A program made the translations under genes and the position numbers. DNA of 64,000 nt, from the NCBI RefSeq assembly GCF_016612505.1, contig NZ_JAENRR010000028.1, positions 1 to 64,000 of the forward strand, read 5' to 3'. Below are positions 1 through 64,000 of the stretch, in pieces. Numbering within the stretch: position 1 is the first letter of the stretch; each line of letters begins with the position of its first letter. The notes beneath the pieces are model-generated. The model was not told the origin of the DNA and searched no databases. It saw nothing but the letters and a program-made list of their open reading frames with translations. The stretch comes from Carboxylicivirga marina (GTDB taxonomy: Bacteria > Bacteroidota > Bacteroidia > Bacteroidales > Marinilabiliaceae).

Positions 1-156
1 CTTAGCATTCCCTGCAAACCCTTGTTAACTAAGAAATCCATGAGATAGGCATCTGTATTATGGGGTAACTCCAATTAAATAACTCTTGATTTTTTGCGCA
101 TTTTGGCATCATTTTTTAGAGAATAATTTCTCTATTACTAATGAAAACATTGTAAT

Positions 157-183
157 GTTAATTCGCTGTTAATCGTGTATTAA
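157..183 (+). promoter_or_regulatory. PhoB/PhoP-like direct repeats, 11-bp spacing
   Basis: Two copies of GTTAAT start at 157 and 168, and a third TTAA lies at 180, so the TTAA core recurs at exact 11-bp steps. Response regulators of the PhoB/PhoP family bind direct repeats with this spacing (the Bacillus PhoP box is TTAACA with 5-bp gaps). The same arrangement lies before the lipoprotein gene that follows the receptor. Phosphate control is an inference. The site is about 140 bp upstream of the best -7 box, which is far for a simple activator. The rest of 1-364 is AT-rich and holds no gene. Confidence 0.45.
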
Positions 184-324
184 GTGGTATTTCTTCTGAT
201 GTTTACCCACAACAAACAATCCAATCTAATCAACTAAACATCTGCCACTTAACACTCCTTTCAACTTAACATACATTTAAAGTTGAATTAATTATCTCTT
301 ATCAGGCATCGTGTGACCTTGCCA

Positions 325-332
325 TACATTTG
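325..332 (+). promoter_or_regulatory. Putative -7 box of the TonB receptor promoter
   Basis: TACATTTG fits the Bacteroidota -7 consensus TAnnTTTG and is followed by CCAT. The promoter of the downstream lipoprotein has the same TTTGCCAT string. No good -33 TTTG lies at the usual distance, which would suit an activator-dependent promoter. Confidence 0.4.
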
Positions 333-364
333 CCATTGAATTATTTGAATTATTGCGAGGAAAA

Positions 365-3151
365 ATGAAAAGACAAATTATTGGAATTATTATTCTATGT
401 CTTGCAGGTCTTACACAGGGATATGCACAAACAGGGATACTAAAAGGGAAAATAACCGACAGAAAAACTGGCGAAGAACTAATTGGTGCGGCCATCATTA
501 TTGAAGGAACTACCACAGGTACAACAACCAACTTTACAGGCGATTACATCATGCCACCTCTTGAAGAAGGCACTTATACAATTCGTTGTCAATACATTTC
601 GTACGAAGCACAAGTCAAAGAAGACATTATTATTAATGACGGCGAAGAGACAACACTTAACTTCTTAATGGGCGAATCAGAACTTGATTTGGCCGAAGTA
701 AAAGTTGTAGCAAAAGCTAATCGTGAGTCGGAGAACTTATTGATGCTTGAACAAAAAAATGCGGTATTAGCAACACAGGCTGTTGGTGCCCAAGAGTTAT
801 CGCGCAAAGGCGTTAGCGATGCCGAAGGAGCTGTTGCTAAAGTGTCGGGTATATCAAAGCAAGAAGGTGTGAAAAATGTATTTGTGCGTGGTTTAGGCGA
901 CCGATATAATGCCACCACATACAACGGCATGCCAATTCCATCAGAAGACCCGGAGTATAAAAATATATCACTCGATTTCTTTTCAACTGATATTATTCAA
1001 TCTGTTGGTGTTAATAAAGTTTTTAGTGCTGGTAATTATGCCGACGTTGGAGGAGCTGTAATTGATATTAAATCAAAAGAATTATTCAAAGACAGCGAGT
1101 TTAATGTTGCTTTCGGATTGGGAGCCAACACACAAACTTTCAATCGTGACTTTTTGCAAGCAAACGGAACCAATGCTTTCGGTTACACTAAAGCAACGAG
1201 TCTGCCAACGCCTCCTGCTAATACACTGCCAGGCGCACAATTTAATCAAATCGATAAGTATAGCTTTACTTATAGTCTTGACCCATCTGTACGTAATACG
1301 CAACTTAATGGCAACTTTGGCTTATCAGGTGGTAAGAAGTTCATCGTTGGAGAAAATGAAAACAAACTTTCTTTGTATGGTGTAGCTGGTTATAGCAACG
1401 ATTATGCCTATTCAGAAGCGGCCGTACGTCGCATCACTACCGACGGCACTGTTGACCAAAACCAAACCGGTGACAAATACACTCAAAATACCAGCCATTT
1501 GATGATGGCTAATGCTGATTATTCCATTGGTAACAAAAGCTCAATCTCATATAACTTTATGTATTTACATACGACTAATCAGTATGTGGGCGACTTTTAT
1601 GGTACCAATAGCGATTATGAAGCTGGTGTTGGACAAGAGGGGATGATGCGTCGCCAGCAACTAAATGACAATTCACTCTATGTTAATCAATTAATGTCGA
1701 AATGGTTTGTTTCTGAAAAGCTTGATTTTAATGTAGCTGCATCATACAACATGGTTGTAGGTAAAGAGCCAGATAGAAGAATTAATAACTTTGAGAAGCG
1801 AAGCGGTGGTTATTATGGCTTGCAAGGTGGTAACGGAAAACAGCAACGCTTTTTCTCTGACCTTAACGAGGGAGATTTAAATCTTCAGGCAAGTGCCGAT
1901 TATAAGTTGAGCACCGATGATGACAATGCATCCTTGTTAAAATTTGGTTATACTGGCCGATTTGTGAACCATGATTTTGAAGCAGTTGAGTACGATATGC
2001 GTGCGAGTAGTGATGGAGAGTTCTATCCGCCAAATATCAAGCTGGATGATTTCTTTAATCAAGACAACATGAATATTGGCGATGGTAACGGAGGTGATTT
2101 TAGAGTCTTGTATTCCGACCAAAGCTATAATGTATCACGTCAGGTGCATGGTGTTTTTGCTGATGCTATAATCGAAATAAACCCTCGCTTTACACTTAAT
2201 GCAGGTTTGCGATTTGACCATGTTAACATGGATGTTAACTACTACAAGTTTCAATCAACCACACCTGAGGAATCGAATATTAACGAGTTGTTTATATTGC
2301 CAAGCTTAAACTCACGTTATGATGTGAATGATAAAAACGCCGTACGTTTGGGCTTGAGTAAAACGTACACCTTGCCACAAAGTAAAGAGATTAGCCCGTT
2401 TCGATATAATAATTTGAGCTATACCAGTCAGGGTAATAAAGATTTAAAACCATCTGAAAATTACAACCTGGACTTAAAATGGGATAACTACATATCGGCC
2501 GGAGAGCTTTTTAGTGTTAATGCTTTTTACAAACACATTAACCAACCCATCTCACGAATAAATGCTAATAATTCAGCAGGTGTGTTGACCTACGAAAATG
2601 TGGCTGATTTTGCCACCGTGGCCGGCTTAGAGTTAGAAGTCAGAAAGAATATTTTTAACAATACCAATGGCACTGATGGCAACGGATTAAATAAGTTATC
2701 GGTAGGATTCAATGGTTCCTATATTTATTCAAACATCAACTTTGATAATTCCGACTCAGAGGCTATATCCGGCACTTTCACACATGCTAATTCACAACTC
2801 GAAGGAGCCGCGCCTATTATAGCCAATGTTGATTTAACACATACCATCAAAAGTGGCGATAAGACTTTTTCTAATGCCGTGGTATTTAATTACACAAGTG
2901 AGAAAGTATTTACAATTGGGCGCGATGGCTTTAATCCGATTATGGAAAGTGCTGTGCCAAGCATGGACTTTGTATCAAGTGCCAAGCTTAACAAACACCT
3001 GACACTTAAGTTCAAAGCACAAAACTTGCTTAACCCAAGCTATCAATTAACACAAAAGCCAATTGTAAATGGTCAGAATCAAAGCAAAGTCACGCTCTTA
3101 GATTTTGAAAAAGGAATTAATGTAAGTCTTGGAATCAGCTATACGTTTTAA
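365..3151 (+). CDS. TonB-dependent outer-membrane receptor
   Basis: This is an outer-membrane active transporter powered by TonB. The ATG at 365 is chosen because GAGGA precedes it and a signal peptide starts there (cleavage near residue 21, GYAQ). A longer frame would need a TTG at 353. Residues about 25-110 form a carboxypeptidase-regulatory-like beta-sandwich that opens with GxLKGKITDRKTGE. Residues about 140-240 are the plug, containing VRGLGDRYNATTYNGMPIP. The remainder is a beta-barrel ending in an aromatic residue (SYTF). The length is about 928 residues. No SusD gene follows, so this is not a classical SusC/SusD pair. The partner is instead a beta-helix lipoprotein with matching promoter signals. 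The substrate is unknown; a phosphorus compound is possible given the upstream repeats. Confidence 0.9.
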   Translation: MKRQIIGIIILCLAGLTQGYAQTGILKGKITDRKTGEELIGAAIIIEGTTTGTTTNFTGDYIMPPLEEGTYTIRCQYISYEAQVKEDIIINDGEETTLNFLMGESELDLAEVKVVAKANRESENLLMLEQKNAVLATQAVGAQELSRKGVSDAEGAVAKVSGISKQEGVKNVFVRGLGDRYNATTYNGMPIPSEDPEYKNISLDFFSTDIIQSVGVNKVFSAGNYADVGGAVIDIKSKELFKDSEFNVAFGLGANTQTFNRDFLQANGTNAFGYTKATSLPTPPANTLPGAQFNQIDKYSFTYSLDPSVRNTQLNGNFGLSGGKKFIVGENENKLSLYGVAGYSNDYAYSEAAVRRITTDGTVDQNQTGDKYTQNTSHLMMANADYSIGNKSSISYNFMYLHTTNQYVGDFYGTNSDYEAGVGQEGMMRRQQLNDNSLYVNQLMSKWFVSEKLDFNVAASYNMVVGKEPDRRINNFEKRSGGYYGLQGGNGKQQRFFSDLNEGDLNLQASADYKLSTDDDNASLLKFGYTGRFVNHDFEAVEYDMRASSDGEFYPPNIKLDDFFNQDNMNIGDGNGGDFRVLYSDQSYNVSRQVHGVFADAIIEINPRFTLNAGLRFDHVNMDVNYYKFQSTTPEESNINELFILPSLNSRYDVNDKNAVRLGLSKTYTLPQSKEISPFRYNNLSYTSQGNKDLKPSENYNLDLKWDNYISAGELFSVNAFYKHINQPISRINANNSAGVLTYENVADFATVAGLELEVRKNIFNNTNGTDGNGLNKLSVGFNGSYIYSNINFDNSDSEAISGTFTHANSQLEGAAPIIANVDLTHTIKSGDKTFSNAVVFNYTSEKVFTIGRDGFNPIMESAVPSMDFVSSAKLNKHLTLKFKAQNLLNPSYQLTQKPIVNGQNQSKVTLLDFEKGINVSLGISYTF

Positions 3152-3176
3152 TGCCTCATTCCTAAGATTGTGGCAT

Positions 3177-3193
3177 GTTAATGCTGTGTTAAC
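3177..3193 (+). promoter_or_regulatory. Second PhoB/PhoP-like 11-bp direct repeat
   Basis: GTTAAT at 3177 and GTTAAC at 3188 are spaced 11 bp, matching the pair at 157-173. They lie just after the receptor stop codon and about 75 bp before the -7 box of the lipoprotein gene. The repetition of the pattern before two functionally linked genes is what makes it credible; each copy alone would be weak. Confidence 0.45.
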
Positions 3194-3267
3194 CGATGAA
3201 CGAAGCCTTTAATAATTACATAACAATCTGGTAATATCTACTAAAACTCAAGCCTGATTCTAAGCAT

Positions 3268-3275
3268 TAGATTTG
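3268..3275 (+). promoter_or_regulatory. Putative -7 box of the beta-helix lipoprotein promoter
   Basis: TAGATTTG matches TAnnTTTG and is followed by CCAT, as before the receptor gene. The expected transcript start is near 3282, giving a leader of about 50 nt. No clear -33 box is seen. Confidence 0.4.
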
Positions 3276-3333
3276 CCATAGATAATAAAAACAGAAGAAA
3301 CCATAATTAAAACAATAAACTAAAATTGTAACG

Positions 3334-4524
3334 ATGAAAAAGTTAATTTTTGCCCTAGCCATCTTTTCTGCAATGCTAATGTCGTGTAGTGATGATGATG
3401 ATAACAAAAAAGAGAATGACGAAAACGAATTAAAAGGAAATATTACAGGATATACTGAGCTGGATGCGTCAATCGAATACAAACTAATAGGTGCTTTAAC
3501 CATTAAAGATGGTGGTGAATTGGTCATTCCTGCCGGTATCGTTATTAAGGCCGAAATTGGTTTTGATAAATATGTGCTCGTTGAGATGGGCGGTAAGATA
3601 CAAGCTGAAGGTACAGCCGATAAACCAGTTGTGTTTATGTCAGGAGCAGCAAGCCCAAAAGCTGGTTATTGGGGTGGAATCATCATTAATGGTAAAGCAA
3701 AAGTTTCGGGTGCTGGTGCTTCAGGAACCAACCAGGGCTCTACCGAAATAGATGGCAACATCAAATACGGAGGTGACGACAATGCAGATAGCTCAGGTTC
3801 ACTTGAGTATGTGAAATTGCTTCACACAGGTGCCAAGGTGGATGCTGATACCGAGCACAACGGCCTAACACTTAATGGTGTTGGTAGCGGTACTAAAATC
3901 GATAATGTTTTCATTTCTGAAGGTTCAGATGACGGTATCGAGTTTTTCGGTGGCGCTGTTAACGTAACCAACTTGTTAGTGGTAAACTCACAGGATGATA
4001 TGTTTGATATCACACAAGGCTGGACAGGTACGCTTGATAATGCCTATGGTATATGGGAAGCACCATTTTTAACTGACGAAGGCGACCCACGTGGTATTGA
4101 AGCCGATGGTAACCTTGATGGTAAAGGGCCTGAGCATGTTGACCAATCAAACTTTGTATTGAAAAATATTTCAATCGTTGTTAATGCGCCAAAAGCCGAT
4201 GATAAAACATTTATGCATGATGCGATTAAAATTCGTCGCGGTGCAACAGCTAAAATTACCAATTGCCTGGTATGGAACATCAATGGCGAAGTTAAGGACT
4301 TTGTTGATGTAGTTGATAAACGTGGTGGTGCTACTGATGAAACAGAAATCGAATGCACTTATAAAGGCATCGCTTATATCGGCAATGAAGTTACTCGCGA
4401 AACGTCTAACGAATCAGGTGATGGAACAATTACATCTGATGCTAAAGTGACAATTAGTGACACGAACACCGGCGCCAAAACAAGCGTATTTAGCTGGACT
4501 GGTTATACTTTTCCTACTAACTAG
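3334..4524 (+). CDS. Surface lipoprotein with right-handed beta-helix repeats
   Basis: The protein has 396 residues. It starts with a lipoprotein signal (LMSC, lipid-bearing Cys18) followed by SDDDD, the acidic run typical of Bacteroidota lipoproteins exported to the cell surface. Most of the chain is short beta-strand repeats rich in Gly, Asn and Asp (for example GTKIDNVFISEGSDDGIEFF and VTNLLVVNSQDDMFD), as expected for a parallel beta-helix. Proteins of this type are sometimes mislabelled as multidrug transporters, but no membrane segments are present. The gene is 182 bp behind the receptor, has its own promoter and the same 11-bp repeats, and ends in a strong terminator. It may capture substrate for the receptor; this is inference. 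Confidence 0.75.
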   Translation: MKKLIFALAIFSAMLMSCSDDDDNKKENDENELKGNITGYTELDASIEYKLIGALTIKDGGELVIPAGIVIKAEIGFDKYVLVEMGGKIQAEGTADKPVVFMSGAASPKAGYWGGIIINGKAKVSGAGASGTNQGSTEIDGNIKYGGDDNADSSGSLEYVKLLHTGAKVDADTEHNGLTLNGVGSGTKIDNVFISEGSDDGIEFFGGAVNVTNLLVVNSQDDMFDITQGWTGTLDNAYGIWEAPFLTDEGDPRGIEADGNLDGKGPEHVDQSNFVLKNISIVVNAPKADDKTFMHDAIKIRRGATAKITNCLVWNINGEVKDFVDVVDKRGGATDETEIECTYKGIAYIGNEVTRETSNESGDGTITSDAKVTISDTNTGAKTSVFSWTGYTFPTN

Positions 4525-4548
4525 AGGATTTTTATAAATGATTTTAAA

Positions 4549-4580
4549 AGCGGCAGGGAATTATCTCTGCCACTTTTTTT
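4549..4580 (+). terminator. Rho-independent terminator after the lipoprotein gene
   Basis: The GGCAGGGA stem at 4552 pairs with TCTCTGCC ending at 4571, with one internal mismatch, and is followed by a run of eight T. It lies 25 bp after the stop codon. Confidence 0.85.
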
Positions 4581-4755
4581 CATTAATATTATATCCGGAG
4601 CACTCAAAGGCGTTTCAAACGTTTGCAGATTGGCTATGCGCCCTATCAGGCAAACTATAACGCTGTATATCAACACTCAACCCAATAGTCCTATTGCTAT
4701 TTCATTCATCTCTAAGTAATTTGCGTGAGTATTAGTTAACTCACAAACTCTGATT

Positions 4756-7422
4756 ATGAAGCAAGCAAGTATATTGGCAATAGTGCTTATTTTACTAAGT
4801 TGTCAGCAAGAACAAAAGACCATTTATCAGGCTGATAATTATACAATTTTCAGTAACAAAGTCGAGCAAGGCGAATATACTGCCGAGGTTCATTCTCCCT
4901 ATCACATCACATCTGATTACCAAAGTCCGGCCAATGCCACTTTTCCTAATCTTATTGAATTTAAATTCGCCATTAATGGCAAGGACAATGAATTACCCAT
5001 TGGCGTAAACCACACTTTCTTGCTTCAAGTCAATGAGCATCATAAAATAGAGCTACCTGTTCTTAAATTTGGCGAGCGCCACCCCGATGAAAAACAGAGC
5101 AATCCCACCGGAAGTATTGAGCCTAACACGCCGCTGATCATTAAGCTTGATGCGAGCGCTATAACACAATCTCTAAAAGACAAAGGCTACTACGAAACCT
5201 ATAATGGCCAGAAAATCTATCAGGAAGATTTTAGCGGCATTTACATTGCTGGTAACCTGGCACCTTTGGGTTGGGATTTTGATAACCTCAATGGTAGAAC
5301 TGATCGACAATTAAAAGATGACAATGGAGATGGTATTTTTGAAATTACCCTTGAATTAAACCCATACAATCCCGATGATTTTACAGCCAATGAGTGGCAG
5401 CTGAAAAACGATATTAGCAACTACCCTCAGCTCAAAAGCTCAACGCCCTTAGTAAATGCTCTATACAATTTGGCATTGGATGAGACTGAGATGAATATCG
5501 AGAGCGATGGCACCTTTAGAACCGGAGAAGAGTGGCCAGGTGTGTGGACACGCGATGTGAGCTATTCGATTCTACTGGCTTATGCTTTCACCAACACCGA
5601 AGTGGCCAAAACCAGCCTGATGCGCAAAGTAAAAAACAATCGCATCATACAAGATACCGGAACGGGTGGTGCCTGGCCCATTTCATCAGACCGAACCACA
5701 TGGGCATTGGCAGCTTGGGAAATTTATAAAGTAACGGGCGATGAGCAATGGCTAAAAACCATCTATTCCATCATCAAAAATTCGGTGGATGACGATATGC
5801 AGACGCTAAAAGATAAGCGTTCAAACTTAATTAAAGGCGAATCGTCGTTTTTAGACTGGCGAAAGCAAACATATCCAGACTGGATGAATGGGGTCGACAT
5901 CTTCGAATCTCGTACTTTGGGAACCAATGCGGTGCATGCTCAAACCTACCAGATTTTGGCAGATATAGCAACCTTGCTTGGTGAGAATGGCGACATATAC
6001 CAAGCCGAAGCCGAAAGGGTTAAAGCAGCGATTAACAAAGAGCTTTGGTTGGATACCAAAGGCTATTACGCCCAGTTTCTATATGGCCGTAATCACCTGT
6101 CTGTTTCTCCGCGCAGCGAAGCATTGGGTGAGGCTTTCACAGTACTATTTGACATTGCTGATAATGGCAGAGCAGCACAAGCTGTAAGCAATACACCAGT
6201 TGTTGACTACGGGGTGCCTTGTATTTATCCGCAGATACCAGAAATACCTCCTTACCATAACAACGGCATCTGGCCATTTGTGCAAGCATACTGGAATTGG
6301 GCCTGTGCCAAAGCTGGCAACACATCCGCTTTAGAGCAAGGCTTAGCCGGCATGCATCGGGCAGCAGCGCTTTTTCTTACTAATAAAGAAAACATGGTGG
6401 CCGACAATGGTGACTTTCGCGATACAGAAGTCAACTCTAACCGCCAGTTATGGAGCGTAGCTGGCTACCTAAGCTCGGTATATCGTCTTTTTGCTGGTAT
6501 TCACTTCGAATTAGACGGCCTTCATTTCAAACCATTTATCCCTCATGCTTATGGTGATGAGTTGGTACTTACAAACTTTAAATATCGCGAAGCAACACTA
6601 GACATCACCATTAAGGGCAATGGTTCCGAAATTCAAGCTTTTACCATTGACGGACAAAGCAGCAAAGCAGTTATTGACAAATCAATAAAAGGCCATCATA
6701 CCATTGAAATTGTACTGAGCAGTAACCCACAGTTTGCCATGGGAAAAGAGGCTTCTGAAAATGCATTTTCGCTTAAAACACCTCGCATAACAGCCCATCG
6801 GAATAAACTTAAGTGGAACGAAATTGATGGCGCCACATCCTATCAGCTTATTCGTAATGGCGCCATCATAGCCACCACATCCAATACCAATTACGTTGTT
6901 GAGGGCACTAATTTTTATCAAGAATTTAGCATAAAGGCTGTTGATGAATCCAATGAATCATTTTTGAGCAATGTCATCACATTTTTACCGGAAAACTACC
7001 CTGGTATTGATGCAAGTAACATCGGTATAAAAGGTGAATTAAATGCCAACGGTTATACGGGCCAGGGGTACATCGAATTATCCAATGATTTAAACACGCT
7101 TATTAGCACCACTTTTACAGCTAAAAGAGCTGGCAAATACCTCATTCGCGGGCGATACAGCAATGGTTCAGGTCCCGATAATACAGATAACAAATGTGCG
7201 ATTCGTACTGTATCGGTTAACGGCAACAAGGCTGGCGTAATGGTGATGCCGCAGCGGGGACGAAATGAGTGGTCAAACTGGGGCTGCACCAACCTTATTG
7301 AGGTGGAATTAAGAAAAGGTAAAAACCAGCTTCAGCTGTCGTTTGAAGATTACAATAACAACATGAATGGGGAAGTTAACCGCGCCTTGCTAGATGAGAT
7401 AATTCTTATTCCTGTTGAGTAA
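4756..7422 (+). CDS. Six-hairpin glycoside hydrolase-like lipoprotein
   Basis: The protein has 888 residues and a lipoprotein signal with Cys16 (LLSC). The first 230 residues are beta-rich and contain a short segment reminiscent of Ca-binding or CBM folds (DDNGDGIFEITLEL). Residues about 230-620 resemble an (alpha/alpha)6 barrel of the GH63/GH78/MGH1-like type, with GVWTRDVSYS near 260, SFLDWR near 370, and later GIWPFVQAYWNWA and QLWSVAGYLSSVYRLFAG. Acidic residues in WTRD, LDWR and NGDFRDTE are catalytic candidates. Residues about 740-888 look like a galactose-binding or CBM35-like module (TGQGYIELSN, AGKYLIRGRYSNG). The exact GH family was not identified. It probably acts in the periplasm or at the cell surface on oligosaccharides, beside the GH97 enzyme downstream. 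The stretch 4581-4755 holds no gene. Confidence 0.7.
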   Translation: MKQASILAIVLILLSCQQEQKTIYQADNYTIFSNKVEQGEYTAEVHSPYHITSDYQSPANATFPNLIEFKFAINGKDNELPIGVNHTFLLQVNEHHKIELPVLKFGERHPDEKQSNPTGSIEPNTPLIIKLDASAITQSLKDKGYYETYNGQKIYQEDFSGIYIAGNLAPLGWDFDNLNGRTDRQLKDDNGDGIFEITLELNPYNPDDFTANEWQLKNDISNYPQLKSSTPLVNALYNLALDETEMNIESDGTFRTGEEWPGVWTRDVSYSILLAYAFTNTEVAKTSLMRKVKNNRIIQDTGTGGAWPISSDRTTWALAAWEIYKVTGDEQWLKTIYSIIKNSVDDDMQTLKDKRSNLIKGESSFLDWRKQTYPDWMNGVDIFESRTLGTNAVHAQTYQILADIATLLGENGDIYQAEAERVKAAINKELWLDTKGYYAQFLYGRNHLSVSPRSEALGEAFTVLFDIADNGRAAQAVSNTPVVDYGVPCIYPQIPEIPPYHNNGIWPFVQAYWNWACAKAGNTSALEQGLAGMHRAAALFLTNKENMVADNGDFRDTEVNSNRQLWSVAGYLSSVYRLFAGIHFELDGLHFKPFIPHAYGDELVLTNFKYREATLDITIKGNGSEIQAFTIDGQSSKAVIDKSIKGHHTIEIVLSSNPQFAMGKEASENAFSLKTPRITAHRNKLKWNEIDGATSYQLIRNGAIIATTSNTNYVVEGTNFYQEFSIKAVDESNESFLSNVITFLPENYPGIDASNIGIKGELNANGYTGQGYIELSNDLNTLISTTFTAKRAGKYLIRGRYSNGSGPDNTDNKCAIRTVSVNGNKAGVMVMPQRGRNEWSNWGCTNLIEVELRKGKNQLQLSFEDYNNNMNGEVNRALLDEIILIPVE

Positions 7423-7435
7423 TGTTATAAATATC

Positions 7436-7484
7436 CCCCATCGCCTTGCAGCTACTTCCTCACGGGGAAGATGCTCCCCATGGG
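7436..7484 (-). repeat. Dispersed palindromic element, inverted copy
   Basis: Read on the minus strand this is CTTCCCC-GTGA-GGAAG, then a spacer and GGCGATGGGG. It matches the 33-bp elements at 11288 and 13640 with several changes. An extra perfect palindrome, CTCCCCATGGGGAG, adjoins it. Next to it, GCGGATTTACAATCCG (7525-7540) is another near-palindrome. Together these fill the 174-bp gap, which contains no gene. Confidence 0.6.
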
Positions 7485-7596
7485 GAGAAACCCGAAGGAA
7501 GAGGAGGCCATCGCTGTTGCGGATTTACAATCCGTAACATTTAACCCGCAATATGCATTAGCATAAGTATCTCATATTTTAAAATAAACATACAAA

Positions 7597-7980
7597 ATGA
7601 AAATAGAACACATTGCCATGTGGGTGAGCAACCTGGAAGTATCACGCCAGTTTTACACTAAATACTTTCAAATGACCTCCAATGACAAGTACGAGAATAA
7701 AAGCAAGCTCTTTACATCCTATTTTTTATCCAATAACGAAGGGGCCAGGCTTGAAATAATGCATAAACCAGAACTTGAAACCAACACCATAAATAACAAT
7801 CAGCTCGGCTTGGTTCATCTGACTTTTTCGTGTGGCAGCAGAGATGCTGTTGACCTATTGACTGAACAGTTGAGACATGATGGCTATACCATCCAGGGTG
7901 AGCCTCGCTTAACTGGCGATGGTTATTACGAAAGCGTCATTTTAGACCCCGATGGTAACTGGATTGAAATTACCGAATAA
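7597..7980 (+). CDS. VOC/glyoxalase-fold metalloprotein
   Basis: This single-domain vicinal-oxygen-chelate protein has 127 residues and two beta-alpha-beta-beta-beta modules. The usual metal ligands are present: His5 (IEHIAMWV), a Glu in ARLEIMH, a His in GLVHLTF and the C-terminal Glu in NWIEITE. The family includes lactoylglutathione lyase, methylmalonyl-CoA epimerase and dioxygenases. The short form with the ending DPDGNWIEI is closest to lactoylglutathione-lyase-like proteins, but the substrate cannot be read from the sequence. There is no signal peptide, so it is cytoplasmic. It stands alone between two exported glycosidases, 72 bp upstream of the GH97 gene. Confidence 0.8.
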   Translation: MKIEHIAMWVSNLEVSRQFYTKYFQMTSNDKYENKSKLFTSYFLSNNEGARLEIMHKPELETNTINNNQLGLVHLTFSCGSRDAVDLLTEQLRHDGYTIQGEPRLTGDGYYESVILDPDGNWIEITE

Positions 7981-8052
7981 TTGAACAAATGAACCACTGC
8001 GAATCACTTAACTACATATACTTTTGAATCAGCATTAAACAAGTATTTACAT

Positions 8053-10059
8053 ATGAGATTATCTATTTTACTGCTTTGTATTTTGGCACTAATTGGGTGC
8101 AAACAAAACAAACTACTACAATCACCCGATGGTGAGATTCATGCAACCATCCAATTAACAAACGGTAAATTATCCTACCAGGTGATGAAAGATACCGAAT
8201 TAGTCATTCAATCATCGGCCTTAGGTTTTAATTTAAAAGAGCATGGTGCTCTTGTTGATGGATTTACACTCATTGACAGAGAACGTACAGAAATGAATGA
8301 ATCATGGACAGCCGTGTGGGGACCTGAAAAGAAGAATGTCAATCGGTACAATCAGGCTAAATTGGAATTAAAACACGAAGAATCGGGCATCTATATGAAT
8401 GTGGTTTTCAGAGCCTTTAACGATGGTGTTGCTTTTCGCTATGAATTCCCTAAACAGGATGGATTAGAGGAATTTACCATTACTGATGAGTTGAGTGAAT
8501 TTGCTATAGTTGGCAACCCCAAAAGCTGGTGGATTATGGCAGACTTTGATTCATATGAGAAGTTGTATTACGAAACGCCAGTATCAGAAGCCCAATGGGT
8601 GAATACACCTATCACCATGCGCACCAATTCAGGCTTGCATGTCTCGTTGCACGAGGCGGCATTGACCAATTACAGCGGCATGACTTTAAAACTAAAAGAT
8701 GGCGGAAAAATAAACACTTTTGTATCAGAATTGGTGCCATGGGCCGACGGCTCAAAGGTGAAAACCAAAGCCGGCATGCACACGCCCTGGCGCACCATTA
8801 CCATAAGCAATAGTGCAGCTCAATTGGTGGAGTCAAATATGATTGTGAACCTCAACGAACCTTGTAAAATTGAGGATACCTCGTGGATAGAACCAATGAA
8901 ATACATGGGCATATGGTGGGGCATGCACATTGGTACCGAAACATGGGTAGAAGGCGACAAGCATGGAGCTACTACTGAAAATACAATGCGTTACATTGAT
9001 TTTGCTGCCGATAATAATATTCAGGGGCTTGTTGTTGAAGGCTGGAATGCCGGCTGGGACAAGTGGGGTGCCAAAGATGCTTTTGACCATGTGACACCTG
9101 CAGCCGATTATGATTTAGAGAAAGTAGCCGCCTACGCCAAAGAAAAAGGCGTTGAGCTGATTATGCACCACGAAACCGGAGGTGATGCCGTTGGTTACGA
9201 AGCATTAATGGATTCGGCCTACTCCTTGTGCCAACATCTGGATATAAAAGCTTTAAAAACCGGTTATGCGGGTGGCATTTACCCTCGTGGCGAATACCAC
9301 CATGGCCAATACATGGTAGAACATTACCAAAAGGTAGTTGAAACAGCCGCTCAATATGGCATCATGATTAATGCCCACGAGCCCATCAAACCAACAGGTA
9401 AGCGTCGCACCTGGCCTAACATGATGACACGCGAAGGAGTCAGAGGCATGGAGTGGAATGCCTGGAGCGATGGCAACCCGCCATCGCACACTGTTACCAT
9501 TCCGTTTACACGCATGTTGGGCGGACCGGTTGATTATACGCCCGGTACTTTTGACTTAATGTTGAAAAACTTTGCCGATGAGCGTGTATCATGGAACACC
9601 GACGACATAAGCAAAACACGCACTCATACGACTTTGGCGAAACAACTGGCGTTGTTTGTGATTCTATACAGCCCTATGCAAATGGCGAGCGATGTGGTGA
9701 ATAACTACATCAATCATCCGGCTTTTGCATTTATTGCCAATGCTGATATTGATTTTGACGAAACCAGGGTACTCAATGGCGAAGTAGGGCAATACATCAC
9801 AACGGCTCGTCGCACAGGTAATAACTGGTTGATTGGTTCGGCCACCAATGAAAAGGCACGAGACATCAACATCAAACTCGACTTTCTGGAGCAGAACAAG
9901 GCATATGAAGCCACTATTTATGCCGATAAAGAAGGCAGTGACTGGCAAAATAATCCTGAGCAATACACCATAAGCAAACAAACTGTGAAACATGGCGATA
10001 AGCTGAGCATGAAATTAGCAGCAGGTGGTGGTCAGGCAATTTCGATTATCATGAAATAA
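8053..10059 (+). CDS. GH97 alpha-glucosidase, SusB-type (inverting)
   Basis: The 668-residue lipoprotein (Cys16 in LIGC) has the three GH97 parts: an N-terminal beta-sandwich to about residue 270, a (beta/alpha)8 barrel (WWGMHIGTETW, GLVVEGWNAGWDKWG) and a small C-terminal beta domain. Catalytic candidates are Glu374 (MHHETGG), Glu443 (NAHEPIKP) and Glu467 (GVRGMEWN). Their spacings, 69 and 24 residues, equal those of SusB Glu439, Glu508 and Glu532 as I recall them, which places the enzyme in the inverting group that releases glucose from alpha-glucans. Retaining alpha-galactosidases of the family use an Asp nucleophile instead. It is probably anchored in the periplasm or on the surface. A broken partial copy of its 3' part lies 165 bp downstream. 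Confidence 0.92.
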   Translation: MRLSILLLCILALIGCKQNKLLQSPDGEIHATIQLTNGKLSYQVMKDTELVIQSSALGFNLKEHGALVDGFTLIDRERTEMNESWTAVWGPEKKNVNRYNQAKLELKHEESGIYMNVVFRAFNDGVAFRYEFPKQDGLEEFTITDELSEFAIVGNPKSWWIMADFDSYEKLYYETPVSEAQWVNTPITMRTNSGLHVSLHEAALTNYSGMTLKLKDGGKINTFVSELVPWADGSKVKTKAGMHTPWRTITISNSAAQLVESNMIVNLNEPCKIEDTSWIEPMKYMGIWWGMHIGTETWVEGDKHGATTENTMRYIDFAADNNIQGLVVEGWNAGWDKWGAKDAFDHVTPAADYDLEKVAAYAKEKGVELIMHHETGGDAVGYEALMDSAYSLCQHLDIKALKTGYAGGIYPRGEYHHGQYMVEHYQKVVETAAQYGIMINAHEPIKPTGKRRTWPNMMTREGVRGMEWNAWSDGNPPSHTVTIPFTRMLGGPVDYTPGTFDLMLKNFADERVSWNTDDISKTRTHTTLAKQLALFVILYSPMQMASDVVNNYINHPAFAFIANADIDFDETRVLNGEVGQYITTARRTGNNWLIGSATNEKARDINIKLDFLEQNKAYEATIYADKEGSDWQNNPEQYTISKQTVKHGDKLSMKLAAGGGQAISIIMK

Positions 10060-10088
10060 ATATCTGATTGACAAGAACCCTTTAATAA

Positions 10089-10138
10089 CCCCCTTCCCTG
10101 TCAATCGACAGTACTTCCACCTGAAAAGGGGAAGAGGG
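10089..10138. repeat. Dispersed CTTCCC/GGGGAAG element
   Basis: CCCCTTCCC at the left and AAGGGGAAGAGGG at the right are complementary ends around an inner hairpin, TGTCnATCGACA. It belongs to the group of palindromic elements at 7436, 10328, 11288 and 13640, although the interior differs. It sits just after the GH97 stop codon and has no usable frame. Confidence 0.5.
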
Positions 10139-10223
10139 ATTTATCCGGGCTACTTATTTCAAATTAATATAACGGTTGGTAATTTAATCTTCTCTTATCT
10201 ATCCATTCTATATTTTTTGGCTG

Positions 10224-10317
10224 GGTGCTCAATGGCGAAGTGGGCCAATACATAACAACAGCGCGTCGCACAGGTGATTAATGGTTAATTGGTGCTGCCA
10301 TCAATAAAAAGGCACCA
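10224..10317 (+). pseudogene. 94-bp relic of a second GH97 gene
   Basis: Translated in frame 1, this reads VLNGEVGQYITTARRTG, then D, a TAA stop, and WLIGAAINKKAP. That matches the upstream GH97 enzyme at residues about 574-604 (VLNGEVGQYITTARRTG-NNWLIGSATNEKAR) over 31 codons with about 25 identities. The DNA also aligns without gaps to 9772-9865. No GH97 sequence continues on either side and the frame is stopped, so this is a fragment left from a duplicated or paralogous gene. Palindromic repeat elements bracket it on both sides (10089 and 10328). Confidence 0.85.
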
Positions 10318-10327
10318 TACTCACACT

Positions 10328-10384
10328 CTTCCCTTTTTGCTCGAGCAAAAGGGGAAGTACCACACCACAGGTGTGGGGATGGGG
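10328..10384 (+). repeat. Dispersed palindromic element with long hairpin head
   Basis: CTTCCC and GGGAAG enclose TTTTGCTCGAGCAAAA, giving a nearly perfect 30-nt hairpin. After it comes GTaCCaCACCACAGGTGTGGGGATGGGGAT, which corresponds to the GTGCCGCAGGCGATGGGG tail of the copies at 11288 and 13640. The common plan is a hairpin head plus a G-rich tail. No open frame is present. Confidence 0.6.
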
Positions 10385-10468
10385 ATCATATGACAAAAGC
10401 TAAGTAAACGAGGCTTGCGATCTTTATTTTGCTATTTTTACACGCATTAATAACTACAACACACAATC

Positions 10469-11131
10469 ATGGATGTTAAGATAGAAGCTGGCTGGAAACA
10501 AATTCTTAAATCTGAGTTTAATAAAGAATACTTTGCAAAACTGACCCAATTTGTAAAGTCAGAATATCAAAATAAAACCATTTATCCACCTGCTTCACAA
10601 ATTTTTAATGCCTTTGATTTATGTCCGTTTGAAAATACCAAAGTGGTTATTCTTGGTCAGGACCCATACCACGGCCCCAACCAGGCACACGGCTTGTGCT
10701 TTTCAGTTAATAAAGGCATTAAAACACCTCCATCACTGGTTAATATTTACAAAGAGCTACACAGCGACATTGGCATTGACATACCCGAACATGGTAACCT
10801 GGAGCATTGGGCCAGACAAGGGGTATTGCTTTTAAATGCGACATTAACAGTGGAAGCTCATCAGGCAGGTTCGCACCAAAAACAGGGTTGGGAACAATTT
10901 ACCGACGCCGTAATTAAAACAGTGGCTGAGCAATCGGAGCATGTGGTATTTGTATTGTGGGGTGCCTATGCTCAAAAGAAAGCGCAGTTGATAGATAGTA
11001 ATAAGCATTTGATTCTTAAATCGGTTCATCCATCACCACTATCGGCCCATCGTGGTTTTTTTGGAACTAAGCATTTTAGTAAGGCTAATGACTATTTGTT
11101 AGCGAATGGAAAAGAGGCGATTAGTTGGTAG
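10469..11131 (+). CDS. ung: Uracil-DNA glycosylase, family 1
   Basis: The enzyme removes uracil from DNA to start base-excision repair. All family-1 signatures are present in 220 residues: the water-activating motif GQDPYHG with Asp65, the stacking region [29 protein letters not shown], and the minor-groove loop [13 protein letters not shown]. The length and motif order match E. coli Ung. There is no signal peptide. The gene is alone, and the gaps on both sides are filled with repeats, so it is probably transcribed from its own promoter between 10385 and 10468. The TAnnTTTG match closest to the start, if any, is poor. Confidence 0.97.
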
Positions 11132-11224
11132 GGGAAGAGTCCGAAGAAAGAGAGTCTGAAGTCCGAAGAGGTTTTGGGGCTTAGAGTTTGTTATTGGGTA
11201 TTTGAAGTTTCGCATCCTTTTATA

Positions 11225-11564
11225 GGAGCACATGCAAATAAATGTAATGATGCTGTTATTCTATATTTCACAGAGCATTCTATTAATCTTCCCCATGGGG
11301 AAGTGCCGCAGGCGATGGGGGAATAGCCCTCCTACTGGTACGGATTTGTAGTCATTTTTATAAACAAAAACCCAGCCTTGAACAGCAAAGTTGATAACAT
11401 AAACACCTTCTGGATTGTGGAACTTATACTACGGCTCATAAATATTGGTTTTGGGCTGGCACCTTCAATAGCCCTACTGTAATGGAAGTCTTGGTGCTGA
11501 TTTCTAGTAACACAGATTACAAATCTGCGCTAGCATTGGGAGCACATGCAAATAAATGTAATGA
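11225..11564. repeat. 26-bp direct repeats bounding a gene-free segment
   Basis: The same 26-bp string, GGAGCACATGCA followed by AATAAATGTAATGA, occurs at 11225-11250 and 11539-11564, 314 bp apart. Between them lie a 33-bp palindromic element and, near the right end, CAGATTACAAATCTG (a palindrome around ACA). No transposase or credible frame is present. The arrangement fits a small insertion or a duplicated segment. The whole gap 11132-11602 has no other feature I can support. Confidence 0.65.
11288..11320 (+). repeat. 33-bp palindrome-plus-tail element
   Basis: CTTCCCCATGGGGAAG is a perfect 16-nt palindrome and is followed by TGCCGCAGGCGATGGGG. The copy at 13640-13672 differs at one base. 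The GCCGCAGGC part is itself a small hairpin. This resembles REP-like intergenic elements seen widely in Bacteroidota genomes. Confidence 0.7.
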
Positions 11565-11602
11565 GCGTAAAATACTTTAATTTCATGGTTTAGGTTTTTT
11601 GT

Positions 11603-12163
11603 TTATGGTTCGTAGCTATTTATGTTTAAATCAAAACGACCTTCTTTAATTTGGACTGCATTACCCTTGTCGCTAATGGCATCAAAATAAAATGTGCCTG
11701 AGATAATTAGTTCATCTAAATCAAACCTTGAAATGGTCACTTTTCCATTATAATTATCTCCATTTGTAAAGAAATATTCATCCGTATTGTTGGTGGAGTC
11801 ATTAAATCTAGCAGACGAACAATTCTCTAAAGATTCCATATTGAATGTAGAAGTTCCATTTAAAACAGAATCATTGCAAATCGTAAGATTAATAGTTTGA
11901 AAACTATTATTAGCTATTATAATCCATCGTCCGTCTTTATACTGATTGTTAACTACCCTATAAGGAGGCGTTGTAATCATACCTTTTTTCGGCAGCCACA
12001 CTTCTCCATTAACAAGGCAGCCAAAGGTATTTTCACCGCTTTGTGTTATGGGTGGTAGTTCAGGTGTTTTGTCGTCTTTTTCACAGCCACTTCCCATCAA
12101 TACAATACCTATAAGCATAATGGGCAGGGTGAGTTTACTAAAACTTAAAAGTTGTCTTTTCAT
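11603..12163 (-). CDS. Small DUF6252-like lipoprotein
   Basis: The inner ATG at 12163 is preferred because it places a standard lipoprotein signal at the N-terminus (MKRQLLSF..., Cys27 after MGSG), followed by the acidic EKDD. An upstream ATG at 12196 would add 11 residues. The mature part opens with NTFGCLVNGEVWLPKKG, the hallmark of the DUF6252-type beta-rich lipoproteins of Bacteroidota, and then has a set of beta-strands with two conserved cysteines (LTICND, LENCSSARF). Function is unknown. It lies on the minus strand, 90 bp downstream of the helical orphan gene, and may be cotranscribed with it. Context gives no further hint. Confidence 0.7.
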   Translation of the reverse strand: MKRQLLSFSKLTLPIMLIGIVLMGSGCEKDDKTPELPPITQSGENTFGCLVNGEVWLPKKGMITTPPYRVVNNQYKDGRWIIIANNSFQTINLTICNDSVLNGTSTFNMESLENCSSARFNDSTNNTDEYFFTNGDNYNGKVTISRFDLDELIISGTFYFDAISDKGNAVQIKEGRFDLNINSYEP

Positions 12164-12286
12164 TTTTCTGGCGATTTTAAAAGTGTTAATAAACATAAGA
12201 TTAATTGATTATTCTTTGGTTGCGTAATGGGATGCGATCTTTATTTGCGAGGTGGCAATAAAGATCGCATCCTTAAACTCCTGTCT

Positions 12287-12961
12287 TTACTCTTCTTCCA
12301 CCACTTTCATACCGGCACGCAGGTCCACAATAACCCTTGCTGCCAGGTAAGTATTGTACACCTTGGGCTGCTTGGCTTTTAGCAATTCCATCAACTTATC
12401 AATCTTGTTACGTAATAAGTCGTTGGCTTCACGCATCAAGCTATCCAGCTCTCTGGTGGCTTGCGAGCGGGTGACTATGGCCGAGCGAGGCGATGCAATA
12501 AGTGCCGAGAAATCGTCAATTTCTTTCTTTAGCTTCGTCACATCTTCCACTGTTTGTCCATAATCAACCAATCCATCTCCCAGTTTTACCGCTTCATCAT
12601 ACACATTTAAGCTGGTGACTTTTACTTCTCCATCAGTCATACGCTCCAGTTGCGAGGTTGAAATTGCACATTTAGCTTGCAGGTCGGGCATGTCGTTCAC
12701 CTGGGCATACACATACATGGTGGCGGCCAGTTTCACAGTTGCCTCAATCATCTCTGCCTCTTCTTTCAATTTCAACTGCCTGGCACCGGTGGTATTGCCT
12801 TGTTGAATCCGATGTACAGCTTCAATTTGCGCCAGCAGGTCATTAAATTTTACAATAAAACTTTCAAGGGCTTTAATCAGGCTTAGTTCGGCAGGGTAGG
12901 TGCCAAACACATTTCTCACGGCCAAAAACATGGCCAATCGGTTGCGTTGTATCGCATTCAT
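12287..12961 (-). CDS. Unrecognised all-helical protein
   Basis: I do not recognise a named family. The 224-residue product has no signal peptide or membrane segment and is predicted helical throughout. Long amphipathic stretches (KLKEEAEMIEATVKLAATMYVYAQV, given here only as the region near residues 65-90; EVKLGD- and TKLKKEIDDF-like parts near 130-160; LRNKIDKLMELLKAK near 185) suggest coiled coils. It has one Cys (LQAKCAIS). Base use is richer in G and C than the surrounding gaps. Upstream lie overlapping CTCATT/AATGAG palindromes and then a 21-bp repeat array. The tightly packed operator-like palindromes imply dedicated regulation. Confidence 0.6.
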   Translation of the reverse strand: MNAIQRNRLAMFLAVRNVFGTYPAELSLIKALESFIVKFNDLLAQIEAVHRIQQGNTTGARQLKLKEEAEMIEATVKLAATMYVYAQVNDMPDLQAKCAISTSQLERMTDGEVKVTSLNVYDEAVKLGDGLVDYGQTVEDVTKLKKEIDDFSALIASPRSAIVTRSQATRELDSLMREANDLLRNKIDKLMELLKAKQPKVYNTYLAARVIVDLRAGMKVVEEE

Positions 12962-12994
12962 AGTTTAACATTTAGTTAGTTAATAAAAATGAGC

Positions 12995-13014
12995 CTCATT
13001 AATGAGTACTCATT
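12995..13014 (-). promoter_or_regulatory. Overlapping palindromes, operator-like
   Basis: CTCATT, AATGAG and CTCATT follow each other at 12995, 13001 and 13009. The first two form a perfect 12-bp palindrome and the last two form AATGAGTACTCATT, a perfect 14-bp palindrome. The site is 34 bp upstream of the helical gene's start codon, where a repressor or activator could act. The regulator is unknown. Confidence 0.45.
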
Positions 13015-13082
13015 AGTTAATTGCAGAAATGTGAAAACGTAACATGTTTTTTTGGTGTTATTTTCGCCAGATGTGACGAACG

Positions 13083-13130
13083 CTTCCTTTTATTATGCAA
13101 ACGAACTGTATTTATGTGACGAAAAGGAAG
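13083..13130. repeat. Inverted repeat with flanking ATGTGACGAA copies
   Basis: CTTCCTTTT (13083-13091) is complementary to AAAAGGAAG (13122-13130). ATGTGACGAA precedes the left arm and also runs into the right arm. The spacer of 30 bp has no frame. The role is unknown; it could be an operator or an element end. Confidence 0.4.
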
Positions 13131-13165
13131 ATAAATCAATATAACATATTAACAATATATATAAT

Positions 13166-13630
13166 AGGATATGATACAGGCAGGATATGTAAAACCCTTA
13201 ACGGCCTATGTTATACCATTTATATTTCATAATGCGCTGGTATAATGCCGTCACATAATCAGCGTGGCTTTAGAAATGAAATGCACTAAAGGCGCATTTT
13301 GCTTGGTAAACGATATTAGGTCGTAAGCAGGGTATACATTTATGATAGCAGGCTATGTAAAGGCAACAGCTCAATATGTTAGCCTGTCAGAATGATATGT
13401 AAGCACTACAGCGGCGTTTGTATGACCATCAGCACAATGTACAATCAATGCTAGTAGCCTATGCATAAGCAACAGAACGGTATGTAAGACCGTTAGCGGA
13501 GTATGTGAGCTCAACAGTGTCGTATGCATGACTAACAGAGCGATATGTAAAGCCGTTAGCAGTGTATGTAATCACAACAGCAGCGTATGTAAGACCAACA
13601 GAATGATATGTAAGCCTGTCAGCACTCGCA
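13166..13630. repeat. Degenerate tandem array with 21-bp period
   Basis: ATG occurs at 13461, 13482, 13503, 13524, 13545, 13566, 13587 and 13608, eight units at exactly 21 bp. Three more in-phase units begin at 13355, 13376 and 13397, and an eroded pair at 13187 and 13208. The unit consensus is ATGTAAGnC, two or three variable bases, then CAG or TAG, and a variable end in rGT or GAT. A unit of 25 bp at 13397 breaks the phase once. Because 21 is seven codons, frames stay open, but no start codon or ribosome site fits a gene. It is not CRISPR: there is no invariant repeat alternating with unique spacers. The array ends against a palindromic element at 13640. Confidence 0.85.
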
Positions 13631-13639
13631 TATTCAAAT

Positions 13640-13672
13640 CTTCCCCATGGAGAAGTGCCGCAGGCGATGGGG
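13640..13672 (+). repeat. 33-bp palindrome-plus-tail element, second copy
   Basis: It is identical to 11288-11320 except for one G to A in the palindrome (CTTCCCCATGGAGAAG). It directly follows the 21-bp array. The rest of the gap, up to 13818, holds no feature I can support. Confidence 0.7.
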
Positions 13673-13818
13673 AAAACAATGCGAGATCCAACTGCATTTT
13701 CACACTTTGATGTGCCATGGAAGCATGCGAAACAAGCCCCTTCAGTCTTTCAGACAGCTTCCCCAGGGAAGCATTGATTCACATTGGATAAAGACTTTGC
13801 TTCTCCGTGCTTTTCTGT

Positions 13819-13863
13819 TAAACAAAAACGCCCCCTGCTGTTCGTTCACAACAAGAGGCGTTT
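13819..13863 (-). terminator. Terminator downstream of the GH20 gene
   Basis: On the minus strand AAACGCC (13863-13857) pairs with GGCGTTT (13832-13826), and the hairpin is followed by TTTTTGTTTAA. The loop is long, about 24 nt, but it contains partial pairing. It lies 116 bp after the GH20 stop codon. The stretch between is AT-rich, with TCTTATGTC-type strings. Confidence 0.6.
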
Positions 13864-13978
13864 ACTACTAACTACACCAAATTTTATTTAGATAATAGAA
13901 GCTAGACACAAGACAAGCATATTTATTTTTTGTCCTATTGTCTTACGTCTTTCTTCTTATGTCTTTTATCTTCAATAC

Positions 13979-16240
13979 TTACTTCACAATCACCTCATCT
14001 GAAAACAACCAGGCTTTACCACCAGCAGCCGGATGCCAAGCCGGACAAGTGCCCACACTCTCGGCTATGATGCGCACATAACGTGCTTTAGTGGCACTAA
14101 ATTCAGCCGGATAGTCTACAATTTCATTCACATCACTTTCGGTTACGCCAGGCTCAAAAGATGCCACTTCTTTAAACGTTGTACCATCTTCAGACAGCTC
14201 GTAACGTACCTTTTTAGGGCCAAAAACCCACGACATAGGTGCATTTTTAAAGCGGGAGTTAATATAGCTGATTTCTGTTGGCTCACCCATGTCAATGGTC
14301 AGGTCAATGGGCTTTTCTTCTACGCCCACCTCTACACCGAGGAATCCGTTGGTTAAACCATATTTACCACCACCATCATACTGAGGTGCATGGGCGTATT
14401 TTAGTACGTAAGGCTTGCCAAATGCTTTATGAAAAATGATTTCTTTCTCGGAGATAAAAGTAGTTGTACCATCCTCTTTAAACTGGCAGGCTTTAATGTG
14501 TGCATCTTCAGCTAAAACAAATGGGCCTCTATAAACAGTGCTGCGTGTAGTAGGCGTGCTGCCATCTTTTGTATAAAAAATAGTGTTAGGCCGCTCCGAA
14601 ACAAAGGCTAAAGTGGCTGACTTATTTTCATAATCAGGCTCCACATTAATGCGCACATGGTAACTGATATCACCTGCTTTGACTCCTAGCTTTTCAAGCA
14701 AAGGCAGAGTGTTGTTAACGCGCGCATAAAAGTCATCCCATTCGCTGATGACCGGACTCCAGGCCACTTCGGCAATGGCAAACACACGCGGAAACAAATT
14801 GTATTCGATGTGCTTAAATTCAGGCATGTATTCGCTCCACATATTGGCCTGCACACCAATCACGTGGTGACGGTTTTCAGGCGATATATCGGTAGGTATC
14901 GATGGGAAAGTATACACATCGCGCAAAGTGCTGATGCCCGGATGGCCAGGCGATGTACTCAGGTGATTCTGCGTGTGATTGAAATAGTATGGAAACATCG
15001 GTGTCATCACCACATCATGCCCGGCCTCGGCAGCTTTAACACCACCGGCCACACCACGCCACGACATCACCGCGGCACTCTGAGCCAATCCACCATCCAG
15101 TATTTCGTCCCAGCCAATTAATCGCCTGTTATGCTTATTGAGGAATTTTTCGATGCGATGCACAAAATAACTTTGTAACTCATGCTCGTCATGAGCGCCT
15201 TCTTCCTTCATTCGCTGGCGGCAATCAGGGCATGCCAGCCAGGTATCTTTTGGTGTTTCGTCGCCCCCGATGTGAATGAACTCACCAGGAAAAAGATCCA
15301 TTGTTTCGCTTAACACATCTTCCAGAAACTGAAAGGTTGTTTCTTTACCGGCACAATAAACACCAGCTGACACACCTGCCTGCTCCCATATTTCAAGTTC
15401 ACCAGCATTATTGCAATAATACTCAGGATATGCAACAAGAGCAGCAGCCGAATGCCCCGGTAATTCTATCTCAGGCACGATGGTAATATTACGTTCGGCG
15501 GCATAGGCTACTATCTCTCGTACATCTGCTTGTGTATAATATCCTCCGTAGGCTTCGGTATTTTGTACGTTCAAACCTTTCACCTGATTGGCAGTAAATC
15601 CAACATTCTCGCGCCAGGCACCTACCTCAGTGAGCTTGGGGTATTTCTTTATTTCCAATCGCCAAGCCTGATCATCCACCAAATGCCAATGAAAAGTATT
15701 GAGCTTGTTCATGGCCATATAATCCAGAAACTGCTTTATCTCATCCACATCAAAGAAATGACGCGACACATCAAAATGCATACCCCGCCAGGCAAAACGT
15801 GGAGAATCCTTGATGCTCACATAAGGGAGAACTACTCTTCCATTCTCAGGTGATAACAACTGACGAAGCGTTTGGGCTCCATATAATAAACCACTCTTTT
15901 CTGCTGCTTCTATCAACACCTGCTTCGGTGCCACTTTAAGGCGATACCCCTCGGCCGGTATTGTGGCATCATTAACAAGCTTAAACTTTACAAAACCATC
16001 TTCAGCATGGGCCAGTTGAATATTTTGCTCGGCCTTCAATTGCTTGTTTAATAAAGTCACCACAAAATCATCGTCAGACGAGACACTCAGCATCGCCACA
16101 TCAATTTTCAACTCGCCCTTCTCTTGATTTACTTCGGCCGGATAAGGAATTAAATTTAGCATCGGATTATCTCCTTTTTCTGAGCATGCCACCAGTAGAA
16201 ATATGCTCATTGTCGTTGCAATCAGTTGTTTTATTCTCAT
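13979..16240 (-). CDS. GH20 beta-N-acetylhexosaminidase lipoprotein
   Basis: The 753-residue enzyme removes terminal GlcNAc or GalNAc by substrate-assisted catalysis. It has a lipoprotein signal (LLVAC, Cys19), the GH20b N-terminal domain (about 25-145), a catalytic barrel (FAWRGMHFDVSRHFF, NTFHWHLVDDQAWR, VPEIELPGHS) and the acid pair Asp327-Glu328 in HIGGDETPK. Tryptophan-rich substrate loops are present (SWRGVAGG, QANMWSEYM). After the barrel come a small Fn3-like or chitobiase C-terminal-like stretch (YTKDGSTPTTRSTVYRGPF) and a CBM32/discoidin-like module (residues about 610-753). It probably sits in the periplasm or on the surface for host or algal glycan use. The GHL10-like gene lies directly upstream on the same strand. 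Confidence 0.95.
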   Translation of the reverse strand: MRIKQLIATTMSIFLLVACSEKGDNPMLNLIPYPAEVNQEKGELKIDVAMLSVSSDDDFVVTLLNKQLKAEQNIQLAHAEDGFVKFKLVNDATIPAEGYRLKVAPKQVLIEAAEKSGLLYGAQTLRQLLSPENGRVVLPYVSIKDSPRFAWRGMHFDVSRHFFDVDEIKQFLDYMAMNKLNTFHWHLVDDQAWRLEIKKYPKLTEVGAWRENVGFTANQVKGLNVQNTEAYGGYYTQADVREIVAYAAERNITIVPEIELPGHSAAALVAYPEYYCNNAGELEIWEQAGVSAGVYCAGKETTFQFLEDVLSETMDLFPGEFIHIGGDETPKDTWLACPDCRQRMKEEGAHDEHELQSYFVHRIEKFLNKHNRRLIGWDEILDGGLAQSAAVMSWRGVAGGVKAAEAGHDVVMTPMFPYYFNHTQNHLSTSPGHPGISTLRDVYTFPSIPTDISPENRHHVIGVQANMWSEYMPEFKHIEYNLFPRVFAIAEVAWSPVISEWDDFYARVNNTLPLLEKLGVKAGDISYHVRINVEPDYENKSATLAFVSERPNTIFYTKDGSTPTTRSTVYRGPFVLAEDAHIKACQFKEDGTTTFISEKEIIFHKAFGKPYVLKYAHAPQYDGGGKYGLTNGFLGVEVGVEEKPIDLTIDMGEPTEISYINSRFKNAPMSWVFGPKKVRYELSEDGTTFKEVASFEPGVTESDVNEIVDYPAEFSATKARYVRIIAESVGTCPAWHPAAGGKAWLFSDEVIVK

Positions 16241-16260
16241 AGGTTCTTATTAAGATTATA

Positions 16261-16330
16261 GACATAAGACGAAAGACAAAAGATGTAGCACCTTAAATTA
16301 ATGGCAATGCTGCGATGTTATTCTTATGTC
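16261..16330. repeat. Inverted GACATAAGA / TCTTATGTC pair
   Basis: GACATAAGAC at 16261 and TCTTATGTC at 16322 are complementary. TCTTATGTC recurs at 16343 and at 13955, and GACATAAGAC recurs at 55771. The pair lies between the GHL10-like gene and the GH20 gene and could fold as a hairpin in their transcript, but it has no T-run. Confidence 0.4.
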
Positions 16331-16356
16331 TTGTATCTTTAATCTTATGTCCTTTA

Positions 16357-17445
16357 TTACCACTTATCAATCTCTTCTTTTAATATAGCCCAATGTTCAT
16401 CGTTTAGCTCATAGGGTGTAAAAATGCAAATGCCCGAAGCGCCACCCCGCTTAGAAGCCTGAATGCCCAATTGAAAATCCTTTGGCGTATCAAAAGCTGG
16501 CATGTATAACCCGCTATATAAAGGCACTCGCTCATTTATAGCCGCCACACCTTCAACACAACATGCTTCAATCCAGTTGATATCTTCACGATAGAAACTT
16601 TGATAATTCATTGGGTAATAAGCATCAATACCCCACTTATCCCATTCCTGGCGAACCAGCTTTTTAGAAATGGTTGGTGTTGGAAATACTGCCGCATTTA
16701 TTTTGTTGCCTTTGGCATGCACGGCCTTAGATAATTGTGCCACTGTTTCAGTTACCATATCGTATCTAAACTGACGCCATTTGTCATTATCCGGCGCAGC
16801 ATCGCCAAACGCTGAAGCATCTTCTCCTGTTTCTTTTTTGTAGCGTTCAATGCAATCGTCGCAATAGCAGAAATCAAATTCGGCATATTCTTTATCCATC
16901 ACCAAACCATAAACATCCCACAAATCACGGGCTAATATCACATCCGAATGACGAATATAATCCAGATGCACTCCATCAATATCTGGAACCACAGCCAGGT
17001 CTTCAACCAGCTTGGTCAAATAGGCTCTAACCTCAGGCTTGGTTGGGCATAACCACTTATAATAATCAACAAAAGGCTGATGCTCGGCAGTAGAACGTCC
17101 ATCGCGACTAACGGTGTACCAATCGGCATGTTCGCTTAACAATTTATCATCGTAGCGACGAAGAATGGTTTGCCAGGCATGCAGTTCGAGGCCATGCTTG
17201 TGAGCCAACTCAACAGCGGCAGCATATTTCTCAAGTGTGGTTTGATACATGACGCCGTCGAAGCCCGTTTCTTTAAGCTTGATAAACATCTTCTCAAGTT
17301 CGGCAGTGCCTTCATTTTTACCTTCGCCCATCCACACATAATGTTTGGCAGTTGAAGTTTCTTTGGCTGGCTGACATGCACTCATTAAAACAAGAGTGCC
17401 TACAAAAAGTGCACTTATTAGCTTTTTAAAAATTGTCATAGTCAT
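16357..17445 (-). CDS. GHL10-like putative glycosidase lipoprotein
   Basis: The 362-residue product has a lipoprotein signal (LMSAC, Cys23) and a single TIM-barrel domain of the GHL10/family-10-like glycosyl hydrolase type. Characteristic pieces are ETGFDGVMYQTT, HGLELHAWQTILRR, the HLDYIRH strand end near residue 160, which carries a conserved Asp, and the late barrel DAYYPMNYQSFY. FCYCDDCIERY provides three cysteines, possibly a metal or disulfide site. Such proteins are thought to act on bacterial or host glycans, but activities are mostly unproved. It is 116 bp upstream of the GH20 gene, so the two likely form one transcription unit. An ATG two codons inside is an alternative start. Confidence 0.75.
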   Translation of the reverse strand: MTMTIFKKLISALFVGTLVLMSACQPAKETSTAKHYVWMGEGKNEGTAELEKMFIKLKETGFDGVMYQTTLEKYAAAVELAHKHGLELHAWQTILRRYDDKLLSEHADWYTVSRDGRSTAEHQPFVDYYKWLCPTKPEVRAYLTKLVEDLAVVPDIDGVHLDYIRHSDVILARDLWDVYGLVMDKEYAEFDFCYCDDCIERYKKETGEDASAFGDAAPDNDKWRQFRYDMVTETVAQLSKAVHAKGNKINAAVFPTPTISKKLVRQEWDKWGIDAYYPMNYQSFYREDINWIEACCVEGVAAINERVPLYSGLYMPAFDTPKDFQLGIQASKRGGASGICIFTPYELNDEHWAILKEEIDKW

Positions 17446-17542
17446 ACTTTTTTAAGGATTCAATCTCTAATGTCAACCTTTTATTTTAAAGTTCGAAATA
17501 TAGAGAGTCACACAGACACTGAATTGAAATCTTGTTACAGAT

Positions 17543-17923
17543 AATTGAACAAATGTGCCATATCTTTTTTTCCTTTCATGCTACAACATAAGCTTGAAAT
17601 TAATATTCATCTCTATGTCTGAGAGTTGTAAACCACCTTAGCGCTCATTTAAGTTTATTGGCGCTTCGCCCAAACCCGACATCCTTTTTTAGCTTGAACC
17701 AAAAAACGATGGAAAAAAGTTCAAGGCTTCTTGTGTAATCCCTTACTTATTCAGCTCAGTCCAAACTGCGGCCGTGGGATCTTCGAACAAGTTCTCAGCT
17801 TCACGGTCTTACTATGGACTTCTCTTCAACAAAAGCGATAACACAAGAGGCCATTCCTATGGTATTATCAGTATTTTGTTGTTGAATTCTAAATCAATTG
17901 AACAAATGTGCCATATCTTTTTT
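17543..17923. repeat. 28-bp direct repeats enclosing a gene-free 325-bp segment
   Basis: AATTGAACAAATGTGCCATA followed by TCTTTTTT occurs at 17543-17570 and 17896-17923, identical over 28 bp and 353 bp apart. The DNA between contains GGCGCTTCGCC, a hairpin, followed by CCAAACCCGACATCC and a purine-rich run, and has no credible gene. The right-hand copy ends 31 bp before the oxidoreductase start, so it may supply its promoter region. A small non-autonomous element flanked by duplicated target DNA, or a segmental duplication, would explain this. The rest of the gap 17446-17954 holds nothing else I can support. Confidence 0.7.
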
Positions 17924-17954
17924 CTTTTGATGAGACTAATGTTGAACACGACAC

Positions 17955-18962
17955 ATGCAAAAAACAGAAAGTACTGATATTTTGATAGTTGGTCAGGGAC
18001 TGGCCGGAACACTCCTTTCTTATCAGTTATTCAAGAAAAATATAGCACATAAAGTGATTGATACACTCAAGGATGGCAGTGCATCACGGGCAGCTGCCGG
18101 ATTAATCAATCCGATTGTGGTTAAACGGGTAACAAAAACCTGGCAGGCCGACTTGTTTTACCCTTATACGCATCAGCTTTATCAGGAACTGGAATCGCTG
18201 TTACAAACACGCTTTTATTACCCAATGGCTATTAACAAGCTTTATGGAAGCGACGATGAGCAGTTCTGGCATCATCGTTACGAAAAAGAACAGCTGGATA
18301 ACTATATTTCGGTTAAGGCCAGGCATGATTTGCCCAATGGAATTCATCAGCCCTATGGCTACGGCACCATTAAGCCATGTGCCCGACTCGATATGGCTAC
18401 CATGCTTGAGAGTTACCGGCAGTTTCTTCAAAAAAATGATGCCTTGATAGAAAAGGATTTTAAGGATGAAGATCTGGAATTGACGGATAATTGCCTACAG
18501 TGGCAAGGCCTGTCAGCCAATAAAGTGATTTTTTGCCGGGGAAGTTTTGATACCGAAAGTCGTTTTTTCTCCCATTTAAAGTGGAACAATACCAAAGGTG
18601 AGTTACTGGATGTTAAGGTAGCAGGGCTCAAGCTGAACAACATCATTAGTAAAGGAGTATTTGTGATGCCTGTTGGTGAGCAGCGTTTTAAAATTGGTGC
18701 TACCTATGCTCACCATTGGGAGAACCTGTTACCAACAGAAAATAAGTTGAATGAATTAGCAGACAAGTGGCAAACCATTTCCTCTCTTCCACTTAAAATT
18801 AAGCAACAAATAACCGGCATACGTCCAACATTAGCCGACAGAAGGCCGGTATTAAAAATGTTAGATGACTACCCGCAAATAGGCATCTTCAATGGATTAG
18901 GCTCAAGAGGTGGCCTAATGGCACCGTATTTGGCAAAGGAGATGGTAGCAAAGATTCAATAA
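17955..18962 (+). CDS. FAD-dependent oxidoreductase (DAO family)
   Basis: The 335-residue protein starts with a Rossmann dinucleotide site (DILIVGQGLAGTLLSYQL, GxGxxG near 14-19) and ends with the second FAD contact typical of the D-amino-acid-oxidase/MnmC-C family (ITGIRPTLADRRPVL, then GIFNGLGSRGGLMAPYLA). The stretch SRAAAGLINPIVVKRVTKTW is diagnostic for this Bacteroidota group. The group is annotated only as an FAD-dependent oxidoreductase; the resemblance to the MnmC C-domain is limited. It is cytoplasmic. Its start lies next to the right-hand 28-bp repeat. It is convergent with the DUF5723 gene, sharing a bidirectional hairpin at 19014. Confidence 0.8.
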   Translation: MQKTESTDILIVGQGLAGTLLSYQLFKKNIAHKVIDTLKDGSASRAAAGLINPIVVKRVTKTWQADLFYPYTHQLYQELESLLQTRFYYPMAINKLYGSDDEQFWHHRYEKEQLDNYISVKARHDLPNGIHQPYGYGTIKPCARLDMATMLESYRQFLQKNDALIEKDFKDEDLELTDNCLQWQGLSANKVIFCRGSFDTESRFFSHLKWNNTKGELLDVKVAGLKLNNIISKGVFVMPVGEQRFKIGATYAHHWENLLPTENKLNELADKWQTISSLPLKIKQQITGIRPTLADRRPVLKMLDDYPQIGIFNGLGSRGGLMAPYLAKEMVAKIQ

Positions 18963-19012
18963 CGTGAAATCAATTTATTTTTTACATCGAACTCACGTTC
19001 AATCATACAAAA

Positions 19013-19038
19013 AAGCCGCTCTTATTCGAAAGCGGCTA
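19013..19038 (-). terminator. Terminator between convergent genes
   Basis: AGCCGCT (19014-19020) pairs with AGCGGCT (19031-19037). On the minus strand the stem is followed by TTTTTT, so it serves the DUF5723 gene best. It may also stop plus-strand transcripts. A second inverted pair, AACGTGA (18961) and TCACGTT (18993), overlaps the oxidoreductase stop codon. Confidence 0.8.
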
Positions 19039-19058
19039 TATATTGAAACGCTATAGTT

Positions 19059-20459
19059 TTATTCAACACTCTCTTCAACTACTTCCTCTACTTTCTTGCG
19101 CTTACCATTAAACACAAAGTTAATTCCTAGTCGCGCATTCACATATTTGGCAGTTTCAGGCTTAAGCGCTGAACTCAGGTTATCAGAAACAGCATAAATC
19201 TGTAGGGCTCCCAAATTAAGTGCAACACCTGCTCCAAAATTAGAAGGCGCATTTTTCATATACGAATAAGTTAAGGAGGTCGATAGTATTCGTCCGGCCT
19301 GCAAACCTGCACCTGCTGTAACTTGTGGTACCAGCATATCTTCTACAAAGTAGTTTTTAGAGATAACACCTAAGTTAAGCCACTGCTTTGGCTGATAGTT
19401 CAGTGAAACATTAAAACTACCCATTAAGCCTGTTTTATAGCCTTCGGAGTCACTGCTAAAACGAAAAGCATCTTCCAAATCATCAAGGACCTTATCAAAA
19501 TCGTCTTCATCACTTTCGTTACCGGTTATTTCATCAGAGATATCAATGCCATCATACTCAAAGCTACCTTTGGTAAACAAGCGCGAGGTCTCACCTTTCC
19601 ATTTGATAAAGCCTAAATCGTTAACTGCAGCTCCTAACACCAGCTTATCGTTAAACTTGTAATTAGCACCAAAGTCAAAACCCCAACCTGTATTATTGGT
19701 ACTTAATAGCTCATCCTCAATATCATCTTTTACTTCAACGCCATCAACATAACCATTTTCATCGTAAGTGATGTCTAAGGGAATATTGGTACGAAAAGAG
19801 GCATCCGACGTCAATCGCATGTTACCGTTCGCAAAAGTCTCCATATCCAGATTAAAGTATTCGGAATGAACATTGGCAACACCTATCAGATACTTCACAC
19901 GCATACCCACTGTTAATCGATCGTTGATGGTTCGGGAGGCACCTAGTGCTATTTCATTATAGTCGATACCATTGACGTATAAATTGGAGAATGAATGGTT
20001 AATCGGTTTATTGTTATCGTAATCCCAGTTGCCTTGTCTCAGATTCATTAATGATACCGGGTATTTTATTTTGGCTTTCAGCTTGTGATTAATATCAAAA
20101 GTGAAAAACCATTTTTTAGCCGCGAAACCAAAACCAATCACCTGAAGTGAGCTTTCAGTAGCCAGGAGGTTATCTTCCTGCATTTGACTGGCTGCATAAT
20201 CTAAATCGACGACTAATGAGTCAGATTGAGCTCCTGTTCCTGAACGGATGATGTCATCCCACGAAAAACCTGAATTGCCACTATTAATCTGTACACTACC
20301 AAGTGCCGGCATGGCTAAATACCACTTTTTTACCGGACGGAATGAGGCATTTAATTGTGTTGATTGAGGAATGCCTTTTGTGAAAAATAAAGAGTTATCT
20401 TGCGCCTTGGCCGACCCACAAAAGGCTAATATGATAATTGCAATATAAAGTTGCTTCAT
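19059..20459 (-). CDS. DUF5723 outer-membrane beta-barrel protein
   Basis: The 466-residue protein has a signal peptide (cleavage after GSAKA) and the DUF5723 pattern: NSLFFTKGIPQSTQLNASFRP at the mature N-terminus, then strands alternating aromatic and small residues, as in FadL/PorV-like barrels (LGASRTINDRLTVGMRVKYL, NYKFNDKLVLGAAVNDLG). The end is charged (KKVEEVVEESVE). In Bacteroidota this family often lies behind a large lipoprotein, as here, 20 bp after its stop codon. A role in the outer membrane is likely; transport or assembly function is unknown. Confidence 0.8.
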   Translation of the reverse strand: MKQLYIAIIILAFCGSAKAQDNSLFFTKGIPQSTQLNASFRPVKKWYLAMPALGSVQINSGNSGFSWDDIIRSGTGAQSDSLVVDLDYAASQMQEDNLLATESSLQVIGFGFAAKKWFFTFDINHKLKAKIKYPVSLMNLRQGNWDYDNNKPINHSFSNLYVNGIDYNEIALGASRTINDRLTVGMRVKYLIGVANVHSEYFNLDMETFANGNMRLTSDASFRTNIPLDITYDENGYVDGVEVKDDIEDELLSTNNTGWGFDFGANYKFNDKLVLGAAVNDLGFIKWKGETSRLFTKGSFEYDGIDISDEITGNESDEDDFDKVLDDLEDAFRFSSDSEGYKTGLMGSFNVSLNYQPKQWLNLGVISKNYFVEDMLVPQVTAGAGLQAGRILSTSLTYSYMKNAPSNFGAGVALNLGALQIYAVSDNLSSALKPETAKYVNARLGINFVFNGKRKKVEEVVEESVE

Positions 20460-20478
20460 TGCAGTTGCTTCTACTAGG

Positions 20479-21984
20479 TTAATTATTGTATTCTATCTTT
20501 CCACGAATTGCCATCTGCATTTGCAAAGCATCATTCTTTTGAAATACCACTGTCTGACCTTTATCGTAATCAGTTGTATTCAAACGCAGGCTAACATGTA
20601 ATTCATCCGAATTCCTTAAGCTTTCTAATTGAGATTCAGTCAAGTCAATTTCGATTAAGGCACTGGAAGCTTTGGTCACAACACCACTTGCAGCATCAAC
20701 TTCTGCAGCATTAATTATTTCAATATCCATGGTTTCAAGTACTGATTGTGTTTCAGCATGGTAAAACTTGATACTGGCCGATGCAGCAATTGGCAATCCA
20801 TTTTCTGAAGCAAAAACAAGGGTGGCCTTTGCTAAGTCATCAATGGCATCAATATCATCCAATTCAATAACTTCATCTTCCAGTTCGGCGTTGAGCTTCA
20901 ATTCCAGAGGCACTTCAATACCATAACCCACATAAATACGATCCTCATCTGTCATTTCCACTTCTTCCGTTATTTCTCCATTTGGATTTAAGGTTAGAAG
21001 TCCGGCATATATTAATTGCTCCGGTGTTTTAGCGATAAATGAATTAATGTTTGAGTTATCATTATTTAAAACGAATCGCGTACGAACAGTAGGTTCTGTT
21101 GCATTATTGCTTTCCATTGTAAAAGGTTGCGATGCCAGGTTTATTTTTTCACCACTATATATTCCGTCAAAAGTAGTAGCAATAAGCCCCTTAAAAGGTG
21201 TCCCATTATCAATAATGACACTTAGCTCTGGGTTAGCAAATTCGATGTCCCCTGGGATATCTTCCAAAACATCAAAATCAAGATCATAAGTTCCTTCATC
21301 CATTGTTACCTGATTCTCTCCCATTGTTCCTTTTACATAGCTTAACAACAACTCGTCAAACTGAAGATTTAGTGAACCTATAGAATTGCCATAAAACCCT
21401 CCATTATATAATGGCTGTATCTTCACACTAGCGTTTAATGTATTATCGCTTAATGCAAAACGATCGCCGGTAAATGTTTGCTCTGCCAGTTCATTATTTC
21501 TAATTTCTAATTGTATCACCCGGTCAGTACCACTCTCTGTTTCCAAAGTAATTTCTAACAATAATGGTACTTCAAGATTATTACCTCGGGCAGCCACCCT
21601 GTAGTTTAGCTCCATAACACTAATGGAAGCATCAGGAATACTAAACTCTACGGCCTGATTCTGCTCTATTGTATTTTGCGTATTAAATACGACAAAAGGT
21701 ATCGACACATCAACATCAGATGCCGATAGTCGAAAGAAATCATTGATGCCAACATATTCCATCGAGTCATTCTCTTGAAATAGTATAATTCTATCTCCAT
21801 CATATTTCACCTTATCCGTTTGGTCAGATAATATATCTGCCATTGACACTGTTGACTTGGCTAATGGAATAGAAAGTCCAACCGTTGTATCCACATCATC
21901 AACCAAGAGGTTAGTATCAAACTCATCCCCAATACAGCCTGCTAAAATGCATGTGAATAACAGGCCACTCAAAATTTTTTTCAT
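20479..21984 (-). CDS. Large beta-rich lipoprotein, partner of DUF5723
   Basis: The 501-residue lipoprotein (LAGC, Cys17, then IGDEFD) is almost entirely predicted beta-strand and strongly acidic. I do not recognise a named domain. The first mature residues (DTNLLVDDVDTTVGLSIPLAKSTVSMADIL) recur in Bacteroidota proteins encoded just before DUF5723 genes, so the pair probably works together in the outer membrane. There is one Cys only. It is cotranscribed with the following gene. Confidence 0.65.
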   Translation of the reverse strand: MKKILSGLLFTCILAGCIGDEFDTNLLVDDVDTTVGLSIPLAKSTVSMADILSDQTDKVKYDGDRIILFQENDSMEYVGINDFFRLSASDVDVSIPFVVFNTQNTIEQNQAVEFSIPDASISVMELNYRVAARGNNLEVPLLLEITLETESGTDRVIQLEIRNNELAEQTFTGDRFALSDNTLNASVKIQPLYNGGFYGNSIGSLNLQFDELLLSYVKGTMGENQVTMDEGTYDLDFDVLEDIPGDIEFANPELSVIIDNGTPFKGLIATTFDGIYSGEKINLASQPFTMESNNATEPTVRTRFVLNNDNSNINSFIAKTPEQLIYAGLLTLNPNGEITEEVEMTDEDRIYVGYGIEVPLELKLNAELEDEVIELDDIDAIDDLAKATLVFASENGLPIAASASIKFYHAETQSVLETMDIEIINAAEVDAASGVVTKASSALIEIDLTESQLESLRNSDELHVSLRLNTTDYDKGQTVVFQKNDALQMQMAIRGKIEYNN

Positions 21985-22257
21985 ACTATTATTGTCTTAA
22001 TTCACTGAAAAGACGAGACATACCCGTTTCAGGTTACTTTATTCAGGCCATGTAACTTTCTTTTCAATCCCCATTTTGATAATACAAACGGGTAAACGCA
22101 GTCCACGCCTTATTGTTACAATAATTATTCGACTATTTTGACTGATATTTATCACGAAATAACGCCATAGAACTAGAAGTCTGTGAACATGACGCTTATG
22201 GTGTATGAGCAAAAATAAAAGCTCATAAATATTACATGAAAGCTTAAAAATAAGTGA
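21985..22257. other. Gap with short inverted repeats
   Basis: This is the upstream region of the lipoprotein-DUF5723 operon. It contains TATGAGC (22204) paired with GCTCATA (22221) around an A-rich loop, and GGTTAC/GTAAC near 22031-22055. No gene is credible here. Either pair could be regulatory; neither has a T-run. Confidence 0.4.
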
Positions 22258-22282
22258 CAAAAAACCGGCTCTAAGGCCGGTT
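22258..22282 (-). terminator. Terminator of the grpE-dnaJ operon
   Basis: Read on the minus strand, AACCGGC pairs with GCCGGTT (22263-22282) and is followed by TTTTTTG. It lies 24 bp after the dnaJ stop codon. Confidence 0.85.
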
Positions 22283-22305
22283 TCAATCGTATTTGAGGAT
22301 AAATA

Positions 22306-23457
22306 TTAATCAAACATGTTTCGCATTCGACTAAAAAAGCTTTCTCCACTTCCTTTTTTAGGTTCAAAACTTTCGGCACCTCTGAACTTTTCAACGATTT
22401 TACGCTCGTCTTTGTCCAGGTCCTTCGGAATAAAAACCTGAATATGTACCAGTAAATCACCTCGACCATAGCTATTCACCTCAGGTAGTCCTTTGCCACG
22501 CAGACGAAGAATTTTTCCAGGCTGTGTGCCAGCATCAATCTTCACCTTAACAGCACCTTCAACCGTTGGAATCTCAGCTGTCATACCAAGTATGGCATCC
22601 GGGATACTCACATTTAAGCTATAGATTAGGTTATTACCGTCACGAACTAATTCAGGATGCTTCTCTTCTTCAATCAGCACCAATAAATCACCATTCACAC
22701 CACCACGGCGAGCCGCATTACCTTTACCCGAAACGGATAATTGCATGCCTTCTTCTACCCCAGCAGGAATATTAAGACTAATGATTTCTTCATCTCGCAT
22801 AATACCTTCACCAGCACAGTGATTACACTTGTTAGTAATGATTTTTCCTTCACCACCACAAGTCGGACAAGTTGATGCTGTTTGCATCTGTCCCAATATG
22901 GTATTAGAAATTCGTGTAACCTGGCCACTACCATGACAAGTTGAACAGTTGCTGTATGAAGAACCATTTTCAGCACCTGAACCACTACAGTGATTACACT
23001 CTACATATTTCTTAACCTTGATTTTCTTTTCAGCACCATTGGCAATCTCACTCAGGTTAAGCTTTACTTTTACGCGTAGGTTCGAACCTTTATTCACACG
23101 ACGACCGCCACGTGATGAACCGCCACCAAAACCGCCGAATCCACCAAAGCCGCCACCAAAAATATCGCCAAAGTGCGAGAAGATGTCATCCATAGACATA
23201 CCTCCGCCACCAAAGCCACCACCAGCAGCACCACCAACACCGGCATGCCCATATTGGTCGTAACGCTGACGTTTTTCGTCGCTGGAAAGAACCTCGTATG
23301 CTTCAGCTGCTTCCTTAAACTTCTCTTCAGCTGCTTTGTCGCCCTGGTTTTTATCCGGGTGAAATTTTATGGCTTTCTTTCGGTAGGCCTTCTTTATTTC
23401 ATCTTTTGAAGCACCTTTTGACACTTCCAGCACTTCATAATAATCTCTTTTAGACAT
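22306..23457 (-). CDS. dnaJ: Chaperone protein DnaJ
   Basis: This is the Hsp40 co-chaperone that loads clients on DnaK and stimulates its ATPase. All class-I parts are present in 383 residues: a J-domain with HPD (KFHPDKNQ, near 33), a Gly/Phe linker ([21 protein letters not shown]), four zinc motifs ([32 protein letters not shown]) between about 150 and 215, and the C-terminal substrate domains ([22 protein letters not shown]). It follows grpE by 12 bp, the standard heat-shock pairing. dnaK is not in the window. Confidence 0.98.
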
Positions 23458-23469
23458 AGTTCAGCTTAT

Positions 23470-24069
23470 TTATTCGCCTACAACGACTTTTGAAAAACGC
23501 ACAACCTTTTCGTGCAATGTATAGCCCTTTTCGATACAATCAATCACTTTCCCTTTCATCTCATCACTTGGGGCAGGAATTTTAGTAACTGCCTCATGGA
23601 CATCTGTATCAAAATCTTTTTCTTTTGCTTCAATCTCTTTCATACCCTGCTGCCCAAGAAAGTCATTGAATTTGGTATGAATCAATTGCATCCCTTCTTT
23701 TAATGCATCTACATCTTTGGCTTCATCCATATGATTCATGGCTCTGTCAAGGTCATCAATAACGGGTAGTAAGGCTAATAGGATACTTTCACCAGCAGTT
23801 TTAGTCAATTCCATTTTCTCCTTTAAAGTACGACGACGATAGTTATCATATTCAGCACTTAAACGAAGGTATTTATCATTTGCTTCTTTCAACTTCTCAA
23901 TTGCTGCCTCTTCTTCACTTTGCTCAGGAACATCTTCAGTCTGTTCTTCGTTGCTCTCTTCGTTTTGCTCCTCAGAAACCTCTTCATTCATTTCATTAAT
24001 CCTCTCATTGGCTTGCGCATCCATTGCCTTCTCTTTAGCTTTCTCCTTTTTAGATGACTTCTTATCCAT
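23470..24069 (-). CDS. grpE: Nucleotide exchange factor GrpE
   Basis: The 199-residue DnaK exchange factor has a disordered Glu-rich N-terminus (about 1-55), a long helix (EKLKEANDKYLRLSAEYDNYRRRTLKEK, given as region about 57-85) and the C-terminal beta-wing with GYTLHEKVVRFSKVVVG. The conserved VIDDLDRAM is present. It is the first gene of a two-gene operon with dnaJ. A TAAATTTG box 63 bp upstream is the likely promoter. Confidence 0.97.
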   Translation of the reverse strand: MDKKSSKKEKAKEKAMDAQANERINEMNEEVSEEQNEESNEEQTEDVPEQSEEEAAIEKLKEANDKYLRLSAEYDNYRRRTLKEKMELTKTAGESILLALLPVIDDLDRAMNHMDEAKDVDALKEGMQLIHTKFNDFLGQQGMKEIEAKEKDFDTDVHEAVTKIPAPSDEMKGKVIDCIEKGYTLHEKVVRFSKVVVGE

Positions 24070-24131
24070 TATATCTAGCTTTTTTTGTTTCTCATTTACG
24101 TTCTGCTTTCACAAGGCAGAATTCAACGCTG

Positions 24132-24139
24132 CAAATTTA
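24132..24139 (-). promoter_or_regulatory. Putative -7 box before grpE
   Basis: On the minus strand TAAATTTG is followed by CAGC and matches TAnnTTTG. The same TTTGCA continuation is seen before HU, rplY and prs. The -33 element is not well placed. Confidence 0.4.
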
Positions 24140-24223
24140 CAATTATTCTGCCAAGTTATTAAGGATAGACAAAATGACAGTTTTAATAGAAATTGCTTGC
24201 AATACTTACCGCCTGATATGACA

Positions 24224-24256
24224 AAAGGCACTTCCAACATATTTGAAAGTGCCTTT
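24224..24256 (-). terminator. Bidirectional terminator after the thioredoxin pair
   Basis: AGGCACTT (24226-24233) pairs with AAGTGCCT (24247-24254). On the minus strand a T-rich run (TTTTGT) follows, and on the plus strand TTTTT. It closes the two-gene thioredoxin operon. Confidence 0.8.
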
Positions 24257-24272
24257 TTGCCATTTTATCAGC

Positions 24273-24800
24273 TTATTTTACTAAGCCTTGTAGTGTTGAT
24301 TTTAAGTGATGTCCTCGAAGGTTTTTAGCAATGATGATTCCATCTTTGTCAATAAGAAAATTCATTGGAATTCCATTGACACCGTACATTGCCGCCGCCC
24401 TGCTATTCCAACCGGCTAAATCACTTACATGGTAAGGCCAACTTAGCTTATCATCTATAATAGCCTGCTCCCATGCTTTTTGCTTTTTATCCAACGAAAC
24501 ACTAAAAACAGTAAAGCCGTCACCAGCATTAAAAGTTTTATCCTTGTATGTATTAAACGCTTCTACCACAACAGGATTTTCACGACGACAAGGTCCGCAC
24601 CAGCTGGCCCAGAAATCGATAAGAACCAATTGACCACGTAGTGCTTCCAACTCCATCACTTTTCCATCCGGATTACGAAGATTAATATTTGGAGCAATAT
24701 CGCCAATGTCAGTTCCTTTCTTCTGAGCATGCCCAGAAAAAACGGAAAATACCATAAATACAATAATTACCCCTAAAGAGTATTTAGCTAATTGTTTCAT
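24273..24800 (-). CDS. TlpA/ResA-like thioredoxin
   Basis: The 175-residue exported protein-disulfide reductase has a signal peptide (cleavage near GHAQ, residue 26), a thioredoxin-like AhpC/TSA-type core, and the active site WCGPC with Cys68 and Cys71. The cis-proline region is GIPMNFLIDKDG. Such proteins reduce periplasmic disulfides, for example in cytochrome c maturation or cysteine-rich envelope proteins, taking electrons from DsbD-type membrane proteins; a dsbD gene is at 43399. It follows a cysteine-less homologue by 17 bp. Confidence 0.9.
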   Translation of the reverse strand: MKQLAKYSLGVIIVFMVFSVFSGHAQKKGTDIGDIAPNINLRNPDGKVMELEALRGQLVLIDFWASWCGPCRRENPVVVEAFNTYKDKTFNAGDGFTVFSVSLDKKQKAWEQAIIDDKLSWPYHVSDLAGWNSRAAAMYGVNGIPMNFLIDKDGIIIAKNLRGHHLKSTLQGLVK

Positions 24801-24817
24801 AAAAAGTTGTTGTGAGA

Positions 24818-25348
24818 TTAAATCGAAGCAAGAAAGGCTAGCGATTTTTCAATCGTTGAATACTTGACGTCTGAATTAATGATACGTCCCTCACCGTCAA
24901 TAAGAATATTAACCGGCTGATTGATGTTATACATCTTGCTAATACTACTGTTAGCGCCCATGAATTCGCAGATATGCATAAATTCCATGGTTTCATCTTG
25001 CTCAATGGCAAGGTTTAGTGGTGCTTTAAAACGGTCAAGCGAGATACTTACCACTACAAACTCTTCCCCCTTATAAAAAGAAGCTTGTTTATATTGCGAA
25101 TACAGTTGATTCAAATGGTAATTATTCATGCGTGACTGTGCATCGTAGGACGCCCAAAAATTTAATAGAACCATTTTTCCTTCCAGGTCTTTTAAATTAA
25201 ATGGCGTACCATCGATAAGCTGGGTTTGAAACTCCGGTGCTTTATTACCGGCTTCCAAACCAACTATAGCATCCTGATTGTCACTAATAGATGACAAAAA
25301 GAACAAGCCCACAGTTACAGTAGCTAATATTAACTTTAGCTGCTTCAT
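24818..25348 (-). CDS. Thioredoxin-fold protein lacking both active-site cysteines
   Basis: This is a clear homologue of the next gene (same length, MKQL start, APxF/I, GK/GQLVL, cis-Pro loop), but the WCGPC site is replaced by YDAQS: Asp69 and Ser72 stand where the two catalytic cysteines should be. The remaining frame is intact (176 residues, signal peptide, INQPVNILIDGEG), so this is not simple decay. Without the cysteines it cannot be a disulfide reductase. It may bind clients or partner with the active paralogue. It is the first gene of the operon; the promoter is at 25462. Confidence 0.85.
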   Translation of the reverse strand: MKQLKLILATVTVGLFFLSSISDNQDAIVGLEAGNKAPEFQTQLIDGTPFNLKDLEGKMVLLNFWASYDAQSRMNNYHLNQLYSQYKQASFYKGEEFVVVSISLDRFKAPLNLAIEQDETMEFMHICEFMGANSSISKMYNINQPVNILIDGEGRIINSDVKYSTIEKSLAFLASI

Positions 25349-25461
25349 GATACGTTAATTGAATTAATTATCGGTGTAAAGTTTCAGAAAAATAAACGAG
25401 GTATTTTTTCTTTTTAGATGAACATGCAGTTTTATGTGATGAAGTGTGTGATTTCTGTATG

Positions 25462-25490
25462 CAAAAGTAAATTGAATGATTTCAAGCAAC
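25462..25490 (-). promoter_or_regulatory. Promoter of the thioredoxin pair
   Basis: On the minus strand TTG (25490-25488) is separated by 18 bp from TACTTTTG (25469-25462), a good fit to TTTG-N19-TAnnTTTG. The predicted leader is about 105 nt, unusually long. The rest of 25349-25661 is AT-rich without a gene. Confidence 0.5.
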
Positions 25491-25612
25491 AATTATAACA
25501 CACTTGTTTTTGTAGAATCTATTTTTATATTAGTCAATCTTAAACAATAACAACCTGAATATCTGCATCTTAAAATGTGAATAGTCTAAATTATTTGTGT
25601 AGAATAAATCTA

Positions 25613-25635
25613 AATAGGCTAATTACCAGCCTATT
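25613..25635 (-). terminator. Probable terminator after murA
   Basis: AATAGGCT (25613) pairs with AGCCTATT (ending 25635). On the minus strand the stem is followed by TAGATTTATT, a weak T-run. It lies 27 bp after the murA stop codon. Confidence 0.55.
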
Positions 25636-25661
25636 ATACACCTAAATAATGTTAAAGTATT

Positions 25662-26966
25662 TTAAATTCTACGAATGCGTGCCCCCAGATTTTGAAGACG
25701 TTGATCGATATTCTGGTAACCTCTATCAATCTGCTCGATATTTTGAATGGTACTTTTGCCTTGTGCTGATAATGCAGCAATTAATAATGCAACCCCAGCA
25801 CGTATATCCGGTGATGTTAAAACAGCTCCTCTCAATGCTGTTTCTTTATTAAGGCCAATAACGGTAGCCCTGTGTGGATCGCACAGTATGATTCTTGCGC
25901 CCATGTCGATTAACTTATCAACGAAGAACAAGCGACTCTCAAACATCTTTTGGTGTATCAGCACACTACCTTTTGCTTGTGTAGCAACCACAAGAAATAC
26001 ACTTAGTAAGTCGGGTGTTAGCCCAGGCCAGGGCGCATCGGCAATGGTCATTATCGAACCATCAATAAATGTATCAATTTCGTATGATTCCTGGGAAGGA
26101 ATATAAATATCGTCTCCTTTAATTTGAAGATTAATGCCCATACGTTGAAACATCATTGGGATAATACCCAAATGCTCCACACCCACATTTTTAATAGTAA
26201 TCTCTGAACTGGTCATGGCAGCCATACCAATAAAACTGCCTACCTCAATCATATCGGGCAGAATAGTATGATTACAACCGTTTAACTCCTTAACACCTTC
26301 AATGGTTAACAAGTTAGAACCCACTCCTGTCACCTTGGCACCCATAGCTATCAGCATGCGCGATAACTGTTGCAAATAAGGTTCGCAAGCGGCATTATAT
26401 ATTGTTGTAGTGCCAGGCGTTAAAACAGCAGCCATTAGCACATTGGCAGTACCAGTCACCGATGCTTCATCAAGTAACATATACGTACCCTTCATTTCCG
26501 AAGCCTCAACCGTATAGAAAATATCCTCGGCATCAAAATTGAATCGAGCACCTAGCTTTTCAAAACCAATGAAATGGGTATCTAAACGACGCCTGCCAAT
26601 CTTATCGCCTCCTGGTTTAGGGAAATAAGCCTTGCCATACCGAGCCAATAATGGCCCCATAATCATAATAGATCCTCGCAATGAAGATGCTCTTTTCTTG
26701 AATTCTTTGGTTTGAAGAAATTCGAGATTTACATTAGCTGCTGTAAATTCACAAGTATTTCTGTTGAGTCGATTAATAACAACGCCCATTTCACCTAATA
26801 AATCAATCAGGTTATTGACATCAACAATGTCAGGGATATTATTAATAGTAACTTTCTCAGAAGTTAATAATACAGCACAAATAACTTGTAAAGCTTCGTT
26901 TTTAGCACCTTGAGGTGTAATTTCTCCATTCAGGCGATGGCCGCCTTCGATTTCAAAGCAATTCAT
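25662..26966 (-). CDS. murA: UDP-GlcNAc 1-carboxyvinyltransferase with Asp in place of Cys115
   Basis: The enzyme transfers enolpyruvate from PEP to UDP-GlcNAc, the first step of peptidoglycan synthesis. The 434-residue chain has the EPSP-synthase fold twice, with Lys22 (QGAKNEAL), RGSIMIMGPLLAR, RRRLDTHFIGFEKLGA and GSIMTIADAPWPGLTPDL. The loop that carries Cys115 in E. coli (GGCTIG) reads GGDKIG here, with Asp121. Cys-to-Asp at this position is the known natural fosfomycin-resistant form in Mycobacterium and Chlamydia. It is cotranscribed with the DUF4290 gene. Confidence 0.97.
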   Translation of the reverse strand: MNCFEIEGGHRLNGEITPQGAKNEALQVICAVLLTSEKVTINNIPDIVDVNNLIDLLGEMGVVINRLNRNTCEFTAANVNLEFLQTKEFKKRASSLRGSIMIMGPLLARYGKAYFPKPGGDKIGRRRLDTHFIGFEKLGARFNFDAEDIFYTVEASEMKGTYMLLDEASVTGTANVLMAAVLTPGTTTIYNAACEPYLQQLSRMLIAMGAKVTGVGSNLLTIEGVKELNGCNHTILPDMIEVGSFIGMAAMTSSEITIKNVGVEHLGIIPMMFQRMGINLQIKGDDIYIPSQESYEIDTFIDGSIMTIADAPWPGLTPDLLSVFLVVATQAKGSVLIHQKMFESRLFFVDKLIDMGARIILCDPHRATVIGLNKETALRGAVLTSPDIRAGVALLIAALSAQGKSTIQNIEQIDRGYQNIDQRLQNLGARIRRI

Positions 26967-26996
26967 TGCGAAAATATTTAGGGCAATTGTGGGTAT

Positions 26997-27599
26997 TTAC
27001 TTTTTCTTAGGCTTGTTCTGTGGTCGTTTCTTGCGAGTGTTACGATTTTGGTGCTGCTCTTTAAACTCTGTTAAACGAGTGCCTTCCTCGACAGATAATA
27101 CGCCCTTCGATAATCTTTTTAGATCATCAAATATACGTTCATCTGTAACCGAATCTTTATTCCAAATAAATAATGACTTCTTCATGTGATTAGCAATCAT
27201 CACACTCAGCATCTTACGCTCTGTTTCATCTTCGAGTAAAATGGCTTTAGCAATCATCTTTTCAACCAACTCACCATAATGCTTGTATGAAATCTTACTA
27301 TTTCGATACGGCATCTTATCAGGTCTTTTGGTCAATGCCTCTTTTTCAAGTAACTCATATGGATATTCGATATCCAAATTAAAGTCGGCCATTATTGCCA
27401 AATGATCCCATAATTTGTGTTTGAAATCATTTACATCACGTAAATGTGGAAACATGTTTCCCATTATGCCAATAATGGTTTTAGCACACTTGGCTCTTTC
27501 TTCTGGATCCTCAATAGTGACAGCATGGTCAACCATTTTTTGAATATGACGGCCATATTCAGGCAGAATCAAATTTTTGCGATTAGAATTGTAATCCAT
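26997..27599 (-). CDS. DUF4290 protein
   Basis: This is a Bacteroidota-specific family of unknown function. The 200-residue protein is mainly helical (NLILPEYGRHIQKMVDHAVTIEDPEERAKCA near the start is the family signature) and ends in a disordered basic tail (KKRPQNKPKKK) that could bind nucleic acid. Its gene lies 30 bp upstream of murA on the same strand, an arrangement I recall as common in the phylum, which links it loosely to cell-wall synthesis. No membrane segment is present. Confidence 0.85.
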   Translation of the reverse strand: MDYNSNRKNLILPEYGRHIQKMVDHAVTIEDPEERAKCAKTIIGIMGNMFPHLRDVNDFKHKLWDHLAIMADFNLDIEYPYELLEKEALTKRPDKMPYRNSKISYKHYGELVEKMIAKAILLEDETERKMLSVMIANHMKKSLFIWNKDSVTDERIFDDLKRLSKGVLSVEEGTRLTEFKEQHQNRNTRKKRPQNKPKKK

Positions 27600-27730
27600 T
27601 AATTGGTATTAAAATCTTACTTGTTTTATATCCTTCAAACGGTGGTTGTTCTACGGAATCTTCTTTAATAATTCCTTTCGGAGTAGTGTTACTTTGTTGT
27701 TTATAAGCGCAGTAACTGAATGCCACAAAA

Positions 27731-30010
27731 CTAAGTCAAAATTTTTAGTTTGGCAAATTTGAGTAATAATTGTTTCTGCCCGGCATTATTGAACTTTACA
27801 GTGGCTTTTACATTGGGGGCAACTCCTTCAATGCTAACCACCTCTCCTTGCCCAAAACGCTCATGCTCCACACGCATACCTGCTTGCAATCCAGAAGTAT
27901 TTGATGCGTTAAAATTGATTTTTGGCTTCGATTGTCCTGCTTCGGAGGTATAATTCATCCGAATGCGTGGCTTTAAATTTGAGTTTGCCTGCCCGAGTCC
28001 CGGCTTTCTGAATGAAGGCTGTGGCTTTTCATTACTCACAAAATCTTCAGGATTCACATCGAGGTATGCCTGGTCAATATCACCAATAAAACGACTTGGA
28101 CGACTGTATGTCAATTCTCCATATTTATATCGTGATCTGGCAAAGGAAATTGTAGCATTGCTTTCGGCTCGTGTAACAGCCACATAAAACAAGCGTCGCT
28201 CCTCTTCGAGATTCTTTTCACTATCGGTTGATTGCGTGCCCGGAAACAGTCCTTCTTCAACACCAACAATGTAAACATTTTTAAACTCCAGTCCTTTTGC
28301 TGAATGGATAGTCATTAATGTCACTTTATTAATATCATCCGCTTTTTCATTATCCTGATCGGTTAATAAGGCAACATCTTCAAGGAAATTAACAAGCTTA
28401 GCGGGCTCACCTTCCTCCTGTTTTGAATCAGTAAAATCCTTAATACCATTTAGCAATTCGTCTATGTTATCCATACGACCTTGCCCCTCAATAGACTTGT
28501 CGTTATGCAAATCCTTCATGATGCCACTAGCCGAAGCTACTTCAGCTGCCAGTTCATAAGCCGACAAATTTTCTAATTGGGCTTTAAATTGCGCAATAAG
28601 TGCCACAAAGTTGGCTAGTTTCTTCTGTGTTCCGGCATTGATGCCAAGTTGTGAAATATTAGGGTTAATAAGAATATTCCAAAGACTTTGGTCGCTTGAA
28701 TCAGCGGCAAGGATTAATTTATCCATGGTAGTTTTTCCAATACCACGGGCCGGATAGTTAATAACCCTTTTTAAAGCCTCCTGATCAGCCGGATTAATCG
28801 TTAATCGGAAATAGGCCAGTAAGTCTTTTATCTCTTTACGCTGATAAAAAGATAAGCCTCCATATATTTTATACGGTAAATTTTTCTTTCTGAGCGCCTC
28901 TTCAAACACCCTCGATTGAGCATTTGTCCGATACAGTATTGCAAAGTCTTTATATTCGAGATGCTCTTTCATGCGCTTCTCAAAAATATCATTGGTAATT
29001 AAGAAACCTTCCTCAACATCGGAATAGGCTTTTAAAACACGCACAGGATTACCTAAATCATTGGCCGAAAATACGTTCTTCTGAATTTGACCTTTATTCT
29101 TCTCAATAATACTATTAGCCGCATTCACAATATTTTGAGAGGAACGATAATTCTGCTCCAATTTAAATAGTTTATAACCTGGGTAATCGTTACGGAAATT
29201 GAGAATATTCTCAATCTTAGCACCTCGGAAACTATAAATACTTTGCGCATCATCACCAACCACACAAATATTCTTATGTTTCTCGGCCAGCTTTTTAATG
29301 ATCAGATACTGCGAGTAATTGGTATCCTGATACTCATCAACCATGATGAAGTCAAACTGATCTTGATATTTCTTTAGCACATCGGGAAAGTCGCGAAATA
29401 AAATATTGGTATTGAGCAACAAATCATCAAAATCCATTACACCCGACTTGTAGCATTCTTTCATATACCGGGCATAAATTTCATGAATCATTGGCATTTG
29501 GGATGCCTTATCATGGGTCATTCGATTAACATCGCGTGCATACACAACCGGGGTCACCAAATCATTTTTAGCTGCTGAAATACGCGCTAACACACTACCT
29601 GGTTTGTAGGCTTTTTCGTTAAGCTTCATTTTTTTAACAATGCTCTTAACCAGATTTTTTGAATCTTGCGAATCATATATTGTAAACGATGAAGGGTAAC
29701 CAAGGTGCTTGGATTCATAACGAAGGATACGTGCAAAAATAGAGTGAAAAGTTCCCATCCAAAGGCTACCGGCAATGTGTTGACCAACAACTGAGCCAAT
29801 TCGCTCCTTCATTTCTTTGGCAGCTTTATTGGTAAAAGTTAAAGCTAACACGCGATATGGTTTAACTCCCTCACTCAACAAATGCGCTATGCGAAAGGTT
29901 AACACACGCGTTTTACCCGAACCTGCACCAGCAATTACCAGCGATGGTCCATCTGTTTCAACAACGGCACTTCGTTGAGCTTCATTTAATCCCTTTAAAT
30001 AATCCTGCAC
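27731..30010 (-). CDS. pcrA: PcrA/UvrD-type DNA helicase
   Basis: This superfamily-1A 3'-5' helicase acts in nucleotide-excision repair and clears replication-transcription conflicts. It has 759 residues with the Q motif (LNEAQRSAV), Walker A (AGAGSGKT near 30), DEYQDTN (motif II), the GDDAQSIYSFRGA motif III, QNYRSSQNI (IV), MTIHSAKGLEFKNVYIVG (V) and VAVTRAES (VI). The C-terminal Tudor-like part (GMRVEHERFGQGEVVSIEG) is typical of PcrA/UvrD and binds RNA polymerase. The start codon is GTG (GTGCAGGAT), because a stop lies four codons upstream. The -7 box at 30044 leaves a short leader. Confidence 0.95.
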   Translation of the reverse strand: MQDYLKGLNEAQRSAVVETDGPSLVIAGAGSGKTRVLTFRIAHLLSEGVKPYRVLALTFTNKAAKEMKERIGSVVGQHIAGSLWMGTFHSIFARILRYESKHLGYPSSFTIYDSQDSKNLVKSIVKKMKLNEKAYKPGSVLARISAAKNDLVTPVVYARDVNRMTHDKASQMPMIHEIYARYMKECYKSGVMDFDDLLLNTNILFRDFPDVLKKYQDQFDFIMVDEYQDTNYSQYLIIKKLAEKHKNICVVGDDAQSIYSFRGAKIENILNFRNDYPGYKLFKLEQNYRSSQNIVNAANSIIEKNKGQIQKNVFSANDLGNPVRVLKAYSDVEEGFLITNDIFEKRMKEHLEYKDFAILYRTNAQSRVFEEALRKKNLPYKIYGGLSFYQRKEIKDLLAYFRLTINPADQEALKRVINYPARGIGKTTMDKLILAADSSDQSLWNILINPNISQLGINAGTQKKLANFVALIAQFKAQLENLSAYELAAEVASASGIMKDLHNDKSIEGQGRMDNIDELLNGIKDFTDSKQEEGEPAKLVNFLEDVALLTDQDNEKADDINKVTLMTIHSAKGLEFKNVYIVGVEEGLFPGTQSTDSEKNLEEERRLFYVAVTRAESNATISFARSRYKYGELTYSRPSRFIGDIDQAYLDVNPEDFVSNEKPQPSFRKPGLGQANSNLKPRIRMNYTSEAGQSKPKINFNASNTSGLQAGMRVEHERFGQGEVVSIEGVAPNVKATVKFNNAGQKQLLLKFAKLKILT

Positions 30011-30043
30011 AATAATGATGATTTAAATATGAATTTTCAGTTG

Positions 30044-30051
30044 CAAAAATA
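30044..30051 (-). promoter_or_regulatory. Putative -7 box before pcrA
   Basis: TATTTTTG on the minus strand is followed by CAAC. It implies a transcript start about 27 nt before the GTG codon. No -33 box is recognised. The divergent gene has TAGCTTTG at 30121-30128 as its own candidate. Confidence 0.4.
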
Positions 30052-30158
30052 GGAGTTCATTTGATACCATCGAATTGGAATGTAATAATATTATCCTTTT
30101 TATCGTTAGAAGATTTATTATAGCTTTGAAAAGCATTATTGAATTAACTAAGCTGAAC

Positions 30159-31361
30159 ATGCAATCAATTAAACCAATAATAGGCCGGGTACTACTTTCT
30201 CTATCGCTTGTACTGATAGCCACATCTATTAAAGCACAAATAAGTTCCAATGCGTTTTACACTGAGCCAACACAATATGGTGGCGGTGCCGCTGAGGACC
30301 CAATCTTTTTTTATACTGATATAAACACAGCCACCTTAACAGCACCGGGAGGAGCAACCTACCAATGGTATCAGTATTCAACAGCTACGAGCAGCTTTGA
30401 ACCGATTGTCGGAGCCACAACAGCAACGCTTTCCAATATAACTGAACGTGGTTACAGAGTTGATGTTGACGCACAACCTTATTACTGCTGGAATTTTGTA
30501 CCTGTGCCGCAAATCGACTCCATAGGTGTACCTTTTGCATCATGCGATAACCTGAGATTAACAGCTTATACACAAAATAAAACACTGGCATATTACAGAC
30601 ATGTTAGTGACAATGGAGAGCTAACGGTTGATTATGGTCACGAGTGGACCTCAGTACCTGCCGGACCCGTTAGTGATGAAGATAATTATACCCGATTTAT
30701 TGATGCGCCAACTGATGACTCAGAATATTCTGTTGTAGTTGGTAATAAGTTCGCTTCGGGCATCGTGCCAGTTCAAGCAGGTTATGCTTATGTTGCCATT
30801 GCCGTTGAAGCTAAATTCTCGCATGAGACAGAAGGAACAGCTGACAATGAAGCAACCGAAGGCTCTGCTCCCATGATTGTCAGATTCACCGATGAGTCGC
30901 TTGGCAAGGTTACTGATTGGGAATGGACATTTGGCGAAGCAGGCAAAGATTTTGTTGCCGATCCTATATTTACCTTTCAGAAATATGCCGAAGATGGATA
31001 TCCGGTAGTGCTCTACGTAAAAAATAGTGAATCGGAATGTGAAAGCGAGACCGCACCTGTCGTATTTACAGTAAATGAGATGTCGGTTAAAGTACCCAAT
31101 GCTTTTACTCCTTTTAGCAGTCCGGGACAGAATGATGAGTTCAGGGTTTCATATCGTTCGGTTAATAAATTCACGATGCTAATCTATAATCGTTGGGGTA
31201 GAAAAGTGTACTCATCGAGTAATCCGGAAGTAGGCTGGGATGGTCGAATAGGCAACAGCAAAGCCGAACCAGGGGTTTATTTTTATAAAATTGAAGCGAC
31301 GGGTTATAATCCCGGTGAAAAGGAAGAGCTGGAAGGTGCAGTTCACTTAATTGTCAATTAA
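30159..31361 (+). CDS. Secreted PKD protein with T9SS type B C-terminal domain
   Basis: The inner ATG at 30159 is chosen because it begins a signal peptide (MQSIKPIIGRVLLSLS..., cleavage after IKAQ). The longer frame from 30075 adds 28 unhelpful residues. The roughly 400-residue protein has an Ig-like segment (ATYQWYQYSTATSSFEPIVG), a PKD domain (VRFTDESLGKVTDWEWTFGEAG, about 270-340) and a gliding-motility-associated/type B C-terminal sorting domain (NAFTPFSSPGQNDEF, NRWGRKVYSS, WDGRIGNSKAEPGVYFYKIEA). Type B domains direct export through the type IX secretion system. It is probably a surface-attached or secreted adhesin-like protein with no enzymatic motif. It is divergent from pcrA. Confidence 0.88.
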   Translation: MQSIKPIIGRVLLSLSLVLIATSIKAQISSNAFYTEPTQYGGGAAEDPIFFYTDINTATLTAPGGATYQWYQYSTATSSFEPIVGATTATLSNITERGYRVDVDAQPYYCWNFVPVPQIDSIGVPFASCDNLRLTAYTQNKTLAYYRHVSDNGELTVDYGHEWTSVPAGPVSDEDNYTRFIDAPTDDSEYSVVVGNKFASGIVPVQAGYAYVAIAVEAKFSHETEGTADNEATEGSAPMIVRFTDESLGKVTDWEWTFGEAGKDFVADPIFTFQKYAEDGYPVVLYVKNSESECESETAPVVFTVNEMSVKVPNAFTPFSSPGQNDEFRVSYRSVNKFTMLIYNRWGRKVYSSSNPEVGWDGRIGNSKAEPGVYFYKIEATGYNPGEKEELEGAVHLIVN

Positions 31362-31385
31362 AGCATTAATCTGTAAAGCATAAAA

Positions 31386-31408
31386 AAGGAGGGCTAAACC
31401 CTCCTTTT
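31386..31408. terminator. Bidirectional terminator between convergent genes
   Basis: AAGGAGGG (31386) pairs with CCCTCCTT (ending 31406) around CTAAA. T-runs follow on both strands (TTTTCTTTT on plus, TTTTTT on minus). It serves the T9SS protein gene and the EF-G-like gene. Confidence 0.85.
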
Positions 31409-31417
31409 CTTTTATCA

Positions 31418-33574
31418 TCAGTCTTCTTTTTCCTCTTCCTCAAAGGCCTTCATTAACTCAACCTGAATTTCAGGTGGCACCTTATCATAGGCTGAAAAGT
31501 CCATTGAATAAAATCCACGTCCACCGGTAATACTACTTAATGAAGTTGAATACTTATTCATTTCTTTTAACGGCACCTTAGCTTTAATTACTTCGAAACC
31601 TTTTTCGCTCGACATCCCTTCGATCATAGCGCGTCGACCTTGCAAGTCACTCATTACATCACCCATACGATCGCTAGGCACTTTTACCTCAACATCATAC
31701 ACCGGCTCCAGAATTTTAGGCCCTGCATTTTTAAATGCTTCACTAAAGGCATGACGTCCGGCTAACTTAAATGATATTTCATTAGAATCAACGGCGTGCA
31801 TTTTACCATCGTAAACAAACACTCTGATATCACGCGCATATGAACCTGTTAAAGGTCCTTGCTCCATTTTTTCCATTATACCTTTCATAATCGCTGGCAA
31901 GAAACGGGCATCAATAGCACCTCCAACAATACATGAATTAAATACCAGCTTACCACCCCAAGGCAGCTTCACGATTTCTTCGTTTTTAACATTTAGTTTA
32001 ATTTCCTGCCCTTCAATCTTCATCGTGGCAGGCGTTGGCATATCTTCATAAAATGGTTCAATAATCATATGTACTTCACCAAACTGACCAGAACCACCAC
32101 TTTGCTTTTTATGACGATAATCAGCACGGGCTACCTTTGTAATTGTTTCGCGATACGGAATACGAGGATTTAAGAATTCGATCTCAATCTTGTCATTATT
32201 CTCAATACGCCATTTCATTGTATTTAAATGGAACTCACCCATTCCAAATACGATAATTTGCTTCAGTTCTTTCGAGTATTCAACACTTAAAGTTGGATCC
32301 TCTTCGTGCATGCGCTGCAATACTTCACCAAGCTTTTCATCATCGCTATCATTTATAGCCGAGATAGCTGCACGGTACTTTGGATTTGGATAATTAATGG
32401 CATCAAACACAAACTCCGTTCCTTTGGTGTTTAATGTATGATTTGTATGTGTTTCTTTAAGCTTTACTGTAACACCAATATCACCGGCTACTAACTTTTC
32501 AACTTTATGTCGATTGTTACCTGCAACACAATATAGCTGAGCAATACGCTCTTTAGCATTACGATTAACGTTAATTAAATCCATACCTTCTTCCACCTGC
32601 CCCGACATTACTTTAAAGTACGAGACTTCACCCAGGTGTGGTTCAATACTTGTTTTAAATACAAATAAGGACGTTGGACCGTTAACATCGTAAGGCACCT
32701 CTGTTCCGTCACCAGCAACAGGCGTTGGCATCTCCGATACATTAGGCACAACATTACCCAGGAATTCCATCAGACGACGACCACCCATATCTTTTTCAGC
32801 CGACACACAGAATACCGGAAACATATCACGGGCAATGAGTCCTTTGTGAATGCCCTGTCGCATTTGATCTTCATTAAGGGTTCCCTCTTCGAAGAATAAT
32901 TCCATTAAAGGCTCGTCATTTTCAGCAGCTGCCTCAACCAATACATTATGAAGCTCATCTGCCTTTTCTTTTTGGTCTGCCGGAATTTCAAGAATTTGCG
33001 GTTCTCCACCATCAGCACCCCATTGGTACATCTTCATTTTAAGAACATCTACCACGGCATTAAAATCAGGACCTACATTAACCGGATACTGTACTATAAC
33101 CACCTTACTACCAAAAGTTTCAGTAGCACTCTCCATTGTTTGCTCAAAATTAGCCTTTTCGTTATCCAATTGATTGACAACAAAAATGACTGGCTTCTTA
33201 TGCTCATCGGTGTACCTGAATAAATTTTCGGTACCTACCTCTACTCCTTGTGTTGCATTTAACAACATCAAGGCTGTATCTGTAACATTTAATGAAGTAA
33301 TGGCTCCACCAATAAAATCATCCGAACCAGGACAGTCAATGATATTAAATTTACGACCTAAATATTCGGTGAATAATACCGATGAAAAAACCGAGTAACC
33401 ATATTCATGTTCCACTCGGTTATAATCAGATACTGTATTATTACTTGAAACGTCACCACGACGCTTAATGACCCCGCCCTCGAACAGCATTGCCTCGGCA
33501 AGAGTGGTTTTACCAGAGCCGCTACCACCGAGCAGCGCAAGATTTTTTATTTGATCAGCTTGGTATACTTTCAT
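31418..33574 (-). CDS. EF-G2-like translation factor lacking the catalytic His
   Basis: The 718-residue protein has all five EF-G domains, so it should enter the ribosomal A site and promote translocation. The GTP site is altered: the P-loop is GGSGSGKT (16-23) and the G3 motif is DCPGS (80-84) where canonical EF-G has DxPGH, so Ser84 replaces the catalytic His. G4 is NQLD. Later domains look complete (ETITKVARADYRHKKQSGGSGQFG, and the domain IV/V end DMGGRR...GRRAMIEGM). This matches the Bacteroidota EF-G2 group; from memory, the B. thetaiotaomicron member was reported to work without GTP hydrolysis during carbon starvation. The main fusA is not in the window. It is a single gene, with 250 bp upstream holding no other gene. 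Confidence 0.88.
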   Translation of the reverse strand: MKVYQADQIKNLALLGGSGSGKTTLAEAMLFEGGVIKRRGDVSSNNTVSDYNRVEHEYGYSVFSSVLFTEYLGRKFNIIDCPGSDDFIGGAITSLNVTDTALMLLNATQGVEVGTENLFRYTDEHKKPVIFVVNQLDNEKANFEQTMESATETFGSKVVIVQYPVNVGPDFNAVVDVLKMKMYQWGADGGEPQILEIPADQKEKADELHNVLVEAAAENDEPLMELFFEEGTLNEDQMRQGIHKGLIARDMFPVFCVSAEKDMGGRRLMEFLGNVVPNVSEMPTPVAGDGTEVPYDVNGPTSLFVFKTSIEPHLGEVSYFKVMSGQVEEGMDLINVNRNAKERIAQLYCVAGNNRHKVEKLVAGDIGVTVKLKETHTNHTLNTKGTEFVFDAINYPNPKYRAAISAINDSDDEKLGEVLQRMHEEDPTLSVEYSKELKQIIVFGMGEFHLNTMKWRIENNDKIEIEFLNPRIPYRETITKVARADYRHKKQSGGSGQFGEVHMIIEPFYEDMPTPATMKIEGQEIKLNVKNEEIVKLPWGGKLVFNSCIVGGAIDARFLPAIMKGIMEKMEQGPLTGSYARDIRVFVYDGKMHAVDSNEISFKLAGRHAFSEAFKNAGPKILEPVYDVEVKVPSDRMGDVMSDLQGRRAMIEGMSSEKGFEVIKAKVPLKEMNKYSTSLSSITGGRGFYSMDFSAYDKVPPEIQVELMKAFEEEEKED

Positions 33575-33824
33575 AAAGCTTAATTTAAGAGTTTGTAAAT
33601 ATTTTAGGTAAATTATGGGTATCTGTAAAATTAGTAATATTTAGATAAGATACAAGTTAATTAACCCAAAGTACATCCACAAATTATTTTTTATACGCTC
33701 AATATCAGAACATAATAAGACCATTAAGTCTTTTATTTGAACAGGAGATACGATGATGTACTATCATGGTTGAAATTCATACTTAATATACGTAATTTGG
33801 ACTCTCATTAATAATTCTCACACA

Positions 33825-34175
33825 ATGGTATTAAACGGAGAGGCTCAGAAACTGAAGATGATCGTTGGGGAAGAAGATAGAGTATACCAAAGACCGTTGT
33901 ATGAAGCCATTGTTTTTGCAGCAAAAAAATACAAGATGGCTGGGGTTACAGTTTATAAAGGTTTAATTTCATATGGTGCTGATAGCATCCTAAACAATAG
34001 TAAGGTCTTTACATTAACAACAGAGCAACCAGTTACTATTGAACTAATTGACAGAGCAGAGCGCATACAAAGCTTTGCCGAAATAGCAACTAAATTGATT
34101 GAGAAAGCTAATTGCGGGGGAATTATATTCGCGGAAGAAGTACATGTATTTCTTTACAAAGGAAGTAGTAAATAA
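33825..34175 (+). CDS. DUF190 (PII-like) protein
   Basis: The 116-residue protein shows the DUF190 pattern: LKMIVGEEDRVYQRPLYEAIVFAAKKYKMAGVTVYKGL (region about 10-47) and PVTIELIDRAERIQSF. The fold is a trimeric ferredoxin-like PII relative. DUF190 genes often adjoin crcB fluoride channels or copper genes and may sense small ligands; no such neighbour is seen here. It is cytoplasmic and located 17 bp before the frame that leads into the phosphatase-like gene, so the two may be cotranscribed. Confidence 0.85.
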   Translation: MVLNGEAQKLKMIVGEEDRVYQRPLYEAIVFAAKKYKMAGVTVYKGLISYGADSILNNSKVFTLTTEQPVTIELIDRAERIQSFAEIATKLIEKANCGGIIFAEEVHVFLYKGSSK

Positions 34176-34237
34176 ATCTGTTTTCCGACAGAATGATTCT
34201 TGTTAGCAATAGATATAAAAATGACAAACCTATAACT

Positions 34238-35851
34238 ATGATTAAGAAAAGTCTTTTAATTTCTTTGGCAGCCTTATTTATTATACAAATTTGTTATAGC
34301 CAAAAAGCACCTTCACCACGCCCTCGTCTGGTCGTTTTCATACTCATTGATCAGTTAAGTACAGAGCAGATTGTAGCGTTTCGCGATCAATTCTCAGCCA
34401 ATGGAATTAATCGAATGATTAATGCCGGTTCATTCTACAGAAACGCCTCTTATCCTGCCGGTTCTACCTACTATGGATGCAATTTAGCAACGGTTTATAC
34501 AGGCGCTTATGCTTCAACACATGGCATCGTATCAAGTTGGTGGTATGACCGACTAAGGGGAAAAGAAGTAAATGCAGCTTATGGCGATCTCTTTATCCAA
34601 AGCAATGAAAATGACCGTTACCCAACTGCCGACCGTTTATTAACATCAACCTTTACAGATGAATTAAAATGGATGAACAATGGTACATCAAGAGTTACTG
34701 CTATTGGCTTTAATCGCAATTTTTTAGTTTGGGCAGGAGGGCACAAACCGGATTACCTTTATCGGGTTGAGCCTAACACCGGAGAATTTGTTATCGTACC
34801 ACAAAGCGATGCCATTAAACCATTACCCGATTGGGCCAGAAAATTTAACAAAAAAGACCTCCTTCACACATATAGTAAACGCAAATGGGGCCCTCTTAAA
34901 GATTTAAGCCAATACCATCAAATGAAATTTTTTAGTGAGCAAAGAGTCAGAAGTGCTGACTTTTTATACTCACTAGAAAAACAAAAAGGAAATGGCGCCT
35001 ACGTTCCGGTATTACACTCACCATATGGCAACAAATACATCCGCGACTTTGCCATGGCACAAATCATTAACGGGCAATACGGAAAAGATGATGTAACAGA
35101 TGTGATTACTCTGCAATTTACCGCAAAGGCTGTTCATGGAGATATACATGGCGCTTTTGATGCCGAAACTGAAGATTTGCTTTTACGCTTGGATCAGGAA
35201 ATTGAGGGTTTATTAAAAACCATTGATAAGCAAGTTGGATTAGAGAATACATTAATTATAACCACCTCAATTTCAGCGCCAGTAAGGCCCATTGACGAAA
35301 ACGCAAAGCATGGCATTCCAACCGGCTTATTTAGCGGACAAAAAGCCTCATCATTATTGAATCTCTTTTTAATGGCTAAATACGGACAAGGCAAATGGGT
35401 GTTAGCCTACCATGACGGTCAAATGTATTTAAACCACGAACTAATCGAGGATAAGAAAATTGATGTAATTGAAATAACGGAAGAGTCTGCCCGCTTTTTA
35501 AGTGATATGCGAGGTATCGCATTTGCGATGCCGATATCAGAACTGAAGATTTCCTCATCAGACATTTCCTCCTTAAGAAGCCTGAAACATAACTATCATC
35601 CCCATCGCTCTGGCGACATCGTGATTAAATTAAGCCCAGGTTGGGCAGAAGAAATGGAAGATGGAAGTATTATGAACCGACACTGGAGTGCATCTAATCT
35701 GCCGTTAATATTTTACGGATGGAAAGTACAGCCTAATACAATTTATCGTGCTGTACCAATGGTTAATCTGGCACCTACTATTAGCTCATTTCTTGAAATA
35801 CCATTTCCGAATGGATGTGAAGGAATCCCTCTACAAGGCATTACTCGGTAA
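34238..35851 (+). CDS. PafA-like alkaline phosphatase homologue with a degenerate active site
   Basis: The start at 34238 gives a clean signal peptide (MIKKSLLISLAALFIIQICYS). The roughly 537-residue chain aligns by eye with PafA-type phosphatases (VFILIDQLSTEQI with Asp38, THGIVSSWWYDRLRGKEV, HPHRSGDIVIKLSPGW, LPLIFYGW). Key residues are missing. The nucleophile region PTYTGPGHAS reads STYYGCNLAT, putting Tyr at the usual Thr. The DHG metal motif after the central strand is TSIS. The Asp of the TDYxGH metal site is absent (FTAKAVHGDIHG). The frame is full length, so a non-catalytic or changed role is likely. Its last 11 bp overlap the convergent GGGP synthase gene. Confidence 0.8.
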   Translation: MIKKSLLISLAALFIIQICYSQKAPSPRPRLVVFILIDQLSTEQIVAFRDQFSANGINRMINAGSFYRNASYPAGSTYYGCNLATVYTGAYASTHGIVSSWWYDRLRGKEVNAAYGDLFIQSNENDRYPTADRLLTSTFTDELKWMNNGTSRVTAIGFNRNFLVWAGGHKPDYLYRVEPNTGEFVIVPQSDAIKPLPDWARKFNKKDLLHTYSKRKWGPLKDLSQYHQMKFFSEQRVRSADFLYSLEKQKGNGAYVPVLHSPYGNKYIRDFAMAQIINGQYGKDDVTDVITLQFTAKAVHGDIHGAFDAETEDLLLRLDQEIEGLLKTIDKQVGLENTLIITTSISAPVRPIDENAKHGIPTGLFSGQKASSLLNLFLMAKYGQGKWVLAYHDGQMYLNHELIEDKKIDVIEITEESARFLSDMRGIAFAMPISELKISSSDISSLRSLKHNYHPHRSGDIVIKLSPGWAEEMEDGSIMNRHWSASNLPLIFYGWKVQPNTIYRAVPMVNLAPTISSFLEIPFPNGCEGIPLQGITR

Positions 35852-36578
35852 ATGACTTAACAGCATTGTAAAAGCCGGTTAGCAAGGACATATCCTGTTC
35901 CAATATGTTTCCAACAACAACTATGTCAGCACCGGCTTTGCAGGCTTTTCTCACTCCTTCTTCAGTTCTTATTCCGCCACCAACCATTAGAGGAATATCA
36001 ATGGCTTCTTTTACTGCATTTATCATTGACGGCGAAATGGACTTTTTAGCTCCACTACCAGCATCCATATAAATGGTTTTCATTCCTAGAAATTGTCCTG
36101 CCAGAGCCGTGGCAATAGCTATATCGTTTTTTTCGGAAGGAATTGGCAGCGACTGACTAACATATTGAACAGAGGTGTTTGCTCCCCCGTCTATCAACAT
36201 ATAACCGGTTGAGATAGCTTCAATATTGTGCTTTTTTAATGCAGGGGCAGCAGCCACATGATGACTGATTAGAAATTCAGGATTACGTCCAGATATGAGT
36301 GATAAAAAAAGCACCGCATCTGCTTGCTTGCAAACATGCATTGATGAACCGGGATATAGGATAACTGGTAAATCAACATGTAATTTTAGCTCTTTGATAA
36401 AGCGACTGGTATCGGCACTTATTAGACTGCCTCCAACCAGTAATAAATCAGGCGGTGATTGGGCAAATAAGTGCTTTATTTCAGAGATGCGTTCAAACGA
36501 AAACTTATCAGGATCAATCAACACAGCCAATTGTTTCTCGTTTCGTTTATAGCACTCAAGAATTTTATCAAATATCAT
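35841..36578 (-). CDS. Geranylgeranylglyceryl phosphate synthase-like (PcrB family)
   Basis: This is a prenyltransferase joining a polyprenyl diphosphate to sn-glycerol-1-phosphate, known for archaeal ether lipids and also found in Bacteroidota. The 245-residue TIM barrel has LAVLIDPDKF, LLLVGGSLIS, VILYPGSSMHV, ADAVLFLSLISGRNPEFLI, AISTGYMLIDGG, IYMDAGSGAKKSI and MVGGGIRTEEG, with the phosphate-binding VVVGN at the end. The ATG at 36578 is preferred because AGAGG lies 8 nt upstream; an ATG at 36596 would overlap the previous gene. It is translationally coupled to the PPTase gene. The product and role in bacteria are unsettled. Confidence 0.88.
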   Translation of the reverse strand: MIFDKILECYKRNEKQLAVLIDPDKFSFERISEIKHLFAQSPPDLLLVGGSLISADTSRFIKELKLHVDLPVILYPGSSMHVCKQADAVLFLSLISGRNPEFLISHHVAAAPALKKHNIEAISTGYMLIDGGANTSVQYVSQSLPIPSEKNDIAIATALAGQFLGMKTIYMDAGSGAKKSISPSMINAVKEAIDIPLMVGGGIRTEEGVRKACKAGADIVVVGNILEQDMSLLTGFYNAVKSFTE

Positions 36579-36589
36579 AATTTGCCTCT

Positions 36590-37213
36590 TTAACAATACA
36601 CCAAAGTATATTCATCATTAATTTCAAATGTAAGACTATTTTCTTTCGTTCGGGCTTCATGTATAAATGTACAATCTAATTTTCCTGTCTTACCGAGTTG
36701 AAAAGGCTTAACTCTAAACTGCTCTTTAAAAACTACTCCATAAATGTCATAGTATTTATAAAGCGCTTCTTTGGCACACCATAAAACTGTCAAAAATTGA
36801 GTCCGCTCACCTGCCTTTATATAAGTTTGCTCATCATTATGAACAAACCTATTGGCAACCTTGTCAACTCTGCCTGAGCAAATTTCAATATCAAGTGCTG
36901 TCGGTTCTTGCGACACACTAACAGCCGCATAACGATTGGTGTGCGATATACTTATAAAGCGCTGATCACCTTGCAACTGTGGTTTGCCATTTGAGTTATA
37001 TACAATATGAGGATATTGTCCGATAAGCTTTTGAAGCAGTAAACGTGATGCTAACCATTCCTTTTTTCGCTTCTCGAGCTTAAACGCATCTAACACTTTT
37101 TTGTCTGCATCTGTAATATCAACCAAGCCAAGGAGTTCTTCCACACTTTCATCGATTCTCCATACAGCAACCTGATGTTTTTCTGCGACATCTATTTGCG
37201 AATAAATGGCCAT
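36590..37213 (-). CDS. Sfp-type 4'-phosphopantetheinyl transferase
   Basis: The enzyme attaches the phosphopantetheine arm to carrier proteins. The 207 residues contain the family motifs: NGKPQL, ISISHTNRYAAVSVS, the metal site ALDIEI near 107, and WCAKEALYKYYDI near 143. The length matches the single-domain Sfp superfamily. No carrier protein gene is near, so the target (ACP or an NRPS/PKS) is unknown. It is part of a minus-strand run with gldD and gldE upstream, 4 bp after gldD. It shares its 3' end region with the GGGP synthase gene. Confidence 0.88.
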   Translation of the reverse strand: MAIYSQIDVAEKHQVAVWRIDESVEELLGLVDITDADKKVLDAFKLEKRKKEWLASRLLLQKLIGQYPHIVYNSNGKPQLQGDQRFISISHTNRYAAVSVSQEPTALDIEICSGRVDKVANRFVHNDEQTYIKAGERTQFLTVLWCAKEALYKYYDIYGVVFKEQFRVKPFQLGKTGKLDCTFIHEARTKENSLTFEINDEYTLVYC

Positions 37214-37217
37214 ATTA

Positions 37218-37796
37218 TTAGTTGTTCCACCGAATGGTTTCCATTAAACGAATAACATCGTCTTGCACAAAATTAATTACAGGTGACAAGCTATCTTGAT
37301 TTGGAATAGCATTAAAATATAGTGAGCCACGAATAAAATGTCTTAAACTATCGGTGGCATAAAATTGCATCGGAGAGGCTGCATCGCCTTTTATCTCGTA
37401 CAATATGCCTGATACATTACTTTCTTCGTTATAGAACAGGCGTTCATTAATAGCATCTGCTTTAATGGTATGTTTATAAGCTAACTTCCGATTATCTTCC
37501 ATCAGCTCATTAAAATTATTATTTATCGCCTTATAGCTAATGTGCAACTGTCCGTTAAACTCAGAAAAGACCAGGTTAAGCCAATACTTCTCAGCATTCG
37601 AGCTAGTATCAACAACTGCTTTAGCATATTTAGGATATTCAAACTGATAAGGAAATGATTTGTTTAAAAGTTCATATTCTTTCTCGGGCATATTAATTCG
37701 AAAATACCCTCTTGGCTTAGGCGTGTGATGTCTCTTGCAAGATAGTCCTAGCATCAGTATCACGACCATCATTATAACTCCTCTACTCTTCACCAC
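37218..37796 (-). CDS. gldD: Gliding motility lipoprotein GldD
   Basis: The 192-residue lipoprotein (MLGLSC, Cys20) belongs to the GldD family, needed for gliding and for T9SS-dependent secretion in Flavobacterium. Signatures are KPRGYFRINMPEKEY, FPYQFEYPKYAKAV, KYWLNLVFSEFNGQLHISYK and GSLYFNAIPNQDSLSPV. A start at residue 9 or 10 is possible; the signal works either way. The gene follows gldE with a 1-bp gap, the same order as in Flavobacterium, where ssb also precedes gldE. Confidence 0.93.
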   Translation of the reverse strand: MVKSRGVIMMVVILMLGLSCKRHHTPKPRGYFRINMPEKEYELLNKSFPYQFEYPKYAKAVVDTSSNAEKYWLNLVFSEFNGQLHISYKAINNNFNELMEDNRKLAYKHTIKADAINERLFYNEESNVSGILYEIKGDAASPMQFYATDSLRHFIRGSLYFNAIPNQDSLSPVINFVQDDVIRLMETIRWNN

Positions 37797-37797
37797 A

Positions 37798-39120
37798 TTA
37801 TTTTTTAAGTTCGAACTTTACTTTTTTAATCCGTCGGTTATCTGCAGCTTCAATTGTGAATCTACATTTAGCAAATTCTATTACATCATTCTTTTGAGGA
37901 ATTTGGCCTTCAAGTTCCAATATTAATCCTGCCAGTGTTTCTGCTTCACCCCTTACCGATTCAAACATCTCTTCGTCAGTATCTGTAATTTTATGAAAGT
38001 CGTTCAGAAGCACTTTGGCCTCAAAAACAATTGTCCCGTCGGGCATTCTTGTAAAAAACTCCTCATCGGCATCTAGCTCATCACTAATATCACCAACTAT
38101 TTCTTCAAGAATATCCTCAAGCGTCACAATCCCCATGGTACCACCATATTCATCTACCACAATGGCCATGTGAATTTTTTGAGACTGAAATTCTTCCAAC
38201 AGATCATTAATCATCTTTGTTTCAGGCACATAATAAGCTTTCCGAATCAAGGATTGCCATTTAAAATCAACCTCTTCATCTAAATGTGCCAGCAAATCTT
38301 TGACATACAAAATACCCTTGACATTATCAGGTGTTTCATCAAAAACCGGAATGCGCGAATAACCCGAATCGATAATTACCTGAAGCACCTTATTATAATG
38401 ACTTTTTATCTCAACATCAATAACATCAACCCTTGCGGTCATAATTTCAGACACATCAATGTTGCCAAATTTGACAATGCCCTCAAGTATATCTTTTTCA
38501 TCTGATATGTCACTACCGGTTAGTTCTAAGGCATGTGAAATGTCGTCCATCGATAAATTACTGAACTTCTTTGACATGCGACGATTAACCAGGTTGGTAG
38601 AACTCGTAAGAATCAAACTCAATGGCTTAAGCACTTTGGTTAGGACCATCAGTGGATAAGCCATAAAACCGGCGAATCTCCTCGACATTTGTGAAGCATA
38701 AACCTTTGGAAGAATCTCACCAAAAAACAGAATAATACCTGTTATAAAGATTATCTCGAATATAAATTTAATAGTAGCATTCTCTCCAAAATCAACAATT
38801 GCAGCAGCAATGAACGAAGTTAAAATAACGATGGCTACATTAACAAAATTATTGCTTATCAAGATTGTAGCCAATAAGAGTTCTTTATCTTTCAGATGTT
38901 TTAAGACTTGCTTATTGCGTTTACTCTCATTATCCTTCAGGTAGTTAATATCCTGAGGATCCAATGAAAAGTATGCCACCTCAGACCCTGAGATCATTGC
39001 TGATAACAATAATAAGAAAAGGTTAATTATAATTGCAAGCAGCGTACCTATAGTGAAAGGTAAAAAATCCAATCCGTCAGCGATGGAAGAGAATATCAAA
39101 CTAATACTTTCGGTTTCCAA
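37798..39120 (-). CDS. gldE: Gliding motility protein GldE, CNNM/CorC family
   Basis: This inner-membrane protein has 440 residues: a DUF21/CNNM membrane part with about four helices (residues about 20-200, including LLSAMISGSEVAYFSLDPQDI), a CBS pair (about 220-340, RIPVFDETPDNVKGILYVKDLL and MAIVVDEYGGTMGIVTLEDILEEIVG) and a CorC/HlyC C-terminal domain (about 355-440). Relatives export Mg2+ or Co2+. In gliding bacteria GldE supports GldD, and the gene pair is conserved. It lies 17 bp after ssb. Confidence 0.95.
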   Translation of the reverse strand: METESISLIFSSIADGLDFLPFTIGTLLAIIINLFLLLLSAMISGSEVAYFSLDPQDINYLKDNESKRNKQVLKHLKDKELLLATILISNNFVNVAIVILTSFIAAAIVDFGENATIKFIFEIIFITGIILFFGEILPKVYASQMSRRFAGFMAYPLMVLTKVLKPLSLILTSSTNLVNRRMSKKFSNLSMDDISHALELTGSDISDEKDILEGIVKFGNIDVSEIMTARVDVIDVEIKSHYNKVLQVIIDSGYSRIPVFDETPDNVKGILYVKDLLAHLDEEVDFKWQSLIRKAYYVPETKMINDLLEEFQSQKIHMAIVVDEYGGTMGIVTLEDILEEIVGDISDELDADEEFFTRMPDGTIVFEAKVLLNDFHKITDTDEEMFESVRGEAETLAGLILELEGQIPQKNDVIEFAKCRFTIEAADNRRIKKVKFELKK

Positions 39121-39137
39121 TAATTTATGTTTATCTA

Positions 39138-39614
39138 TTAAAATGGAAGATCATCTGACTCATCGTTACCAAGGAATGTGTCTTCTTGCGCAGCATTGTT
39201 AGGGCTTGGCGCATTTTGAGCTGGCTGCTGTGACGTATTCATTGCTCCTCCGGCTTGGTCAGAAGAGCCAGGGTTATCAGACTTACGTCCTAACATTTGC
39301 AAATTATCGGCATACACCTCCGTCACATAACGTTTGTTACCATCTTTATCGTCGTACGATCGGGTTCTTATCTTTCCTTCAATAAACAATTGAGTCCCTT
39401 TTTTTACGTAGTTCTCAACAACTTTAGCAAGGCCCCTCCAGGCAACTACATTGTGCCATTCGGTACGATCAGGTACCGTTTGTCCATCACGCGATGTATA
39501 ACCCCTCTCAGTTGTAGCGATAGAAAAGTTAGCTACTGCAACATCATTATCCAAGTATCTTACTTCAGGATCTTTCCCTACATTTCCTACTAAAATTACT
39601 TTATTAACCGACAT
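39138..39614 (-). CDS. ssb: Single-stranded DNA-binding protein
   Basis: The 158-residue SSB has an OB fold (VNKVILVGNVGKDPEVRYL, FSIATTE, TEWHNVVAWRGLAKVVENYVKKGTQLFIEGKI, about 3-105), a Gln/Ala/Pro-rich linker and the acidic tip DESDDLPF that recruits repair partners. It precedes gldE and gldD in one operon. A TACTTTTG -7 box at 39667-39674, overlapping the end of mutY, is the likely promoter. Confidence 0.97.
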   Translation of the reverse strand: MSVNKVILVGNVGKDPEVRYLDNDVAVANFSIATTERGYTSRDGQTVPDRTEWHNVVAWRGLAKVVENYVKKGTQLFIEGKIRTRSYDDKDGNKRYVTEVYADNLQMLGRKSDNPGSSDQAGGAMNTSQQPAQNAPSPNNAAQEDTFLGNDESDDLPF

Positions 39615-39676
39615 GCTATTGTGTTTAGGTTTACGATTTTAAAAATACGAAACTTTAAAGTTAAAACAAAAGTAGC

Positions 39677-40708
39677 TTAATCCGTTTTAACTACACCTAC
39701 ATCACTAAGAAAATTAACCACCAGTTGCGGAAATGCGTAATCATCGAGCAGTTCTAAATCAACATCGAAATATTCCCCTTCTAATTGACTTAAGACACTC
39801 TTATCGGCGAAGTAAAAGGATGCATAAAGTATCTGATGACTAAGTATGTGCTTGTATTTTTTCACAAATAGAGGCTGACTCTCCCTTAAATCAAAAGACT
39901 TAATTTTCTTGGCAGACCTTGTTTCCTTCAATGGTAATTGATATAAGTTTTTCCAAATATCCTTAGCATTACGTTTTTCCAATACGATTTTATTTTCATT
40001 ACGAATCAGAAAGAAATGCAAATATCGCGCACGTTGCTTTGTGCGTTTTTCTTTGTAAGGTAAGTTGCCAATTTGCTTGCTTGCCAACGCAACACAATCT
40101 GTATTAAATGGACAATCGTGGCATAACGGATTGGACGGACGACAAACCAAAGCACCCATTTCCATCATTGCCTGATTATGCTCGCCCGCATTTTCTTTAT
40201 CTAATAATTCATCAGCTATCTGGCTAAATTCCTTTTTTCCAACTGTGCTATCAATAGCGGTCGATATACCTTTCAATCGAGATATAAAACGAAACACATT
40301 TCCGTCAACCACAGCACAAGGCTCATCAAAACAGATAGATGCTATCGCTGCGGCCGTATACGGACCAACACCTTTAAGCTTTATTATATCATTAAATGTA
40401 TTCGGAAACACCCCATTATAATCATCCACAATCGTTTTGGCAGCGGCATGTAGGTTGCGAGCACGCGAATAGTATCCCAAACCTTGCCAACGTCTTAGTA
40501 CTCTATCTTCACTCGCACTTGCCAAATCGAACACGGTAGGAAAAGAATCTACAAACTTAAGATAGTAACTTTCACCCTGAACCACTTGTGTTTGCTGCAA
40601 TATAATTTCCGACAACCATACCTTGTAGGGATCGTTAACCATACGCCATGGAAGCTCCCTTTTATTAACCGTGAACCATTGCTGTAGTTTTATTGCGAAA
40701 TCGGTCAT
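39677..40708 (-). CDS. mutY: A/G-specific adenine glycosylase
   Basis: The enzyme removes adenine mispaired with 8-oxoguanine. Features in order are RELPWR, the catalytic-Glu helix WLSEIILQQTQV, the helix-hairpin-helix LKGVGPYTAAAIASICFDEPCAVVDGNV with the catalytic Asp, the iron-sulfur cluster motif C-x6-C-x2-C-x5-C (CRPSNPLCHDCPFNTDC) and a NUDIX-like C-terminal domain. The ATG at 40708 is the start: the longer frame begins with a TTG that lies inside the -7 box at 40724, so it cannot be in the transcript. It is divergent from the HU gene. Confidence 0.96.
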   Translation of the reverse strand: MTDFAIKLQQWFTVNKRELPWRMVNDPYKVWLSEIILQQTQVVQGESYYLKFVDSFPTVFDLASASEDRVLRRWQGLGYYSRARNLHAAAKTIVDDYNGVFPNTFNDIIKLKGVGPYTAAAIASICFDEPCAVVDGNVFRFISRLKGISTAIDSTVGKKEFSQIADELLDKENAGEHNQAMMEMGALVCRPSNPLCHDCPFNTDCVALASKQIGNLPYKEKRTKQRARYLHFFLIRNENKIVLEKRNAKDIWKNLYQLPLKETRSAKKIKSFDLRESQPLFVKKYKHILSHQILYASFYFADKSVLSQLEGEYFDVDLELLDDYAFPQLVVNFLSDVGVVKTD

Positions 40709-40723
40709 TATTAAAATTTTATG

Positions 40724-40731
40724 CAAAAATA
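40724..40731 (-). promoter_or_regulatory. -7 box of mutY
   Basis: TATTTTTG on the minus strand fits TAnnTTTG. The transcript would begin near 40717, leaving a leader of about ten nucleotides before the ATG at 40708. This decides the mutY start. Confidence 0.45.
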
Positions 40732-40737
40732 ATGCTT

Positions 40738-40771
40738 TTGTTTTTTTTTATTGAGATTTCATTTATCTTTG
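40738..40771 (+). promoter_or_regulatory. Promoter of the HU gene
   Basis: TTTTG ending at 40740 and TATCTTTG at 40764-40771 are separated by 23 bp, the upper limit of the Bacteroidota spacing. A run of ten T lies between them. The -7 box continues as TTTGCA, as before rplY and prs. Confidence 0.55.
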
Positions 40772-40830
40772 CAATCTGAATTTCAGAAAAAGACCGTAAA
40801 TAATTGATAATTAAATAATTTTAAGAAAAA

Positions 40831-41115
40831 ATGACAAAGGCTGATATCGTAAACGAAATTTCAAAAAATACTGGAATTGAAAAAGTTACAGTTCAAAAGA
40901 CTGTTGAAGCTTTTATGGATACTATCAAAGGTTCTTTGGTTAAGGGTAAGAATGTGTATTTGAGAGGCTTTGGCTCTTTCGTTGTTAAAGAGCGTGCAGA
41001 AAAAACAGCTCGCAACATCTCTAAGAATACAACAATTATCATTCCTGCTCACTACATCCCATCGTTCAAGCCTTCTAAGAGCTTCGTAACAAAAGTGAAG
41101 AATAACGTAAAGTAA
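40831..41115 (+). CDS. HU/IHF-family DNA-binding protein
   Basis: The 94-residue nucleoid protein has the usual helix pair (MTKADIVNEISKNTGIEKVTVQKTVEAFMDTI) and beta-arms with RGFGSFVVKERAEKTARNISKNT, then IIPAHYIPSFKPSKSF. The DNA-intercalating Pro is in IPAH rather than the textbook NPxT position. It is the first gene of a short operon with the 30-residue ribosomal-type protein; the strong -7 box upstream fits high expression. Confidence 0.95.
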   Translation: MTKADIVNEISKNTGIEKVTVQKTVEAFMDTIKGSLVKGKNVYLRGFGSFVVKERAEKTARNISKNTTIIIPAHYIPSFKPSKSFVTKVKNNVK

Positions 41116-41140
41116 TTATAACCATTTAAAACGTTGAGCC

Positions 41141-41233
41141 ATGCCGAGTGGAAAAAAGCGAAAAAGACATAAGATGGCTACGCACAAGCGTAAGAAAAGA
41201 TTAAGAAAAAATCGTCATAAGAAGAAGAAGTAA
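41141..41233 (+). CDS. 30-residue basic ribosomal-type protein (AURKAIP1/COX24-like)
   Basis: The ATG at 41141 opens a 30-codon frame (MPSGKKRKRHKMATHKRKKR, then LRKNRHKKKK) with about two-thirds Lys, Arg or His. This is the conserved AURKAIP1/COX24-domain micro-protein of Bacteroidota. The same domain is the mitochondrial mS38, and a relative in mycobacteria is bS22 at the small subunit. It is probably a ribosome component contacting rRNA. Spacing is 25 bp after HU. A terminator follows 25 bp after the stop codon. It is too short for most gene callers. Confidence 0.85.
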   Translation: MPSGKKRKRHKMATHKRKKRLRKNRHKKKK

Positions 41234-41258
41234 TCTTCTATACGTCTTAAAAATTTAG

Positions 41259-41295
41259 CAAACAGAAAGTAGTATACTTTCTGTTTGTTGTTTGT
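41259..41295 (+). terminator. Terminator of the HU operon
   Basis: CAAACAGAAAGT (41259-41270) pairs perfectly with ACTTTCTGTTTG (41276-41287) around AGTAT. TTGTTTGTATTTA follows. Confidence 0.8.
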
Positions 41296-41337
41296 ATTTA
41301 TATACAACGATCTTTGAAATAAAATTGCGATCATATA

Positions 41338-42885
41338 GTGAATGCAGAACTGTTTGTAGATGTCACTCCTGATCATCTTTCATTAGCACTAATGGAAGAT
41401 AAGCGCTTAGTAGAGCTCCGCAAGGAGACAAGTAATGTTCAATTTGCTGTTGGTGATATATATCTGGGTAAAGTCAAAAAGATTATGCCAGGATTAAACG
41501 CCGCATTTATTGATGTAGGATACGAAAAGGATGCTTTTTTACATTATCTAGATCTTGGTCCACAATTTCGTTCCCTACAGAAATTTCTGAACATTGCACA
41601 AGCTAAGAAAGGAGTTGTGTCATTGCACAAGTTAAAACCGGAATCCGACATTAATAAAAACGGAACCATTCCGGAAGTTCTTACAGCAGGTCAACAAGTA
41701 TTGGTTCAGGTAGCTAAAGAACCAATTTCTACCAAAGGCCCAAGGTTAACATCAGAACTTTCAATAGCAGGAAGAAACATTGTTCTATTACCATTCTCCG
41801 ACAAAGTCTCTGTAAGTCAAAAACTTTCTTCTTCAGATGAAAGAGCAAGACTAAAACGACTTTTAACGAGTATTAAACCTAAAAACTACGGGGTTATAAT
41901 CAGAACCGTAGCTGAAGGCAAACAAGCAGCCGAATTAGACAAAGAATTACGAATGCTTGTTAAACGCTGGGAGGAGCACACATCGCGCATAAAGGATGTA
42001 AAAGCTCCCGGTTTAGTAATGGGTGAAATAGGACGTACAACTGCTTTGTTAAGAGACATACTTAATCCTTCGTTCAATTCAATTTATGTAAATGACGAAG
42101 AAGTATGTAAGGAGATTAAAGAGTACGTGGGTTTAATAAGCCCCGACCGACAAAAGATTGTAAAACAATACAAAGGAGCAGCTGGTATTTTTGACCAATT
42201 TATGGTCAATCGTCAAATTAAAGCTCTATTTGGTAAAACCGTATCATTTAAAAGCGGTGCTTACCTAATAATTGAGCATACCGAAGCCCTTCATGTTATT
42301 GATGTTAACAGTGGTAATCGTTCAAAATCAGCTTCTAATCAAGAAAACAATGCTTTAGAAGTGAATCTGGCTGCTGCCGATGAAATTGCCAGACAATTAC
42401 GATTACGAGACATGGGTGGTATCATAGTAGTTGACTTTATTGATATGCAGAATAACGAAAACCGACAAAAGGTTTTCGAAAAAATGAAACAGGCCATGGC
42501 CTCTGATCGCACTAAGCACAATATCTTACCTTTAAGTAAGTTTGGCTTAATGCAGATTACACGCCAACGAGTAAGACCTGAAATGCATATTAATACTGCC
42601 GAAGGATGCCCCACATGTAATGGAACAGGAACCATCGTTCCATCATTATTCTGGCCCGAAAAAATTGAAGCCGCTGTAAAGAAGGCTGTGCAAGACCTAA
42701 AAATGAAGAAATTGATCCTGAAAGTACACCCTATGGTGCATGCGTATCTAAAAAAAGGATTTCCATCTCAAGTGTTAAAGTGGAAATTTAAATATACACA
42801 TGGCCTAAGCGTTGTACCTTCCGACTCTCTAGGAATCCTAGAATACAAGATATTAGATAATGAAAAGAATGAGGTTGACCTTTAA
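41338..42885 (+). CDS. rng: Ribonuclease G/E-family endoribonuclease
   Basis: The 515-residue enzyme cleaves single-stranded AU-rich RNA and matures 5' ends of rRNA. An S1 RNA-binding domain lies near residues 38-130 (VGDIYLGKVKKIMPGLNAAFIDVGYEKDAFLHYLDL). The catalytic Mg2+ site is in VIDVNSGNRS and GGIIVVDFIDMQN. The zinc-link CPTCNGTG lies near 423. There is no scaffold C-terminus, so the length is that of RNase G. The start is GTG (GTGAATGCAGAA), matching the MNxEL opening of Bacteroidota homologues. The stop codon lies within its own terminator loop. Confidence 0.95.
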   Translation: MNAELFVDVTPDHLSLALMEDKRLVELRKETSNVQFAVGDIYLGKVKKIMPGLNAAFIDVGYEKDAFLHYLDLGPQFRSLQKFLNIAQAKKGVVSLHKLKPESDINKNGTIPEVLTAGQQVLVQVAKEPISTKGPRLTSELSIAGRNIVLLPFSDKVSVSQKLSSSDERARLKRLLTSIKPKNYGVIIRTVAEGKQAAELDKELRMLVKRWEEHTSRIKDVKAPGLVMGEIGRTTALLRDILNPSFNSIYVNDEEVCKEIKEYVGLISPDRQKIVKQYKGAAGIFDQFMVNRQIKALFGKTVSFKSGAYLIIEHTEALHVIDVNSGNRSKSASNQENNALEVNLAAADEIARQLRLRDMGGIIVVDFIDMQNNENRQKVFEKMKQAMASDRTKHNILPLSKFGLMQITRQRVRPEMHINTAEGCPTCNGTGTIVPSLFWPEKIEAAVKKAVQDLKMKKLILKVHPMVHAYLKKGFPSQVLKWKFKYTHGLSVVPSDSLGILEYKILDNEKNEVDL

Positions 42886-42902
42886 TAGGTCAACCTTTTT
42901 TT
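42872..42902 (+). terminator. Terminator enclosing the rng stop codon
   Basis: AGGTTGACC (42872-42880) pairs with GGTCAACCT (42888-42896), and T-run follows. The TAA stop at 42883 is in the loop, so the left arm is coding (EVDL). Confidence 0.85.
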
Positions 42903-43398
42903 GTTTATAGTGATGTAAGTCATACAAAAACACTCTCCACGAATGTCACCCACTATGCCTACACAGGTGTCTTTATAATTGTAACACAAACTATGACTTT
43001 TAGCATTGACGATTAGCCGCACTAATCATGAGTGCCTAAAATCATGTAATAGAAGGCACATTAACGTTGTGATAACAAAATACGATAGCTTTCGAACAAA
43101 CTAATTGTTGTAACTTTGTAGACATGTATAGAATTAAATATGTTGAGAACTTCAGTACAATATGACGCTCCAAATTAGAGCAATAATTGTAAGCATTGAA
43201 AAGAATTAACGACTAAACTATACAGACCAAAAATTGAATAAATGCTATTGATGTTAGATGTATAAGAAACTATACTTTAACAAACATAAGCACCTAATTA
43301 ATAAAGACAAGTTAACGCGCAACGCATATAGGTAAGTTATTATTTTACATATTACGCATTGCGAGTTGTATACGGCAACTGAAAACAAATTAAAACGT
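42903..43398. other. Gene-free 500-bp gap before dsbD
   Basis: No gene is supported. TAACTTTG at 43111-43118 is a possible -7 box and would leave a leader of roughly 280 nt to the dsbD start. A 13-codon frame at 43124 (MYRIKYVENFSTI) has no ribosome site and is probably chance. Spaced ATGT and TGTAA strings occur but do not hold a 21-bp phase. Confidence 0.4.
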
Positions 43399-45339
43399 AT
43401 GAAAAGGACATTAACAGCATTGGTACTAATGTTGACCGTTTTTGCAGGCAGCTTTGCCCAAATGGAGCAACATATTACCTGGAAGTTTTCTACCAAAAAC
43501 ATTGAAGAAGGAAAGGTTGAAATCATTTGTGAAGCAACTATTGATGCCGGTTGGCACGTTTATTCATCAGATCTACCTGAGAACACGGCTGTTCCTACAG
43601 GTATTGAAGTTGAAGAAAGCGAAGCATACAGCATCTTGGATGGCATTATTGAAGAACCGAAAGCCACAGCACATTTCGATGAAACATTTAATGCTGAGTT
43701 GAAGTGGTTTGAGAAAAAAGCAACCTTCAAGAAAGTCATTCAGCTTAAACAAGAAGGTGATGTTATTATTAAAGGCTACATCGAATCGATGATTTGCAAC
43801 GATGAAACATGTATGCCTCCTGAAATGGTTGACTTTGAATTAACAGTTAATACTACCGCACCTGTAACCGCTGAAGTAGCAAGTACTGAGAGCTCTGACG
43901 AAAAAGAAGAGTCTTATTGGGGAATATTCTTCTTGGCATTCGGGGGTGGTCTGGCAGCCTTATTAACGCCATGTGTATTTCCAATGATACCAATGACTGT
44001 GAGTTTCTTTACGAAGCAAAGTACTTCTAAAGCAGCTGGTATCAAAAATGCGATTATTTATGGTATCTCCATTATTGTTATCTATGTTATTTTAGGAGTA
44101 GCCGTATCGGCCATTTTTGGAGCGAGTGCACTTAATGAATTGTCAACCAGCGTTTGGTTTAATATATTCTTCTTCTTGCTTCTGATAATATTTGCCATCT
44201 CATTCTTTGGAGCATTTGAAATTGTAATGCCTAGCTCATTAATCAATTTCACCACTAAGAATGAGGATAAAGGTGGATTCATCGGTATCTTTTTTATGGC
44301 ATTTACATTAGCACTTGTATCGTTTAGTTGTACCGGACCAATTGTGGGCGCATTACTTGTAAAAGCAGCTACCGGAGGTTATATGGGACCTATTGTTGGA
44401 ATGTTAGGATTCTCGTTGGCCCTAGCTTTACCATTTGCATTATTTGCAGCATTCCCAGGGTACTTAAACTCATTACCTAAGTCTGGTGGCTGGTTAAACT
44501 CTGTAAAGGTTATCCTTGGATTTTTAGAGTTAGCTTTTGCTTTCAAATTCTTATCGGTTGCCGATATGACAATGGGATGGCACATTCTTGAGCGTGAGGT
44601 ATTCATCGCTATCTGGGTGGCAATCTTTGGTGCAATGGGCTTCTATTTATTAGGAAAAATTCGTTTGCCACACGATTCACCAATGGAGCACATTCCGGTT
44701 TCACGTTTCTTATTAGGTATACTAACATTAGCATTTACCATTTATATGATTCCTGGATTATGGGGAGCACCAGTTAATTTAATTAGCGGTATGCCACCAT
44801 CAAAAGACTATGCCGAATCACCATTTGGAGTAGGCGATCAAACACCTGTTCAGGGCATTGTAAGTTCAGGCGAGCATGGAGGAATGCCAGAAGGCATGCA
44901 TTATGGACCTCAAGGGATACCGGCGTTTGACGATTACGATCAGGCATTAGCTTATGCTAAAAAAGTAAATAAGCCATTATTATTGGATTTCACTGGTAAG
45001 GGTTGTACTAACTGTCGTAAAATGGAAGACAAAGTGTGGTCAAATCAGGATGTTAAAGGCTTACTTTCTAATGATTACATCCTAGTTTCACTGTATGTTG
45101 ACATCAGAAAGAAACTAGATGAGCCATATATCTCAGAGATTACAGGTAAGAAAATCAGAACGGTTGGACAAAAGTGGGCGGAATTCCAGATGGAACGTTA
45201 CCAACAGCAAGGACAACCATATTATGTCATCATCGACGAAAACGAAAAAACACTTAATACGCCTGTGGCTTACGATCCGGATATTAAGAAATATCAAAAC
45301 TGGTTATTAGACGGTTTAGACAAGTACAAAAATCGTTAA
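43399..45339 (+). CDS. dsbD: Thiol:disulfide interchange protein DsbD
   Basis: The protein carries reducing power from the cytoplasm to periplasmic thioredoxin-like proteins. The ATG at 43399 gives a signal peptide (cleavage after SFA); the longer frame would need a TTG. Parts are an N-terminal DsbD-alpha domain with Cys133 and Cys138 (ICNDETCMPP), an eight-helix membrane domain with the paired cysteines in ALLTPCVFPMIP and SFSCTGP, and a C-terminal thioredoxin domain with KGCTNCRK. The TlpA-like protein at 24273 is a possible client. The terminator follows 25 bp after the stop codon. Confidence 0.95.
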   Translation: MKRTLTALVLMLTVFAGSFAQMEQHITWKFSTKNIEEGKVEIICEATIDAGWHVYSSDLPENTAVPTGIEVEESEAYSILDGIIEEPKATAHFDETFNAELKWFEKKATFKKVIQLKQEGDVIIKGYIESMICNDETCMPPEMVDFELTVNTTAPVTAEVASTESSDEKEESYWGIFFLAFGGGLAALLTPCVFPMIPMTVSFFTKQSTSKAAGIKNAIIYGISIIVIYVILGVAVSAIFGASALNELSTSVWFNIFFFLLLIIFAISFFGAFEIVMPSSLINFTTKNEDKGGFIGIFFMAFTLALVSFSCTGPIVGALLVKAATGGYMGPIVGMLGFSLALALPFALFAAFPGYLNSLPKSGGWLNSVKVILGFLELAFAFKFLSVADMTMGWHILEREVFIAIWVAIFGAMGFYLLGKIRLPHDSPMEHIPVSRFLLGILTLAFTIYMIPGLWGAPVNLISGMPPSKDYAESPFGVGDQTPVQGIVSSGEHGGMPEGMHYGPQGIPAFDDYDQALAYAKKVNKPLLLDFTGKGCTNCRKMEDKVWSNQDVKGLLSNDYILVSLYVDIRKKLDEPYISEITGKKIRTVGQKWAEFQMERYQQQGQPYYVIIDENEKTLNTPVAYDPDIKKYQNWLLDGLDKYKNR

Positions 45340-45364
45340 TCAGCAGATAAAACAACTATTTAAG

Positions 45365-45395
45365 AAGCCCTTCCATATTGGAAGGGCTTTTCTTT
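45365..45395 (+). terminator. Terminator of dsbD
   Basis: AAGCCCTTCC (45365-45374) pairs with GGAAGGGCTT (45380-45389) around ATATT. TTTTCTTTT follows. Confidence 0.88.
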
Positions 45396-45519
45396 TGGCA
45401 GGAATTACACAACGTTTATGGATGAAATCATTCAATTAGTAAAAATCTTACTTCTTTCACTTTTTAGCAATAGCTAAATACCTTAGATTTAATACATTAT
45501 TAGTATTAATCAGAGGCGC

Positions 45520-46845
45520 ATGAATAAGTTAATAATTCTTCTATCTACCATACTTCTAGTGTGTAACTGGACGATGGCGCAAACAAATGCCGGCCAGCTA
45601 TCCGAAGAACAAATATTCAGAAGAGGTAACAAGTATAATACCTGGTCGGTAACCATTGGGGGCGGTCCGGTAATTTACTATGTTGATGTCATTGATTACA
45701 CTGCCATGCCAAGTGGCAACTGGAAATTTGCACCTACGATAATGATTAGTAAACAATTTAATCGTCCATGGGGCATTGATTTGCAATGGATGATGGCCGA
45801 TATGTATGGTGAGAAAAACGGACGCTATTTTGAAGGTGACTTTTATGATGTTACCATAAACGGCACACTAAACGTGAATCAATTAGCCATTTTTGGCCCC
45901 ATTGGCGACAGGTGGAATATCTATGCCAAGTTAGGAATTGGACTTACCTATTTCAGAAGCAAACAATTTGATTTAGAAACAAATGAAATACTTCAAGTAC
46001 AAGATGTTTATGAATCCATTGACGGCTACCCATCACCTCATGGATGGCTACCCACCGACTACCTTGTGTATGGATATGAACGTCGTTTCCCCGAAAACGA
46101 ACCTTATCAGGAGATTGAAACAGCTCGTAGAAATGAAGTACTTATCCCCTTTGGTCTCGGTGTAAAATATCGCATTAGCAAAAGTTTTGATGTAGGCACC
46201 GAAATAATGATGCGCCATATGAATGCCGATAACCTCGATGTTAATCTATCAGGAGCTGATAATGATGGATACATGTTTACATCATTAAACTTAACCTACA
46301 AAATAGGTAAGAAAAATAAACGACACGCAGCCTGGACCTATAAAGATTTCAACATCAATTACAAACGCCAGCGCAAGGACGACCCAATGGCTCATAAGCT
46401 AGATTCGTTGAAACAACAAATAGAATACATGGCTTTGCTTGATTCCACCTCAATAGATACAAGTACCATTGTCACCGAATCCGTTGAATACAAAGAAACC
46501 ATGTCGGCTTCAGTATTTTTTGATTATGACAAATCAGAAATCACGCAAGATGCGCACATGACACTAGCTAAAGCAGCTTATGTCATGGGCAAAGATAAAT
46601 CACTCAGAGTGAAGATCGTTGGATATTGCGACGAGAGAGGCTCATACGATTACAATATCAAACTTAGTCAACGTCGTTGTAATGCTGTATTAAAAGTTTT
46701 TGTTGATGAATATGAAATTGATAGAAATCGCTTTGAAATAGATTATAAGGGTGAAGCTGAATTATTATCTGACACACAAAAATTGGCTCCACGCGGGCTT
46801 CATCTGGTCAACAGGCGTGTTGATTTATTTGTAATAGTTGAGTAA
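45520..46845 (+). CDS. OmpA-family outer-membrane protein, first copy
   Basis: The 441-residue protein has a signal peptide (cleavage after TMAQ), a beta-barrel of about residues 40-265 (TWSVTIGGGPVIYYVDVIDY, RNEVLIPFGLGVKYRISKSFDVG, SLNLTYKIGKKNKRH) and a C-terminal OmpA domain (SASVFFDYDKSEITQDAH, GYCDERGSYDYNIKLSQRRCNAV, LVNRRVDLFV) that binds peptidoglycan. The binding Asp and Arg (CDERG; SQRR) are kept. A Glu-type ribosome site AGAGG precedes the ATG. It is followed after 11 bp by a paralogue, so the two form an operon. Confidence 0.92.
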   Translation: MNKLIILLSTILLVCNWTMAQTNAGQLSEEQIFRRGNKYNTWSVTIGGGPVIYYVDVIDYTAMPSGNWKFAPTIMISKQFNRPWGIDLQWMMADMYGEKNGRYFEGDFYDVTINGTLNVNQLAIFGPIGDRWNIYAKLGIGLTYFRSKQFDLETNEILQVQDVYESIDGYPSPHGWLPTDYLVYGYERRFPENEPYQEIETARRNEVLIPFGLGVKYRISKSFDVGTEIMMRHMNADNLDVNLSGADNDGYMFTSLNLTYKIGKKNKRHAAWTYKDFNINYKRQRKDDPMAHKLDSLKQQIEYMALLDSTSIDTSTIVTESVEYKETMSASVFFDYDKSEITQDAHMTLAKAAYVMGKDKSLRVKIVGYCDERGSYDYNIKLSQRRCNAVLKVFVDEYEIDRNRFEIDYKGEAELLSDTQKLAPRGLHLVNRRVDLFVIVE

Positions 46846-46856
46846 TTGACGAACAC

Positions 46857-48140
46857 ATGAACATGAGATTATTTTCAACCATATTGATTCTCGCGATTGT
46901 TGGTTGCCTGCATAGCGCTATGGCACAATCCTCAACCGATCATCGTCAATTAGAGGAACATCAACGCTATTCAAGAGACAAGATCTTTAACACATGGTCA
47001 ATAGCGGTGGGTTATGGCCCCTTGGTGATGCATAACGATCTCACTTCATACGCCGTTTTTCCTGACAAGCATTGGAACTTTGGACCAACAGTAAGACTAG
47101 CCAAACAAATACACCCGGCCTGGGCACTCGATTTTCAAATCCTGACAAGTGATTTTCGATCGGGCAATGAAATTTATTACAGCGTAGGTAACATTATCGA
47201 CTATTCGGTTAATGCTATCACCTATATCAATCAGTGGTTCACCTATCCTGGTCCTATGCGAGATAAGTGGAATCTATATTTGAAAATTGGAGTAGGGGTG
47301 GCCTCTTTTCGAACCAGAGTTCATTATACCGAAACAGATGAAGTTGTGCAAAACAGAGAAGGAACTGAGTACATTGTATTAGGTTATGATCCACTTGATC
47401 CCTATCAAAAAATAGCGCGTGCCAACGAAATAGCAACACCCTTAACATTAGGCCTGGAATATAGGATTAACCGGAGTTTTGATATCGGATTTGAAACAAC
47501 AATGCGCTGGTCAATCGAAGATAAATTAGACAATATTCTGGTGGGAGCTAATAATGATAAGTATTGGTATCCAAGCCTACAGTTGACATACAAAATTGGC
47601 AAAAAAGATAAGCGTCATTCACGCTGGACACATCGTGGTTATGGCTTTAATGTTTTTGATAAGCCCAAGAAAGATCCTTTAGCTGAAGAAGTAGCAGCGC
47701 TGGAAGAACAATTACGTCAATATGAGTCAAAGAAGGTTGTAAAAATTGATTCCATTAAGATTAAACACCATTCGATGCGTATATACGGCAGCAATAACAT
47801 GGTATCGATTTATTTTGACTCTTATGAGAGTAAGCTAGATACAAAAGACCATGTTGACCTAGCCACTATCGGACTTTATATGGTCAAAAATCCACGTTCT
47901 ACAGTTGGCATTTATGGCTATAACGACAGTCGTGAAAATCCGGAGGAAAATATGGAAATAAGTAAAAAGCGTTGCGAAGAAGTTCTTTCTTACTTTGTTG
48001 ATGATTTAGGTATTGACAAAAACCGCTTTACATTATTGCCTAAAGGTGAAAATGATTTATTGCTTCCTAAAAACAAACAAAAAAGCTCGGCTATTGAAGT
48101 GATCAATCGACGAGCTGACATCGTAATATTTAAGCCATAA
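46857..48140 (+). CDS. OmpA-family outer-membrane protein, second copy
   Basis: The 427-residue paralogue of the preceding gene shares the barrel (KIFNTWSIAVGYGPLVMHNDLTSY, ANEIATPLTLGLEYRINRSFDIGFE, SLQLTYKIGKKDKRH). The OmpA domain is more diverged (SIYFDSYESKLDTKDH, YGYNDSRENPEENMEISKKRCEEVLSY), although the Asp and Arg contacts are still present. ATG at 46857 or two codons inside are both possible starts. Tandem duplication followed by divergence is likely. Confidence 0.88.
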   Translation: MNMRLFSTILILAIVGCLHSAMAQSSTDHRQLEEHQRYSRDKIFNTWSIAVGYGPLVMHNDLTSYAVFPDKHWNFGPTVRLAKQIHPAWALDFQILTSDFRSGNEIYYSVGNIIDYSVNAITYINQWFTYPGPMRDKWNLYLKIGVGVASFRTRVHYTETDEVVQNREGTEYIVLGYDPLDPYQKIARANEIATPLTLGLEYRINRSFDIGFETTMRWSIEDKLDNILVGANNDKYWYPSLQLTYKIGKKDKRHSRWTHRGYGFNVFDKPKKDPLAEEVAALEEQLRQYESKKVVKIDSIKIKHHSMRIYGSNNMVSIYFDSYESKLDTKDHVDLATIGLYMVKNPRSTVGIYGYNDSRENPEENMEISKKRCEEVLSYFVDDLGIDKNRFTLLPKGENDLLLPKNKQKSSAIEVINRRADIVIFKP

Positions 48141-48246
48141 TTGAACCTTTTTGAACAGGTCATGTTCAACTTATAGAGCTAAATGCTCATTCTCAATTGC
48201 ACTAACTTTAACAGGTAAATAAGGGCAAATTAACGCAAATTCTAAA

Positions 48247-48277
48247 TTTGCATTGTATTATTACCTATATACCTTTG
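48247..48277 (+). promoter_or_regulatory. Bacteroidota sigma-A promoter, near-consensus
   Basis: TTTG (48247-48250), a 19-bp spacer and TACCTTTG (48270-48277) match TTTG-N19-TAnnTTTG. Transcription should start near 48284, about 13 nt before the small gene's ATG. Confidence 0.75.
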
Positions 48278-48296
48278 ACAATTTAAACTTTAACTT

Positions 48297-48482
48297 ATGG
48301 TACGAAAAATCATAGTGCAATGCAAAGCCAACAGCGATAAGGACTTCATCTTTGATGTATTTTCAAACAAAGGTTTTGTATCTAATGCTAACTCCTATTT
48401 CAAAACCGATCAAGCGGCTGATATTTGCTGTGCCGAAATAGACAATGAAGATCAGGCAAATCCGATCGATAACGATAAATAA
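48297..48482 (+). CDS. Small unrecognised protein, 61 residues
   Basis: I do not recognise a family. The chain starts MVRKIIVQCKANSDKDFIFDVFSNKGF and ends with an acidic stretch; Cys9 plus the pair ICCAEID is a possible metal or redox site. No signal peptide. A near-consensus promoter just upstream and the 8-bp spacing to the DUF393 gene support a real, well expressed gene. It might serve the thiol-redox protein that follows; that is inference. Confidence 0.65.
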   Translation: MVRKIIVQCKANSDKDFIFDVFSNKGFVSNANSYFKTDQAADICCAEIDNEDQANPIDNDK

Positions 48483-48490
48483 TTCTAAAA

Positions 48491-48847
48491 ATGAAAGCAG
48501 TTAAAACCACAGACTTACCAATTATCTATTATGATGGTCAGTGTGGTTTCTGCTTAGGTTTCGTTAGTTTTCTTCGAAAGCACTCTAGAGCAGATAGAAA
48601 AGTGAATTTTATCCCATTCCAATTGGTAAGCCGTTCTATTGGTGACGAACTGCTGCTGATACATCATTCAAAAACACAAATGGCCGGTGAAGCCGCTATA
48701 TCACTGCTATATTTAACAGGTGGACTTTGGACGATTGCTGCAATACTTGCTAAATTAATACCTAAGAAAATCCTCAACAAATTGTACTACAAATTCGCCC
48801 GTAACAGGTATCGATGGTTTGGCAAAACTGCTTGCAACTTTAATTAA
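48491..48847 (+). CDS. DCC-family thiol-disulfide oxidoreductase (DUF393)
   Basis: The 118-residue protein carries the DUF393 signature DGQCGFCLGFVSFLRKH (Cys18 and Cys21, CGFC), followed by VNFIPFQ and a later hydrophobic stretch GGLWTIAAILAKLIPKKILNKLYY. Its name reflects the DxxCxxC motif near the N-terminus. A predicted redox role is from family knowledge. Its end overlaps the convergent DUF4924 gene by 8 bp. Confidence 0.85.
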   Translation: MKAVKTTDLPIIYYDGQCGFCLGFVSFLRKHSRADRKVNFIPFQLVSRSIGDELLLIHHSKTQMAGEAAISLLYLTGGLWTIAAILAKLIPKKILNKLYYKFARNRYRWFGKTACNFN

Positions 48848-49385
48848 GGTCAAGCTTCCCCTCTTGTTCTTCTTTGTATTTTTTGGCCAAAGTACCTAAC
48901 AAACGACTAAACACCTTGATAGCTTCACTGGTTTCTTTAGAAACTTCCTGATTTTTAAGCTTCATTAAAAATGAACCATAAATAGCTGTGAGACAAATCG
49001 CAATATCATTCTCAAGTACATTTCCCGATTTATTGTCAAACTCCTGAATACTGGCAGCCATGCTATTATAAAGATGCTGATACGCCACTTCATTAGGTGA
49101 TTTCAACAATTGGTTATGCAGGCGATTAACATCATTAACGGTATTTACATTTATTTGAAGATGTCCTTTTTCAGCCTTATTCTCAATGCGCATCATCTCC
49201 GTTAAGTTAGCCCACCAGTCTCTTATTTCGAGCGTTATTTCTTCGTTTTGCTGATAGCCGGGTATAATATGCTTATCTATTAAGGACATGTCGACCTTAT
49301 TGGCTCTGATCAGATCTTCAACCTGCCACATATATAAGATGTACTCAACGATATTTTCTTTTTTCTTTTGCTGTGCTACTATCAT
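48840..49385 (-). CDS. DUF4924 protein
   Basis: The 181-residue all-helical protein opens with AQQKKKENIVEYILYMWQVEDLIRA, the DUF4924 pattern restricted to Bacteroidota. Function is unknown. It has no signal peptide or membrane segment. It follows the Hsp15 gene by 10 bp and belongs to a minus-strand run of translation-related genes (Hsp15, pth, rplY). Confidence 0.78.
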   Translation of the reverse strand: MIVAQQKKKENIVEYILYMWQVEDLIRANKVDMSLIDKHIIPGYQQNEEITLEIRDWWANLTEMMRIENKAEKGHLQINVNTVNDVNRLHNQLLKSPNEVAYQHLYNSMAASIQEFDNKSGNVLENDIAICLTAIYGSFLMKLKNQEVSKETSEAIKVFSRLLGTLAKKYKEEQEGKLDLN

Positions 49386-49395
49386 ACTTCAAATA

Positions 49396-49788
49396 TTATA
49401 AGTCCCAATCTCCTTCTTGTAATTTCTCTAAATCGCGTCTATCCTTTTTAGTTGGACGTCCCATCCCCCTGTCTCGGTTAGCATTACTGGCTAACCTTGC
49501 CAATTCAAGCATTTCAAACTGATCGGGTGGCGTAATATCTTTTATAAAATCTGGTGTCAATTTAGCACCCATTCGCTTTTCAGCTACGTCAAGCACTTTA
49601 AATCGTCGTGTAATAGGAGGCATCCGGATTTCTATCTCATCGCCGGCTTTGATCGTACGCGATGATTTAACTGAAATACCATTCATCATTACCTTTCCCT
49701 TTTTGCAGGCTTCAGCGGCAATCGTTCTGGTTTTAAACAGTCGTACAGACCACAGATACTTATCTATTCTAACACTTGCTCCTGCCAT
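49396..49788 (-). CDS. hslR: Hsp15-like S4 RNA-binding protein
   Basis: The 130-residue protein has the S4 domain at residues about 6-66 (VRIDKYLWSVRLFKTRTIAAEACKKGKVMMNG and IKAGDEIEI) and a basic C-terminal tail (MGRPTKKDRRDLEK). Hsp15 recognises stalled 50S subunits carrying nascent chains. The neighbouring pth (12 bp upstream), which frees stalled peptidyl-tRNA, supports a ribosome-recycling role. Confidence 0.88.
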   Translation of the reverse strand: MAGASVRIDKYLWSVRLFKTRTIAAEACKKGKVMMNGISVKSSRTIKAGDEIEIRMPPITRRFKVLDVAEKRMGAKLTPDFIKDITPPDQFEMLELARLASNANRDRGMGRPTKKDRRDLEKLQEGDWDL

Positions 49789-49800
49789 ATCACCGATGTA

Positions 49801-50421
49801 TTACTTATTATTGTACTGACTCATTGTGCGTGCAGCACCAATCGTTACAAATGCTTTTACAATATCTTCTACCACCTTTACGCGCTCAAGCAAACCTGAC
49901 CATTCTTCGTCAGACCATTTACCCAGTACAAAATCGACCTGACGCCCTTTAGAAAACTTGTTACCAATACCGAAACGCAAACGCGAATAACTTGCGGTAC
50001 CTAATGTACTCTGAATACTTTTTAGTCCATTATGTCCTGCATCACCGCCTTTGGTTTTTAAACGCAATGAACCAAAAGGGAGCGCCAAATCATCAACTAC
50101 AACCAGCACATTACTTAAAGGAATTTTCTCCTTCTGCATCCAGTAGTTAATGGCCCGTCCACTAAGGTTCACATATGTATTCGGTTTCAACAATACAATC
50201 TGTCGCGATTTAAATTTATAAGTGGTAACAGCACCATAACGCTCGTCCTTAAATTGGGCTTCGTTATTTTTAGCTATGGCTTCAAGCACTTCAAAACCTA
50301 CATTATGACGGGTTTGAGCGTATTCATCGCCTATATTTCCCAACCCTACAACCAGGTACTTCATTTCTGATGGAATATTATCTTTTTTCTTTTTTGAAAA
50401 TAATTTAAACAGCCCAAACAT
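49801..50421 (-). CDS. pth: Peptidyl-tRNA hydrolase
   Basis: The enzyme frees tRNA from drop-off peptidyl-tRNA. The core is KYLVVGLGNIGDEYAQTRHNVGFEVL (catalytic His in RHNVGF), KPNTYVNLSGRA, VVDDLALPFGSLRL with the catalytic Asp, and GGDAGHNGLKSI. The ATG at 50421 is used; the longer frame depends on a TTG. There are about 20 extra basic residues before the core (LFKLFSKKKKDN). The next ATG, at MKYLV, would give the classical length. Confidence 0.93.
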   Translation of the reverse strand: MFGLFKLFSKKKKDNIPSEMKYLVVGLGNIGDEYAQTRHNVGFEVLEAIAKNNEAQFKDERYGAVTTYKFKSRQIVLLKPNTYVNLSGRAINYWMQKEKIPLSNVLVVVDDLALPFGSLRLKTKGGDAGHNGLKSIQSTLGTASYSRLRFGIGNKFSKGRQVDFVLGKWSDEEWSGLLERVKVVEDIVKAFVTIGAARTMSQYNNK

Positions 50422-50465
50422 TCTCGTATAAATCAATTTTTAATGAGTGGCTAAAATACAAAAAA

Positions 50466-50487
50466 CCTCCATATGCGAATATGGAGG
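50466..50487 (-). terminator. Terminator of rplY
   Basis: CCTCCATAT (50466) pairs with ATATGGAGG (ending 50487) around GCGA. On the minus strand TTTTTTG follows. Plus-strand T-run is also present. It sits 26 bp after the rplY stop codon and before pth. Confidence 0.88.
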
Positions 50488-50512
50488 CTTTTTTTTATAT
50501 GGCGTGTTAAAT

Positions 50513-51121
50513 CTACGCTTCTGCTGCTTCTGAAGTAGCTTCGCCTTCTTCGCCACCTGCCTGACCAGCGGCACGGGCAGCACGTGTTAAACGTACAGCA
50601 ACTACTACTGCATTCTTAGCATTCAACATCTCAAGGTTGTCAAATGACAATCCACCAACTTGAATTGTTTTTCCAAGTCCAAGCTCGTCAATGTTGATAT
50701 CTAATGTATCAGGTAAATACTTAGCTAAAGCTTTTACTTTAAGCTTACGCTTCTCTAACTGAAGCTTACCACCAGCTCTTACACCTTCAGCAAATCCGTC
50801 CAATTTAACTGGAATTTCAATAACAACAGGCTTGTCTTCTTTAACTAATAAGAAGTCAGCATGTAATAATTGCTCTTTTACTGAGTGGAATTGTGTGTCC
50901 TGAAGAACAGTAGGATAAACAGTTCCGTCAACATTTACATTGATAATGTATACGTTTGGAGTGTAAATTACTTTACGGAATTCAGCTTCTGAGGCTGTAA
51001 AGTGAACATTACTTTCTCCACCGTAAATCACACATGGAACTTGACCTTCAGCACGTAATGCTTTGGTTGATTTTTTACCTAACTCGGCACGTACAGTACC
51101 TTTAATTTCAATTGTTTGCAT
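50513..51121 (-). CDS. rplY: Ribosomal protein bL25, CTC-type
   Basis: The 5S-rRNA-binding protein has an N-terminal L25 domain (about 1-90, KALRAEGQVPCVIYGGESNVHF) and the C-terminal CTC extension (VVIEIPVKLDGFAEGVRAGGKLQLEKRKLKVKALAKYLPD, about 93-180), with an Ala/Gly/Glu-rich tail. It has its own promoter and terminator between prs and pth. Confidence 0.95.
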   Translation of the reverse strand: MQTIEIKGTVRAELGKKSTKALRAEGQVPCVIYGGESNVHFTASEAEFRKVIYTPNVYIINVNVDGTVYPTVLQDTQFHSVKEQLLHADFLLVKEDKPVVIEIPVKLDGFAEGVRAGGKLQLEKRKLKVKALAKYLPDTLDINIDELGLGKTIQVGGLSFDNLEMLNAKNAVVVAVRLTRAARAAGQAGGEEGEATSEAAEA

Positions 51122-51201
51122 AATTCTTTTATTAAGTGCTACTCAAAATTATAACCATGTGAGGCTTAATTTCCCATCACACGCTTGCTCTAAAGCGGCT
51201 G

Positions 51202-51209
51202 CAAAGATA
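51202..51209 (-). promoter_or_regulatory. -7 box of rplY
   Basis: TATCTTTG on the minus strand continues as CAGCC, the same TTTGCAGCC string as before prs. It overlaps the gap just below the prs stop codon and gives an 80-nt leader. Confidence 0.55.
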
Positions 51210-51214
51210 ATACT

Positions 51215-52153
51215 TTAAAGTAAAAATTGATTGCTTATCGACTGATAATTATATACTTTTTCGATGGTATCGGCAAAAAGTTGAGCTACCGATAACACTT
51301 TAATTTTATCACTCTCTTGTTTTAAAGGAATCGAATCAGTTACATACAATTCAGCTAAACCTGAATTTTCGATACGCTCATATGCAGGACCAGACAATAC
51401 TGCATGTGTTGTAAAGGCACGTACACTCTTAGCTCCGGCATCTAACATCATATCAGCTGCTTTGGTTAATGTACCTGCTGTATCAACCATATCGTCAACC
51501 ATTATCACATTCTTTCCTTCAACATCACCAATGACACGCATTTCATCAACAACGTTCGCTTTTGAGCGCTGCTTATGACAAATAACCATTGGAGTTTCAA
51601 GGAATTTGGCATAGGTATTAGCACGTTTGGTACCGCCAACATCAGGAGATGCAATAATTAGGTCATCCATATTCATGTGCTTAATGTGCGGCACAAAAAT
51701 AGAAGATGCATATAGGTGATCAACCGGAATATTGAAGAATCCCTGGATTTGATCGGCATGCAAGTCCATCGTTATTACACGATCGACACCTGCAGCTTGT
51801 AACATATCTGCAACTAACTTTGCGCCAATGGCTACACGAGGTTGGTCTTTACGATCCTGACGTGCAAACCCAAAATATGGCATAACGGCTACGATTTTAT
51901 AAGCCGATGCACGCTTGGCTGCATCAATCATCATCAATAACTCCATCAGGTTATCTGAAGGAGGGAATGTTGACTGGCATAAAAATAAGTGAGAGCCTCG
52001 AACAGTTTCTTCAAAGGCAGTTGTAAATTCACCATCACTGAATCTTAAGCAGTTAACACTACCTAATTCTCTGCCTGAGCAAAGACTAATTTTTTCAGCT
52101 AGATACTTCGTACTAGTTCCCGCAAATATCTTAATTGGAGCTTTCGGTGGCAT
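51215..52153 (-). CDS. prs: Ribose-phosphate pyrophosphokinase
   Basis: The enzyme makes PRPP for nucleotides, His and Trp. The 312 residues show IKIFAGTSTKYLAEKI, RFSDGEF, the ATP site YFGFARQDRKDQPRVAIGAKLVADML, the catalytic flexible loop region (ICHKQRSKANVVDEMRVIG) and the PRPP loop VMVDDMVDTAGTL. MPPKAPIKIF is the natural start. It is a single gene between rplY and engB with its own -7 box. Confidence 0.96.
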   Translation of the reverse strand: MPPKAPIKIFAGTSTKYLAEKISLCSGRELGSVNCLRFSDGEFTTAFEETVRGSHLFLCQSTFPPSDNLMELLMMIDAAKRASAYKIVAVMPYFGFARQDRKDQPRVAIGAKLVADMLQAAGVDRVITMDLHADQIQGFFNIPVDHLYASSIFVPHIKHMNMDDLIIASPDVGGTKRANTYAKFLETPMVICHKQRSKANVVDEMRVIGDVEGKNVIMVDDMVDTAGTLTKAADMMLDAGAKSVRAFTTHAVLSGPAYERIENSGLAELYVTDSIPLKQESDKIKVLSVAQLFADTIEKVYNYQSISNQFLL

Positions 52154-52199
52154 TTAAATTGATGTTTATCAGATTATTTCAAATGTTGCTTTGTGGCTG

Positions 52200-52207
52200 C
52201 AAAGGTA
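52200..52207 (-). promoter_or_regulatory. -7 box of prs
   Basis: TACCTTTG on the minus strand, followed by CAGCC, lies 46 bp before the prs start. No good -33 box is found. Confidence 0.5.
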
Positions 52208-52294
52208 AGCAATTCATATTTTCTTAACATGTACAAACATCATAAAAAAGTATAATTGTTTATTTTATCATCCAACTACCTCAAAAACTGAATA

Positions 52295-52891
52295 TTACCA
52301 TTTCGAATTTAAATCTTCGATGAAATTCAGTAACTCATCGCTACCAAGTCCGCTTTTTGATGAAGTATAAAAAACAGGTGGTAATTCCTCCCAAAATTCT
52401 AACAATTGCTCTTCGTACTTTTTCATGTATGTGGCATATTGACTTTTGTTAAGCTTATCAGTTTTAGTAAATACAATTGCAATGGGCACCCCATTTTCAA
52501 TCATGGAATTCATAAAGGCTAAATCAATTTCCTGCATTGGAATGCGTGAGTCTATCAACACAAATAAACACATCAGGTTTTTTCGCGACGATATATAATC
52601 CGTAATAAGCTCACCGAAAGTAGCACGAATAGTTTTCGAAACTTTTGCATAACCAAAGCCAGGTAAGTCTACCAGGTACCAACTTTTATCAATATCAAAA
52701 TGGTTGATCAGTTGTGTTTTTCCGGGTGTGGATGATGTTTTGGCTAATGCCTTACGCTTACATAGCTTATTTATTAGCGATGACTTGCCTACATTTGAAC
52801 GGCCTATGAATGCATATTCGGGACGATCTTCTTTTGGACACTGATTAGCCTTGGCGCTACTTTTAAAAAACTGTGCTGTATTTATTTTCAT
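52295..52891 (-). CDS. engB: Ribosome-assembly GTPase EngB (YihA/YsxC)
   Basis: The 198-residue GTPase acts in late 50S assembly. The motifs are in order: G1 GRSNVGKSSLIN near 31, G2 T in SSTPGKTQ, G3 DLPGFGYA near 75, G4 TKTDK near 140 and a G5-like TSSKSGLG. The N-terminal KINTAQFFKSSAK is typical for Bacteroidota members. It is the last gene of the minus-strand run before the divergent lysC. Confidence 0.95.
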   Translation of the reverse strand: MKINTAQFFKSSAKANQCPKEDRPEYAFIGRSNVGKSSLINKLCKRKALAKTSSTPGKTQLINHFDIDKSWYLVDLPGFGYAKVSKTIRATFGELITDYISSRKNLMCLFVLIDSRIPMQEIDLAFMNSMIENGVPIAIVFTKTDKLNKSQYATYMKKYEEQLLEFWEELPPVFYTSSKSGLGSDELLNFIEDLNSKW

Positions 52892-53288
52892 CTGTATCTT
52901 ATTTGTTCTTAAGCCTTAAACGAAACTCCCCAATAAATATAATTTACCGCTTAATAATATGCTTCTTTCTTAATGTTGAGAATCAAATTTGCAAGCTTGT
53001 TTCAAACACTGCCTAAATAATGTACAAAGTTAGGTGCAATTTCATTAAGTAAAAACACAAATAATGTGTAATAACCTACAATAATTCACAAAAATAATAG
53101 AAATAATATTTGTTGTTATTTTTTTAACTTTTTGTTAATTTTAGTTGTATTTCGTTTTTTGTCGTGTAATTTGTTAATAATCAAAATTGAGCAAGTCAAT
53201 TTTCTTTCAAATAGTCACACATCTTGGCATTAAAACTTATAATTTTGTTGCCGAAAAGTTATTGTGAACAATCATTATTACTATTAAG
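52892..53288. other. AT-rich divergent promoter region of engB and lysC
   Basis: About 400 bp with no gene. TAATTTTG at 53240-53247 is a candidate -7 box for lysC, giving a leader of about 35 nt. TTAAC/TTAAT also occur with 11-bp spacing at 53124 and 53135, but in a T-rich run that makes a chance match likely. Confidence 0.4.
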
Positions 53289-54602
53289 ATGAGAGTACTT
53301 AAGTTTGGTGGAACATCAGTTGGTTCGGCGCAGCGTATGATGGAGGTGGCTAACATTATAGATGATAGTCATCAAAAGATTGTTGTGTTATCGGCCATGT
53401 CGGGCACTACAAACAGCCTTGTAGAAATTGCAAATTACTTGTATAAACAAAACCACGACGGCGCAAATGAAGTCATTAATAACCTGGAGGCTAAGTATGA
53501 GCAGGAGGTTATTAAACTATTCAAAAGCGAAGAGTATCTCAAAAAAGGAAAACAGTTGATAAAATCACATTTCGATTTTATCAAATCGTTTACCATCGAT
53601 ATGTTTACAGTATTTGAAGAGAAAGCTATTTTGGCTCAGGGCGAATTAATTTCAACCGCTCTTTTTCATTATTTCTTAAAAGAAAATGGTAAAGATTCAA
53701 CTTTACTGCCTGCGCTTGATTACATGCGCATTGACAAGAATAATGAGCCGGATGCTACCTATATAAAAGAAAACCTTAAAAAGGTTATCAAAGAACAGGG
53801 TGACAGTAAGATTTATATTACCCAAGGTTACATTTGTCGCAATGCCTTTGGCGAAATAGATAATCTCCAGCGTGGAGGTAGCGATTATTCCGCTTCATTA
53901 ATTGGCACTGCCACCGAAGCTGATGAAATCCAGATTTGGACCGATATTGATGGCATGCACAATAACGACCCTCGTTACGTTGAAAATACCAAAAGTATTT
54001 CGGAATTATCATTTGATGAAGCAGCCGAGTTAGCCTACTTTGGCGCTAAGATATTGCACCCGACAAGTGTTTTACCGGCCAAGCTGGCTAATATACCTGT
54101 GCGCCTGCTTAATACGATGAAACCAGAAGCTGAGGGTACCCTCATTTCATCAAAACAACGCAAAGAACGTATGGCGGCTGTAGCTGCTAAAGATGGCATC
54201 ACCGCCATTAAAATTAAATCAGGTCGCATGCTATTGGCCTATGGTTTTCTTCGCAAAGTATTTGAGATATTTGAGAGTTACAAAACACCAATTGATATGA
54301 TTACCACTTCAGAGGTAGGCGTATCTGTAACCATTGATGACGACAAGCATTTGACTGAGATCGTGAATGACTTAAAAAAATACGGTTCCGTTGAAGTTGA
54401 TAGAGAGCAAGTAATTGTTTGTGTAGTGGGTGATTTAATTGCTGACAACAGAGGTTATGCCAACACTATTTTTGATGCCGTTAAGGAGATTCCAATCAGA
54501 ATGATTTCCTATGGCGGAAGCAATTACAACCTATCTTTGCTCATTAATGCTAATGATAAAAAGAAGGCCTTAAATCTTTTGAGTGATAAACTTTTTAACT
54601 AG
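53289..54602 (+). CDS. lysC: Aspartate kinase
   Basis: The 437-residue kinase phosphorylates aspartate, the entry to lysine, threonine, methionine and DAP synthesis. The amino-acid kinase fold opens with LKFGGTSVGSAQRM and has GYICRNAFGEIDNLQRGGSDYSASLIG and the substrate site ELSFDEAAELAYFGAKILHPTSVLPA. Two ACT domains follow (about 305-437), the likely place of lysine or threonine feedback. It overlaps no neighbour and is 7 bp before lysA, so carbon enters and DAP is decarboxylated within one transcript. Confidence 0.95.
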   Translation: MRVLKFGGTSVGSAQRMMEVANIIDDSHQKIVVLSAMSGTTNSLVEIANYLYKQNHDGANEVINNLEAKYEQEVIKLFKSEEYLKKGKQLIKSHFDFIKSFTIDMFTVFEEKAILAQGELISTALFHYFLKENGKDSTLLPALDYMRIDKNNEPDATYIKENLKKVIKEQGDSKIYITQGYICRNAFGEIDNLQRGGSDYSASLIGTATEADEIQIWTDIDGMHNNDPRYVENTKSISELSFDEAAELAYFGAKILHPTSVLPAKLANIPVRLLNTMKPEAEGTLISSKQRKERMAAVAAKDGITAIKIKSGRMLLAYGFLRKVFEIFESYKTPIDMITTSEVGVSVTIDDDKHLTEIVNDLKKYGSVEVDREQVIVCVVGDLIADNRGYANTIFDAVKEIPIRMISYGGSNYNLSLLINANDKKKALNLLSDKLFN

Positions 54603-54609
54603 GAAACGA

Positions 54610-55764
54610 ATGAATTTTAATTTTCCTGTTGATTCATTAAATCAACTTCAAACGCCTTTTTACTTCTACGATATGGCTTTGCTAAATGCAACGCTTGATT
54701 CAGTAAAAAAGGAAGCTGGCTCTTATGGCTTTAAGGTGCATTATGCGGTAAAAGCAAATGCCAACGATCGCATTTTATCGACCATTAAAGATGCCGGATT
54801 TGGTGCAGACTGCGTAAGTGGAAACGAGGTTAAAAAGGCCCTTGAAACAGGTTTTGGTGCCAGTGGGGTGGTATTTGCCGGTGTTGGCAAAGCCGACTGG
54901 GAAATCAACCTGGGACTAGATAATGACATCGCGTGTTTTAACGTTGAGTCTATTCCTGAACTGGAAATCATTAACGAACTAGCAGAGAAGAAAGGGAAAG
55001 TAGCCAAAGTAGCTTTGCGCATTAACCCGAATGTGAATGCCAATACTCACCATTATATTACCACCGGGCTGGAAGAAAATAAGTTCGGCATTAACCAGTG
55101 GGATTTAGAAAATGTAATTGATGCTCTGGCTAAACTTAAAAACGTTGAGTTAGAAGGTCTTCATTTTCATATCGGTTCACAAATTACCGACCTAATGTCG
55201 TTCAAAGATTTGTGCCTGCGCGTGAATGAACTACAAAAGTGGTTCATCAGTCATCAGATATGCCCTAAAGTGGTTAATGTTGGTGGCGGATTAGGAATCG
55301 ATTACGAACAGCCTGACAGTAGTTCTATCCCTGATTTTAAAAGTTTCTTCAAGCTCTTTGATGAACTATTAGAATTAAAACCAGGTCAGGAATTACACTT
55401 CGAACTGGGGCGTTCAATGGTAGGACAGTGTGGAGCATTACTTAGTAAGGTACTATATGTGAAAAATGGTGTAAATACCAAGTTTGCCATTGTTGATGCA
55501 GGTATGAGTGACCTGATTCGTCCGGCATTGTACCAGGCTTATCACAAAATAGAGAACCTGACTTCAAATAAGCCATCTGCTAAGTACGATGTAGTTGGGC
55601 CAATTTGCGAATCAAGCGACTGTTTTGGTAAAGCGGTTGACTTACCCGAAACCGGAAGGGGCGATTTAATCGCTATTCGTTCGGCTGGTGCTTATGGAGA
55701 AATAATGGCTAATCGCTACAATTTGCGGGAGTTACCATTGGCTTACTATTCTGATGAAATATAA
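54610..55764 (+). CDS. lysA: Diaminopimelate decarboxylase
   Basis: The PLP enzyme makes lysine from meso-DAP. The ATG at 54610 has AGGAAA 6 nt upstream and begins right after lysC; the longer frame would need a GTG within lysC. In 384 residues it has Lys48 for PLP (VHYAVKANAN), GLHFHIGSQI, NVGGGLGIDYE, ELGRSMVGQCG, the C-terminal metal/substrate motif GPICESSDCFGK, and GAYGEIMANRYNLR. An attenuator-like double hairpin follows. Confidence 0.95.
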   Translation: MNFNFPVDSLNQLQTPFYFYDMALLNATLDSVKKEAGSYGFKVHYAVKANANDRILSTIKDAGFGADCVSGNEVKKALETGFGASGVVFAGVGKADWEINLGLDNDIACFNVESIPELEIINELAEKKGKVAKVALRINPNVNANTHHYITTGLEENKFGINQWDLENVIDALAKLKNVELEGLHFHIGSQITDLMSFKDLCLRVNELQKWFISHQICPKVVNVGGGLGIDYEQPDSSSIPDFKSFFKLFDELLELKPGQELHFELGRSMVGQCGALLSKVLYVKNGVNTKFAIVDAGMSDLIRPALYQAYHKIENLTSNKPSAKYDVVGPICESSDCFGKAVDLPETGRGDLIAIRSAGAYGEIMANRYNLRELPLAYYSDEI

Positions 55765-55811
55765 ACTTTAGACATAAGACATGGGATCGTTTTGTGTTTC
55801 CTGTTCTTAGT

Positions 55812-55873
55812 CAAGAATATACGGATGTCATCTTTTAAGCATATTCTTGCATAAAAGATGACATCCTTTTTTT
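55812..55873 (+). terminator. Terminator with an interleaved alternative hairpin
   Basis: GGATGTCATCTTTT (55823-55836) pairs perfectly with AAAAGATGACATCC (55853-55866), and TTTTTTTATTT follows: a strong terminator. CAAGAATAT (55812-55820) also pairs with ATATTCTTG (55841-55849), 9 bp. The two stems interleave and cannot form together. It lies 48 bp after lysA and before the convergent peptidase gene. Confidence 0.88.
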
Positions 55874-55936
55874 ATTTGTAGATCGACAGTTTCGATCCAA
55901 TAATATCCAGTATTCTGTGTTTTTTATTTTTAAATC

Positions 55937-56899
55937 TTATCTAAAAATTGCCACACCCCCATCGCCTGATGAGTTGGCCCAGCCACGAAACATACCTGTT
56001 GAGTTCATCTCTAGTGTTACATTTCCTGATTTATCAACAGCAATAACACCTCCATTTCCAGCTTCATTACTAAGTTTTTCGTTGATCACTGTTTGAGCAG
56101 CCTCACTTAAGCTAACTCCTTTGTACTCCATAAGAGCAGAAATATCGTGTGCCACAGTATAACGAATATAATACTCGCCATGCCCTGTTGCAGACACAGC
56201 ACAGGTGTTATTGTTGGCATAGGTACCGGCTCCAATAATAGGCACATCCCCCACACGTCCATAACGTTTGTTATTCATTCCACCTGTAGAAGTAGCTGCA
56301 GCCAGATTACCATTTTTATCTAATGCTACACAGCCTACAGTTCCGTTTTTACCAGCTTTTTGTAAGGTACGTTGTAAAAGCTGCCAGCGCTTATCGGTAA
56401 AAAAATACGAGCTATCAACTGTTTCAATGCCATTTTGCGTGGCATACAACGAAGCTCCCTTACCAATTAACAACACATGAGGTGATTTTTCCATTACCAA
56501 ACGCGCAGCACTAATCGGATTACGAATATCTCCAACCCCAGCCACGGCACCGGCATTTAAATTACTCCCATCCATTATGGCAGCATCCAGTTCATTACGT
56601 CCATCATTGGTAAATACGGCCCCTTTACCAGCATTAAAAAGTGGATTATCTTCCAGGTTTCTGACTACTTTTTCTACCACATCGAGTGATGATTCTCCAT
56701 CGGCTAAAGCTGTTTTTCCGATTTCGAGAGCCGTTTGCAAGGCCGTTTCGTAGCGCAATATATCATCCGCTGAAAATTTAGTACTGTCCATATTACCTGC
56801 CCCGCCGTGTATAGCAATAGCCCAATCCTGTTGAACGGGTGCAGGCGTTTGACAAGCAAAAGTTATAAGTATTAAAACGGCATAAGTTATTCTTCTCAT
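55937..56899 (-). CDS. Isoaspartyl peptidase / L-asparaginase lipoprotein (Ntn)
   Basis: This plant-type asparaginase self-cleaves at Thr187 (GKNG|TVGCVALD) to expose its nucleophile. Other markers are IAIHGGAG, NPLFNAGKGAVFT, NELDAAIMDG and the substrate loop GGMNNKRYGRVGD. The ATG at 56899 gives a lipoprotein signal (ITFAC, Cys16); the long frame from 56941 adds 14 residues. It is probably periplasmic and helps peptide degradation or hydrolysis of isoaspartyl bonds. It ends convergently with lysA. Confidence 0.93.
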   Translation of the reverse strand: MRRITYAVLILITFACQTPAPVQQDWAIAIHGGAGNMDSTKFSADDILRYETALQTALEIGKTALADGESSLDVVEKVVRNLEDNPLFNAGKGAVFTNDGRNELDAAIMDGSNLNAGAVAGVGDIRNPISAARLVMEKSPHVLLIGKGASLYATQNGIETVDSSYFFTDKRWQLLQRTLQKAGKNGTVGCVALDKNGNLAAATSTGGMNNKRYGRVGDVPIIGAGTYANNNTCAVSATGHGEYYIRYTVAHDISALMEYKGVSLSEAAQTVINEKLSNEAGNGGVIAVDKSGNVTLEMNSTGMFRGWANSSGDGGVAIFR

Positions 56900-57031
56900 A
56901 GTATTGTATCTGAATGAAGTTAAGAAAATGCTAATTAACAAATGTAATAATTTGAAACACTCAATCAGCTAATTCATTAGGGTAAATTTCCCATTCGAAG
57001 CAATCGCTATATCAAGGACAAAAAAATAATT

Positions 57032-57039
57032 TATCTTTG
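57032..57039 (+). promoter_or_regulatory. -7 box before the methyltransferase gene
   Basis: TATCTTTG fits the consensus and lies 24 bp before the ATG at 57063. No -33 TTTG is seen at the expected spacing. Confidence 0.45.
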
Positions 57040-57062
57040 TTATAAACCTTGAAAACTATCAT

Positions 57063-57803
57063 ATGACACTCATCCAATTCCTCAATTTGATACTTATTAA
57101 CCTGGTAACATTAATGGCTTTAAGCTACTTCTGGAGCTTTTACACTCATAAACTTTTCAAACCCTTTAGTTGGCTCGACGCTCAAAAAAAGAAAGAGCAC
57201 AGTAAAGTCCTATTAAAACAGGAGCGTAAGTTTAAAGATAAAATGCGCTTTTACTCTTTATGGCTACAATTAAAGCGCATACAAAAAAACGATATTGCAG
57301 GTGCTATCGCCGAACTAGGTGTATATAAAGGAGAAACAGCCAAATTGATTCATCACCTTTTACCCCAAAAAGATTTTTATCTATACGACAGCTTTAGCGG
57401 ATTACCTAAACTAGTGATAAAAGAAGACTGCGATGGAACAGTACGACCACAAACGGTGCAGTTCGATAATACTTCGCCCGAAGAAGTACTGCAATATATC
57501 GATGGTAACAAGGACAAACTTATTATTAAAGAAGGTGTATTTCCGGCTACAACAGAAGGCATCAACGAAACCAAATATGCTTTAGTTCATATTGATGCTG
57601 ATCTCTACCAATCGACCTTAGATGCGTTGGAATATTTTTATCCTAAACTAAGCCCTAAAGGCACCATCATCGTGCACGATTATAATCATAACTGGGATGG
57701 CGTTAAAAAAGCCGTTGATGAATTCGAGCAACATATCCCTGAGGTATTTGTTGAATTACCAGACATGTATGGTTCCGTTGTATTAATCAAGAACAGTCGA
57801 TAG
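57063..57803 (+). CDS. TylF/MycF-type O-methyltransferase, membrane-anchored
   Basis: The 246-residue SAM-dependent methyltransferase has the family motifs AIAELGVYKGETAKLI (SAM site near 82-95), YDSFSGLP, LVHIDADLYQSTLDALEYFYPKL and HDYNHNWDGVKKAVDEF. An N-terminal hydrophobic segment (about 5-25) is probably a membrane anchor. TylF relatives methylate sugar hydroxyls in antibiotics; in this phylum they are usually linked with glycan or lipid modification. No biosynthetic cluster is near. It is a plus-strand gene 101 bp before the patatin gene. Confidence 0.88.
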   Translation: MTLIQFLNLILINLVTLMALSYFWSFYTHKLFKPFSWLDAQKKKEHSKVLLKQERKFKDKMRFYSLWLQLKRIQKNDIAGAIAELGVYKGETAKLIHHLLPQKDFYLYDSFSGLPKLVIKEDCDGTVRPQTVQFDNTSPEEVLQYIDGNKDKLIIKEGVFPATTEGINETKYALVHIDADLYQSTLDALEYFYPKLSPKGTIIVHDYNHNWDGVKKAVDEFEQHIPEVFVELPDMYGSVVLIKNSR

Positions 57804-57904
57804 ATTATTAGAACGTCAAGCGAATAGCAAATAATTGTCAGCACAGAACCAACATTTTCAAGTACATAAAACTTAATAGACCTTAAACTTTTGCATTAAT
57901 ACCA

Positions 57905-60181
57905 ATGAATAAACTACTCGCATACATCTGTATTTGTCTGGCCATATTGACACATCAGCAATTGTGGGCTCAAGAAAGTAGTAAGCGGCCCAAAATAGGA
58001 CTTGTATTAAGTGGCGGAGGAGCAAAAGGCCTGGCTCACATTGGCGTATTAAAAGTTCTGGAAGAGGCCGGCATTCGCCCCGACTACATTACCGGAACCA
58101 GTATGGGAAGTATTATTGGTGGCCTATATGCATCAGGTTATTCGGCTGTAGAACTGGACTCCATTGTCAACTCAATTGATTGGGCCGTGGTATTAAGTGA
58201 CCAGATACCGCTACACGATGTAGTACCTGAAGAAAAAGCTGATTACAACCGCTTTCAACTTGAATTCGATATTACACGTAAAGGATTGAAACTACCTGCA
58301 GGAATGGTACGTGGTCAGCGGATATCAGAAATGCTATCAAGCTTAACCTGGCATGTTTCCAATTCCTCTTCGTTTGATGATTTACCCATACCATTTAGAT
58401 GTGTAGCCGTTGATTTAGTTGAAGGTAAACCCTATGTATTTAAAGAAGGTGATATATCGGAAGCCATGCGCGCCAGTATGGCCATACCTTCAGTATTTAC
58501 GCCTGTTGAAAAAGACAGTATGTACTTAGTTGATGGTGGTGTACTGGATAATTTTCCGGTACTGCTTTGTAAAGAAATGGGTGCGGATATCATTATTGGT
58601 GTCAATGTAGGAGCCAGTGATAAACCAAAGATTGATGACCTAAAAAGCATCACTGAAATATTAATGACTTCGGCCATGATTGGCAGCAACATTGCTTTTG
58701 ATGAAGCCATAAAAGTGACTGACTACCTGATTACACCAGAACTACATCCATTCACAAGTGCCAGTTTTTTTGACGGCAAAGACATTGTTAAGAGAGGTGA
58801 GCAGGCTGCACTAAAGCAGGTAGATGACTTTAAACACTTAGCAGACTCCTTAAACCTCATTGCCATAAAGAATGATGCGCCATATCATTACACACCTGAT
58901 GAAGTTATTATCTCAGACATTGTTATTAATAATCGCGAACACGTATCGCGCAATTATTACCTCAGCAAACTAAAAATACAAGAAGGTGATACGGTCAGCC
59001 TTAATGATATTAATCGCGGCGTACGTCGCCTGGTTGGCACCCGATTTTATAAGCACATCACGTATGACCTGCATTATAACGATTCTACTTACTCACTAAT
59101 TTTCAATACTGAAGAAACCAACCTGACACAGGCCAAGTTCTCTATCCATTATGACAATGAGTTGAAGGCCGGCCTGATTACAAATATCACAGTTCGTAAT
59201 ATTTTATTTAAAAACAGTCGCCTCTCACTTACAGCCGACATTTCAGAAACACCACGCATGCATGGTGAGATGATTGCCTACATGGGGGAGCGTCAATTGA
59301 CAGGTTTTATTGGTGATGGCTACTTCGAAAAAACCCCTTTACCGCTCTATCAGGAAAACTTAAAAAAAGCAGGCACACTCAATTATTACAAGACCCAAGC
59401 CGGAGCTGGACTATTTTTATCATTTAACACCAGCACCATCATCACTGTCAAAATCGACTGGGAAGAAGTGCGTACAAGTCAGGAATCGGGCTTATCGAGC
59501 ATTTTTGATCAAGGGGTTGAACGATTTGGAAATGGTTTTGTGTATGGAACTTTTACAGCCGACAGAAACACTCTGAACAAACGTTTTTTTGCCACCAAAG
59601 GACACCATTTACACCTATCGGGCAAACTAAATTTTAAAGCATATGATTACTATGATGGTGAGCCATATGCTAAAGCTTTGATAGCTCCATTAATACAAGT
59701 TCCTCAGGAGCACTATCTGGCAGGCTCTGTTAGATACCTTAAAAGTTTTAGCGCCTCTAAAAATGCTCATTTTGAAACAGGTATTTCACTGGCTGCATTT
59801 TCTGCTGACGCTCCATTCTTTGACATGCATTACATTGGAGGAACAGCCTATAATATTAGTACGGGCGATGCCGCATTTGTAGGGCTTAATTACCGCGAAA
59901 AAATTGCTGAAAACTACGGTCTGGCAAGTTTTAAGTTTAACATCAACCTAACTCAAACCATTTATGCACACGCTGTTGCCAATGGTATTTGCGCACCTAA
60001 TTTTGGCAACGACGATTTTAAAGATCAAAACTTCTACCTTGGTCCTCGCGAATATATCTTAGGCTTTGGAGGTGGCATCGCCATTAATAGCCTTATTGGT
60101 CCTATAACCTTTGGTGTAGGCACTAACCTTGACGACTGGAAAGCTCGTATGTATATTAGTGTTGGCTATCCGTTCTTATAA
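57905..60181 (+). CDS. Patatin phospholipase fused to a BamA-like beta-barrel
   Basis: The 758-residue protein has a signal peptide (cleavage after LWAQ), a patatin domain (oxyanion loop GGGAKG near 38-43, nucleophile Ser66 in GTSMG and catalytic Asp210 in VDGGVLDNFP), a POTRA-like segment (about 330-430, ISDIVINNREHVSRNYYLSKLKIQEGD) and an Omp85/surface-antigen barrel to the C-terminus. This is the PlpD-like layout in which a lipase is displayed by its own barrel. It could be a surface phospholipase or a lipid-handling factor in the outer membrane. Confidence 0.93.
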   Translation: MNKLLAYICICLAILTHQQLWAQESSKRPKIGLVLSGGGAKGLAHIGVLKVLEEAGIRPDYITGTSMGSIIGGLYASGYSAVELDSIVNSIDWAVVLSDQIPLHDVVPEEKADYNRFQLEFDITRKGLKLPAGMVRGQRISEMLSSLTWHVSNSSSFDDLPIPFRCVAVDLVEGKPYVFKEGDISEAMRASMAIPSVFTPVEKDSMYLVDGGVLDNFPVLLCKEMGADIIIGVNVGASDKPKIDDLKSITEILMTSAMIGSNIAFDEAIKVTDYLITPELHPFTSASFFDGKDIVKRGEQAALKQVDDFKHLADSLNLIAIKNDAPYHYTPDEVIISDIVINNREHVSRNYYLSKLKIQEGDTVSLNDINRGVRRLVGTRFYKHITYDLHYNDSTYSLIFNTEETNLTQAKFSIHYDNELKAGLITNITVRNILFKNSRLSLTADISETPRMHGEMIAYMGERQLTGFIGDGYFEKTPLPLYQENLKKAGTLNYYKTQAGAGLFLSFNTSTIITVKIDWEEVRTSQESGLSSIFDQGVERFGNGFVYGTFTADRNTLNKRFFATKGHHLHLSGKLNFKAYDYYDGEPYAKALIAPLIQVPQEHYLAGSVRYLKSFSASKNAHFETGISLAAFSADAPFFDMHYIGGTAYNISTGDAAFVGLNYREKIAENYGLASFKFNINLTQTIYAHAVANGICAPNFGNDDFKDQNFYLGPREYILGFGGGIAINSLIGPITFGVGTNLDDWKARMYISVGYPFL

Positions 60182-60272
60182 CAAACTCAGATATAGAATC
60201 TAAGAAATAAGACAATTAAGCACTCGGTAGATTTCGGGTTGACGAATTACACCACATAAACCAATATTAACA

Positions 60273-60617
60273 ATGGCCTACGACGAACACTTAGCCGATC
60301 GCATTCGACAATGGCTTAAAACTAAAAACACCACTTACCTTGAAAAAAAGATGATGGGTGGTCTGTGTTTTATGGTGGATGATAAAATGTGCGTGGGCGT
60401 TGTTAAAAATGATTTGATGACCCGAGTGAATCCTGAAGACTATGAAACACTGCTTCAGCAGCCAGGTGCCAAGGCAATGAATTTCACCGGACGCACGATG
60501 AAAGGCTTTGTAATGGTAGAACCGCAAGGCATCGATATGGATGATGAACTAGACACCTGGATACAGCATTGTCTTGATTTTAATCCTTTAGCTAAATCGA
60601 GTAAGAAAAAGAAGTAA
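60273..60617 (+). CDS. TfoX N-terminal-domain protein
   Basis: The 114-residue protein consists only of the TfoX_N domain: KMMGGLCFMVDDKMCVGVV, LMTRVNPEDYETLL, AMNFTGRTMKGFVMVEP and a basic end. Full TfoX (Sxy) also has a C-terminal domain and controls competence; stand-alone N-domains are common in Bacteroidota with unknown function. No competence genes are near. It is cytoplasmic, 91 bp downstream of the patatin gene, and convergent with the phosphodiesterase gene. Confidence 0.88.
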   Translation: MAYDEHLADRIRQWLKTKNTTYLEKKMMGGLCFMVDDKMCVGVVKNDLMTRVNPEDYETLLQQPGAKAMNFTGRTMKGFVMVEPQGIDMDDELDTWIQHCLDFNPLAKSSKKKK

Positions 60618-60652
60618 GTCATTGCCATTGATAATAATCCCTTGTTGTAAAT

Positions 60653-61579
60653 CTACTTAATCAACGAAACGCCATCGGTTTTACAATTAAAACCCAAACT
60701 TACGATTCCTAAATAATCCAGCACTGTGGGCACTACATCAACCTGAGCACTTCGGTGTGAGTGATTAAATGTGAGCATTGGATGATTCGCATAAAAGATA
60801 GTATTCCTGATATTGACGTTGCCGTAGCCTCCTTTATGGCTTTTATTATCGCCACCATGATCGGAGACAACAATAAGCAGCCAATCTTCGCCAGCTTGTC
60901 GTTTAGCCTCAATAACAGAAACCACATCATTGATATAAGCATCAATTCGGCTTAATGTATTCACATATTCTGGTTGATTAGCACTAAAACCATAATCATG
61001 CCCTGCCCCGTCCAGTTCATGAAAGGACACAAACATCACATCAGGAACGATTGGTATCTGTTCTCTTAGAATTTGCAACGCTGCCAGGTACACATCCTCA
61101 TCGGCATATTTGTAGGTTTTTGCATAGTCGGCATTACCGCTAACAATACGCTCATTTATAATTGTCCAACTTGAAAGCGAAACAGTGTTTAAACGACTAT
61201 CTGCCAATTCGATGTAATTAAAAAAGTGAGGATACTCGTGCAGCTTATGATACCCCAGTTCATTTGTTCCAACCTGATGCTTCTGTATATGCACACCTGT
61301 TAAAATGCTGGTCCAATTGGGTCCGCTAAAGGTCAGCTTTTCAACCTGATGAGCATCATTATAGTATGTGTCACTTAGCTGTGATAAATTATACAGGAAA
61401 GGTGATATATGTTGCTGCATAGCATCCGACCTAAAACCATCAATGCCGATAATCAATACTTTTCTACCCCTCTTGTTACCATCAATAAAAATATCCGATT
61501 GCTCACATGTATCTTGTTTATTGCATGACTCCATCAATAACAACAAACATAAAAGGAAAATATTAGCACTAGCTCGCAT
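60653..61579 (-). CDS. Alkaline-phosphatase-superfamily phosphodiesterase lipoprotein
   Basis: The 308-residue lipoprotein (MESC, Cys19) has the two-metal hydrolase layout: IIGIDGFRSDAM with Asp47, the nucleophile region TFSGPNWTSILTG with Ser85, FVSFHELDGAGHDYG, VVSDHGGDN and a late metal His, as in NPP/phosphonate monoester hydrolase relatives. Unlike the degenerate homologue at 34238, the DHG motif and both metal sites appear intact. It is probably a periplasmic phosphodiesterase or phosphatase that could feed phosphate uptake. Confidence 0.88.
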   Translation of the reverse strand: MRASANIFLLCLLLLMESCNKQDTCEQSDIFIDGNKRGRKVLIIGIDGFRSDAMQQHISPFLYNLSQLSDTYYNDAHQVEKLTFSGPNWTSILTGVHIQKHQVGTNELGYHKLHEYPHFFNYIELADSRLNTVSLSSWTIINERIVSGNADYAKTYKYADEDVYLAALQILREQIPIVPDVMFVSFHELDGAGHDYGFSANQPEYVNTLSRIDAYINDVVSVIEAKRQAGEDWLLIVVSDHGGDNKSHKGGYGNVNIRNTIFYANHPMLTFNHSHRSAQVDVVPTVLDYLGIVSLGFNCKTDGVSLIK

Positions 61580-61676
61580 AAATTATCAGTTTATAAGCGA
61601 CCTGAATTCAAAATATTACTTCGAACACAGCTTATTAAAAAAGAATTGAGTAGCCTAACTCAAATTACCCTTTTAA

Positions 61677-61748
61677 TATGAGTAAGTAAATACCTAAATA
61701 TGGAAATTCGCTCTATTTTGATGAAAAAATTATCACGGCTTACTCATA
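61677..61748. repeat. 10-bp inverted repeat in the gap
   Basis: TATGAGTAAG (61677-61686) is complementary to CTTACTCATA (61739-61748), with a 52-bp spacer. It lies between two minus-strand lipoprotein genes. No T-run follows either arm, so it is not a clear terminator. Nothing else is visible in 61580-61775. Confidence 0.45.
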
Positions 61749-61775
61749 CGACTGGATGCCGCAAGTTCTTACGAA

Positions 61776-62570
61776 TCAATACACCACTTCAAGCTCAGCG
61801 ATTAAGGGACGGTGGTCAGATACTATTGGTTCATCCAGCAGCCTGATGCTTTTAGCTCGTATTTCAACCTTCGAAGTATGGCGATAAATAACATGGTCAA
61901 TTTCAAGCTTCGTATCTCCCTGATAGCTTAGATTATCCTCCCCCTTATGCACAAACTCAAAACCCTGATCATAAAAATATTGCATGGTTGACGACCTCGG
62001 CTCACAGTTAAAATCACCGGTTATAATAGCGGCTTTATCTATCGAATTAATGTATTCCATTAATGCTTTAGCCTGATTTAAACGACTTGCAACACCCTCA
62101 TTACCGTCAACATAGTCGAAGTGAACATTAACAAACAGAAGGGTACAGGCTTCTGCAATTTGAACTTCCTGAACAATTGCCGAGCGAGGCTCATCCAGTC
62201 CATCAGGCAAGGTCAATATTTTTGTCGACACCAATGGCCGCGACGATAGCGTTGCCATTCCGTATTCACCACCCTGGAAGTCCATGAACTTAACAAAGGT
62301 GCCAGTCATATTAACGGATTGAGCAATATATTCGGTTTGTGCCACACTATCTGATCGCCGGCAATAATTATCTATTTCTTGTAAGCCACATAAGTCAGGC
62401 GCTTGCACTTTAATAATTTCGGCAGCACGATTTAGATCCAGCACATTGTCCATTCCGTATCCATGCTTGATGTTATAAGACATCACTTTTATATTACTGG
62501 TTTGCTTTAGGTTGCAGGCATAAAAAACACTAATACCCAAACACACTATCGCCACTGCTATTTTTCTCAT
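61776..62570 (-). CDS. Endonuclease/exonuclease/phosphatase-family lipoprotein
   Basis: The 264-residue lipoprotein (FYAC, Cys19) has the EEP fold: VMSYNIKHGYG, APDLCGLQEIDNY with the metal Glu, NVHFDYVDGNEG with the catalytic His, ITGDFNCEP, and IVSDHRPLIAELEV with the terminal Asp-His. Family members hydrolyse phosphodiesters or phosphoinositides. Export and lipid anchoring suggest a role on extracellular DNA, lipids or glycan phosphates, together with the phosphodiesterase at 60653. Confidence 0.9.
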   Translation of the reverse strand: MRKIAVAIVCLGISVFYACNLKQTSNIKVMSYNIKHGYGMDNVLDLNRAAEIIKVQAPDLCGLQEIDNYCRRSDSVAQTEYIAQSVNMTGTFVKFMDFQGGEYGMATLSSRPLVSTKILTLPDGLDEPRSAIVQEVQIAEACTLLFVNVHFDYVDGNEGVASRLNQAKALMEYINSIDKAAIITGDFNCEPRSSTMQYFYDQGFEFVHKGEDNLSYQGDTKLEIDHVIYRHTSKVEIRAKSIRLLDEPIVSDHRPLIAELEVVY

Positions 62571-62686
62571 AATTATCAGTCTGTTTATTTTCTATGTTGT
62601 CCGCCGTTAAACATCAATACGTTTTAACCGGACATTTCGTAGAATTATGGATTGAGTCTGTATTCACACATTAGCAAGAATAATAC

Positions 62687-63664
62687 TTATTTAACTGAAA
62701 TCACAATTTTTCCATGGTGAAGTCCATCGCCGAAGCGTTGAATGGCCCAGGGTATTTTTTCAAATGGATATGGGCCATCGATCACACACCTGATTTTTTG
62801 GTCGTCATACAACTGATTGATATAATCCAGGTTTTTATTGGTTTTCAGCATCACCAAATGTACGCGTTTCTTACTCAATAATTTCAGTATCGGACTCAAG
62901 TAAAGCATTTGCATCAATTTGCCTGTTTTACCGCCTATTGAAACGTATTTTCCCTTGGGCTTGAGTACCTTTAAATATTTACGGATTGCCCGATTGGTTT
63001 TACAATCCAGAATCAAATCGTACTGCTGAGTACTTTGGGTAAAGTCTTCCTTTTTATAATCAATCACCTGGTCAAAGCCTAAACTTATCATTGTTTCTAG
63101 TTTCTCACCAGTATCTACACCCGTAACACTGGCCTTATATAATTTGGCAATCTGAAGCCCTAATGCACCAACACCTCCACCTCCACCGTTGATTAAGATT
63201 GCTTGCCCCTCCTTCATCTGACCAATTTCTTGCAGGCCTTGAACAGCCAGCATGGCAGCATGCGGCAAAGATGTTGCTTCTTCAAAACTCATATTATCTG
63301 GCTTACGGGTTAGTGCCTTTTCATCAATGCAAAGAAATTCGGCAAAGCTACCAAAACCAAACTCTGAGATATCGCCGTAAACCGCATCACCAATATCAAA
63401 CTTTGTTACATTACTACCTACCTGCTCTATAATCCCAGCCACCTCCATGCCGGGTATCGCTAATTTCTTTTTGGGCCTGAATATTCCGAATATAAATCGA
63501 TAAGAAAATGGCTTGCCCGTACTAATACACCAATCATAATCATTGATAGATGTGGCATAAACCTTAATCTTCACCTCATTTTCTTTAGGTTCTGGTTGTT
63601 TAAGCTCAACTAAATGAAGGACTTTTTCTGGTACGCCGTAGGTATTAATATGATATGCTTTCAT
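62687..63664 (-). CDS. Zinc-free MDR-family NAD(P)-dependent oxidoreductase
   Basis: The 325-residue protein has the GroES-like part (SINDYDWCISTGKP, PGMEVAGIIEQVGSNVTKFDIGDAVYG) and the Rossmann part (QAILINGGGGGVGALGLQIAKLYKASVTGVDTGEKL). The structural zinc cysteines of classical alcohol dehydrogenases are absent, as in quinone-oxidoreductase-like or reticulon-4-interacting-protein relatives. The substrate is unknown. It is a single minus-strand gene 117 bp upstream of the EEP gene's start; the DNA above it is the second 21-bp array. Confidence 0.88.
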   Translation of the reverse strand: MKAYHINTYGVPEKVLHLVELKQPEPKENEVKIKVYATSINDYDWCISTGKPFSYRFIFGIFRPKKKLAIPGMEVAGIIEQVGSNVTKFDIGDAVYGDISEFGFGSFAEFLCIDEKALTRKPDNMSFEEATSLPHAAMLAVQGLQEIGQMKEGQAILINGGGGGVGALGLQIAKLYKASVTGVDTGEKLETMISLGFDQVIDYKKEDFTQSTQQYDLILDCKTNRAIRKYLKVLKPKGKYVSIGGKTGKLMQMLYLSPILKLLSKKRVHLVMLKTNKNLDYINQLYDDQKIRCVIDGPYPFEKIPWAIQRFGDGLHHGKIVISVK

Positions 63665-63843
63665 ATTGGTTAAAATGTTACATTATTGATTAAAGTTGGG
63701 CAATACATGGCACATAGTCAAGTATATAAATCCCATTGCCGCTTTTATACCTTACTGTGCGCGGAATAAAACCACAAGGCTTACAAGGTCATCAAACAGC
63801 GTCTCGAAATATAATTACGTTCAATCATGTATACTCGCAGGCC

Positions 63844-64000
63844 ATACAAAACGTTTTTACATTGGCGCGGTGATAGTCGCAAGTGTTACAAGTCATATTC
63901 ACATGTATTCATTGTATATCGCTAATCTTACAAGTCACTTTCACATCGCCACAATGTCAGTCGCAGCAACTGCAAAGCACATTCGCACTGCCTCATTGTC
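63844..64000. repeat. Second 21-bp-periodic array, running off the window
   Basis: TTACAAGTCA occurs at 63886 and 63928, exactly 42 bp apart, and both are followed by TTCACAT 12 bp later. Cutting at 21 bp from 63886 aligns further units at 63907, 63949, 63970 and 63991 with a common pattern nTnCAAnTCAnnTTCrCA. The consensus differs from that of 13166-13630, but read on the minus strand it shares the TGTAA start. From 63690 one plus-strand frame is open to the end but without ATG, so a gene is not claimed. The repeat edge is outside the window. Confidence 0.7.

Follow-up and report, generated by a model that had tools for sequence, protein, structure and literature searches.

A tandem array of 21-bp units in Carboxylicivirga marina lies upstream of a gene for a 224-amino acid helical protein, and arrays with the same pitch, which equals two turns of the DNA helix, recur upstream of most homologues of that gene and upstream of the genes of a second protein family. 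Three features were computed across these loci: the gene-array association, the unchanging pitch, and the conservation of one face of the DNA. From such sequence patterns we infer, tentatively, that the array may be a non-coding DNA platform that forms one half of a two-part module with the neighboring helical protein, the encoded protein being the most likely binder. We lean toward this reading, which falls somewhat short of probable.

The main array of the window

We analyzed a stretch of 64,000 nucleotides, referred to here as the window. Its main array occupies positions 13333 to 13627 on the plus strand and consists of 14 units of 21 bp, which were delimited by a profile chain, a unit listing, and autocorrelation. 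The units have the consensus TATGTAAGnCC[A/G]ACAGCAnnG on the plus strand, which reads CTG..TTACATA on the strand of the neighboring gene. An earlier note on this DNA, made from the letters alone, had described eight units in strict 21-bp step. These are present, with ATG at 13461 to 13608, and the array is real. The chain scored 178.7, compared with a top score of 11.8 in shuffles (one per locus, 40 loci), using a profile built from own-genome units with the window's own units among them; a single step within it measures 22 bp, and the unit at 13439 is poor. The unit profile was kept fixed, because iterating it freely led into A/T-rich noise. TRF recovered the same stretch with periods of 63 bp and 21 bp. 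By autocorrelation, an analysis that the earlier note had proposed, the match fraction of 13333 to 13628 was 0.48, 0.47, and 0.52 for periods of 21, 42, and 63, respectively. The 21-bp periodicity exceeded all 5,000 shuffles of this stretch, none of which went above 0.390 when every period between 5 and 63 was considered. When the 64-kb window was scanned in 105-bp stretches for periods of 15 to 45, a match fraction of at least 0.5 was reached at two places only, namely the main array and position 63854 (period 42).

Conservation within the units is uneven. Among 32 own-genome units, A was present at column 15 in 32, G at column 16 in 31, and C or T at column 14 in 30, and columns 8 to 13 and 17 to 21 were more variable than columns 14 to 16. 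These counts come from the 32 units kept out of 38 in three own-genome arrays; units were kept when their first seven letters were among seven listed variants, which biases columns 1 to 7.

More eroded units had also been proposed upstream of the eight regular ones, and this was borne out in part. Two remnant units, recognized by reading the sequence, lie at about 13165 to 13206 (plus strand) and align with that edge of the array on contig C77 of the same genome which faces the gene. They sit on the gene side of a dispersed repeat of ~110 bp (about 13207 to 13318), which interrupts the array, occupies the place of the other supposed eroded units, and has own-genome copies at C160:248-344 and C119:27342-27452. 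A REP-like palindromic element (CTTCCCCAT...GATGGGGAA) occurs twice in the window, at 11288 to 11322 and 13640 to 13674; the second copy is absent from the C77 paralogue, where the flanking CTTCCCCA is single.

Gene, promoter-proximal block, and array form a module

The array had been described as having no obvious gene. An open reading frame on the minus strand, at 12287 to 12961, had been missed: it encodes the 224-amino acid helical protein, and the array lies upstream, 371 bp away from the start of the frame. It is the conserved neighboring gene that the earlier note had recommended looking for. Between gene and array, conservation marks a promoter-proximal block at 13000 to 13049 (minus strand), which contains the palindrome TAATGAGTACTCATTA at 13000 to 13015. 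The block is conserved in five close homologues and in part in two more. We regard it as the putative promoter of the helical-protein gene, and the palindrome is likely the operator for another regulator. An inverted repeat just 3' of the gene, at 12230 to 12272, was found as an inverted match to C77 44872-44830 and is probably the terminator of the gene. The whole module (inverted repeat, gene, promoter block, and array), at 12174 to 13651 on the minus strand, has a close copy at G000:C77:44774-46165, matching at 91.8% over 1,021 columns and 94.3% over 174 columns. The two encoded proteins are 98% identical.

The second array of the window is built of 42-bp double units on the plus strand and, by the period scan, runs from 63774 (an approximate start) to 64000 and on to about C127:64026. 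Its motif, TTACAAGTCA / CATTGT, is unlike that of the main array, and alternate halves look inverted. It lies upstream of the gene for a 31%-identical homologue (C127:64097-64723), which is located beyond the window end.

The helical protein and its family

The window protein matched no Pfam or NCBIfam family, and comparison of family members with Pfam, NCBIfam, PHROGs, and PADLOC gave weak matches only, mostly for one member each. The AF2 model of the window protein consists of helices only (pLDDT 83.9, pTM 0.53). Searches with this model using Foldseek and VIA-align returned nothing at an E value of 0.001 or better. The best structural Z score was 8.2, to a designed helix bundle and a PilJ domain, a value in the range common for helical models that excludes no fold, and the best match in a PDB profile search was no better than E = 0.22. 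No DNA-binding domain was recognized by the Pfam/NCBIfam and fold searches, and the pI of the family is near neutral (median 6.0, n = 59). These two properties are real objections to the encoded protein as the binder.

Homologues of the window protein were found in 26 of 60 relatives and in 17 of 395 phylum genomes, with the own genome included in each count, and there are several homologues per genome among the relatives. A scan of named genomes yielded 18 homologue loci, of which 16 were from Carboxylicivirga or Marinilabiliaceae, one from a "Bacteroidetes" MAG, and one from "Ignavibacteria"; we take the phylum to be Bacteroidota because of the names of genomes with homologue loci. The window protein had no match among 72,556 plasmid records and 50,697 phage records, and no viral contig was confirmed. 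Two relatives (L113 and L131) have a C-terminal CarboxypepD_reg domain, and the sequences of two others (L167 and L168) end in what is presumably an FN3-type domain.

Arrays lie upstream of most homologues

An array with a period of 21 or 42 bp was present within 1,500 bp upstream at 74 of 95 homologue loci, compared with 6 of 92 downstream. The same was seen after the proteins were thinned to less than 70% identity (57 of 73 upstream, 5 of 72 downstream), less than 50% (38 of 49 and 2 of 48), and less than 40% (32 of 43 and 2 of 42); 7 of the 95 proteins, which are under 120 amino acids, were left out of the thinned counts. Control tiles of 1,500 bp covering 399 kb of the own genome contained an array in 7 of 260 cases, and among these seven were some coding repeats and an array that precedes a PQLLE gene. 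The best period among 14 to 45 was 21 or 42 at 76 of the 95 loci (53 of the first 63 and 23 of the remaining 32). An array was called when fixed-width autocorrelation was at least 0.5, a threshold that was set after the first loci had been seen and applied at the same value to the controls.

The locus set derives from 98 matches (65 from relatives, 31 non-own from phylum genomes, and L150 and L151), from which three loci with less than 250 bp upstream (L032, L176, and L250) were dropped. The first 63 loci are mostly better matches with longer flanks. They had 54 upstream arrays and 1 of 61 downstream, where the downstream stretch extended up to 800 bp for some and up to 1,500 bp elsewhere, and at 2 loci any of 20 shuffles reached the threshold. 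The other 32 loci, a good number of which are broken or more distantly related, gave a weaker result than the first 63, with 20 upstream arrays and 5 of 31 downstream. The 21 of 95 homologues without an upstream array at threshold include some that are fragments or lie at contig ends. At L243, L081, and L085, an array was present downstream (0.96, 0.59, and 0.74) and none upstream. The upstream array of L172 had a period of 16 (0.97) beside a 42-bp signal of 0.80, and L153 and L163 preferred a period of 20. The number of units counted in an array ranged from 5 to 25, and some arrays came closer than 100 bp to the start codon.

The association of gene and array holds from the array side too. 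A pattern search that began with the array picked out G131, in which about 225 bp separate a TATGTAA array from the start of a homologue. This genome belongs to another family of the same order, and its homologue is 22 to 29% identical in the longer hits listed.

Pitch and helical face are conserved as letters change

The letters of the units differ among lineages (examples are GTAAACGACAATATTCGGAAA, CAAAAACCATTCGGAGTTCTG, and TTCGCTTGCCTTGAAGTCGTT). Fourier analysis of information content in the units of 53 arrays gave a mode-2 (10.5 bp) power of 0.272, compared with 0.101 in permuted columns (z = 13.3). Column permutation ignores the correlation between neighbors and overstates z; block permutation keeps this correlation and provides the stricter figure, with z values of 10.2, 7.9, 7.2, and 5.9 for blocks of 2, 3, 4, and 5 columns. 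For mode 1, the power did not exceed expectation once blocks comprised 3 or more columns. The mode-2 signal was also present in 27 arrays of proteins less than 40% identical (z = 7.4 for columns and 4.2 for blocks of 3), and mode 2 was the largest mode in 27 of the 53 arrays only. The 53 arrays are those of the first locus set, minus ten loci at which no 21-bp array was clear. A DNA site that presents the same helical face in every unit, as the earlier note had envisaged, agrees with this 10.5-bp conservation period, which was also seen in 26 PQLLE arrays.

The alternative that had been offered alongside it, a bent segment, found no support in the form of phased A-tracts: A+T content showed no mode-2 phase at 10.5 bp (z = 1.3 in the 53 arrays and 1.0 in the 26 PQLLE arrays), a figure that concerns A+T content and not curvature. 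The array is not a CRISPR, as had been recognized from the letters; its 21-bp units adjoin and there are no unique spacers between constant repeats.

A decayed or active gene for heptapeptide repeats had likewise been suggested. This reading draws on the unit length, 21 bp being seven codons, and on the 13 of 30 arrays with at least one stop-free frame, but it retains next to no probability: the other 17 arrays are interrupted by stops in every one of the six frames, codon-phase conservation was found in 0 of 53 arrays and 0 of 26 PQLLE arrays, and no frame had a consistent synonymous excess. That the array acts as RNA, either as a repeated leader or as a small RNA, is highly improbable. The array is upstream of the gene and sometimes less than 100 bp from the start codon, which would suit a leader, but on neither strand did the window array fold better than shuffles (z = +0.48 and +0.98) and positions 12000 to 14000 had no Rfam match. 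Furthermore, the array lies beyond the conserved promoter-like block in close homologues, and a period of 10.5 bp in conservation is compatible with B-form DNA and not with single-stranded RNA. Because conservation follows a 10.5-bp period with no codon phase and no RNA fold, the feature seems to be one of double-stranded DNA, read on a single face.

Array letters track the protein

Array letters track the protein, in the gene's orientation only. On the gene's strand, array-profile similarity was 0.26 at less than 20% protein identity, 0.41 at 60 to 70%, and 0.77 at 70 to 90%; on the opposite strand, it was 0.25 to 0.31 throughout. A Mantel comparison of array similarity with protein identity gave r = 0.30 (P = 0.0005, 52 arrays). 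This tracking is in part the shared ancestry of gene and flank, and co-inheritance without recognition would give a similar result.

A second protein family has upstream arrays

The control array at L188:5037-5200 lies upstream of a gene (5299-5946) that belongs to PQLLE, the NCBIfam family NF052641 (E = 3.9e-74). Our comparison rests on the name, length, and cut-off of this entry, which as seen gives a length of about 211 amino acids, states no function, and does not include an upstream array in its definition. A search of an open-access library for the name PQLLE found no paper. PQLLE genes were found in 36 of 70 relatives and 4 of 198 phylum genomes, with the own genome in each count. Like the window family, PQLLE has several copies per genome and 21-bp arrays upstream. 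Upstream arrays were present at 26 of 38 PQLLE loci, compared with 2 of 36 downstream and 0 of 38 in shuffles, and the best period was 21 or 42 at 24 of 38. There were 39 PQLLE loci, of which L205 was dropped for having no tblastn match, and further PQLLE matches without a locus are not in the count. In the 26 arrays, which were picked by eye for statistics, mode-2 z was 7.5 for columns and 4.2 and 3.0 for blocks of 3 and 5. PQLLE repeats the array pattern in a second protein set.

The window family and PQLLE may be distant kin. A profile comparison between them gave a weak match (probability 70.6, E = 3.9e-5) over 95 columns that include a YGxT motif. The window protein had no match to the PQLLE model at E = 0.01 and did not reach the curated cut-off of 80 bits, and the model matched 4 of 24 window-family members at E = 0.01 or better (best 0.0042).

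Arrays also stand without either gene

The earlier note had held that an array found nowhere else in the genus would probably be a local product of slippage. This is not so: the motif of the main array recurs in the own genome on C77 (17 units) and C111 (13 units), and seven genomes of the genus, including that of the window, carry arrays of it. The motif occupies at least four sites in the genus. Site 1, that of the window, has gene and array in G000 (the own genome) and G010 and the array only in G007, and the G004 copy shares one flank with the G010 copy; we take the flanks to be uracil-DNA glycosylase and hexosaminidase genes. At site 2, next to a presumed carB-like gene, gene and array are present in G000 and G010 and the array only in G003. 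Site 3, whose neighbor is presumably glyA and which holds the own-genome C111 array, has gene and array in G003 and G002, the gene without a clear array in G006, and the array only in G000. Site 4 has the array only, in G011, G009, and G007.

Beside the seven gene-less motif arrays we found no remnant of the gene or of the promoter-proximal block, the latter sought with a loose pattern. These arrays were identified by an exact TATGTAA-N14-TATGTAA search, which biases columns 1 to 7 and leaves columns 15 and 16 unbiased. A15 and G16 were kept at 0.89 and 0.93 in their 87 units, compared with 0.94 and 0.97 in 78 units of gene-linked arrays. G007, G009, and G011 keep the motif in gene-less arrays, and their nearest homologues are 48 to 56% identical and have other cis motifs.

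Four own-genome arrays have other motifs (L185:18243-18450, L196:1525-1770, L199:17869-18080, and L201:12425-12650) and are intergenic, with periods of 21 or 42. Neither family gene was found near them in the stretch examined, which for L185 and L196 is at most 1.6 kb on one side. Their similarity to seven own-genome cis arrays was at most 0.47, compared with 0.91 to 0.95 among kin. In G031, four near-identical 21-bp arrays (L121-L124) consist of TATGTAACATGGATACGTGG units, which share TATGTAA in an otherwise different unit, and neither family gene was found beside them in the stretch examined. Eleven of the arrays examined had neither family gene in the stretch considered. These arrays, together with the homologues that have no upstream array, stand against an exclusive gene-array pair. 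Since arrays can stand alone, a trans-acting reader must exist if such arrays are functional.

A proposed platform for a helical protein

According to the reading that we tentatively prefer, one protein subunit would occupy each 21 bp in a direction-sensitive manner and contact one DNA face at each turn, and subunits would line up head to tail on 5 to 25 units to form a nucleoprotein patch. The most likely binder would be the encoded helical protein or a complex holding it, and a partner protein could make the DNA contact instead. Three things make the encoded protein the best candidate: its motif follows it, unlike motifs coexist within a genome, and two helical families have arrays. The binder may control its own promoter in cis, with gene-less arrays of the same motif used in trans. 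Because the array lies beyond the promoter-like palindrome block in close homologues, it could plausibly regulate transcription of its own gene, but the orphan arrays demonstrate that there must be more to its role. A bolder extension, which we consider unlikely, is that the fast-diverging long-helix proteins of the window family and PQLLE each polymerize on a private array, head to tail with one subunit per two turns. They would then constitute a new chromosomal DNA-organizing system in Bacteroidota, in which the extra arrays would be trans anchors. If so, the arrays would be address tags for several unlike pairs per genome, which could serve, for example, chromosome folding, anchoring, or self-specific silencing.

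Much of the evidence that raises doubts about the encoded protein could also be accommodated if one or more other DNA-binding factors bound the arrays, with the helical-protein genes as regulated targets and the role of the protein unrelated; every finding on the arrays themselves would then stand. Orphan arrays keep the motif in genomes without a close homologue, further arrays adjoin no family gene, a fifth of the homologues have no array, and the helical protein is neither basic nor in possession of a recognized DNA-binding domain. We nonetheless consider this account somewhat doubtful. Array letters vary by lineage and follow the gene; a single host factor leads one to expect one motif per genome, but one genome has several unlike motifs; and the presence of arrays at two helical families, perhaps distantly related, would be left unexplained. 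The close copies at two own-genome sites, the sites in the genus with and without the gene, and the several homologues per genome would suit a selfish or mobile module in which the array is a region for transposition, targeting, or immunity. This is quite unlikely, as no transposase or integrase family was matched, the searches of plasmid, phage, and viral sequences with the window protein gave no match or confirmed contig, neither terminal repeats nor target duplications were established, and the sites are common to different species. Unit duplication is evident from the 42- and 63-bp higher-order repeats and from near-identical neighboring units in some arrays, as a neutral minisatellite produced by slippage or unequal exchange would show. 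Such an origin for the arrays as a whole is very improbable: a period of 21 or 42 is kept across unlike sequences, arrays are far commoner upstream than downstream, the units show helical conservation, and gene-less arrays keep A15 and G16, which lie outside the search motif. Coding repeat, CRISPR, slippage, RNA leader, and A-tract bend all fail or are disfavored.

Intergenic repeats that resemble junk DNA in single genomes are now tied to two families of unknown function, and the tie rests on a 21-bp pitch that survives the change of letters. If the helical protein binds the array, it would do so by a mode of recognition without a recognized DNA-binding fold, and a family that is nameless in the libraries searched would acquire a function. 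If it does not bind, something else in such bacteria would read two-turn arrays.

Comparison with known repeat systems

Among the results listed in our searches of an open-access library, there was no description of such 21-bp arrays. Plasmid iterons are tandem direct repeats near 21 bp (about 17 to 22 bp) that lie beside the gene for their binding protein and act in replication or partition. The window array resembles iterons in being made of tandem direct repeats of 21 bp. It differs from them in that the adjacent protein matched no Rep or Par family and had no plasmid-record match, that the G002 homologue and its array lie on a contig of 6,271,090 bases, and that gene-less arrays occur at other sites.

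BrickBuilt, a MITE of Porphyromonas gingivalis, has a 23-nt unit of one sequence, with a leader and a tail that have inverted-repeat ends (abstract of PMC4596501). Like BrickBuilt, the window arrays are intergenic and tandem and occur in several copies in Bacteroidales; unlike BrickBuilt, for which that abstract names no gene family, they are tied to one. TAACTGA heptamers are 7-nt units of fixed sequence that lie mostly several nucleotides from start codons in the genome studied (abstract of PMC4679880). They too are intergenic direct repeats upstream of genes, in some Bacteroidetes among others, whereas the abstract links them to no protein family and the window arrays are gene-linked.

The BldC operators of Streptomyces, as outlined in part of PMC5859096, are direct repeats of varying number on which BldC forms a cooperative head-to-tail filament, with periodic changes on about one DNA face. 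The window arrays are likewise direct repeats of variable number, with conservation computed to fall on one DNA face. BldC itself is MerR-like, has 68 residues, and uses sites of 9 bp (PMC5859096). Profile searches recognized no MerR-like wHTH in the helical protein, the model of which contains helices only. Unlike BldC operators, the arrays described here have a 21-bp pitch and 5 to 25 units, and they are associated with an unclassified long-helix protein.
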